A stretch of DNA of 37,392 bases from Bacteroidales bacterium. Its GTDB lineage: Bacteria > Bacteroidota > Bacteroidia > Bacteroidales > UBA12170. Below, one piece after another: positions 1 through 37,392 of this stretch. The position numbers and the translations under genes were made by a program. Within the stretch, counting starts at the first letter, position 1. Each line of letters begins with the position of its first letter. The stretch covers positions 1 through 37,392 of the forward strand of contig JAGGUP010000170.1 of the NCBI GenBank assembly GCA_021158405.1. The letters run 5' to 3'. The notes below the pieces were generated by a model, which made no database searches, had not been told where the DNA came from, and saw only the letters and a list, made by a program, of their open reading frames with translations.

Positions 1-1
1 T

Positions 2-85
2 GATGATAAGCCTTACGGCATGACCATCAATATGGGTGGCGATGACGTAGTTATAAATGCTATTATTTATAAAAAGGGAGAATAG
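2..85 (+). CDS. C-terminal fragment of an unidentified protein (5' end outside the window)
   Basis: An open frame enters from the left edge and ends at a TAG at 83-85, giving 27 residues that include GMTINMGGDDVVINAIIY and end in KKGE. The alternating hydrophobic pattern suggests two closing beta strands. The tail loosely recalls the ends of thiolase-fold condensing enzymes, but this is a weak impression and no family is assigned. A good terminator follows about 50 bases downstream, which supports this being a real gene end. Confidence 0.5.
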   Translation, partial: DDKPYGMTINMGGDDVVINAIIYKKGE

Positions 86-93
86 ACCAAGAT

Positions 94-127
94 TAGTCAT
101 ACGATGACTCTAGTCATCGTATGACTA
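94..127. repeat. Perfect 16-bp inverted repeat with a 2-nt centre
   Basis: The arms at 94-109 (TAGTCATACGATGACT) and 112-127 are exact reverse complements separated by CT. It starts 8 bases after the stop codon of the preceding gene and precedes the rho-independent terminator. No T tract follows directly, so it is not a classic terminator by itself. It could be a protein-binding dyad or an RNA-stabilising 3' hairpin. Confidence 0.7.
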
Positions 128-136
128 TAATAACAC

Positions 137-169
137 AAGCTCATCTGCATTTGTGGATGGGCTTTTTTT
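137..169 (+). terminator. Rho-independent terminator of the gene ending at 85
   Basis: The stem AAGCTCATC (137-145) pairs with GGATGGGCTT (around 156-164) with one G-U pair and a loop of about 10 nt, and runs into seven T residues at 163-169. It is oriented for the plus-strand gene that ends at 85. Confidence 0.75.
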
Positions 170-665
170 CTAGCACGGATGGAACTAAGACGGAGTGTGT
201 CTTGAAGACACGCCCCGTCTGATAAACAAACATAGAGGCAAAAGCTTGGTAAAAAAACCTTACCGAAAAATCTCTCGTCCCATACGGGACGAAACTAAAT
301 TTGGATATATTCCTGTCTACCAATCTTTTATCCCTAGCGGGATATAAATTTCAAATTTCTGCTAAGCTTAATTTCTAATTAAGCTTGATGAAAATTGTGG
401 TCTCCCGACCGTATCACATTTTAGATAATTATTTGTCAGAGACAAATTGAAATCTCCAGCCTAATCTGAAGATTAGGCTGAGCAGAAAAAATACGTATTA
501 TGGGAAGTAATTTATTTATCCAACTCGTTCTTATGAATACGAACAAGATTCTTAAATCGATAAACATAAGCCTCAAATCCAAATGAGCAGCAGGAAACCA
601 ACGTTAAGAAATAATCTGGCTCTCTTTTGGCATTATTCCTTCGGATTTGTCTTTTTCATGAAACA
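170..665. other. Non-coding stretch with a cluster of hairpins
   Basis: No credible gene was found here on either strand. From 188 to 480 it holds at least seven inverted repeats with short loops: 188-220, 248-264, 275-292, 329-344, 364-386, 431-447 and 457-480, plus a weak 4-bp one at 399-410. Arms range from 5 to 14 bp, and the sequences differ from one hairpin to the next. The last 180 bases before the FKBP gene show nothing clear. It lies between convergent genes (stop at 85 on plus, stop at 666 on minus). Possibilities are a structured RNA, REP-like mobile palindromes, or the remnant of an integration site. Confidence 0.6.
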
Positions 666-1118
666 CTATTTAACACTTACCAGATATATATCAAAAATTA
701 AAACCGAATTAGCTGGTATTGAAGATCTGCTATCAGAACCATAACCTAATCCCGATGGGATAATCAATTTTCCTGTTCCCCCAGCATTAAACAAGGGAAT
801 ACCTTCTTGCCATCCCTGAATAACCCCAACCAGTGGAAAGCTAGATGTTCCACTATCAAAAACAGATCCGTTAATAAGTTTCCCGGTATAAGTAACTGTA
901 ACTGTTGAGCTCAGGGAAGGTTTAAGTCCAGCTCCTTGATTATCAATAATATAATACAAACCAGAAGCGGTTGACTGTGCCGTTAAATCATTATCGGCTA
1001 AATAGTTTTCTATAATTCCTTTATCTATTTCTAATTGCGCTGCGGCATCTGTTTCCGTTTTATCACAGGCCGTAAATCCAAGCGAAACAGCCAAAAAAAA
1101 CATTATAATTTTTTTCAT
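666..1118 (-). CDS. FKBP-type peptidyl-prolyl cis-trans isomerase, lipoprotein
   Basis: This 150-residue protein should speed proline isomerisation during folding of exported proteins. A hydrophobic signal peptide ends in a lipobox-like FTAC with Cys18 as the likely lipidated residue, so it is probably anchored to a membrane facing the periplasm. The FKBP fold covers about residues 60-150, with VTVTYTGKLINGSVFDSG, the VIQGWQEG segment and GKLIIPSGLGYG, all typical of the family's active-site pocket. It is a single-domain FKBP with a short linker after the lipid anchor. It lies 40 bases downstream of the xanthine dehydrogenase gene but has its own -7 box, so it is probably transcribed separately. 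The family call is firm. The client proteins are unknown. Confidence 0.9.
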   Translation of the reverse strand: MKKIIMFFLAVSLGFTACDKTETDAAAQLEIDKGIIENYLADNDLTAQSTASGLYYIIDNQGAGLKPSLSSTVTVTYTGKLINGSVFDSGTSSFPLVGVIQGWQEGIPLFNAGGTGKLIIPSGLGYGSDSRSSIPANSVLIFDIYLVSVK

Positions 1119-1137
1119 TCTTTATTTTTTTTGTGTG

Positions 1138-1145
1138 CAAATATA
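1138..1145 (-). promoter_or_regulatory. Putative -7 box of the FKBP gene
   Basis: The minus strand reads TATATTTG, an exact match to the Bacteroidota -7 consensus TAnnTTTG, 20 bases upstream of the ATG at 1118. No convincing -33 TTTG was found at the usual distance. Confidence 0.45.
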
Positions 1146-1158
1146 CCAAAAAAGAAAG

Positions 1159-3456
1159 CTACGCTTCTTTTTTCTTCATTTGCTTCTTTAATTTTTCGCA
1201 ACTCATAGCAATATATTCATGGGTGGCCGGAATCTGAAATTCCAGATCAAATTGATGATTACCTACAGCAGATACCGCATCTTTTAATGCCAACCAAACA
1301 GATAAACCATGCATAAATGGTGGTTCGCCAACCGCCTTACTTTTTTTAATTACATTAGGATTAGGAGCATCATCAAGCAATTCTACTCTGAAATCTATAG
1401 GGATATCATTGATAGCCGGAATTTTATAGGTATCAGGCGAATGGTTTAATAAATTTCCATTTTTATCGTATTTCATTTCTTCGGAAGTAACCCAACCCAA
1501 ACCTTGAACAAAAGCACCTTCTATCTGTCCTTTGTCTATTAGCGGATTGATGGAATTTCCAACATCGTGTACAATATCAGTACGCAAAATCTGATGTTTT
1601 CCAGTCAAGATATCTACTTCCACCTCCGAAACAGACATACCATAAGCAAAATAATGAAAGGGTGTTCCTCTCCCCTTTTCTCGATCGAAATGAATATCTG
1701 GAGTTTTATAAAATCCTGTAGCACTTAAGCTATGTTGACTTATATATGCAGCCCGAACCAAATCAGCAAAGGAAACCTGATGATTTCCGTCTTGCACAAG
1801 ATTATTTTCAAAATGAATAGACTCTTTACTTTCAGGAAACATTTCGATAAATGCAACAGATAATCGTTCCAGCAACTTATCACAAGCATTTTTTACCGCC
1901 ATCCCATTTAAATCGGTACCTGAAGAAGCCGCAGTTGCTGAGGCATTTGGCACTTTGGATGTATTTGTGGCCGTAATATTTATTTGAGCAAAATCCACTC
2001 CTAAAATATCGGCAGCAACCTGTTTTATTTTTGTATGTAAGCCCTGCCCCATTTCTGTTCCTCCGTGATTTACATTCACGCTGCCGTCTTGATAAATATT
2101 TACCAAAGCACCAGCCTGATTCAAAAAGGAAGTTGTGAAGGATATTCCAAACTTTACGGGAACCAAGGCCATTCCACGTTTTATATATTCATTTTGCGAG
2201 TTGAATAAGTTAATGGTCTTTCTCCGATTAAAATAATCGCTCGAATCTATCAATTTTTTATAAATCTTTGGCAGTCGATTTACTTCAATATTCTGACCAT
2301 AATGCGTTATGTTTCGTTCTTTTTCGCCATAAAAATTAAGCTTACGAATTTCCGCGGCATCCTTCTTTAAGAATCGCGCAATGCGATCGATAATGGTTTC
2401 GATAACAGCAATTCCCTGTGGCCCTCCAAAACCACGAAAAGCCGTATTGGATGGAATATTCGTTTTCCAAACCAGTCCCTGAACGCGAACAGCAGGTAAA
2501 TAATAGGCATTATCAATATGAAAAAGAGCACGTTCCAGGATAGCCATACTTAAATCTAAAGAAGAACCTCCATCAGAATTAAGCATTACATCTAAACCCA
2601 AAATAAACCCTTTTTCATCAAAACCTACTTCGTAAGTAGAATAAAATGGATGTCTTTTCCCCGTTGTTAATTGATCAATATCTCTGCTCAGGTGCATCTC
2701 GACCACCTTTTGCGTATGCTGTGCTAACAGTGAAGCCCAAGCTGCAATATGATTGGCTTGTGTTTCTTTTCCGCCAAAAGCGCCACCCATTCGCTTGACT
2801 TCCACCTCAACCAGATTACGCGAAACTCCCAAGATTTCAGCAACTACAGCTTGTGTTTCATCAGGATGCTGAGAAGAACTATACACAAGCATTTCTTTCC
2901 CTTCTTGTGGAACTGCCAATGCGGTTTGAGTTTCTAAATACCAATGTTCTTGCCCACCGGTATGCAAATCGCCTATCAATTGAAACTGCGCATTTTGAAT
3001 TTCATTTTCCCATTCGCCGTTTTCAATTTTACGTGTTTCCTGAAAAGTTTCTCCCTTTTCCATTGCCTCCTCCAAGCCAATAATGGCAGGGAGTTCTTCG
3101 TATTCAATTTCTATTAGTTGAGCTGCTTTAATGGCAATTTCCATAGTAATAGCCGCAATTAATGCGATAGGAGCTCCAATAAAACAAACTTCATTTTCAA
3201 CCAAACAAGGTTCATCTTTGGCAATTGGACTCATTTGGTTAATACCTGAAATATTTTTATGGGTAAGAACACAAACAACACCTTCCAGTGATTTTGCCTT
3301 AAAACAATTAAGGGATTTTATTTTTGCGTGGGCTTTAGAACTGTAAACTAAATGACCTATCAAAGCATTTTCGCTCAGTTTCATATCGTGGATGTAAACT
3401 GATTCACCACTAACGTGATAGCGAATACTATTATGTTCAACAGATTGATGCGTCAT
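1159..3456 (-). CDS. xdhB: Xanthine dehydrogenase, molybdenum-binding subunit (XdhB type)
   Basis: This 765-residue protein is the large molybdopterin subunit of a purine hydroxylase, which oxidises hypoxanthine and xanthine to urate. The active-site residues of the bovine enzyme can be matched by motif: Glu231 in GGAFGGKET (bovine E802), Arg309 in LERALFH (R880), Phe343 in AFRGFGGPQG (F914) and the catalytic base Glu711 in KAVGEPPF (E1261). Together they favour true xanthine dehydrogenase over aldehyde oxidase. The cofactor-contact segment EMGQGLHTK is also present. The length fits the stand-alone subunit of split bacterial enzymes. No XdhA-type subunit with 2Fe-2S and FAD domains lies beside it, so its electron-transfer partner must be encoded elsewhere. 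The ATG at 3456 precedes the expected N-terminal segment HVSGESVYIHDM. Confidence 0.92.
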   Translation of the reverse strand: MTHQSVEHNSIRYHVSGESVYIHDMKLSENALIGHLVYSSKAHAKIKSLNCFKAKSLEGVVCVLTHKNISGINQMSPIAKDEPCLVENEVCFIGAPIALIAAITMEIAIKAAQLIEIEYEELPAIIGLEEAMEKGETFQETRKIENGEWENEIQNAQFQLIGDLHTGGQEHWYLETQTALAVPQEGKEMLVYSSSQHPDETQAVVAEILGVSRNLVEVEVKRMGGAFGGKETQANHIAAWASLLAQHTQKVVEMHLSRDIDQLTTGKRHPFYSTYEVGFDEKGFILGLDVMLNSDGGSSLDLSMAILERALFHIDNAYYLPAVRVQGLVWKTNIPSNTAFRGFGGPQGIAVIETIIDRIARFLKKDAAEIRKLNFYGEKERNITHYGQNIEVNRLPKIYKKLIDSSDYFNRRKTINLFNSQNEYIKRGMALVPVKFGISFTTSFLNQAGALVNIYQDGSVNVNHGGTEMGQGLHTKIKQVAADILGVDFAQINITATNTSKVPNASATAASSGTDLNGMAVKNACDKLLERLSVAFIEMFPESKESIHFENNLVQDGNHQVSFADLVRAAYISQHSLSATGFYKTPDIHFDREKGRGTPFHYFAYGMSVSEVEVDILTGKHQILRTDIVHDVGNSINPLIDKGQIEGAFVQGLGWVTSEEMKYDKNGNLLNHSPDTYKIPAINDIPIDFRVELLDDAPNPNVIKKSKAVGEPPFMHGLSVWLALKDAVSAVGNHQFDLEFQIPATHEYIAMSCEKLKKQMKKKEA

Positions 3457-3475
3457 AGTTATAGATTTAATCCAC

Positions 3476-3483
3476 CAAAAATA
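3476..3483 (-). promoter_or_regulatory. Putative -7 box of xdhB
   Basis: The minus strand reads TATTTTTG, matching TAnnTTTG, 19 bases upstream of the xdhB start. No -33 element is evident. Confidence 0.4.
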
Positions 3484-3547
3484 AGAAAAAACCTATCATA
3501 AACCCTGTCAGATTTCAAAAAGACATTCCTGTCACGTTTATAAAAGC

Positions 3548-3584
3548 AAAACCCTGACAGGTTTCCAAAACCTGACAGGGTTTT
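3548..3584 (-). terminator. Near-perfect 17-bp hairpin after odhB (terminator or REP-like element)
   Basis: The arms 3548-3564 and 3568-3584 are complementary except at one position, with a 3-nt loop and the core CCTGACAGG. It lies 32 bases beyond the odhB stop, and its A/T-rich outer ends give a U-rich 3' side when transcribed from the minus strand. Degraded relatives of the same CCTGTCA core occur at about 3503-3516 and 3528-3540, which suggests a small dispersed repeat rather than a simple terminator. Confidence 0.6.
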
Positions 3585-3615
3585 GGTCTTTGAAACTGAA
3601 CATGTTTATGTTTTT

Positions 3616-4884
3616 CTATACCCCTAATAATTTTTCAATCGGAGAACTACCTCCAAAGAGCATTCGCTCTGGATTTTCGAGCATCTCTTTTACTTTAACC
3701 AAAAAACCAACGGATTCTTTTCCGTCAACAACCCTGTGATCGTAGGATAAAGCTAAATACATAATTGGATGAATTTCTACCTTACCATTAACAGCAATTG
3801 GTCTCTCCACAATATTATGCATACCTAAAATAGCACTTTGAGGAGGATTGATAATAGGAGTCGACAACATAGAACCAAATACACCACCGTTGGTAATCGT
3901 AAATGTTCCTCCAGTCATTTCCTCTATACTTAATTTTCCATCTCTGGCTTTAATGGCCAAAGCTTTAATCGTTTGCTCAATCTCAGCTAAACTTAAGGTT
4001 TCGGCATTACGAATAACGGGAACAACCAATCCTTTTGGAGAACTGACAGCAATACTAATATCGGCATAATCGTAAGTGATTATTTCATCACCATTAATCA
4101 TAGAATTGACCTTTGGGAAATGCTGCAAAGCTTCAGTTACGGCTTTTGTAAAAAACGACATAAAACCCAAACCAACTCCATGTTGCTCTTTAAATTGCTC
4201 CTTATATTTTTTCCGAATTTCCATAATCGGCGTCATATTCACTTCATTAAATGTAGTGAGCATGGCCGTTTCATTTTTAACTGAAACCAGACGTTGCGCC
4301 AATTTTTTCCGCAATAGCGACATCTTTTTAGCTTCCTGATTGCGTGTTCCTCCCCAAGAATTTGATGTTATAGAAACTTCTTTTTGAGGTGTTTTCTCTT
4401 TGGCTTCTAAATAAAATTCCACATCTTTTGTTCCCAAACGAAGCGATTTATAGAACGTTGTTATCTCGGCTTCGCTGATATGCTTTTCTTCCATAAGCTT
4501 TCGAGCCAATGGCGAAATATGCATATCCGATTCCTTTGGCATTGGATCAACAGATTTTTCTTCGACAGCAGGTGCTAACTTCTCTTCTTTTTCAGCAGGA
4601 GTATCTTCTTTTTTTGTTTTAACAACGGCTGCTGTTTTCGGTACTTTAACGCTGTTGTCGATACTGCAAACCACCGTTCCAATTTCAACGGTATCACCTT
4701 CTTCAGCCAAAAGTTTAATTTTACCGGAAACTTCGGCAGAAATACTTAGGGTTGCTTTATCTGAATCGATTTCGGCAATTTCCTGATCTTTTTGAACCAG
4801 ACTTCCATCTTCCACTAACCAGGAAGCAATTTGAACTTCAGTGATAGACTCGCCCGGACTGGGTACTTTTATTTCTACAATCAT
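3616..4884 (-). CDS. odhB: 2-oxoglutarate dehydrogenase E2, dihydrolipoyl succinyltransferase
   Basis: This 422-residue protein transfers succinyl groups from E1 to coenzyme A in the TCA-cycle 2-oxoglutarate dehydrogenase complex. The N-terminal lipoyl domain (about 1-77) carries the lipoyl lysine K43 in IDSDKATL. A charged Ala/Pro/Glu/Lys linker follows, then the peripheral subunit-binding domain at about 122-141 ([11 protein letters not shown]). The C-terminal catalytic domain ends with SYDHRVVDG, where His383 and Asp387 form the acyltransferase active site. Its start overlaps the end of the E1 gene by four bases (ATGA), so the pair is translationally coupled. The E3 subunit is not in the window. 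The E1 partner next door excludes a pyruvate-specific E2. Confidence 0.96.
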
Positions 4885-7697
4885 TTTGATTTGTTTTGTT
4901 CATTTTCGAGATTAAAAGCTTGCCAATTATTTCCTATACATGCCATTTTACAAATAGTACCAATACGAGAGCAATCTCTACATTCCTCAAATGTCTTTTC
5001 TATTATTTTTCGCTGTTGTTTTTGGTGAAATTTACTCGAACCTGTAGCGGGACTGCCTGTAGCAGGACGTGCTATAATGAATAAATTCAATTGGTCAAGT
5101 TCGGATCTGATAAACGGACTTGCTCCCATATTATAAGGTTCTTCCTGTACCCACATCTTTAATTCTGCATTTTTGTATTTTGTCAGAATCTGATTGATTT
5201 GCTTTTTAGGCAATGGATAGACTTGTTCCAAACGAATAATGGCTAAATCTTCGTTCTTTAGTGCTCTTTTTTCATCCAATAAATCGTAATAAATTTTCCC
5301 CGTACAGAAAGCTATTTTTTTAATTTTTTTCGGATCTGCGCTGCTATCATCAATAACTTCTTTAAATCCACCTTTCGTAAAATCGACTAAATCAGATACC
5401 GCCTCAGGATGTCGCAATAAACTTTTTGGAGTAAACACAACCAATGGTTTACGGAACTCGCGTTTGAGTTGACGACGTAGGACATGAAACATATTGGCAG
5501 GCGTGGTCACATTCACTACTTGAAAATTATTTTCGGCACAAAGTGTTAAGAAGCGTTCCATACGTCCACTGGAATGTTCCGGTCCTTGTCCTTCAAAACC
5601 ATGAGGGAGAAGAATTACCAAATCGTTCATTACATTCCACTTATCTTCTGCACTACTTAAAAATTGATCAAAAATAATTTGAGCTCCATTATTAAAATCG
5701 CCAAACTGGGCTTCCCAAATAGTTAACTCATGAGGCGAAGCTAATGCGTAACCATATTCGAAACCCAATACTCCATATTCAGAAAGTAAAGAGTTGTAAA
5801 TATGAAATGGCGCTTGCGTTTTACTGATGTTTTTAAGTGGAGTATAGGTTTCTTCAGAATCGTCGATAGTAAAAACGGCATGCCGATGCGAGAAAGTGCC
5901 TCGTTCCACATCTTGTCCACTAATTCGCACTGGAAATCCTTCTTGAACCAAAGACCCATAAGCAAATAATTCGCCCATGGCCCAATCCAATTTTTGGTGT
6001 TTAAACACCATATCGTTTCGTGTTTTTTGAAGACTAACAATTTTTCTAAAAAACTTTGTGTCTTCAGGCAGGCTTGTGATTTTATCAGCGATATCTTTTA
6101 GAATGCTCAGGTCAACACCTGTGTTAGGTGATTTATCAAAATCAGCTTTTTTGGCTTTCTTAATTCCTTTCCATTCTTTTGCTAAAAAGGATGAAATATG
6201 AGCACGGATAATTTTTTTGGCGCTTGTTAAAGACTCTTCCAATAAATCGTAAAAAGCGGTTTCTATTTGTTTTGCTTCCGATTCGGAAATATCTTTTTGC
6301 TCAATTAATTTCTTCGCATAAATTACTCGTGGGTCATCATGATTTTCAATGGCTTTATACAAAACCGGCTGTGTAAACCGAGGTTCATCACCTTCATTAT
6401 GACCATATTTGCGGTAACATAATAAATCAATAAAAATATCTTTATGGAATTTTTGACGGTATTCCATGGCCAAAATAGCGGTAAAAGCAACGGCTTCGGC
6501 ATCATCACCATTCACATGAAAAACGGGTGCTTGAATGGTTTTAGCCACATCCGTAGAATAAGTCGAAGTACGCGCATCAAGGTAGTTAGTAGTAAAACCA
6601 ATCTGATTATTGATAACCAAATGTAAAGTGCCGCCAGTAGTATATCCCTTTAATTTCGACATCTGTGCCACTTCGTAAACCACGCCTTGACCGGCAATAG
6701 AAGCGTCTCCATGAATAATTATTGGAACAATGGAATCTTCGGTAGTATCCGATTTAAGATTGTCGATATGAGCTCTTGTGAGTCCTTCTACAACCGGATT
6801 AACAGCTTCCAAATGCGAAGGATTTGGAGAAAGTGTTAGTACAACCTCTTTTCCTTTATTCGTTTTAGTTTCTGAAGTATAACCCAAATGATATTTAACA
6901 TCGCCAAGCAAAAAGGAATCCTCATATTCGTTCCCCGAAAACTCACTAAAAATCTGGTGATAGGGCTTTCCCATAATATTGGCTAACACATTCAATCGAC
7001 CACGATGCGCCATTCCAATCATAAACTCTTTCACTCCGAGCTTATTTCCCCCTTCAATAACAGCATCCAATGCAGGAATTAAGGATTCAGCACCTTCCAG
7101 CGAAAATCGTTTTTGTCCCGGAAATTTTTTATGTATAAATTTCTCAAATCCAACGGCCTGAGTCAATTTATTTAAAATATTCAATTTATCATTATGCGAA
7201 AAGGAAGGCGTATTTCTCGATTCTTCCATTTTTGTCTTTAGCCATGCAATTTCATCCAGATTACGTATATACACATATTCAACGGCAACAGAACCACAAT
7301 AGGTTTGATCCAGCATTTGAATAATGTCTTTTAGTTTGGAAGCTCCCAATCCGACTTTTTTTCCAGCTTCAAATACCTTTTCCAAATCTTCTTTTACCAA
7401 ACCGTAATTTTGGTAATCGAGCGAAGGAGCATAATGGCGTCTTTTTCGAACCGGATTAGTTTTTGTAAATAAATGACCGCGCTTGCGATAATCTTCAATC
7501 AGATTAATCACCTTGTATTCTGATGAAGAAACACTATCGGATTCAACCGAATAATCTTTCTTAGAAAATTCGAAGCCTTCAAAAAATTTGCGCCAACCAA
7601 ATTCAACATTTTCAGGGTTTTTGAGGAATTTTTGATACAATTCTTCAATATCTTCCGGATTGGTATTTAAATAGGAATATTTATCCATAACTCGCAT
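4881..7697 (-). CDS. odhA: 2-oxoglutarate dehydrogenase E1 component
   Basis: This 938-residue thiamine-diphosphate enzyme decarboxylates 2-oxoglutarate and passes the succinyl group to the lipoyl arm of E2. The length is close to that of E. coli SucA. Visible family motifs are [13 protein letters not shown] (226-238), the cofactor-binding [10 protein letters not shown] (329-338) with NNQIGFTTN (363-371), [28 protein letters not shown] and [17 protein letters not shown]. The short N-terminal segment [17 protein letters not shown] resembles the E2-binding region of the family. An in-frame ATG three codons downstream (7688) is an equally plausible start, because MDKYSYLN is closer to the usual N terminus. 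It is first in the odhA-odhB pair. Confidence 0.96.
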
Positions 7698-7715
7698 TTA
7701 CTAAATATAGAGTGG

Positions 7716-7723
7716 CAAAAGTA
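7716..7723 (-). promoter_or_regulatory. Putative -7 box of odhAB
   Basis: The minus strand reads TACTTTTG, an exact TAnnTTTG match, 18 bases upstream of the first ATG of odhA. An AT-only dyad (7732-7739 with 7743-7750) lies just upstream and may be chance in such AT-rich sequence. Confidence 0.45.
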
Positions 7724-7841
7724 ATCTCTTTATTTAAAATGATTTTAAATAAAATAACAAAATTAAAAATAATACAAAGCAACAGCCTCAAAAAGCAAAG
7801 GAAATAGATAGAGAAGTGATGCATTTATGCCAACGGTAATT

Positions 7842-9089
7842 TCAAATTTCAGCTATTTCAAAGCCTACAGTTTTCATATCCTCCCAAAATTTGGGATACG
7901 ATTTAGCGACAACAGATGGAGAATCGATTTTTATTTCTCCTAAAAGCATGCTCAAAGCAGCAAAAGACATCGCCATTCTGTGGTCGGAATATACCTGAAC
8001 TTTGTTTTTTGATTCTAATTTAGCCGACACGAGTTTTATATTGTCATTATCAGTCGAAATATCGGCTCTTAAAGCTTTTAACTCCTTTACCAAAGCGTTT
8101 ATTCTATCCGTTTCTTTAATTCGGAGATTACTTAATCCGGTAAATTTTCCTGAAATTTGAAGTCCGGCAGCAGTAACAATAAGTGTTTGAGCCAAATCGG
8201 GATTAGCATAAAAATCCATTTTCAAGGATTTGGTTTCCGCCTTTGTTTTACTCAAGTGAACACCTTCTTCTGTAAATTTTGTTTGAACACCAAATTCTGT
8301 AGCCCATTTGGCAATAATACTATCCCCTTGTGTGCTAACTTCTTTCAATCCCAGCAAAATCAAATCAACCTCATCTGCAAAAGCGGCCATTTGATACCAA
8401 TAGGAAGCTGCACTCCAATCAGACTCAATACAGAAAGTATTTTTATTTATATAGCGTTGTTTTTGAATGAAAATTAGATTGCCATTGCGTTCGATTTCGA
8501 TGCCAAATTCTTGCATGATTTTAATTGTCATATTGATATAAGGCTCTGAACTCACTTCTCCTATCAATTTCATTCTCAAGCCATTCGTCATTTTTGGCGC
8601 CATCAATAATAAAGCCGAAATAAACTGAGAACTCACCGTAGCATCTACTTCAATTTCACCTCCTTTGAGTCTTTTTCCTTCAACCAGAATGGGAGCAAAA
8701 CCTTCTTTTTCAACATAAGTAATTGTTGTACCTAGCTCTCTCAATTTATCAACTAAAATACCCAATGGCCTTTGTTTCATACGTTCAAAACCGGTAATAT
8801 AGGATTTCACATTAATACCTGCTGCAAAGGCTGTTAAAAATCGCATAGCAGTTCCCGAATCCTGAACATCTATATTTAGCGAAATATGAGTCCCTTTTAA
8901 TCTGAGTAATGATTCCAGTGAATCTTGCAATAACTTTGTATCGTTACTTTCTGAAAGGTTCTCAATATCCAAATTTTCTGCTCCTAAAATAGCATCAATT
9001 ATGAGCAATCGAGCGCTTTCGCTTTTTGACGCAGGTAATTGAATGCGCCCTTTTAAACTGCGATCTTTCTTTTTAATTAGAAAAGCCAT
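7842..9089 (-). CDS. aroA: 3-phosphoshikimate 1-carboxyvinyltransferase (EPSP synthase)
   Basis: This 415-residue enzyme joins phosphoenolpyruvate to shikimate-3-phosphate, the sixth step of aromatic amino acid synthesis. The substrate-binding trio Lys22, Ser23 and Arg27 lies in PASKSESARLL at the same numbering as E. coli AroA. Other family motifs are DSGTAMRFLTAF (in place of the usual GNAGT loop), RMKQRPLG, LRIKETDRI and YSDHRMAMS. The divergent DSGTAMR loop fits the Bacteroidota branch as I know it, but its effect on inhibitor binding cannot be judged from sequence. The start overlaps the end of aroB by 17 bases, so the two are translated as a coupled unit. Confidence 0.94.
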   Translation of the reverse strand: MAFLIKKKDRSLKGRIQLPASKSESARLLIIDAILGAENLDIENLSESNDTKLLQDSLESLLRLKGTHISLNIDVQDSGTAMRFLTAFAAGINVKSYITGFERMKQRPLGILVDKLRELGTTITYVEKEGFAPILVEGKRLKGGEIEVDATVSSQFISALLLMAPKMTNGLRMKLIGEVSSEPYINMTIKIMQEFGIEIERNGNLIFIQKQRYINKNTFCIESDWSAASYWYQMAAFADEVDLILLGLKEVSTQGDSIIAKWATEFGVQTKFTEEGVHLSKTKAETKSLKMDFYANPDLAQTLIVTAAGLQISGKFTGLSNLRIKETDRINALVKELKALRADISTDNDNIKLVSAKLESKNKVQVYSDHRMAMSFAALSMLLGEIKIDSPSVVAKSYPKFWEDMKTVGFEIAEI

Positions 9090-10155
9090 GGATAAGGTAT
9101 TTTAAAGAATTTAAGATCTGATTTTTTGTGACTTGTATATTTATCTCGCATTGACCAATTTGCTTTAATAAACTAAAATTCAATTGAGCACCTTCTTTCT
9201 TTTTATCGTGGAACACTAATTTCGCAATCTCATTTAGCTGACTTTTTACAATACACTTAGAACTATAATGCAAGCGAATATTTTGCTCAATCTTTTTGAG
9301 TTGATCAATCGGCATATTTAAAATCTCCACAGACAAATATGTTTCTGCGAGCATTCCGAGAGCGATGGCTTCGCCATGTAATAATGGCGTTTCAGATTCC
9401 ATAAAAAACGACTCAATAGCATGGCCGATAGAATGTCCAAAATTAAGCGTTTTACGTAAGCCTTTTTCCCTAGGATCTTGATCAACAATCTGCTTTTTTA
9501 TTTGGATCGATTTTTCAATATGTCGAATCAAATGTTTTGGCTCAACTTGTTTTAATTCGCTCAGTTCTTCCCAATATTTTTTATCAGCAATAAGCCCATG
9601 TTTAAGCATTTCGGCATAAGCGGAAGTTATTTGTTCTTGCGGAAGTGTGTCTAAAAATTGTGTGTCAATGATGATTTGTTTAGGTGTAGAAAAAAGTCCA
9701 ACCTGATTTTTAAAATGACTAAGATTAATTCCTGTTTTTCCTCCAATAGAAGCATCCACCATAGATAGCAGAGTAGTAGGAATATTTACAAAATCCATTC
9801 CTCGCTTAAAGGTTGATGCAACAAAACCACCTAAATCACTAATAATTCCTCCTCCTAAATTGATAAGTAAAGAATGTCTATCAGCGCCTTCTTCCGTTAA
9901 ACTTTCCCATAATTGGGTCGCAATTTCAATACTTTTATTCTCTTCTCCGGCATTGATAACCAAAAGTTCGGCTTCCAAAAGATTTTCAGAATCGGAAGAT
10001 AAAACCGGATAACAATACTCCATAGTGTTTTCATCCATCAAAACAAACAATTTTGAATAGGATTTAGTTTCCAGATAAGTATCTAAAACTTGGCCTGCAT
10101 TTACTCCAAGCAAAATGGAATACTCTTTTGTTTGAATTGTGATGGCTTTATTCAT
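9073..10155 (-). CDS. aroB: 3-dehydroquinate synthase
   Basis: This 360-residue NAD- and metal-dependent enzyme converts DAHP to 3-dehydroquinate, the second step of the shikimate pathway. The NAD-binding region shows LGGGIISDLGGFVAS and RGMDFVNIPTTLLSMVDAS followed by GGKTGIN. The metal ligands appear to be Glu182 (AEMLKHG), His241 (GHSIGH) and His260 (LLHGEA). It lies upstream of aroA with a 17-base overlap. A TAATTTTG -7 match at 10160-10167 on the minus strand ends just before the ATG, so a transcript from it would have almost no leader. That promoter is tentative. Confidence 0.95.
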   Translation of the reverse strand: MNKAITIQTKEYSILLGVNAGQVLDTYLETKSYSKLFVLMDENTMEYCYPVLSSDSENLLEAELLVINAGEENKSIEIATQLWESLTEEGADRHSLLINLGGGIISDLGGFVASTFKRGMDFVNIPTTLLSMVDASIGGKTGINLSHFKNQVGLFSTPKQIIIDTQFLDTLPQEQITSAYAEMLKHGLIADKKYWEELSELKQVEPKHLIRHIEKSIQIKKQIVDQDPREKGLRKTLNFGHSIGHAIESFFMESETPLLHGEAIALGMLAETYLSVEILNMPIDQLKKIEQNIRLHYSSKCIVKSQLNEIAKLVFHDKKKEGAQLNFSLLKQIGQCEINIQVTKNQILNSLKYLIHGFSN

Positions 10156-10218
10156 TTGACAAAATTAAGGAATATTTGATTGAGCTCTTTAATTGATTTT
10201 TAAACAAACCAATCGGCT

Positions 10219-13065
10219 TTATTTTAGACAAATATTAATATAAGGGCAATACTGACAATTTTGCATCTCGGTGGTTTGTACAAAAGGAATTTTTTCATCG
10301 AAAAGCTCATCGAATAATTCCAATAAACCATTTTCAAACAAGGCTAATTTCTCATCTGACAAGGGCTCTTCCATGGCCTTATCAAAAAACACATAAGGAT
10401 TATTTACATTGCGTAAAGCGATGATTGCACTTTGCAATTCGTCTTTCGGAAAACGTTCTTTTAACAACCATGCATAGCTTAAAAGCTGAACTGCTTTTTC
10501 GTATTTTACATCCTTAAACAGCTCTTCAAATTGAATTTTACTTAACACGTTTCCCTGTACCGATCCTGTTTTATAGTCAATTATGCGCACCATTCTATTC
10601 CATCGATCTATTCTATCAGCAAAACCATAAATCTTTATTTCTAAGTTTTTTTGTGGTAGGGAAAAGCTTTTTTCCAATCTCTGTTCCAAACCTAAAAGAG
10701 TCCAATTACCTCCACTTTTTAAATTTTTTTCCAGCAAACTTTTTTCTACTTCAAAAAATCTTTCCAGATATCTTTCTATTCCTTTTAAAGTAAGAAGATT
10801 TTGTCCCGAATCGAGCACTTGTCCTTTCACCTCCGCTTTTGCTTGTCGCTGAACTTCTTCAACCATCCGGCTTTCTATATTGGAAATATCTTCTGGATTG
10901 ATTGATTTTCCCACAAAAGGCATATACAAACGCTCAAGCGTATGATGTATAATATTACCCATCAAGCGATCATCTATAAAAACCTCTTCATGCTCGGGCT
11001 CTTTAATTTTCAAAATATGCTTGAAATAAAATTTTAAAGAACAGCTCACATAGGTGTTTAGTGCTGTTGGTGAAAAGCCCTTCTCAGCAATCTTTGTTAA
11101 TGCTTCTAATATGGCCTGAACTTTTGCAATGCTTATTTCCAATCTATTGTTGGGATGAATTTCTTTAAAATTATACAGTTGTTCCTGAATACTCGATTGC
11201 GAATTGTACTCGGGTAATTCCAATTTTAATTGAGTAATAAACCGACTTTTTTCTCCTCCTAAAAGCTTGCCTGCCGTTGTGCTATAAAGTAAATAGACAT
11301 TTTTAGCTCGCTGCAATAAACGATAAAAATGATAAGCAAAAATGGCATTCTTTTCTTTATATGTTGGAAGATTAAACTTTCGTTTGATATCCACCGGAAT
11401 AAAAGAATTGGACATTCTTCCAGAAGGCAATACATCTTCGTTTGCAGATAAAATAATTAAATTTTCAAAATCGAGTACCCGCGTTTCGAGCAAACCCATA
11501 AGCTGTAATCCTTTAAGGGGCTCTCCATGAAAAGCTTGGCTTTGATTTCCTATCAATTGCTCAAAAACAATTTTGAACTCCTGTAAATTATTCGGAAAAC
11601 CATATTTTTGAATCCGATCAAATAAACGATTTAAGATGCGATTATAAAGCATTAGGGCTTCCCAATCGGAGGAATATCGCAATTGCAAATCTTGATCTCC
11701 AGATTGATAAATGATTGAAAATTTAGCAATCAATTCTTGAAAAAATTGAATGGCTCTCTCAGCTTTATTTTCAAAATCGACAAATAAAAAGGAGAAACTA
11801 CTGTTGCCTAATCGAACACCTAACTCTTGCAGCTCCAGAGGAGTCCAATAAAGTTGTCCTTTTATATCAGAAATAATTTCGGGATTTTTTCCGAAGAAAT
11901 CTGCTATCAATGGATTTTGTATCAGCTGCAACACATCTTCATTTAAGAATCGAATACGAGAAAGACCTCTTAATTTTTGTTGTCGCTGACCCGTAAACTG
12001 AAGCCTAAAAAACAAACGGAACAATAAATGAGCCGCTGTATTTTTTAAAGGATAACCCATGGTAACATTGGTTTCTGATAACACATCGGCATCCAGACTA
12101 TTAATTACAGGCATCAATAGGTTTTCATCAGCTAACACAAGTGCTGTATTGGCCAGTTTTTCCTCCACTAAACTATTCAAAGCTAATTTTTCGCTTAGCA
12201 ATTCCGCTGCTATTTTAGCTTGTCCTATTGACTTTGGAACAGCAATCACCTTTATTTTTTTTGGCTGACGGAAATGAGTTCCTAAAGTCGCTTTATCAAA
12301 TTTATACCAACTCGCATATTTTCTCAAAAACAGACCTGCTTCTTGATTTTTATTAGAGAAATAATACTCATCCACATCCCAAAACAAATCTGCTTGCTTT
12401 GCTTCATATAGGCTACGGATAATTTTTTCTTCAGCAAGGGTTAGGGCATTAAAACCGACAAAAATCAATTTATCCCAATGCTGATTAGTCATTAGTGACA
12501 AAATATGTTCCGCAACATATCGATAAGCCAAGCCATTGTAGGCTGCTCGTTGACCTAAGATTTTTTGCGTGAAATATTGATAATAATCATTTAGCTTATG
12601 AAAAAAGGCCAAATAATTTTTCTGAAAATCAGTTAAATCTTTTATTCCTAAATTCCATTCCCTAATGGCATAATCATCGCTTAAATAGGAGAACAATGCA
12701 TTGGCATCTCCTAAATGCATATCAATCTCATTAAAATCATTTATCAGCACAGGTGCCCATTGGATAAAGGACTCAAAAGATTGTGCTTTCTCCCCTTCCA
12801 ATTTTTTATAGACATCATACAGCTCAAAACTCAAATCTACATTATCAAAAACAGTGTAGGGCGACAAATGTTGAATAAAGTCATCGATAGAAAAAAGTGT
12901 GGGAAGCAACATGGGAATTCCCCTTTCCTTCAAATGGTTTTTAATAAAAACCTGAGCTCTACGATTTGGTGTAATGAGGCAAAGCTGACTAAAATTTTCG
13001 GGGTATTCGATTAATAATTTATCGATTACTTCTTCAAGGAAACGTGTTGGAGTATTTGAAACCAT
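10219..13065 (-). CDS. AddB/RexB-like PD-(D/E)XK nuclease of a double-strand-break repair complex
   Basis: This 948-residue protein resembles the AddB half of AddAB helicase-nucleases, which process broken DNA ends for RecA. The C-terminal nuclease shows His707/708 (GNIIHHTLE), an acidic residue in GFADRIDR (817-820) and the catalytic DYK at 830-832. Four cysteines placed as in an iron-staple 4Fe-4S site frame the domain: C675, C937, C940 and C946 (CQYCPYINIC). The N-terminal two thirds look like a degenerate superfamily-1 helicase, with LITPNRRAQ near the N terminus. I chose the ATG at 13065, two bases after the stop of the upstream gene. The longer frame from a TTG at 13125 would overlap that gene and adds an unlikely N terminus. 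No AddA helicase is next to it. Confidence 0.82.
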   Translation of the reverse strand: MVSNTPTRFLEEVIDKLLIEYPENFSQLCLITPNRRAQVFIKNHLKERGIPMLLPTLFSIDDFIQHLSPYTVFDNVDLSFELYDVYKKLEGEKAQSFESFIQWAPVLINDFNEIDMHLGDANALFSYLSDDYAIREWNLGIKDLTDFQKNYLAFFHKLNDYYQYFTQKILGQRAAYNGLAYRYVAEHILSLMTNQHWDKLIFVGFNALTLAEEKIIRSLYEAKQADLFWDVDEYYFSNKNQEAGLFLRKYASWYKFDKATLGTHFRQPKKIKVIAVPKSIGQAKIAAELLSEKLALNSLVEEKLANTALVLADENLLMPVINSLDADVLSETNVTMGYPLKNTAAHLLFRLFFRLQFTGQRQQKLRGLSRIRFLNEDVLQLIQNPLIADFFGKNPEIISDIKGQLYWTPLELQELGVRLGNSSFSFLFVDFENKAERAIQFFQELIAKFSIIYQSGDQDLQLRYSSDWEALMLYNRILNRLFDRIQKYGFPNNLQEFKIVFEQLIGNQSQAFHGEPLKGLQLMGLLETRVLDFENLIILSANEDVLPSGRMSNSFIPVDIKRKFNLPTYKEKNAIFAYHFYRLLQRAKNVYLLYSTTAGKLLGGEKSRFITQLKLELPEYNSQSSIQEQLYNFKEIHPNNRLEISIAKVQAILEALTKIAEKGFSPTALNTYVSCSLKFYFKHILKIKEPEHEEVFIDDRLMGNIIHHTLERLYMPFVGKSINPEDISNIESRMVEEVQRQAKAEVKGQVLDSGQNLLTLKGIERYLERFFEVEKSLLEKNLKSGGNWTLLGLEQRLEKSFSLPQKNLEIKIYGFADRIDRWNRMVRIIDYKTGSVQGNVLSKIQFEELFKDVKYEKAVQLLSYAWLLKERFPKDELQSAIIALRNVNNPYVFFDKAMEEPLSDEKLALFENGLLELFDELFDEKIPFVQTTEMQNCQYCPYINICLK

Positions 13066-13067
13066 CT

Positions 13068-13784
13068 TTACAATTTTAATTTTTCGGCTTTGACCAAAGT
13101 TTCCGGGTTTCCAACATCCAACCAAATCGATTTATCATGAAAATACCCACTAACAAAGTGTGATTTTGAAATACTAATATAGAAATCGATGATAGAAAAA
13201 ACTTCTCTGTTTGGAAATAATTCAATACAGCCGGGCGAAATAATATGAATTCCTGAAAAAGCCGCTTCTACTAAATTTTTATCCGTCCAATCCCCTTTTG
13301 TTTCTCCTGTTGTCAAGTTTTTCCAGGCACAAAGTTGGTTTTGATTATTAAAATACAAATAACGTGATGTCTCCCTTTTACGTATGGCCAATGTTGCCAA
13401 AGCTCCGGTAAGTTTATGATTATTATACATTTCTTCCAACGAAAGAGTACTTAACACATCCACATTGTGAATTAAAACAGGCTCCTCACCCCGAATAAAA
13501 TCAGCGGCTTTTCGTAAAGCGCCACCGGTATCCAGAAGTTGAGTACGCTCATCAGAAACTTGAATATCCATTTCAAAAAAATCATTCTTTTTTAAAAACG
13601 AAACAATCTGTTCTCCAAAATGATGAATATTGACTAGCACTTTAGAAAAACCAGCTTTTTTCAGTTTTTCTAATTGATATTGAATCAAAGGTTTTCCTTG
13701 AACCAAAACAAGTCCTTTTGGCTTGTCTTTAGTTAGTGGAAATAATCGGGTACCTAATCCTGCTGCAAGAATAATCGCTTTCAC
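13068..13784 (-). CDS. Sugar-phosphate nucleotidyltransferase (MurU / mannose-1-phosphate guanylyltransferase-like)
   Basis: This 238-residue protein has the nucleotidyltransferase fold that makes NDP-sugars from sugar phosphates. The signature starts at residue 2, KAIILAAGLGTRLFPLTKDK, with the nucleotide-binding loop at about 9-14 and the conserved KPKG lysines at 21-23. HNVDVLS supplies the metal-binding aspartate region. The size and single domain fit MurNAc-1-P uridylyltransferase or a short GDP-mannose synthase, and substrate cannot be decided from motifs. I chose the GTG at 13782-13784 because family members start exactly there. The longer frame begins at a TTG (13826) and adds 14 atypical residues. 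It sits two bases upstream of the AddB-like gene, so the two are probably co-transcribed. Confidence 0.8.
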   Translation of the reverse strand: MKAIILAAGLGTRLFPLTKDKPKGLVLVQGKPLIQYQLEKLKKAGFSKVLVNIHHFGEQIVSFLKKNDFFEMDIQVSDERTQLLDTGGALRKAADFIRGEEPVLIHNVDVLSTLSLEEMYNNHKLTGALATLAIRKRETSRYLYFNNQNQLCAWKNLTTGETKGDWTDKNLVEAAFSGIHIISPGCIELFPNREVFSIIDFYISISKSHFVSGYFHDKSIWLDVGNPETLVKAEKLKL

Positions 13785-13841
13785 AGATTCTAATTTTGTA
13801 TGGCTAAGATAGGCATTCTCAACCAAAAATTAATCGCTAAA

Positions 13842-13872
13842 ACAAAAAATGCCGGCAGAAACCGACATTTTG
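13842..13872 (-). terminator. Rho-independent terminator of dnaA
   Basis: On the minus strand, AATGTCGG and CCGGCATT pair around a 6-nt loop (arms 13862-13869 and 13848-13855) with one G-U pair, and the stem runs into a T tract. It begins 9 bases after the dnaA stop codon. Confidence 0.75.
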
Positions 13873-13877
13873 ATTTT

Positions 13878-15317
13878 TTATTGCAATTTTATCTTTTTAT
13901 CCAGATCATCGACATAAGTTCTAAACTTTTTATCGGTATCAACTAAGTTGTTTATTGTTTTAACGGCATGTAAAACTGTTGCATGATCTTTATTTCCGCA
14001 ATGTTGTCCAATAGTTGCCAAAGACGATTTTGTGTGTTTTTTGGAGAAAAACATAGCTAACTGACGCGCCTGTACTATTTCGCGTTTACGCGTTTTGCTA
14101 TTAATAACATCCAACGGAAGACTAAAGTATTCACAAACTACTTTTTGAATATATTCTATTGAAATTTCACGGTTAGTCGATTTTACATATTTGTCAATAA
14201 TCTGCTTGGCAAGATCGATGTTAATTTCTTTTTTATTCAAAGAGCTTTGCGCCATTATGCTAATTAAAGCGCCTTCCAGTTCACGAATACTATTCGTAAT
14301 GCTATAGGCTAAATATTCGATTACATCTTGCGGCATTTCAATGCCATCATTGTATAATTTCTTTTGGATAATAGCAATACGCATCTCTAAATCAGGAGTT
14401 TGTAAATCGGCAGCAAGCCCCCATTTAAAACGAGATATTAAACGATTATTAAAACCTGTAAGCTCAACAGGTGGAATGTCGGAAGTAATCACAATTTGCT
14501 TTCCGTTTTGATGCAAGTGATTAAATACCTGAAAGAAAACATCCAATGTTTTTTCTTTACCAGCCAACAAATGCACATCATCGATAATCAACACATCAAT
14601 CATTTGATAGAAATGAATAAAATCATTTTGATTACCATTCCGAATGCTATCAATAAACTGAGAAATAAATTGATTGGAATGCAAATAAAGCACTGTTTTG
14701 TCAGGAAAATTTTCACGAACCTGTAAACCAATGGCATGTGATAAATGTGTTTTACCTAAACCTGTTGGACTATATAAGAATAAAGGATTGAAAGATGTTT
14801 TCCCTGGATTTTCAGCTACAGCATAACCTGCAGAACGTGCCAGCCGATTACTATCTCCTTCGATAAAATTAGCAAAGGAATTGGATTCAACCAATTGAGA
14901 ATTTACTTTTACCTTTTTAATTCCGGGAATAATAAATGGATTTGGAATATCTTTTGTCTTTCCTCTATTCGTAGTATAAGGCATTGATACAGAAGGATTA
15001 TTAACAGCTCCTTTACTAGAAGTAGGTAACTTGATGCTTTTTTTATCCTGACCGGGTTGAGAATTATCCATAATAATACTATACTCCAAACGCCCACTAG
15101 CTCCAAGTTCTTTTTTAATAACCATACGAATTAGTTTAATATAATGTTCTTCCAGCCATTCATAGAAAAACTGACTTGGCACCTGAATGGTCAAAACATT
15201 ATTAACTAATTTTAAAGGCTCAATAGGTTCAAACCAAGTTTTATACCCTTGTATATTTACATTGTCACGAATAAAGCTTAAACAATTATCCCAAACTACA
15301 TTATGATTTTTCTCCAT
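13878..15317 (-). CDS. dnaA: Chromosomal replication initiator DnaA
   Basis: This 479-residue AAA+ protein binds DnaA boxes and opens the replication origin. Domain I occupies about residues 1-75 and a variable linker about 80-140. The ATPase domain has Walker A SPTGLGKT (183-190) and Walker B LIIDDVHLL (243-251). The sensor helix carries NSIRELEGAL, and the C-terminal DNA-binding domain ends with GQHCGNKDHATVLHAV (437-452), the DnaA signature that contacts the box. The length is normal and no key residue is missing. It is transcribed alone, away from secA, with its own terminator. No cluster of DnaA boxes was seen in the upstream gap, so an origin at this locus is not supported. Confidence 0.97.
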   Translation of the reverse strand: MEKNHNVVWDNCLSFIRDNVNIQGYKTWFEPIEPLKLVNNVLTIQVPSQFFYEWLEEHYIKLIRMVIKKELGASGRLEYSIIMDNSQPGQDKKSIKLPTSSKGAVNNPSVSMPYTTNRGKTKDIPNPFIIPGIKKVKVNSQLVESNSFANFIEGDSNRLARSAGYAVAENPGKTSFNPLFLYSPTGLGKTHLSHAIGLQVRENFPDKTVLYLHSNQFISQFIDSIRNGNQNDFIHFYQMIDVLIIDDVHLLAGKEKTLDVFFQVFNHLHQNGKQIVITSDIPPVELTGFNNRLISRFKWGLAADLQTPDLEMRIAIIQKKLYNDGIEMPQDVIEYLAYSITNSIRELEGALISIMAQSSLNKKEINIDLAKQIIDKYVKSTNREISIEYIQKVVCEYFSLPLDVINSKTRKREIVQARQLAMFFSKKHTKSSLATIGQHCGNKDHATVLHAVKTINNLVDTDKKFRTYVDDLDKKIKLQ

Positions 15318-16050
15318 TTTCAGTGATTAGCGCAAAATTTAAAGTACTACTTTTTATAAAAAATATTTATATCAAAAAATTGGGTTAACTTTTCGAGCTC
15401 ATTCAGAAGAATTTGTATATCTCATTTGAACAAGACAAAAATGTAGGTAAAAATGTGGGAATAAATATTTTTTTACCCTTGCATTCTATTTATTTTTTCG
15501 CTATACTCTGGCCAAACTAAAAAAAGAGTCTCCGGTTAGAATTTATTAATTTCTCAACAAAAGCCCCTGTAAATATGTATTTTAAACAAAATAAATCACA
15601 CAATAAATAAACATAATTAAATATATCCTATTGATGCAATCATCTGTAAATAGGCACTTAAACGAGAAAGCAATAACGCCGCAAATTGTGTTTAAAAAAA
15701 TAAGAATAGGAGAAGTAACAAACCGAAAAACGATTTTCATCCTTTTAGCAAAAGTCGACAATAAAAGAATGCAATTAAACAGATGAATTATGAACTTTTA
15801 AACATACTTCTTAACAAAAATTATACGCATTATAGTGTATTTTCTTCTCCATATTAACAAAATATATTTTCTATTTTTGCAAACGATACTGCCAATTAGA
15901 CAGCCCTTTATTAAATGAATGGTTTTTGTACAATTAGCAATTGGAAAAGAGAAATATATAGAAACAAACACAATCAATCAAACTATTTTCAATTATTGGA
16001 TTGATAATCATTAAGTGTTTTCTTCTGGTAAAGGATTTAAAACAAAAAAG
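15318..16050. other. AT-rich divergent region between dnaA and secA
   Basis: This 733-base gap has no credible gene. It must hold the promoters of both flanking genes. A TATTTTTG -7 match for secA lies at 15872-15879. A looser match for dnaA lies near 15333 (minus strand TAAATTTTG, one base too long). I looked for TTATNCACA on both strands and found only one single-mismatch site (TTATACGCA near 15820), so there is no origin-like cluster. A leader of about 165 bases would precede secA, long enough for post-transcriptional control, but no known riboswitch was recognised. Confidence 0.5.
15872..15879 (+). promoter_or_regulatory. Putative -7 box of secA
   Basis: TATTTTTG matches the Bacteroidota -7 consensus TAnnTTTG. 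It would give a transcript with a leader of about 165 bases before the ATG at 16051. Confidence 0.4.
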
Positions 16051-19000
16051 ATGAAGCAATTTATTAAAAAATTAATGGGAACTAAATCCCAACGCGATAT
16101 AAAAGTTATTGAGCCAATACTTAAGAAAACCTTAGCTGCTTACGAACAGATTTCCTTATTAAATGCGGATGAGTTACGAGCCAAAACGCTTGAATTTAAA
16201 CAGTATATCCAAGAAGCCATTCAAGAAGTTGAAAACGAAATCAATCATTTAAAACTAGATGCCGAAGAAAATAAAACGATTAGTATTGACGAAAAAGAAA
16301 CTATTTACGAGCAAATAGATAAGCTGATTGAAAAACAATACGAGATTACACAACAAACACTCGATGAAATACTTCCAGAAGCATTTTCGGTTGTAAAAGC
16401 AACAGCCGCTCTTTTTAAAGACCACAATGAAGTGGAGGTAACAGCTTCTGAACATGACAGAGATTTAGCGGCTAAAATGGACAACGTAACCATTCGTGGA
16501 GAAAAGGCTTATTATAAGAATGAATGGATGGCTGGTGGTAGCCTGATCAAATGGGACATGGTTCATTACGATGTTCAGCTTATTGGTGGAATTGTTTTAC
16601 ACGATGGAAAAGTTGCCGAGATGGCCACTGGTGAAGGAAAAACTTTGGTAGCTACCTTACCTGTCTATTTAAATGCGCTTCCCGGTAATGGCGTACATTT
16701 AGTTACGGTGAACGATTACTTAGCTAGGCGTGATGCTGAATGGATGGGCATGTTATTCGAATTCCATGGTTTAACAGTAGATTGTATTGACAAACATGAA
16801 CCAAATTCCGAGAATCGTCGCAAAGCTTATTTAGCCGATATAACCTACGGAACTAATAACGAATTTGGCTTTGATTATTTACGTGATAATATGACAAGCA
16901 ATCCCGACGAATTAGTTCAACGCAAACATAATTTTTCTATTGTGGATGAGGTTGACTCCGTTTTGATTGATGATGCCAGAACGCCTTTGATTATTTCGGG
17001 GCCAACACCTAAAGGTGATAACCAAGAATTTGAAACTCTAAAACCAAATATCGAGCGTTTATATCAAGCACAAAAAAAGTTGGTAGCTTCCATTCTTGCC
17101 GAATCAAAAAAAATACTCGGCAATAATCCCGATGATAAGCAAGAGAAAAAAGGAGGCGAGCTTCTTTTTAGAGCTTATCGCGGATTACCAAAAAATAAAG
17201 CCCTAATTAAGTTCTTAAGTGAGCCTGGAATGAAAACTCTCATGCAAAAGACCGAGAACTTCTATATGGCTGAGCAAAACAAACACATGCATATCATTGA
17301 TGACGAACTTTATTTTGTTATCAATGAAAAGCACAATTCTATCGACTTAATGGATAAAGGAATTGATTTGATGACTTCATCTTACGACGAAGCTGATTTT
17401 TATATTTTACCCGATATTGGAGCCGATATTGCAGACCTCGAGAAAAAAGACCTAAATGCCACTGAAAAATCACAGCAAAAAAGTGAACTTCTACGGAATT
17501 ATGCAATAAAATCAGAACGAGTACATACAATCAACCAACTATTAAAAGCTTACGCACTCTTCGAGATTGATGTTGAATATGTAATCATCGACAATAAAAT
17601 TAAAATCGTTGATGAACAATCCGGTCGTATTATGGAAGGTCGACGCTATTCTGATGGTTTACACCAAGCTATAGAAGCCAAAGAAAACGTTAAAATTGAA
17701 GCTGCCACCCAAACCTATGCAACTGTTACACTTCAAAATTATTTCCGTATGTACAGTAAACTTTCCGGAATGACGGGTACTGCAGAAACGGAAGCAGGAG
17801 AATTGTGGGATATTTATAAATTAGATGTTGTGGTTATTCCAACCAATCGACCTATTTCTCGTGATGATCGTGAAGACTTTGTATTTAAAACAACTCGCGA
17901 AAAATTCAATGCAGTTACTGACGAAATTGTTAGCCTTGTAGAACAAGGCCGACCTGTTTTGGTGGGTACTACTTCTGTTGAAACTTCGGAATTATTGAGC
18001 CGAATGCTTAATCGTAAAGGAATCAATCACAATGTATTGAATGCTAAATTACACCAACGCGAAGCCGACATTGTTGCTCAAGCAGGTAAAGCCGGAACTG
18101 TAACTATTGCAACCAATATGGCGGGTCGTGGTACAGATATTAAAATTACCGAAGAAGTTAAAAAAGCCGGCGGTTTAGCTATTGTTGGTACGGAACGTCA
18201 CGAATCGCGTCGCGTTGACCGTCAGCTCCGTGGACGTGCGGGTCGTCAGGGAGATCCCGGAAGTTCTCAGTTCTTTGTTGCCTTGGATGATAATTTAATG
18301 CGTATGTTCGGTTCGGAACGAATTGCTAAAATTATGGATAGATTAGGATTGGAAGAAGGAGAAGTTATTCAGCATTCCATGATTACCAAATCTATTGAGC
18401 GAGCACAAAAGAAAGTTGAAGAAAATAACTTTGGCATTCGTAAACGTTTGCTCGAATACGATGATGTAATGAATACTCAACGTGAAGCCATCTATAAGAA
18501 AAGAAGACACGCACTTTACGGTGAACGATTGGCTATTGATATTTCCAACATGCTCTACGATTATATCGAACAATTGGTTGCGGAATATAAAGACTTAGCA
18601 GATTACGAAGGTTTTAATATGGAATTACTTACGACTGTTTTAGTTGATGCTCCTTTTGATAGCAAAACTTTTGCAAACAGCAATGAAGAAGAACTTACTC
18701 AACAAATTTTTGATCTGGTTTATAAAAATTATAAAGAGAAATCGATTGCCATAGCTAATAAAGTATATCCTGTAATAAAAGATGTGCTTGACAATAATAC
18801 AACTTACGAAAATATTGCGATTCCAATTACGGATGGTATAAAAATACATAATATTATTACTAATCTGGAAAAAGCATATAATGACAGCCTAAAAGAAATT
18901 CCGCTTTCTATTGAAAAAGGACTTACACTCAGCATTATTGACAATGCTTGGAAAGAACATTTACGTGAATTGGATGATTTGAAACAATCGGTTCAAAATG

Positions 19001-19335
19001 CTACTTACGAACAAAAAGACCCTCTTTTGATTTACAAATTCGAATCTTTTAATCTTTTTAAAGATATGGTTCAGCTAAACAATAAAGAGATCAGTAGTTT
19101 TTTGATTAAAGGAGATTTACCAAAACAGCAAACCACCTTGCGCGAAGCAAAACTACCTCAAATCAATAGGAACCTAAAAGAAGGTCGCGATGATTTACTC
19201 TCTCAATCAAATTCCAATACACAAACAAAGCAAAAACCACAACCCATTAAAGTAGAGAAACAGGTTGGGCGAAACGATCCTTGCCCTTGTGGAAGCGGTA
19301 AAAAATTTAAACATTGCCACGGAAAAGGATTATAA
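16051..19335 (+). CDS. secA: Protein translocase ATPase SecA
   Basis: This 1094-residue motor drives unfolded preproteins through SecYEG. Walker A is MATGEGKTL (191-199). The DEAD-like motif [20 protein letters not shown] and the second-lobe motifs GTDIKI and [15 protein letters not shown] are present. The C terminus carries the zinc and SecB-binding tail [13 protein letters not shown], with three cysteines and a histidine. The protein is longer than E. coli SecA (901 residues), mainly through insertions in the first 130 residues and around the preprotein-binding region, as in other Bacteroidota. I chose ATG 16051 ([10 protein letters not shown]) because the frame upstream starts only with a GTG at 16015 and the ATG matches the usual N terminus. 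It is monocistronic. Confidence 0.96.
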
Positions 19336-19497
19336 TACCAATTATAATTCCAAATGACTGATAAATAAATAGAATTGTTTTTTTCTTTTTTGAATCACAA
19401 AATCTTTTAATCGCCTTTTTATGGAAATATTTTTTGATGAGAAAAAAGGAGAAAAGAAACTGTTTATATCGGTTATTTAGGATTGTTGTTGGTATTA

Positions 19498-20178
19498 TTA
19501 ACCTTTATCGCTAATTTTTTCCAAAAGGGCTTGATTCAGAATTCGGACTTGTTTTCCATCCACTTGAATGATTTTTTCTTTGGATAAATCGGAAAGAAGT
19601 CGGCTAACCGTTTCCCGACTGGTACAAACAAGGTCGGCAATTTCATTACGCGTTAATGGAAGTTTAAATTCAGTTGATTCATATACTTCGGTCGACAAGT
19701 TCAACAGATGATTAGCTAAGCGGCCATAAATTTGATTCTGTATTAGTTTTACACAGCGATGGAATTGTTCCAATTCATTCCTGCAAAGCTCCGTGATAAT
19801 TTCGAAAGAAAAGTCGGGATTTATTTTCAGTAGATTCTTGAAAGTATTGATATCAATGAAACAAGCTGTTGTTGGCTCTATAGCAACTGCTGAATAATGA
19901 TTTACCTTATCCCCCATAGTTGTTGGAAGACCAAGATAACAGGGTGCTTTTTTTAGACGTAGAATCTGCGTCTGATGCGGACCTTCAATCAGTAATTTTA
20001 CCAAGCCTTTTTGAAGATATATAATATTGGAAGAAAGCGCATTCTCTTTAAAAATAGTATCGCCTTTCCGAAAAACTACTTCTGCACAACTATTTCCCAT
20101 CTGCTTCAATTCCGGGTCGCTTAAATTTTTGGCAGCTTTTGATTTAAATAAGCATAAGGAGCAATTTTTATTTTCCAT
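19498..20178 (-). CDS. Cysteine-rich Crp/Fnr-family transcriptional regulator
   Basis: This 226-residue protein has a cyclic-nucleotide-binding-like sensor domain (about 25-140), a dimer helix and a winged helix. The recognition helix TSRETVSRLL (186-195) carries Arg188, Glu189 and Arg193 at the positions of CRP Arg180, Glu181 and Arg185, plus Ser192 as in FNR, so it is predicted to read TGTGA half-sites. It has eight cysteines: C6, C9, C31, C80, C106, C132, C142 and C185. C6-x2-C9 resembles the N-terminal pair of FNR, and C106 in TTACFID aligns with FNR C122, but the remaining FNR ligand is not in its usual place. It may sense redox state through an altered iron-sulfur cluster or thiol/persulfide chemistry. 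It is divergent from the DsrE-TusA-Qmo-like operon and shares an operator with it. Confidence 0.85.
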   Translation of the reverse strand: MENKNCSLCLFKSKAAKNLSDPELKQMGNSCAEVVFRKGDTIFKENALSSNIIYLQKGLVKLLIEGPHQTQILRLKKAPCYLGLPTTMGDKVNHYSAVAIEPTTACFIDINTFKNLLKINPDFSFEIITELCRNELEQFHRCVKLIQNQIYGRLANHLLNLSTEVYESTEFKLPLTRNEIADLVCTSRETVSRLLSDLSKEKIIQVDGKQVRILNQALLEKISDKG

Positions 20179-20204
20179 TTCCTCTCAAATTAATCTATCC
20201 TTCA

Positions 20205-20231
20205 CTAGAACAGAGGTCAAGTTCTGTCTAG
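20205..20231. repeat. Small bulged hairpin in the regulator leader
   Basis: CTAGA at 20205-20209 pairs with TCTAG at 20227-20231, and CAG with CTG inside, leaving a one-base bulge and a 10-nt loop. It would lie in the 5' leader of the Crp/Fnr gene. Its significance is uncertain. Confidence 0.3.
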
Positions 20232-20245
20232 CAATTTTTCAATAA

Positions 20246-20253
20246 CAAAAGTA
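20246..20253 (-). promoter_or_regulatory. Putative -7 box of the Crp/Fnr regulator gene
   Basis: The minus strand reads TACTTTTG, an exact TAnnTTTG match, 67 bases upstream of the ATG at 20178. The TGTGA dyad at 20257-20282 begins 4 bases upstream and covers the -33 region, so binding there would be expected to repress this promoter. Confidence 0.55.
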
Positions 20254-20256
20254 AAA

Positions 20257-20282
20257 AATAATGTGATGTATATCACATTATT
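20257..20282. promoter_or_regulatory. Crp/Fnr-type operator between divergent promoters
   Basis: There is a perfect dyad of two 11-bp arms (AATAATGTGAT at 20257-20267 and its complement at 20272-20282) around GTAT. The core at 20262-20277 is TGTGATGTATATCACA, an exact TGTGA-N6-TCACA site as bound by CRP. Its centre (20269.5) lies about 75 bases upstream of the predicted start of the DsrE operon, a usual distance for activation. It overlaps the -33 region of the regulator gene. It fits the CRP-like recognition helix of the adjacent regulator. Confidence 0.8.
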
Positions 20283-20311
20283 CCGAAAGCAAACTCACAG
20301 TCATTTTCTTG

Positions 20312-20339
20312 TTGGACTAAAGTTAGCATAGTACTTTTG
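20312..20339 (+). promoter_or_regulatory. Promoter of the DsrE-TusA-Qmo-like operon
   Basis: A TTG at 20312-20314 and TACTTTTG at 20332-20339 (exact TAnnTTTG) are 17 bases apart, a normal -33/-7 layout for Bacteroidota. Transcription would start near 20345 and give a leader of about 38 bases. An AAGGAG Shine-Dalgarno sequence at 20369-20374 lies 8 bases before the ATG, stronger than at most genes of this window. Confidence 0.6.
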
Positions 20340-20382
20340 TCGTGTTAAATAAATAACAATAATCTAAAAAGGAGAAAAGAAA

Positions 20383-20802
20383 ATGGCAAACAAAAAATTA
20401 ACATTAGCACTTTATACCGGTAGCGTTGACAAATTAACGGCTGCTGGTGTTATTCTTGGTGGAGCTGCTGCTGAGGATATGGACGTTGAAATCTATGTTT
20501 TATTACAGGCTGCCTTTGCTTTTAAGAAAGAAAATGCAATGACTAACGAACGTGTTGCAGAGATCACCGATAAACAGGATGAGTTCTTGGCTTCGTTAAA
20601 TCGTTTAAATACACCCCATTGGACAGAAGCTTTTAAAACAGCTAAAGAAATGACCAATGTAAAAGTACATATTTGTGGTTTTGCTGGTAAAGTATGGAAC
20701 GGCTATAAACTGGATGATTTTATCGATTTAGCCGATGATATCTGTGGAATTGGTGAATACATTACTTCAGCAGAAGAAGCAGATGTGAATCTCTTCATCT
20801 AA
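20383..20802 (+). CDS. DsrE-family sulfur-carrier-like protein
   Basis: This 139-residue cytoplasmic protein has the DsrE/DsrF-like fold (TLALYTGSVDKLTAAGVILG at the N terminus), a family that binds and relays sulfane sulfur on cysteine. It has only two cysteines, Cys98 (VHICGFAG) and Cys121 (DDICGIGEY), and either could carry a persulfide. It is first in an operon with a DsrE2-like protein, TusA and a Qmo/Hdr-like complex. Other DsrE proteins pass sulfur to or from TusA, which suits this context. There is no signal peptide. The exact subfamily is not clear, and sulfur transfer is inferred from family and neighbours. Confidence 0.8.
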   Translation: MANKKLTLALYTGSVDKLTAAGVILGGAAAEDMDVEIYVLLQAAFAFKKENAMTNERVAEITDKQDEFLASLNRLNTPHWTEAFKTAKEMTNVKVHICGFAGKVWNGYKLDDFIDLADDICGIGEYITSAEEADVNLFI

Positions 20803-20823
20803 ATTGGTTTAAAAAAGTTTATT

Positions 20824-21369
20824 ATGTCTAAAGAAATTGAAGTAAGAGTTGAAGAGCTGGAGAAAAAAATTACGCAGCTTCAAAGTCAAAGAAAAGATCA
20901 GCTTTCAATGGTTGTTTTCTCTGGTGATCTCGATAAAATGTTGGCCTCATTAGTTATTGCCGTTGGAGCAGCTGCTATGGACACAGAGGTTAAAATGTTT
21001 TTCACTTTTTGGGGTATTAGCGCTTTACGCGATAAGAACAAAAAGGTCAAAGGGAAAGACATGAAATCCAAAATGTTTGGTGCTATGCTTCCTCATGGGA
21101 TTAGTCAGCTGAAATTATCAAAAATGAATATGGAAGGTCTTGGAAAAGACATGATAAAAGGGATTATGAAGCAAAAAAATATAGCTTCTCCCGAAGAAAT
21201 GCTAGCCACTGCAGCCGAACTTGGAATTCATATCGATATTTGTGAAATGTCCATGGATCTCATGGGTTTTAAAAAGGAAGAAATGATCGATTACCCAAAT
21301 CTGGGTTACTGTGGTGTTGCTACCTTTTTAGCCGATGCAGGCGAAAGTAGTATTCAGCTTTTCATTTAA
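20824..21369 (+). CDS. DsrE2-like sulfur-transfer protein
   Basis: This 181-residue member of the DsrE/F/DrsH group resembles DsrE2, a partner of TusA in sulfur-oxidising bacteria. A charged helix likely to form a coiled coil (about 3-24) precedes the fold. Family features are LSMVVFSGDLDKMLA, MFFTFWGISALR, LSKMNMEGLGKDM and the cysteine segment IDICEMSMDLMG with Cys140. A second cysteine, Cys163 (LGYCGVATFL), lies near the C terminus. Hydrophobic stretches occur around residues 38-52 and 58-68, as is common in DsrE2, so membrane contact is possible. It lies 21 bases after the first DsrE gene. Confidence 0.85.
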   Translation: MSKEIEVRVEELEKKITQLQSQRKDQLSMVVFSGDLDKMLASLVIAVGAAAMDTEVKMFFTFWGISALRDKNKKVKGKDMKSKMFGAMLPHGISQLKLSKMNMEGLGKDMIKGIMKQKNIASPEEMLATAAELGIHIDICEMSMDLMGFKKEEMIDYPNLGYCGVATFLADAGESSIQLFI

Positions 21370-21406
21370 AAAAGTAAAATTATTAATAGATTTAAAATAG
21401 AAGATT

Positions 21407-21655
21407 ATGACAGCAGAAGAATTAGTACAAGTAAAAGTAGATAAATCGGTAGATGCTCGTGGAACATCTTGCCCAGGCCCATTATTGGCAGCAAAAAAAG
21501 CCATCGGTCAGATTGAAAAAGGACAAATAATGGAAGTGCTTTCAGCAGATGAAGGGACAAGACGCGATATTCCTAAATGGTGTACCAAAAAAGGTTTTGA
21601 ATACCTGGGAACCATTGAAGATTCAGGTTATTATAAAATTATTTTAAGAAAATAA
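21407..21655 (+). CDS. tusA: TusA-family sulfur carrier protein
   Basis: This 82-residue protein carries the TusA signature CPGPLL with the sulfur-binding Cys22 in ARGTSCPGPL. TusA proteins hold a persulfide and hand it to tRNA thiolation, molybdenum-cofactor or dissimilatory sulfur enzymes. Its place inside this operon points to the dissimilatory or redox role. A second cysteine, Cys59, is present near the middle. It lies 37 bases after the DsrE2-like gene and 2 bases before the MvhD-like gene. Confidence 0.9.
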   Translation: MTAEELVQVKVDKSVDARGTSCPGPLLAAKKAIGQIEKGQIMEVLSADEGTRRDIPKWCTKKGFEYLGTIEDSGYYKIILRK

Positions 21656-21657
21656 TT

Positions 21658-22065
21658 ATGGCAGGTGGAAAAGTAAATAATAGCCCAAAGATTTTAGTTT
21701 TTTCTACAGAAAAAATCTCGGATCCGGCTATTGACATGGCGGGATTGTTAAAATTACATTATCCGCCTACGGTTTACACTATCCCAATTCCTTGCTCAAG
21801 TGCGGTTAAACCCCGCTGGATCATGCATGCACTTGAGCAAGGCTTTGATGGCGTTTTTATTGCAGCCGATGGTACAGATTGTCCCTATGGCGAGTCTTGT
21901 ACGACAAAGACGGGTGAATTGATGCGGATAACTCAAGAAATGCTCAAAGACAAAGGAATAGATCCGGCACGTTTGAAAATGGCGGCCATTTGTTCCGTAT
22001 GCAGCGAAGCTTTTGTGAAACATGTAAAGAGTTTTTCAGAATATTTAGGTAAATCCTCAAATTAA
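21658..22065 (+). CDS. MvhD/FlpD-like iron-sulfur electron-transfer protein
   Basis: This 135-residue protein resembles the small iron-sulfur subunit (MvhD, FlpD) that feeds electrons into HdrA in methanogens and bacteria. Five cysteines are present: C46 (IPCSSAVKPRWIM), C75, C81 (DCPYGESC), C112 and C115 (ICSVC). The run HALEQGFDGVFIAADGTDC matches the family's pattern before its cluster cysteine. In Desulfovibrio QmoB this domain is fused to the C terminus. Here it is a separate gene just upstream of the two HdrA-like subunits, with 2-base gaps on both sides. It probably docks on the QmoB-like protein. Confidence 0.8.
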   Translation: MAGGKVNNSPKILVFSTEKISDPAIDMAGLLKLHYPPTVYTIPIPCSSAVKPRWIMHALEQGFDGVFIAADGTDCPYGESCTTKTGELMRITQEMLKDKGIDPARLKMAAICSVCSEAFVKHVKSFSEYLGKSSN

Positions 22066-22067
22066 TT

Positions 22068-23378
22068 ATGATGCAGGAAAATATTAAAACACTGGAATAC
22101 GATGTATTGGTTGTTGGTGGTGGAATCGCTGGCGGTGAGTCAGCTTTGAACCTTGCAAACCTCGGTTATAAAGTATTGCTGGTAGAGAAAGAACTGTCTA
22201 TTGGCGGCAAAATGATTTTATTAAGCAAAGTATTTCCCACATTGGATTGCGCGGCTTGTATTACAACGCCTAAAGTATCTGAAATCGCTCGGCACCCAAA
22301 TATTACCGTGTTTACCGGTGCTGAACCATTGAAAATAAGTAAAAAAGGTGAGCATAAATTTGATGCCCTTGTCTTGCAAAAGCCACGTTATGTTGATGTG
22401 GATGCTTGTACCGGTTGTCAACTTTGCGAAGAGGCTTGTCCAGTCAGCGTTTCCGACGAATATCAATATGGATTAGTTGGGCGGAAAGCAGCTTATATCC
22501 CTTTCAGCATTGCTAGTCCGCGTGCTGCTGCTATCGATATTGAAAGTTGTATTTTATGTGGTGCCTGTGAAAAGGTTTGTCCGCCTAATTGTATCGATTT
22601 TACACAAACTGAAATAAAATATTTGGTAAAAATAAAGTCTGTAATTACGGCGACAGGGTTTAAATTGTTTGATCCTTTAAAAATTCCGCGTTATGGTTAC
22701 GAAAAATATAAAAATGTAATTACTTCCATGCAGATGGAACGTGAATTGGCACCTACTCGTCCATTTAATACGGTGTTGAGGCCCGGCGATGGTAAGATGC
22801 CTGATAATATTGCCTATGTTTTATGTACAGGATCACGCGATAAATCAGTCGGAAACCCAATCTGTTCTCAGATTTGTTGTATGTATTCCATTAAACAAGC
22901 GCAACTTCTTATGGGTGCTCTACCCATGGCTGATGTAACCATCTATTACCTTCATATCCGTGCTTTTGGAAAAGGATTCAATGAGTTTTATGGCCAGGCT
23001 CAAGATATGGGTGTTGAGTTTATGAAAGGCAAAGTAGGCAAGATTACCGAAAAAGAAAATGGGAATCTTATTTTGCGCTACGAAGATATAGAAGCTGGTG
23101 TAGTAAAAGAAGCTGAACACGATATGGTTGTCTTGTCTGTTGGCATATTGCCGAATCTGGGTATGGAAGAAGTTTTTGATAATGAAAGACTAAAATTGGA
23201 TCCTTTCAATTTTATTGATCAGGCGGATATTTTGGCTAGTCCGGCCAAGACAAGCATTGAAGGAGTTTTTGTTTCTGGTACGGCATCGGGTCCTATGGAT
23301 ATCCCTGATTCCATTTTATCAGGTGGAGCCGCTTCGGCTGAAGCTACAAGTTATTTAAGGAAGGAGAATACAATATGA
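22068..23378 (+). CDS. QmoA/HdrA-like flavin and iron-sulfur subunit
   Basis: This 436-residue protein resembles QmoA and the core of HdrA. The FAD loop is VVGGGIAGGESA (15-26). The HdrA-type cysteine pair FPTLDCAACITTPK (C61, C64) is present. Two 4Fe-4S ferredoxin motifs follow at C114-C117-C120-C124 and C161-C164-C167-C171, inserted into the flavoprotein fold. The segment around 253-271 (LCTGSRD, then CSQICCMYS) is the HdrA/QmoA signature. A second flavoprotein motif (VFVSGTASGPMDIPDSI) closes the C terminus. It lacks the N-terminal cysteine domain of full HdrA. Its stop overlaps the next start (ATGA). It is likely a soluble electron-transfer subunit bound to the membrane subunit below. Confidence 0.88.
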   Translation: MMQENIKTLEYDVLVVGGGIAGGESALNLANLGYKVLLVEKELSIGGKMILLSKVFPTLDCAACITTPKVSEIARHPNITVFTGAEPLKISKKGEHKFDALVLQKPRYVDVDACTGCQLCEEACPVSVSDEYQYGLVGRKAAYIPFSIASPRAAAIDIESCILCGACEKVCPPNCIDFTQTEIKYLVKIKSVITATGFKLFDPLKIPRYGYEKYKNVITSMQMERELAPTRPFNTVLRPGDGKMPDNIAYVLCTGSRDKSVGNPICSQICCMYSIKQAQLLMGALPMADVTIYYLHIRAFGKGFNEFYGQAQDMGVEFMKGKVGKITEKENGNLILRYEDIEAGVVKEAEHDMVVLSVGILPNLGMEEVFDNERLKLDPFNFIDQADILASPAKTSIEGVFVSGTASGPMDIPDSILSGGAASAEATSYLRKENTI

Positions 23379-25309
23379 AAAATAAAATAGGCGTATACGT
23401 TTGCCATTGTGGTGGTAATATCTCCGACTATGTTGATGTGGAAAAAGTCAGAAAAGCCGTAGAGAATGATGAAGGCGTTTATTTAGCCAAAACAACCATG
23501 TTTGCTTGTGCCGATTCAAATCAGAAAGAAATGGTTGATGATATTAAAGACCAAGGTCTCGACGGAGTTGTTGTTGCTTCTTGTTCTCCTAAATTACACC
23601 TCTTAACTTTTAGAGCCGTTACTGAAAGAGCGGGTTTGAATAAATATAATTATGTGCATGCCAATATTCGTGAACAAGTTTCATGGGCACATTCTGATGA
23701 TAAATTGGGAGCTACAGAAAAAGCCATTAAAATTGTAAAAGCAACTATTGCCAAAGTTCGAAATTCGGAGGCTTTGGAACCAATTAAAGTGAAATCGATT
23801 AAGGCTGTAGCCGTTATTGGAGCGGGAGTAGCCGGAATGAGAGCTGCTATTGAATTGGCCGAAGCCGGTTCGGAAGTTTTTCTAATCGAAAGAGAGTTTT
23901 TTGTTGGCGGACGTGTTGCACAATGGGACAATCTGTTTGTGAGCGAAGAAACCGGAAAAGAGCTGGTAACGCGTCTTTACGATGAAGTGATGAGACACCG
24001 ACATGTGACTTTATTCACCGGAGCCGAAGTGATTGAAAACAGTGGAAATGTAGGAAATTTCAAGTTGAAAGTAAAGATAACACCCCGTCATTTTAAGCTT
24101 TCATGTGCCCAAGGTGAACTTCAAAAAGCAATAGATGTTTGCCCGGTTGTGGTTCCCGATGAGTTCAATTTTAATATCACAACACGCAAAGCGATTTATC
24201 ACAATTATCCTAGTGAGTATCCGCAATTACCTGCTGTCGATATGAAAAATTGCACCCGTTGTGGCGAATGTGAGAAGGTATGTAATGGGGTTGATTTTAG
24301 TCAACAAACCGAATATTTGAATATCAATGTTGGTTCCGTCTTACTAGCAACAGGCTTTGATCCTTATGAACCAAAGAAAGGAGAATTTGGCTATGGCGAA
24401 ATAAATAATGTAGTCACCTTGCAACAGTTCAAAAGGATAGTTCATTATTGTGACGATAAGTTAATGTATAATGGAAAAGAAGTGAAAAACATTGCTTATA
24501 TCTATTGCGTGGGTAGCCGACAAGTAGATGGAGAAAATAAGTATTGCTCTCGCTATTGTTGCACGGCAACCATACATGCAGCCATTGATGTAAAGAAAAA
24601 ATTCAAGAAAGTACATAATTTTCATTTCAATCGCGGAATTAGAACTTATGGAAAGCAAGAAGTACTCTACGATGAGTCTTCTCGTTTAGGTGATATTTAT
24701 CTTCAATCCTTTGAACATGATCCTCCAAAAGTGGAAAGAGTTGGAGACGAAACTATTGTGAGAATTAAAGATGTCCTAACAAAAGATAAAGAGCTTGAAG
24801 TAGTTGCTGATTTGGTTGTATTGGTCACCGGAATGGTACCACGTAAAGATAATTCCATTGGAAATCTGTTGAAAGTACCAAAAGGTAGAGACAAATTTTT
24901 CAATGAAATTCATATGAAATTACGTCCGGTAGAAACTGTTATTGATGGGGTGACCATTGCAGGTGCTAGTCAAGGGCCAAAGAACATTATGGAATCGATG
25001 AATTCTGCTTTATCGGCGGCAACGAAATCCTTTTCCTTAATCAATTCTGGAGAACTTGCCTTGGAGCCTACGGTGGCTATGGTTGACGAAAATGCTTGCG
25101 ATTATTGTGGTAAATGCGAAGAGGCTTGCCCTTATAGCGCTTTTGAAAAAGTGGAAAAAAGCGGTAAATTTATTGTAAAAGTAAATAGTACTGTGTGTAA
25201 AGGTTGTGGCATGTGTTTACCTGTATGTCCTACCAATGCAATCAATTTGATAGGCTTAACTGACGTGGATATGGAGAACATGATTGATGCTTTAGTTCCT
25301 CAAGTTTAA
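23375..25309 (+). CDS. QmoB/HdrA-like flavin and iron-sulfur subunit
   Basis: This 644-residue HdrA homologue has an N-terminal cysteine domain (VCHCGGNISDY with C10 and C12, plus C45 and C70), the FAD loop VIGAGVAGMRAA (147-158), a ferredoxin motif at C293-C296-C299-C303, the HdrA signature CVGSRQVDG with CSRYCC, and two C-terminal clusters at C575-C578-C581-C585 and C608-C611-C614-C618. After the FAD loop the usual FPTxDCxxC pair is missing and reads VAQWDNLFVSEETGK, so this subunit differs from the QmoA-like one and resembles QmoB. It has no C-terminal MvhD domain, which is encoded separately. The AAGGAG at 23361-23366 and the ATGA overlap support tight coupling. Confidence 0.88.
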   Translation: MKNKIGVYVCHCGGNISDYVDVEKVRKAVENDEGVYLAKTTMFACADSNQKEMVDDIKDQGLDGVVVASCSPKLHLLTFRAVTERAGLNKYNYVHANIREQVSWAHSDDKLGATEKAIKIVKATIAKVRNSEALEPIKVKSIKAVAVIGAGVAGMRAAIELAEAGSEVFLIEREFFVGGRVAQWDNLFVSEETGKELVTRLYDEVMRHRHVTLFTGAEVIENSGNVGNFKLKVKITPRHFKLSCAQGELQKAIDVCPVVVPDEFNFNITTRKAIYHNYPSEYPQLPAVDMKNCTRCGECEKVCNGVDFSQQTEYLNINVGSVLLATGFDPYEPKKGEFGYGEINNVVTLQQFKRIVHYCDDKLMYNGKEVKNIAYIYCVGSRQVDGENKYCSRYCCTATIHAAIDVKKKFKKVHNFHFNRGIRTYGKQEVLYDESSRLGDIYLQSFEHDPPKVERVGDETIVRIKDVLTKDKELEVVADLVVLVTGMVPRKDNSIGNLLKVPKGRDKFFNEIHMKLRPVETVIDGVTIAGASQGPKNIMESMNSALSAATKSFSLINSGELALEPTVAMVDENACDYCGKCEEACPYSAFEKVEKSGKFIVKVNSTVCKGCGMCLPVCPTNAINLIGLTDVDMENMIDALVPQV

Positions 25310-25320
25310 AAATTAGAATT

Positions 25321-25605
25321 ATGGAAGTTGAAAAAGGAAAAACGGCAAAATATCTAAAGGAAAAACGGCCGGTTTCAGAACAAGCAAAAGAAGAGCTGAA
25401 AAAATTTAATAAGAAAAAAAGGGCGCTTCTCACAGCTTTAAAAGATGGAGAAAAAACGGTACCTCAACTCGCAAAAGTGCTTGAGCTGGAAACAAATGAA
25501 GTGATGTACCAGTTGATGAGTTTATTAAAATACGGTTTCGTCGAAACCGGTGAAATAGACGATATGGATGAATATTTTACATATAAAATAAAAAGTAATG
25601 GCTAG
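25321..25605 (+). CDS. Small winged-helix-like protein inside the Qmo-like operon
   Basis: This 94-residue protein starts with a very basic helix-forming stretch (about 1-38) followed by a compact segment that reads as a helix-turn-helix: TVPQLAKVLELETNEVMYQL (46-65), then a short wing around GFVETGEI. The ArsR/MarR-like fold is likely, but it has no cysteine and no obvious ligand site. Its end overlaps the QmoC-like gene by 8 bases. It could regulate the operon or act as a structural or assembly subunit of the complex. No function is assigned. Confidence 0.6.
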   Translation: MEVEKGKTAKYLKEKRPVSEQAKEELKKFNKKKRALLTALKDGEKTVPQLAKVLELETNEVMYQLMSLLKYGFVETGEIDDMDEYFTYKIKSNG

Positions 25606-26650
25606 GATAAATCCTGATTTTACAGAAGAACTAAGAGATTATGGGGCTTTTGACCCTAATGCTTGTTATAATTGTGGAAATTGCACGGCAGTTTGTACAC
25701 TCTCTGATGAAGATAATTCCTTTCCACGAACGATGGTTCGCGTCAGTGTTTTGGGCCTAGAAGATGAAATAAAATCCTCCCTCGATCCTTGGCTTTGCTA
25801 TTATTGTGGAGAATGCAGCACAACCTGCCCCCGAGAAGCAGATCCAGGTGAATTGATGATGTCTTTAAGGCGTTATCTCATCGCTAAATACGATTGGACC
25901 GGATTGTCGGGATTACTCTATAAATCTTTAACAGCCTCCATCATTGCCTTTTTGGGACTGGCTGCTTTAGTCATTTGGTTTGGCTATTCTGAAAGCTTCA
26001 ATTTAGAAGTCATTATGCCACAAGGGCATTTGTTTGAGATGCTTGCCATCGGATCGGTTTTTACTATAATTCTACTTCCAAATATTATACATATGTGGTG
26101 GTTGAGCATGTATAAACCAGGTGTCAAAGCTTCTATAGGTTTGTATTTTAAAGCTTTGGGAGATCTTATCGTCCATATGTTTACTCAAAAAAGAACTTTG
26201 GGATGTGATGATAATCAGTTTCGTTGGTTTGAACATTTTATTCTTGTTTTAGGCTATCTGAGCTTACTCTTTACTACAGTATTTTTAAATTGGTTCGAAA
26301 CGCATAACCTCTTTATAATAATACTTGGCTATGTTGAAAGTGCTATTATTTTTGTGGTTACCTTCGATTTCGTGAAAAGTCGTATTCAAAAGAATAAAGA
26401 AATTAGTAAGCATTCTCAACCCAGCGATTGGTTGTTTGTTATTTGGCTCTTGCTGATGGGTTTAACGGCATTTATTGTCCGTTTATTTATCGATTTGGAC
26501 GTTTTGGAGAATAACAGCTGGATGTATTTTGTACACCTCATCGTTTTGGTACAGTGGTCATTAATTATCGTTCCCTTTGGCAAATGGTCGCATTTCTTAT
26601 ACCGTTCTTTTGCTATGTATTTTCAAAAGATTAAAGAGCTAGCCGTTTAA
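25598..26650 (+). CDS. QmoC-like membrane subunit: ferredoxin domain fused to cytochrome b-type membrane domain
   Basis: This 350-residue protein joins an HdrC-like diferric domain to a membrane anchor, as in QmoC. Two 4Fe-4S motifs lie at C23-C26-C29-C33 and C67-C70-C73-C77 (CYYCGECSTTCP). About six hydrophobic segments follow from around 110 to 330. Histidines near membrane segments (NIIHMWW, RWFEHFILV, YFVHLIVLV, KWSHFLY) are candidate heme b ligands, as in the cytochrome b (DsrM/NarI-like) part of QmoC. The protein would exchange electrons with menaquinone. It has no CCG domain, so it is not HdrB or a heterodisulfide reductase. It is the last gene before the terminator. Confidence 0.85.
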   Translation: MARINPDFTEELRDYGAFDPNACYNCGNCTAVCTLSDEDNSFPRTMVRVSVLGLEDEIKSSLDPWLCYYCGECSTTCPREADPGELMMSLRRYLIAKYDWTGLSGLLYKSLTASIIAFLGLAALVIWFGYSESFNLEVIMPQGHLFEMLAIGSVFTIILLPNIIHMWWLSMYKPGVKASIGLYFKALGDLIVHMFTQKRTLGCDDNQFRWFEHFILVLGYLSLLFTTVFLNWFETHNLFIIILGYVESAIIFVVTFDFVKSRIQKNKEISKHSQPSDWLFVIWLLLMGLTAFIVRLFIDLDVLENNSWMYFVHLIVLVQWSLIIVPFGKWSHFLYRSFAMYFQKIKELAV

Positions 26651-26663
26651 ATATTAGATTTTT

Positions 26664-26696
26664 AGTTAAAAGCCGGGAGTTTTCTCGGCTTTTAAT
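26664..26696 (+). terminator. Rho-independent terminator of the Qmo-like operon
   Basis: AAAAGCCG (26668-26675) pairs with CGGCTTTT (26686-26693), and GGA with TCT inside extends the stem with one G-U pair around a GTTT loop. It starts 18 bases after the QmoC-like stop codon. Confidence 0.8.
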
Positions 26697-27070
26697 TATT
26701 TATCAATGCTAATTAGAATTCAAACCTACAAATTTTAACAGCTCATTTTCCCTGCATTTTTTTTGGCCGAAAGTAAATTATACGCTCCTTTTATGACAAC
26801 TTTGGTTGTTTTAATATACGAAATGCTCCTTTCACTAAAATCAAAAACACAATTGATCTAACTATAAAATCAGAATACTTTGATTGGGTAAGTGAAACCT
26901 AAAAATCTGCAAGAACAACACCTCCATTTATTATTACATCATTGAATATAAAAATCATACTTGCCTTCAAGCAGACTTCATTACTTTTTAATTTTTGTAG
27001 AATATTTAAGCAGGCTGCATTTGCTATTAATGCATGGATTGAAACGTTATTCATTATTCGATAATCATGC
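26697..27070. other. Gap of about 370 bases without a recognised gene
   Basis: It lies between convergent units: the Qmo-like operon ending on plus and the P-type ATPase ending on minus. No reading frame with family features was seen, and neither a terminator for the ATPase gene nor a clear repeat was found. It probably holds only the 3' regions. Confidence 0.4.
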
Positions 27071-29158
27071 TTAGTTTTTTAGAATCCTCATGGCATTAAA
27101 AACCGCTATTAAAGCCACTCCTATATCACCAAATACTGCTTCCCACATGGTAGCAATCCCTAAAATACCCAAAACAATAAAAATTAATTTTACTCCCAAT
27201 GCAAAAATGATGTTCTGCCAAACAATGTTCCGTGTTGTTTTAGCAACATCAATTGCCAAGGCAACTTTCGAAGGCGAATCGGTCATCAGCACCACATCGG
27301 CAGTTTCGATTGCTGCATCGGAACCAAGTGCTCCCATGGCTATTCCCACATCAGCACGAGCAAGCACTGGTGCATCATTTATACCATCGCCAACAAAAGC
27401 GACTTTGCCTCCTTTATTTTCTGCTATTAATTGCTCGATGTGTTTTACTTTATCTTCAGGTAGCAGTTCTGAGTAAAAACGGTCAATTCCTAATTTTTTT
27501 GCAAAGACCTGTGCAGTATACTGATTATCACCGGTCAACATAACCGTGTGTATTTTTTTTGCTTTTAATTTTTCAATCGCTTCTATTGCATCATGTTTCA
27601 AACTGTCGGAAATAATAAAATACCCTGCGTAAACATTATCAATAGTGACATGTACTACCGATCCATCAACCTGACAAACCGGATGTTCAATGTTTTCCTT
27701 ATGCAATAGCTTATCATTGCCAGCAAAAATTGTTTTGCCGCCAACAACCGCTTTAATACCATGTCCTGAGATTTCTTCGGTGTGTGTGATTTTGGTAGTC
27801 TCAATTTTATTCGGATAAGCTTCGATAATAGATTGTGCTACCGGATGATTTGAGTTAACTTCAGCATAGGCTGCATATTCCAGAATTTCTTCTTTCGAAA
27901 AACCGTTTGAAATAACAGCCTCCGAAACTTTAAATTCTCCTTTTGTGAGTGTGCCTGTTTTATCAAACACTACAGTTGTTACACGTGTCAGAGCGTCCAG
28001 AAAATTAGAGCCTTTCACCAGAATTCCTTTTCGCGATGCCAGACCAACTCCACCAAAATAACCTAAAGGAATACTGATAACCAAAGCACAAGGGCAGGAA
28101 ATAACCAACACAACCAAAGCACGGTAAATCCAATCGTTAAAAGTTTGTCCGTTAAATAAAAGCGGTGGCAACATAGCCAGCAACAAAGCGCCAATAACCA
28201 CTATTGGCGTATAATACCTTGTAAAAGTGGTAATAAACTTTTCAGTTTCAGCTTTCTGCGATGTAGCATTCTCTACCAATTCAAGAATCTTAGATACTGA
28301 CGACTCGCCAAAGAGTTTATTGACTTTTATAGTAATTAAGCCTGATCGATTGATCATTCCTGCCTTCACTTCATCTTTTTCTTTTACACTAAGGGGAACG
28401 CTTTCGCCTGTCAGTGCGGAAGTGTCAAGAAACGAATTGCCTTCTAGTATTGTTCCGTCGAGTGGAACTTTCTCACCTGCTTTAACGATGATTGTGTCAC
28501 CTACATTTACATCTTCGGGGGAAACTTTTAGTATTTCCGCGCCCGACTTCAGATTGGCATAATCCGGTCTGATTTCCAGCAAAGATTTGATTGATTTGCG
28601 AGAGCGGCCAACTGCAATATCCTGAAACAATTCTCCAACAACATAAAACAACATTACCGCTACTGCTTCGGGCATTTCATTTATGGCAAAAGCTCCCAGA
28701 GTGGCAATAGTCATTAAAAAATGTTCGTTAAAAATCTGGCCCCTGATAATGTTTTTTAAGGCCAATCTAATAACTTTCCAACCCACAATTAAATAGGCTG
28801 TTACGAATACTAAATATTCCGTAATGTGATAAGGTGTATTATGAATCTCCTCTTCGAAAACAAGTCCTGCTACTAAGAGAAGAATAGCTGAAAGGGCTTT
28901 TATAATTACCCATTTGTTTTCGGCAAGTTCACTTGTTGAAACCAATATTTTCCCTTTATCATTGTCTTCTACTTCAACGTCCGGTTCTATCTCTTTTATT
29001 TTGCTTTTCACCTTTTCAAGGTCATTTGTATCTATGGTCATTGAAGAAGTCGCAAAATTGACGCTCACAAATTTTACGTCATCAAGTTTTGTCAGGCGAC
29101 CTTCAATTTTTGCAGCGCAGGATGCGCAGTCTATGTTTTTTAATTTATATTTTTTCAC
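27071..29158 (-). CDS. Zn/Cd/Pb-type heavy-metal P1B ATPase
   Basis: This 695-residue pump exports divalent metal from the cytoplasm. An N-terminal HMA domain binds metal at C11 and C14 (DCASCAAK). Other motifs are TGES (250-253), the membrane metal site CPC (355-357), the phosphorylation site DKTGT (399-403), the HP motif SNHPVAQS and GDGINDAPVLA. The C-terminal helices with VKLIFIVLG and FGDIGVALIAVFNAMR match the Zn/Cd/Pb (P1B-2) class rather than the copper class. I chose the GTG at 29158 (VKKYKLKNIDC), because the longer frame starts with a TTG at 29218 that lies inside a hairpin. It is the last gene of the metal island and lies downstream of the PII-like gene. Confidence 0.92.
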   Translation of the reverse strand: MKKYKLKNIDCASCAAKIEGRLTKLDDVKFVSVNFATSSMTIDTNDLEKVKSKIKEIEPDVEVEDNDKGKILVSTSELAENKWVIIKALSAILLLVAGLVFEEEIHNTPYHITEYLVFVTAYLIVGWKVIRLALKNIIRGQIFNEHFLMTIATLGAFAINEMPEAVAVMLFYVVGELFQDIAVGRSRKSIKSLLEIRPDYANLKSGAEILKVSPEDVNVGDTIIVKAGEKVPLDGTILEGNSFLDTSALTGESVPLSVKEKDEVKAGMINRSGLITIKVNKLFGESSVSKILELVENATSQKAETEKFITTFTRYYTPIVVIGALLLAMLPPLLFNGQTFNDWIYRALVVLVISCPCALVISIPLGYFGGVGLASRKGILVKGSNFLDALTRVTTVVFDKTGTLTKGEFKVSEAVISNGFSKEEILEYAAYAEVNSNHPVAQSIIEAYPNKIETTKITHTEEISGHGIKAVVGGKTIFAGNDKLLHKENIEHPVCQVDGSVVHVTIDNVYAGYFIISDSLKHDAIEAIEKLKAKKIHTVMLTGDNQYTAQVFAKKLGIDRFYSELLPEDKVKHIEQLIAENKGGKVAFVGDGINDAPVLARADVGIAMGALGSDAAIETADVVLMTDSPSKVALAIDVAKTTRNIVWQNIIFALGVKLIFIVLGILGIATMWEAVFGDIGVALIAVFNAMRILKN

Positions 29159-29204
29159 ACCCTTATTTTTATAAATTTTCTCATTTAACCGCACACCTGT
29201 ATAA

Positions 29205-29239
29205 CGGCAAATTGCCAAACATCTGATAGCAATCTGCCG
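29205..29239 (-). repeat. 11-bp inverted repeat in the spacer between the PII-like and ATPase genes
   Basis: Arms 29205-29215 and 29229-29239 (CGGCAAATTGC and GCAATCTGCCG) are complementary with one G-U pair and a 13-nt loop. On the minus strand no T run follows, so it may be an attenuating or RNA-processing hairpin rather than a terminator. On the plus strand it is followed by five Ts. Confidence 0.5.
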
Positions 29240-29251
29240 TTTTTCAAATAT

Positions 29252-29584
29252 TTATTTCTCTCCGTTTTTCAAGCCTGTTTTTACGCGGTACACCTTTTCG
29301 ACATCGGAAACATAAATTAGACCATCACCCGGATTCCCTGTGCGTCCCTGTTCCGATATGATGGCAACAATTTTATCCACATTTTCTTTATTACATACTA
29401 TTTCAATTTTGGCCACCTGGCTGTCGGTAATTGAAAAAAGCGTTGAAACAGACGGGTCGGAATTTTGTAGGTTTCCAGTTCCTTCGGCCATCGAAACCGT
29501 TAAATTCGGGCAACCTGCTTCGAGTAAGTGATGAAATATATCATTTACTTTAAATAGTTTTACAAATGCTTTTATCTCTTTCAT
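29252..29584 (-). CDS. PII-like signalling protein of a metal-efflux operon
   Basis: This 110-residue protein has the GlnB/PII fold: a beta strand at the N terminus (EIKAFVKLFKVNDIFHHLL) and the PII C-terminal signature GNPGDGLIYVSDVEKVYRV. The region where GlnB has its T-loop carries no tyrosine to uridylylate. PII-like proteins linked to heavy-metal efflux genes are known as a separate branch of the PII superfamily, and here the gene lies between the CzcB-type adaptor and the ATPase. It probably senses a small molecule or metal state and modulates one of these transporters. The target is unknown. C25 and C64 are its only cysteines. Confidence 0.82.
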   Translation of the reverse strand: MKEIKAFVKLFKVNDIFHHLLEAGCPNLTVSMAEGTGNLQNSDPSVSTLFSITDSQVAKIEIVCNKENVDKIVAIISEQGRTGNPGDGLIYVSDVEKVYRVKTGLKNGEK

Positions 29585-29637
29585 AATATTATATCTTTTA
29601 TGTTAGAAAATTTGATAATTAATATTCTTTTAGTTTG

Positions 29638-30834
29638 CTATTCTTCACCGGTTTCATCTTTTTTCATTTCCGATAGCAGATAGTATGCATTGTTCATGGC
29701 CACCAACGAACCCTTTTTCAGGGGTGAAAACAGTTTTATCTCTACAAATCCATCTTCCTGCTGACCACTGATAATTTCCACTGGTTCAAATTTCCAATCG
29801 TCCTTATCCTGTTCTGAAATAAAAATAATTTGTTTCCCGTTATCGCTAACAATGGCACCTTCGGGGAGTGCATAGGCATAATCTTCACCCGTGGAAATTC
29901 TTCCGGTGATATACATACCCGATATCAAGAGACCTTTTTTGTTCTTAATTTCGGCATGAACGTGCACTGCTTTGGGGTTTTGTTCAAAGGATTTGCCCAC
30001 GGCAAAAATTTTGGCTGACAAGGTTTTACCGGGAACCGATTCAATTGAAAAAGTTACAGTTTGACCCTCTTTCACCTTATAGACGTCTTTTTCAAAAATC
30101 ATTAAATCAGCATGGATATGGTCGTTGTTAATAACTTCAAACAATTGCATCTGAGGTTCTACATATTGCCCAGTCTTTACGTTTACTTTTTCAATGAAGC
30201 CATTGATAGGACTGACAACAGGAACTTGTTCAAAGATACCCTCCCGCTTAATTTTCTCCGGATCGAGTTTAAGTAATTTCAATTGGGCTGCGAGATTCTT
30301 CACTTCACCTGTAAGCGATAGGAAATCAGATTGTATTTTTTGAAAATCTTTACCAGAACCTACCTGTTCTTCATACAGCCTTTTCTGTCTTTCATATTCT
30401 TTTTCAACATATTGCAATTGGTTCCATGCCTTCAAATATCGGGTTTGAAAATTTAACAGATTGGGATGGCTCAGATAGGCCAATACCTCTCCCTGTTTAA
30501 CCTTTTTACCTTCAAAAACATTAATTGAAATGATATTTGCACCGATAATTGCTGTAACCGAAGCTTCATTCTGCGGCAATACTTCAAGCTGCCCATTGGC
30601 TACTACCACACTTGAAAAATTACGTTTCGACAGAGTATCCACTTTCATCCCTAAGGCGTTAAATTGCTGGAGTGTCAACTCAACGATTGTTAACCCCCCC
30701 TCCGTATTTTCTTCCTGATTTCCACTCTCCTCGGCTGTTTTAGGTTTTTGGTTGCAGGCCGTAAAGGCAAGGATAAGAATTCCTGCTATGATTACTGTTT
30801 TCATAGTTATTAGCGTTTTTTTTATGATTTTCAT
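29638..30834 (-). CDS. RND efflux periplasmic adaptor, CzcB/CusB family lipoprotein
   Basis: This 398-residue membrane-fusion protein links the RND pump to its outer-membrane channel. A signal peptide ends at a lipobox-like AFTAC, so it is likely lipid-anchored. A long helical hairpin lies at about 130-200, framed by the two lipoyl half-motifs (ISINVFEGKKVKQGEVLAYL and VSPINGFIEKVNVKTGQYV), followed by beta-barrel and membrane-proximal domains. The start could also be the in-frame ATG at 30804, which gives a more usual 17-residue signal peptide. The longer start at 30834 is kept because it lies only 5 bases after the upstream stop. Its partner is the fused pump-channel gene just upstream. Confidence 0.9.
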   Translation of the reverse strand: MKIIKKTLITMKTVIIAGILILAFTACNQKPKTAEESGNQEENTEGGLTIVELTLQQFNALGMKVDTLSKRNFSSVVVANGQLEVLPQNEASVTAIIGANIISINVFEGKKVKQGEVLAYLSHPNLLNFQTRYLKAWNQLQYVEKEYERQKRLYEEQVGSGKDFQKIQSDFLSLTGEVKNLAAQLKLLKLDPEKIKREGIFEQVPVVSPINGFIEKVNVKTGQYVEPQMQLFEVINNDHIHADLMIFEKDVYKVKEGQTVTFSIESVPGKTLSAKIFAVGKSFEQNPKAVHVHAEIKNKKGLLISGMYITGRISTGEDYAYALPEGAIVSDNGKQIIFISEQDKDDWKFEPVEIISGQQEDGFVEIKLFSPLKKGSLVAMNNAYYLLSEMKKDETGEE

Positions 30835-30839
30835 TTTTT

Positions 30840-33800
30840 TTATTTTGAAGCGTTTATAAAATATTCAACTTTAAACCGTGAATTGAGATAGTTGGCATTC
30901 GCATCCCAGTAATCGAATTCAATTTGCATGGCATCTCTCATATTTTGGAGGAAAGTGACATAATCAATTGCCCCCTCACGATAGGATGTGATTGCACCCT
31001 TTTTTTGTTCTTTTGCAACCGGTAAAGCCATATCACGGTAATATTTCGATGTGGTAAGCCACTTTTGATAATCTTCGTATAGGCTTTTATACGCAGCGTT
31101 AATTTCTAATTCTTTTTGGTAAAAATTCTCCCTGGCAATACTGCTTTCTATTTTTGCTGATTTGGTTTTACCTGATTGTGAAGCAAAAACAAGTGGGATA
31201 CTTAAGCCGAACTGGTATTTATAAAACCCCGTTTTTCTCCCAATTTTCTGACTCCCGTATTCGGCAGTAAATTTGGGCAAGTATCCGGCCTTTGCCAGTT
31301 TAATCCTTGCATCAGCTAATTGCACCCTTTGTTCATAAAGTTGTAATTGAGGGTGTTGATTAATCGAATCCAAAGGTAAATATCCCAGAACGCCGGCATC
31401 TTTAATAGAATTGTCGTCAACTGTAAAAACTGTGTCGCTTACAAGCCAAAGATTTAACTTTTGCAGGGCAATTTGGTAATCCATTTTTGATTTTTCCTTT
31501 TGGATACTGATTTGTTTGGCTTGGCTGGATGCTGATAAATATTCAAGCCTCGATGTAGCTTCGGTCTCGTAACGTAACTTTGCAGCCCGTTCAAAATTCC
31601 TGAAAACAGAATCGAGTTGTAAATAAAGCATGTATCGGTTTTTTGCGCTGTACACTTCTCCCCAAGCAACACTAACTTCGCGCACAAGTTGCAATTCTGT
31701 CAGATTAAGGGCTGTTTGAGAAATAGCTACCTGCTTATCCTGCACCTTTGATTTAGCCCCAATACTTAAAACATCAAATTCCTGCTTTACGGAAATGATA
31801 TTGTAGATACCATTCTCCGTATTGTTACCAAGTTCCTCAGCACCGGTAGAAAATTCGGTATTCCCGATATCCCATGCTGTTTTTTTCAAGGCTTCCTGAT
31901 TTTTTATCTCAAGTTGGGCAGCTTTTATCAACGGAAATATATTTTTTGCCCTGCTTACCGCGTCATTAATTGTTATTTGTGGAAGCAAACCTGTTTCCTG
32001 TGCCTGTGTATTTACAGAAATAAAAGATAAACCGACACTCAAAAACATCAGAATAATCAATGGAGCGTTAGTAATAGAAAAGCGTCTTTGTTTTCTTTTT
32101 TGAGTGAATGATTCAACCAAAGTATATAAAACCGGAATGACCACAAGAGTAAGAAAGGTAGCGCTGAATAAGCCTCCGATTACCACTGTGGCAAGTGGTC
32201 GTTGCACTTCCGCACCAGCAGAGCCAGAAGTAGCCATTGGTAAAAATCCTAACATAGCAGCCGTTGCAGTAAGAAGGATGGGTCTTAATCTTTCTTGTGT
32301 GCCGGTGAAAATCCGTTCCATGATATCAGTAACGCCCTCTTTTTTAAGAGAATTGAAGCGACTGATAAGAACTAAGCCATTTAATACGGCAACGCCAAAT
32401 AGCACGATAAACCCGACACCTGCTGAGATGCTAAATGGCATACCCCTAATCCACAGGGAATATATGCCACCAATGGCAGCCAGTGGCACGGCCATATATA
32501 TCATCACTGTTTGTGGAAATGAATGTAAGGCAAAGTATAATAGGATAAAAATCAAGATTAACGCAATTGGCAATACTATTGACAACCGGTCTTTCGCCCG
32601 TTGCAGGTTTTCAAACTCACCTCCGTAAGTAATGTAATAACCCGTAGGTAAATCGAGTTGTGTATCAAGTTTTTGCTGAATTTCATTTACAACCGATTCA
32701 ACATCCCTTCCTCTGACATTTACTCCTACATAAATTCTCCTGAAAGTGCCTTCCCTAGAAATTTGCATTGCTCCGGGCTGGAAGTTTATCTCAGCGACTT
32801 CTTTAATAGGAACTTGTTTCCCGTTTGGAAGGTCAACATACAAATTGCGCAAGTCTTCAATGCTTTTTCGGTGTTCTTTATCAAGCCGGATAACCATATC
32901 GAAACGTCTTTCCCCTTCAAAAATTATCCCTGCGCTATTACCGGCAAAAGCTGCGCTGACATACCTGTTGAGTTTAGCGATACTCAACCCGTACTGGGCT
33001 ATTTTTCTCCGGTCATATTGTACGGTCATTTGCGGTAATCCAGTAGTCCTTTCTAGAGTTACATCTTCTGCTCCTGCCACCGTGTTTATTATCGCCTCTA
33101 TTTCCTCCCCCTTCTCAGAAAGCACGTCCAAATCTTCGCCAAATAACTTAACCGCTACATCTTCCCTTACTCCAGTTAAAAGTTCATTGAAGCGTAACTC
33201 TACGGGCTGACTAAATGTAAAATTAAGGCCTGGAAGATGAGCAAGTTTTTCTCTGATTTTCTCAATAAGCTCTTCTTTTGTTGTTGCAGAAACCCATTTG
33301 CTTTTATCCTTTTCAAGAATGATGAAGCTATCGGTAAAGTCAAATCCCATTGGGTCTGTTGGGATATCGGCCACACCAATACGAGCGGCCACTGTTTTTA
33401 CTTCAGGGAAATTTGCCATAATTATTTTTTCAATTTCTTTTTCCCGTTTTATTGTTTCCGATAATGAACTTCCCGGACGAAGGAACACTTGCATAGCAAT
33501 GTCCCCTTCATCGAGGCTTGGAATAAATTCGCCCCCCATTCTGGTGAAAATAAAAACTGCGCTCCCTAATATTGATGTTGCAATAACAAGGGTGATAATT
33601 TTACGTTTTAGCGCCAAATGGAGAATCGGTTTATAAACTGCATGAATCATGTTTAATAACTTGCTACTGATTCCTTCCAGAAAATTTTCGAAACGAGCGA
33701 ACCAGCTATTTTTATTTTTAGTTGGTTTCATAACTATTGACGAAATCATTGGGACGTAGGTAAAGCAGAGCAGTATAGCGCCAAGTACGGCAAACCCGAA

Positions 33801-35243
33801 TGTAAAGACCATTGGTTGGAACATTTTGCCTTCAACCCCAGTAAGAAAAAGTATCGGTGCAAAAACAATCAAGATAATTAGCTGCCCGAAAAATGCTGAA
33901 TTCATCATGGTACTGGAAGCATGATAAGTAAGTTCATCCATTTGCGCCTGTCCAAATTTACCTTTCCCCGCTTTTACTTTTTTCTCAATTTCATGAACAG
34001 TCCCCTCAACAATTATTACCGCACCATCCACAATAATACCAAAGTCAATCGCCCCAAGGCTCATTAGGTTCGCCCAAACGTTAAAGACTTTCATTAAAAT
34101 AAAAGCAAACAAAAGGGAAAGTGGGATAACCGATGCGGTAACCAGTCCTCCACGTAAACTCCCCAACAAAACAACAAGTACGAAAATGACAATAAGGGCA
34201 CCTTCCATCAGGTTCTTACTAACTGTACTTGTCGTTCTCTGAATTAAATCGGAACGGTCGAGAAAAGATGCTATTTTTAGGCCTTCTGGCAAAGTCTTTT
34301 GCACTTTTGATATCCTAGCCTTTACACTTTGAATCACTTCGTTCGAGTTTTCACCTTTCAGCATCAAAATCATTCCTCCAACGGCTTCATGTCCTTCCTG
34401 AGTAAAAGCGCCATAACGGATCTGGCTGCCAAAATGAACCTGTTCAGCCACATCGTTAATTAATATAGGTATCCCATTTTCGTTTTTTACCACGATATTT
34501 TTTATATCGTCCAATGACCTGACCAAGCCTTCACCCCTTATAAAATTTGCCATGTGGTCTTTTTCGATATAAGCCCCACCGGTATTTACATTGTTGTTTT
34601 CTAATGCTTCAAAAACCTCGGTAATTGAAACGCCTATGGCGTTTAATTTATCGGGGTTCAGGGCAATTTCATATTGTTTAATATTGCCTCCAAAAGAATT
34701 TACTTCAACAACACCTGGGATTAAAGCCATTTGCCGTTTTACAATCCAATCCTGGATGGTACGTAATTCGGTTAGGGTATAAGTTGTGTCATAACCTTCT
34801 TCTGGTTTTATCGTATATTGAAAAATCTCACCTAATCCTGTTGTTATAGGACCCATAAAAGGTTCGCCAAACTGAGCCGGTATTTCGTCTTTTACAGCGT
34901 TAAGTTTTTCCTGAACAACCTGCCTTGGCAGATATGTGCCCATGTTGTCTTTAAACACAATTGTTACTACCGACAAACCAAACCGGGACACTGAACGTAA
35001 TTCAATAACCCCCGGCAAATTTGCCATGGCCAACTCTACCGGGTAGGTAACAAATTGTTCGATGTCAACCGTGGATAAATTCTGTGAAACGGTAATTACC
35101 TGCACCTGATTGTTGGTAATGTCGGGAACCGAATCAAGGTTAATTGTTTTTAACGAATACATACCTGCCCCAATCAGGGCAATAAGCATCAGGCTTACGA
35201 TAAATTTATTCTTTATCGAATAAGATATTATTTTGTTAATCAT
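30840..35243 (-). CDS. CzcA-type heavy-metal RND pump fused to a TolC-like outer-membrane factor
   Basis: At 1467 residues this is about 430 longer than a normal RND pump. Residues about 1-1045 form a heavy-metal RND transporter: DFGIIVDGAVIIVEG with the proton-relay aspartates and glutamate, and FSQPVELRFNELLTGVRED, which resembles the Zn/Co/Cd (CzcA) rather than the Cu/Ag (CusA) class. Residues about 1059-1077 are a hydrophobic segment after basic KRKQRR, ending in TQAQ like a signal-peptide cleavage site. Residues 1083-1467 are a TolC/CzcC-like outer-membrane factor with two repeated helical halves (LRYETEATSRLEYLSASSQA, YREGAIDYVTFLQNM). No stop, frameshift or start separates the halves. 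Such fusions occur in other Bacteroidota. The adaptor is the next gene down. Confidence 0.92.
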   Translation of the reverse strand: MINKIISYSIKNKFIVSLMLIALIGAGMYSLKTINLDSVPDITNNQVQVITVSQNLSTVDIEQFVTYPVELAMANLPGVIELRSVSRFGLSVVTIVFKDNMGTYLPRQVVQEKLNAVKDEIPAQFGEPFMGPITTGLGEIFQYTIKPEEGYDTTYTLTELRTIQDWIVKRQMALIPGVVEVNSFGGNIKQYEIALNPDKLNAIGVSITEVFEALENNNVNTGGAYIEKDHMANFIRGEGLVRSLDDIKNIVVKNENGIPILINDVAEQVHFGSQIRYGAFTQEGHEAVGGMILMLKGENSNEVIQSVKARISKVQKTLPEGLKIASFLDRSDLIQRTTSTVSKNLMEGALIVIFVLVVLLGSLRGGLVTASVIPLSLLFAFILMKVFNVWANLMSLGAIDFGIIVDGAVIIVEGTVHEIEKKVKAGKGKFGQAQMDELTYHASSTMMNSAFFGQLIILIVFAPILFLTGVEGKMFQPMVFTFGFAVLGAILLCFTYVPMISSIVMKPTKNKNSWFARFENFLEGISSKLLNMIHAVYKPILHLALKRKIITLVIATSILGSAVFIFTRMGGEFIPSLDEGDIAMQVFLRPGSSLSETIKREKEIEKIIMANFPEVKTVAARIGVADIPTDPMGFDFTDSFIILEKDKSKWVSATTKEELIEKIREKLAHLPGLNFTFSQPVELRFNELLTGVREDVAVKLFGEDLDVLSEKGEEIEAIINTVAGAEDVTLERTTGLPQMTVQYDRRKIAQYGLSIAKLNRYVSAAFAGNSAGIIFEGERRFDMVIRLDKEHRKSIEDLRNLYVDLPNGKQVPIKEVAEINFQPGAMQISREGTFRRIYVGVNVRGRDVESVVNEIQQKLDTQLDLPTGYYITYGGEFENLQRAKDRLSIVLPIALILIFILLYFALHSFPQTVMIYMAVPLAAIGGIYSLWIRGMPFSISAGVGFIVLFGVAVLNGLVLISRFNSLKKEGVTDIMERIFTGTQERLRPILLTATAAMLGFLPMATSGSAGAEVQRPLATVVIGGLFSATFLTLVVIPVLYTLVESFTQKRKQRRFSITNAPLIILMFLSVGLSFISVNTQAQETGLLPQITINDAVSRAKNIFPLIKAAQLEIKNQEALKKTAWDIGNTEFSTGAEELGNNTENGIYNIISVKQEFDVLSIGAKSKVQDKQVAISQTALNLTELQLVREVSVAWGEVYSAKNRYMLYLQLDSVFRNFERAAKLRYETEATSRLEYLSASSQAKQISIQKEKSKMDYQIALQKLNLWLVSDTVFTVDDNSIKDAGVLGYLPLDSINQHPQLQLYEQRVQLADARIKLAKAGYLPKFTAEYGSQKIGRKTGFYKYQFGLSIPLVFASQSGKTKSAKIESSIARENFYQKELEINAAYKSLYEDYQKWLTTSKYYRDMALPVAKEQKKGAITSYREGAIDYVTFLQNMRDAMQIEFDYWDANANYLNSRFKVEYFINASK

Positions 35244-35247
35244 ATTA

Positions 35248-35631
35248 TTAGATTTTTGCTATTACTCGGTTCATTTTTTCAGATATTTCCTCGCTAATTG
35301 CCTTCATTTCTGTATTGTCAATGCCAGAAACCATTGATTTTGGATTAATAATGGCAATCTCTATTCCTCCTTCAACTTCCTGAAGCATCACATTACAAGG
35401 AAGTATCGTTCCTATTTTATCTTCTGTATTTATAGAACGTAATGCAAAGGCAGGATTACAGGTACCAAGAATTCTATATTTTCTAAAATCAATATCTAAT
35501 TTTTCTTTAAATGCTTTGTTTACATCGAATTGGGTTACAATTCCAAAGCCTTCTTTTTGTAATTCTTCTTTTATTTTCTCTGTTGCAGTTTCTAAATCTG
35601 CATTGATAGTTTTATTGATATAATATTTCAT
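35248..35631 (-). CDS. DUF302-domain protein
   Basis: This 127-residue soluble protein matches the DUF302 family: RKYRILGTCNPAFALRSI followed by TILPCNVMLQEVEGGIEIAI. C58 and C79 (my count) are its only cysteines and sit in the two conserved family motifs. The biochemical role of the family is not established. It lies 4 bases upstream of the RND pump gene, so it is in the same transcript, and DUF302 genes are common next to metal-efflux or sulfur genes. A metal-binding or redox accessory role is an inference. Confidence 0.85.
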   Translation of the reverse strand: MKYYINKTINADLETATEKIKEELQKEGFGIVTQFDVNKAFKEKLDIDFRKYRILGTCNPAFALRSINTEDKIGTILPCNVMLQEVEGGIEIAIINPKSMVSGIDNTEMKAISEEISEKMNRVIAKI

Positions 35632-35695
35632 TTAAATACGGTATTTGATGGTGTTAAATTCTAATTGAATTTCTATTGGACATTATAATCCAAAT

Positions 35696-35718
35696 GCATT
35701 ATTTCTATAAAATAATGC
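35696..35718. promoter_or_regulatory. 9-bp dyad upstream of the DUF302-RND operon
   Basis: GCATTATTT (35696-35704) and its exact complement (35710-35718) flank CTATA. It lies 65 bases upstream of the DUF302 start, next to an approximate -7 box (minus strand TGCATTTG, one base off TAnnTTTG). It may be the operator for metal-dependent control of the efflux genes. It does not resemble the dyad at 36158-36176. Confidence 0.45.
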
Positions 35719-35747
35719 TTAAGGTGTATTTGAGAATACACTTAAAA
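35719..35747 (-). terminator. Possible weak terminator or spacer hairpin after the His-rich membrane protein gene
   Basis: GTGTATT and AATACAC pair around a TGAG loop, and TTAA ends extend the stem past a one-base bulge. The T tract is poor, so termination would be partial at best. Confidence 0.3.
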
Positions 35748-36119
35748 TTAACTAAAAAAGGGGGAGCCGCGAGTGGGAGAAGTTTTTATAAAAGTGAGTA
35801 AGTCAGACTTAGGATCACTATTTATAAAAGATGGTTGTTTGTTTAATTTTTCTTTAAAATTAAAACTAGATAAAACTACAAATAAAACAGGCTGCTGTAC
35901 GACCTTCTGAATAACGGTCTTTTGAATGGTTTGATCAACTGTAACATAATTAAGAAAATGACAATGAATGGATACACTATCTTCATCATTTTGTTGTTCA
36001 TCGGCTAAATCATCAGCCAAATTATAATGATGGTTGTGTGGTATTAATGAATGCAAAAAGATGACTAATCCTGCGATTAGTATAAAAAATAGTGTCGTAT
36101 TTTTAAATATCTTCTTCAT
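35748..36119 (-). CDS. Small His-rich membrane-anchored protein, unknown function
   Basis: This 123-residue protein has a single hydrophobic segment (about 8-24, FFILIAGLVIFLHSL) followed by a histidine-rich motif HSLIPHNHHYN and a further His-Cys-His (IHCHFLNY). The C terminus ends in SPTRGSPFFS, recalling small metal-linked proteins that end in RGPP or RAPP (DUF2946-like), but I could not confirm a family. The histidines are suitable for binding Zn, Ni or Co. It lies between the Fur-family regulator and the DUF302-RND genes, so a metal-trapping or accessory role in efflux is the simplest reading. Confidence 0.6.
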   Translation of the reverse strand: MKKIFKNTTLFFILIAGLVIFLHSLIPHNHHYNLADDLADEQQNDEDSVSIHCHFLNYVTVDQTIQKTVIQKVVQQPVLFVVLSSFNFKEKLNKQPSFINSDPKSDLLTFIKTSPTRGSPFFS

Positions 36120-36139
36120 TATTTCGAATTATTCTTTTG

Positions 36140-36147
36140 TAAAGATA
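36140..36147 (-). promoter_or_regulatory. Approximate -7 box for the His-rich protein gene
   Basis: The minus strand reads TATCTTTA, one base from TAnnTTTG, 20 bases upstream of the ATG. The dyad at 36158-36176 covers the upstream promoter region. Confidence 0.35.
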
Positions 36148-36157
36148 GCATAAAACT

Positions 36158-36176
36158 TTTGCAACCGAGTTGCAAA
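36158..36176. promoter_or_regulatory. Fur-family-type operator
   Basis: There is a perfect 8-3-8 dyad: TTTGCAAC at 36158-36165, CGA, GTTGCAAA at 36169-36176. It ends 1 base before the stop codon of the Fur-family gene and overlaps the -33 region of the His-rich protein promoter. Its size fits the short dyads bound by Fur/Zur/PerR-type repressors. That this regulator binds it is an inference. Confidence 0.6.
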
Positions 36177-36177
36177 C

Positions 36178-36591
36178 TTACTTTTTGCAATTTGAACAAA
36201 TACCTTTGACAACAAAGTTTGCACTGGAAAATTCAAATCCATTGGGTAAGTCTGGCTGGGGAACAGGTAAATCTTTCATACAATACGTTTTTCCGCATTT
36301 GTTGCATGAAAAATGAACATGTAAATGTTCTGGTTCGCAAGTGCAAAAATCTTCGCAAAGCGCGTATCTTAAGGAACCAGAGCCATCTTCAATTGAATGA
36401 ATAAGTTGATGCTCCTCGAAAGTTTTTAACGTCCTATAAAGAGTTGCTTTATCAGCTTTTTCAAATTTTTGTTCTAATTCAGGCAAACTTATAGCCGTTT
36501 TTTGTTCTGTTAGAACTTGCAAAACCAACTGTCGCATTGCGGTTGGTTTGATATTTTTCGAGTTCATTTTGTTGTCTATTTCCTTCTTCAT
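36178..36591 (-). CDS. Fur-family metal-responsive regulator (Zur/PerR-like)
   Basis: This 137-residue repressor-type regulator has an N-terminal winged helix (RQLVLQVLTEQKTAISLPEL and KADKATLYRTLKTFEEHQLI) and a dimerisation domain with metal ligands: EHLHVHFSCNKCGKTYC and a final CSNCKK, giving the two CxxC pairs of a structural zinc site. The H-x-H motif supplies regulatory ligands. The ATG at 36591 (MKKEID) is preferred over the TTG at 36600. The ATG at 36567 (MNSKNIKPT) is also possible. It heads the metal-efflux block and is followed directly by a dyad it could bind. Which metal it senses cannot be told. Confidence 0.85.
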   Translation of the reverse strand: MKKEIDNKMNSKNIKPTAMRQLVLQVLTEQKTAISLPELEQKFEKADKATLYRTLKTFEEHQLIHSIEDGSGSLRYALCEDFCTCEPEHLHVHFSCNKCGKTYCMKDLPVPQPDLPNGFEFSSANFVVKGICSNCKK

Positions 36592-36622
36592 CCTATCCAA
36601 TATTCAAATGTTTTTATTGGCT

Positions 36623-36630
36623 CAAAGATA
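36623..36630 (-). promoter_or_regulatory. Putative -7 box of the Fur-family gene
   Basis: The minus strand reads TATCTTTG, an exact TAnnTTTG match, 32 bases upstream of the ATG at 36591. A TTTG lies 23 bases further upstream, slightly more than the usual spacing. Confidence 0.45.
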
Positions 36631-36909
36631 ACAAATTAGCACCATGGCACAGACAAAATTACAGCTCTTTTACATCCCGATAGCTATCGCATTGGCGTCA
36701 ACCTAACAGAGATTTCAACAATTGATTGTTAGGACTTTCAATTTTTAACTTACAAACTAATAAAAGGATACAGCAACTTGCATTAAACAATACCTCTAAA
36801 GTAAAATGTAAGAAAACCGTATCCAACTATCAAGTGACAATATTAGAAAAATATTCGAAAGACTGCACATAAAATCATTAGCAAAAAAATGCGGTGCAAC
36901 TCAAAGAAA

Positions 36910-36987
36910 AGTATAGAAAATAATAACGGAATCCCACCTTGAGCGAGACCGAAATAAGGTTTTAAATTATCTACTATTTTCTATGCT
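36910..36987. repeat. Nested inverted repeat, possible structured RNA or miniature element
   Basis: Outer arms 36910-36922 and 36975-36987 pair over 13 bases with one G-U. The inner arms ACCTT and AAGGT at 36936-36940 and 36956-36960 give a smaller stem. No adjacent gene explains it. Confidence 0.4.
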
Positions 36988-37011
36988 ACTAAGGTTTATA
37001 AACACATAACT

Positions 37012-37085
37012 CTTAGCAGTTAAAGTGTTAAATTATTGCAAGACAAAATCTTATTTTTAAAATTATTGAACCTTAGCAGTTAAAG
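37012..37085. repeat. 14-bp direct repeat with 60-base period
   Basis: CTTAGCAGTTAAAG is found at 37012-37025 and 37072-37085. AATTATTG also recurs once in the interval and once near the second copy. Two copies only, so no array. Confidence 0.5.
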
Positions 37086-37260
37086 CTAACGACAACATAA
37101 TCAACCTTTTTCAGACTTACTCAATATAAATATTAACGGCGACTAAAACAAAGTTTACGTTTTATAATATAGATTCAGGAATTGTCAGCCCATTTCCATT
37201 GGAGTCCTATGGACAAATAACAACTATTCAAGAAATGCCCAAATTATTTAGCATAACTGA

Positions 37261-37392
37261 TTAATTAGGCATCATCACATAAACAGTTACCAAAATAAGA
37301 ATTAAGGATATTCCATAATAGACAGCTACCGTTTTGTGTTTTTGAATATCGTTTAATTTCTTTTTGGAAGAAACTCTACCAATTGTGATTAA
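37261..37392 (-). CDS. C-terminal end of an unidentified membrane protein (5' end outside the window)
   Basis: An open frame on the minus strand runs from the right edge to a TAA at 37261-37263 and gives 43 residues. A basic, lysine-rich stretch (VSSKKKLNDIQKHK) is followed by a hydrophobic segment (VAVYYGISLILILVTVYVMM) and a three-residue tail. This is a typical cytoplasmic loop plus last membrane helix under the positive-inside rule. The family is not recognised. The frame is open to the window edge. Confidence 0.6.
   Translation of the reverse strand, partial: LITIGRVSSKKKLNDIQKHKTVAVYYGISLILILVTVYVMMPN

Follow-up and report, generated by a model that had tools for sequence, protein, structure and literature searches.

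What is the role of the palindrome that separates a Crp/Fnr-type regulator gene from a divergent DsrE/TusA/HdrA/QmoC-like operon in contig JAGGUP010000170.1 of a Bacteroidales bacterium? The window, by which we mean the whole stretch of 37,392 nucleotides analysed, contains at 20257..20282 a perfect 11-4-11 dyad, AATAATGTGAT-GTAT-ATCACATTATT, assigned to no strand and here called O1. As the preliminary description had said, the dyad encloses a TGTGA core: TGTGATGTATATCACA (20262-20277) matches TGTGA-N6-TCACA with 0 mismatches. We propose that O1 serves the divergent regulator as its private operator, and that the regulator would activate the DsrE/DsrE2/TusA/FlpD/HdrA/HdrA/QmoC-like operon and repress its own gene; we put the probability of this reading at about 0.8.

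How much does the dyad itself tell us? The exact pattern TGTGA-N6-TCACA occurs once in the 2,935,165-base genome, at O1, but so does the reversed control pattern, so that a single match is what chance would give and carries no weight by itself. Shuffled windows have on average 0.2 perfect dyads whose arms reach 11 bases or more, and the real window has three besides O1, at 97-124, 457-480 and 7729-7753, which are possibly terminators or hairpins. With such company, O1 might be thought a chance AT-rich palindrome, an RNA hairpin or a terminator. No terminator-like site was found at O1, though, and O1 lies upstream of both predicted transcription starts. Because arm length and a single genome match are insufficient, the case for O1 rests on comparison with related loci, and that comparison excludes all three of these readings: O1 is conserved in a sequence-specific manner across 60 loci, which contradicts a chance palindrome, and we assign this alternative a next to negligible probability.

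The related loci were gathered from whole genomes and genome contigs with the first operon gene as query; the contig search gave 80 loci, mostly from uncultured Bacteroidales. Most share one gene order, a divergent regulator followed by dsrE-like-(dsrE2)-tusA-flpD-hdrA-hdrA-small HTH-qmoC-like. Among the 60 intergenic regions of loci with a divergent orthologous regulator, 47 contain TGTGAT-N4-ATCACA with at most one mismatch (0 mismatches in 27, 1 in 20, and a further 7 with 2), against 0.05 loci expected from dinucleotide shuffles. The loci are related, so these counts are not independent; 26 representatives share less than 70% regulator identity. Conservation of O1, as judged from these alignments, is beyond chance.

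Does the site follow the regulator? Where the regulator does not adjoin the first gene, 18 of 23 loci have no O1-type site. In L051 and L059 the regulator lies between the first gene and the next, and a dyad is found at each of the two promoters. L047 has the site and no adjacent regulator, which is carried by another contig of the same MAG (L062); L119 likewise has the site alone, on a contig that ends 287 bp upstream; and in L102, which has the site, a regulator is located further upstream. A good site is also missing from L080, L104 and L105, whose regulators have altered recognition helices. L060, with a normal recognition helix yet no good site, counts against the operator reading. On the whole the comparison across loci supports the earlier view of the dyad as a control site of its neighbours, in the form of a predicted operator.

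Which protein would read O1? The adjacent gene (19498..20178, minus strand) encodes a 226-residue protein that scores above the curated cut-offs for PF00027 and PF13545, placing it in the Crp/Fnr superfamily with a cNMP-binding-like domain and a Crp-type HTH. The alignment bears out the CRP-like recognition helix proposed from the sequence at the outset: in R188-E-T-V-S-R193, encoded at 19600..19617 on the minus strand, R188, E189 and R193 align with R180, E181 and R185 of E. coli CRP. R188 is present in 59 of 60 orthologues and E189 in 60 of 60. Three regulators among the anchored loci (L037, L043 and L095) carry R193K, and their sites have TGTGAA in at least one half-site, a small instance of co-variation. 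A residue-base rule published in PMC1274295 ties the CRP R180 and E181 positions to bases of TGTGA.

Could a different protein, such as a global CRP-like regulator or another Crp/Fnr paralogue, be the one that binds? TGTGA-N6-TCACA is after all the classic CRP site, and besides the adjacent regulator the genome has genes for five other full-length members of the Crp/Fnr group. None of the five, however, has Arg at position 188, and by the residue-base rule of PMC1274295 the adjacent regulator is thus the sole candidate TGTGA reader in the genome. The occurrence of the pattern only once in the genome and the co-occurrence of O1-type site and adjacent regulator across loci also speak against another reader, which we consider quite improbable. 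We favor a dimer of the adjacent regulator reading the two TGTGAT half-sites of O1.

What might this regulator sense? The preliminary description spoke of a "textbook CRP-type" dyad, a phrase that goes too far: the likeness to CRP is limited to the DNA contacts. The cAMP-contact positions E72, R82 and S83 of CRP are Leu84, His94 and Tyr95 here, and the regulator scores 56 bits against a cut-off of 266 for the CRP equivalog model. Identity as a cAMP-CRP is excluded by the missing cAMP-contact residues. Instead there are cysteines of the FNR type, since C6, C9 and C106 align with FNR C20, C23 and C122. FNR C29 has no positional equivalent; C31, present in 55 of 60 orthologues, is a possible substitute, and C31, C132 and C142 are also strongly conserved among orthologues. 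These residues suggest that the regulator probably binds an Fe-S cluster through Cys6, Cys9, Cys106 and perhaps Cys31, and that it is probably redox-switched by this means. The best name for it is an FNR-like sensor whose DNA site is of the CRP type.

How would binding at O1 affect the two promoters? A generic sigma-70 scan is uninformative for Bacteroidota promoters, and promoter elements were located by anchoring the 55 alignable loci on the dyad centre. Following PMC9723704, we took the -7 box as spanning -12 to -5 relative to the start; the consensus TAnnTTTG is also given in PMC7366714. The operon -7 box, TACTTTTG (20332..20339, plus strand), conforms to this consensus and begins at +62 from the O1 centre, which puts the predicted start at about 20344 and the O1 centre at -74.5, in agreement with the figure of some 75 bases given earlier. 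In 38 of 55 loci a TnnnTTTG box starts at exactly +62; about a quarter of loci depart from the fixed spacing, which we count against our explanation. The -33 element of the operon promoter, TTG (20309..20311, plus strand), is weak; 21 of 55 loci have TTG in this position.

On the regulator side, the -7 box is again TACTTTTG, on the minus strand at 20246..20253, with a predicted start at about 20241. The O1 centre lies at -28.5 relative to this start, and the dyad covers -16 to -41, so that it does overlap the -33 region of the regulator promoter as had been noted. Across loci the regulator -7 box is spread over -25 to -21 from the dyad centre, with CAAANNTA at -24 to -21. A fixed distance to the operon promoter and a more variable one to the regulator promoter would be expected if the bound protein activates by contact in one direction and represses by blocking in the other. 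The geometry would thus fit activation of the operon from -74.5 together with autorepression, the regulator at O1 covering the -33 region of its own promoter.

The alignment contains two conserved elements absent from the preliminary description, a weak site in tandem with O1 and, across the operon start, a dyad of the Rex type. The first, O2 (CGAAAGCAAACTCACA, 20284..20299, no strand), is a degenerate site with a 7/10 match to TGTGA-N6-TCACA, centred 22 bp, or two helical turns, downstream of O1 and at -52.5 from the operon start. The half-site TCAC of O2 keeps its exact +25 offset in 42 of 55 loci. Among the 26 representatives with less than 70% regulator identity, 18 have it; the background frequency is about 0.2% per position. 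A second, weaker dimer probably sits at O2 and aids activation. The positions -74.5 and -52.5 differ from the best-known E. coli class I and class II positions, and we count this too against our reading; with the sigma factor of Bacteroidota, other distances may apply.

O2 also lies near the weak operon -33 element, and one might suppose that the operon and the regulator gene are both repressed by the regulator, through a complex at O1 and O2 that is released by a ligand or a redox change. Crp/Fnr proteins can repress, and in PMC545781 the HcpR of Desulfovibrio is predicted to repress sat and apsAB. A blocking repressor, on the other hand, has no need of a site held at a rigid distance far upstream of the operon promoter, and the weak -33 element is as in activator-dependent promoters. 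Repression of the operon therefore seems unlikely to us, and we retain the reading of activation from O1.

The second element is GTGTTAAATAAATAACAA (20342..20359, no strand), which overlaps the predicted operon start with its centre at +7.5. TGTTAA-N4-TTAACA, at 20343-20358 just after the operon -7 box, is present in 34 of 60 loci when one mismatch is allowed, where 0.2 would be expected, and the dyad is similar to published Rex sites (TTGTTANNNNNNTAACNN, PMC5886521), which are of the TTGTTA-N6-TAACAA type. Does the genome have a Rex regulon to which the operon might belong? A rex gene is present, and Rex-type motifs are found (loci L137, L133, L132, L127 and L024) upstream of genes for a NuoE-like protein (twice), HydG, HydE, a methylmalonyl-CoA mutase subunit and a type III sulfide:quinone reductase, most of which would be in place in a Rex regulon. 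Genome-wide the motif is counted 27 times, only slightly more than the 20 of the reversed control, so that motif matches alone are weak and conservation at the operon promoter is the stronger evidence. Rex bound at the operon start would probably add repression at low NADH/NAD+. In L024 (G000:C163, 94-2160) another Crp/Fnr paralogue and the type III sulfide:quinone reductase gene point away from each other, and the stretch that separates them holds a Rex-type dyad. This may be a second Crp/Fnr-Rex pair on a sulfur gene.

What does the operon do? All of its genes are on the plus strand. A DsrE-like gene (20383..20802) comes first, followed by a DsrE2-like gene (20824..21369) that is absent from many related operons, a TusA-like sulfur carrier (21407..21655), an FlpD/MvhD-like electron-transfer subunit (21658..22065), an HdrA/QmoA-like flavoprotein (22068..23378), an HdrA/QmoB-like flavoprotein (23375..25309), a small winged-helix protein of 94 residues (25321..25605) and a QmoC-like membrane subunit (25598..26650). 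Both flavoproteins match HdrA models below cut-off, and the last protein falls below the cut-off of the qmoC model, at 164 bits against 300. Neither aprA (APS reductase) nor dsrA was found in the genome, and dissimilatory sulfate reduction was ruled out on this ground; with aprA, dsrA and hcp all missing, the operon is not an APS-reductase Qmo system. The gene set suggests that electrons are exchanged between the quinone pool and sulfane sulfur bound to protein.

Several features of the surroundings deserve mention. In most relatives the gene for the 94-residue winged-helix protein has the qmoB-like gene on one side and the qmoC-like gene on the other. As its product has no cysteine, we dismissed the idea that it is a thiol-switch repressor of the sHdrR kind. 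In one relative (L038, 2164-12936), genes for a YedE-type transporter, TusA and two rhodanese-domain proteins, which have a divergent Crp/Fnr regulator of their own, precede the operon, and this upstream cluster resembles the YTD cluster of sulfur disproportionators. Further along the window, a 1467-aa ORF (30840-35243) looks by eye like an RND metal-efflux pump with an outer-membrane-factor-like C-terminal part; beside it are two further ORFs, one heavy-metal ATPase-like and one Fur-like.

Is the regulator dedicated to this one operon? A genome search for TGTGA-N6-TCACA had been proposed as a way to define its regulon, and the search returned one site only. In six genomes, with 0-5 exact sites each, there was no sign of a wider regulon; counts were close to those of the reversed control in four of the six, and the idea of a wider TGTGA regulon was dropped. 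We appear to be dealing with an unstudied Crp/Fnr clade tied to a single target, the DsrE-TusA-FlpD-HdrA-HdrA-QmoC-like operon, which is found mostly in uncultured Bacteroidales, and the exact bases are now supplied for testing. The Rex-type site suggests a regulon for redox balance that takes in the operon together with hydrogenase and sulfide:quinone reductase, which offers a clue to the role of the sulfur complex. One may speculate, though we think the odds are somewhat against the full picture, that the promoter is a switch with two inputs, so far undescribed but widespread among uncultured Bacteroidales. A dedicated FNR-like sensor of the Fe-S or thiol kind, at TGTGAT-type sites arranged in tandem and in phase, would act together with Rex, the NADH sensor; they would switch on a HdrA/QmoC-like membrane complex, fed by DsrE/TusA, for the sulfane-sulfur metabolism of an organism that has neither dsrA nor aprA. 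In this picture the regulator may sense sulfur species rather than oxygen.

How does this system compare with known ones? No description of the regulation of a DsrE/TusA/FlpD/HdrA/QmoC-like operon was found in the parts of the open-licence literature searched. The closest parallels are four. HcpR of Desulfovibrio is also a Crp/Fnr protein and, according to PMC545781 and PMC1274295, reads wTGTGAnnnnnnTCACAw with Arg180/Glu181-type contacts and has predicted sites near sulfur-energy operons (sat and apsAB, with qmoABC downstream of apsBA). The regulator described here shares the TGTGA-N6-TCACA operator and the Arg at the R180 position. Sulfur genes are predicted to be repressed by HcpR, whereas activation is predicted here, with one adjacent operon as the target. 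Membership in the HcpR group was ruled out, as hcp, the core HcpR target, was not found in this genome, which is 96% complete. The HcpR of P. gingivalis, described as heme-dependent in the abstract of PMC12750200, differs from the present regulator with its FNR-type cysteines.

E. coli CRP has the same three recognition-helix residues and the same core site, but its cAMP contacts are replaced here and the regulon does not extend beyond the local site. With E. coli FNR the regulator shares equivalents of C20, C23 and C122 and the E-x-x-S-R of the recognition helix; it differs in lacking C29, in the extra Arg188 and in half-sites that read TGTGAT rather than TTGAT. A likeness of another sort is offered by sHdrR of Hyphomicrobium denitrificans, likewise a dedicated regulator of sulfane-sulfur oxidation genes. 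According to PMC12423496, sHdrR is an ArsR-type sulfane-sulfur-responsive repressor, in contrast to the Crp/Fnr protein found here, and its system differs from the present operon, where a QmoC-like membrane subunit is present. Systems of this kind are known; the regulon, the tandem site and the overlap with Rex appear to be new.
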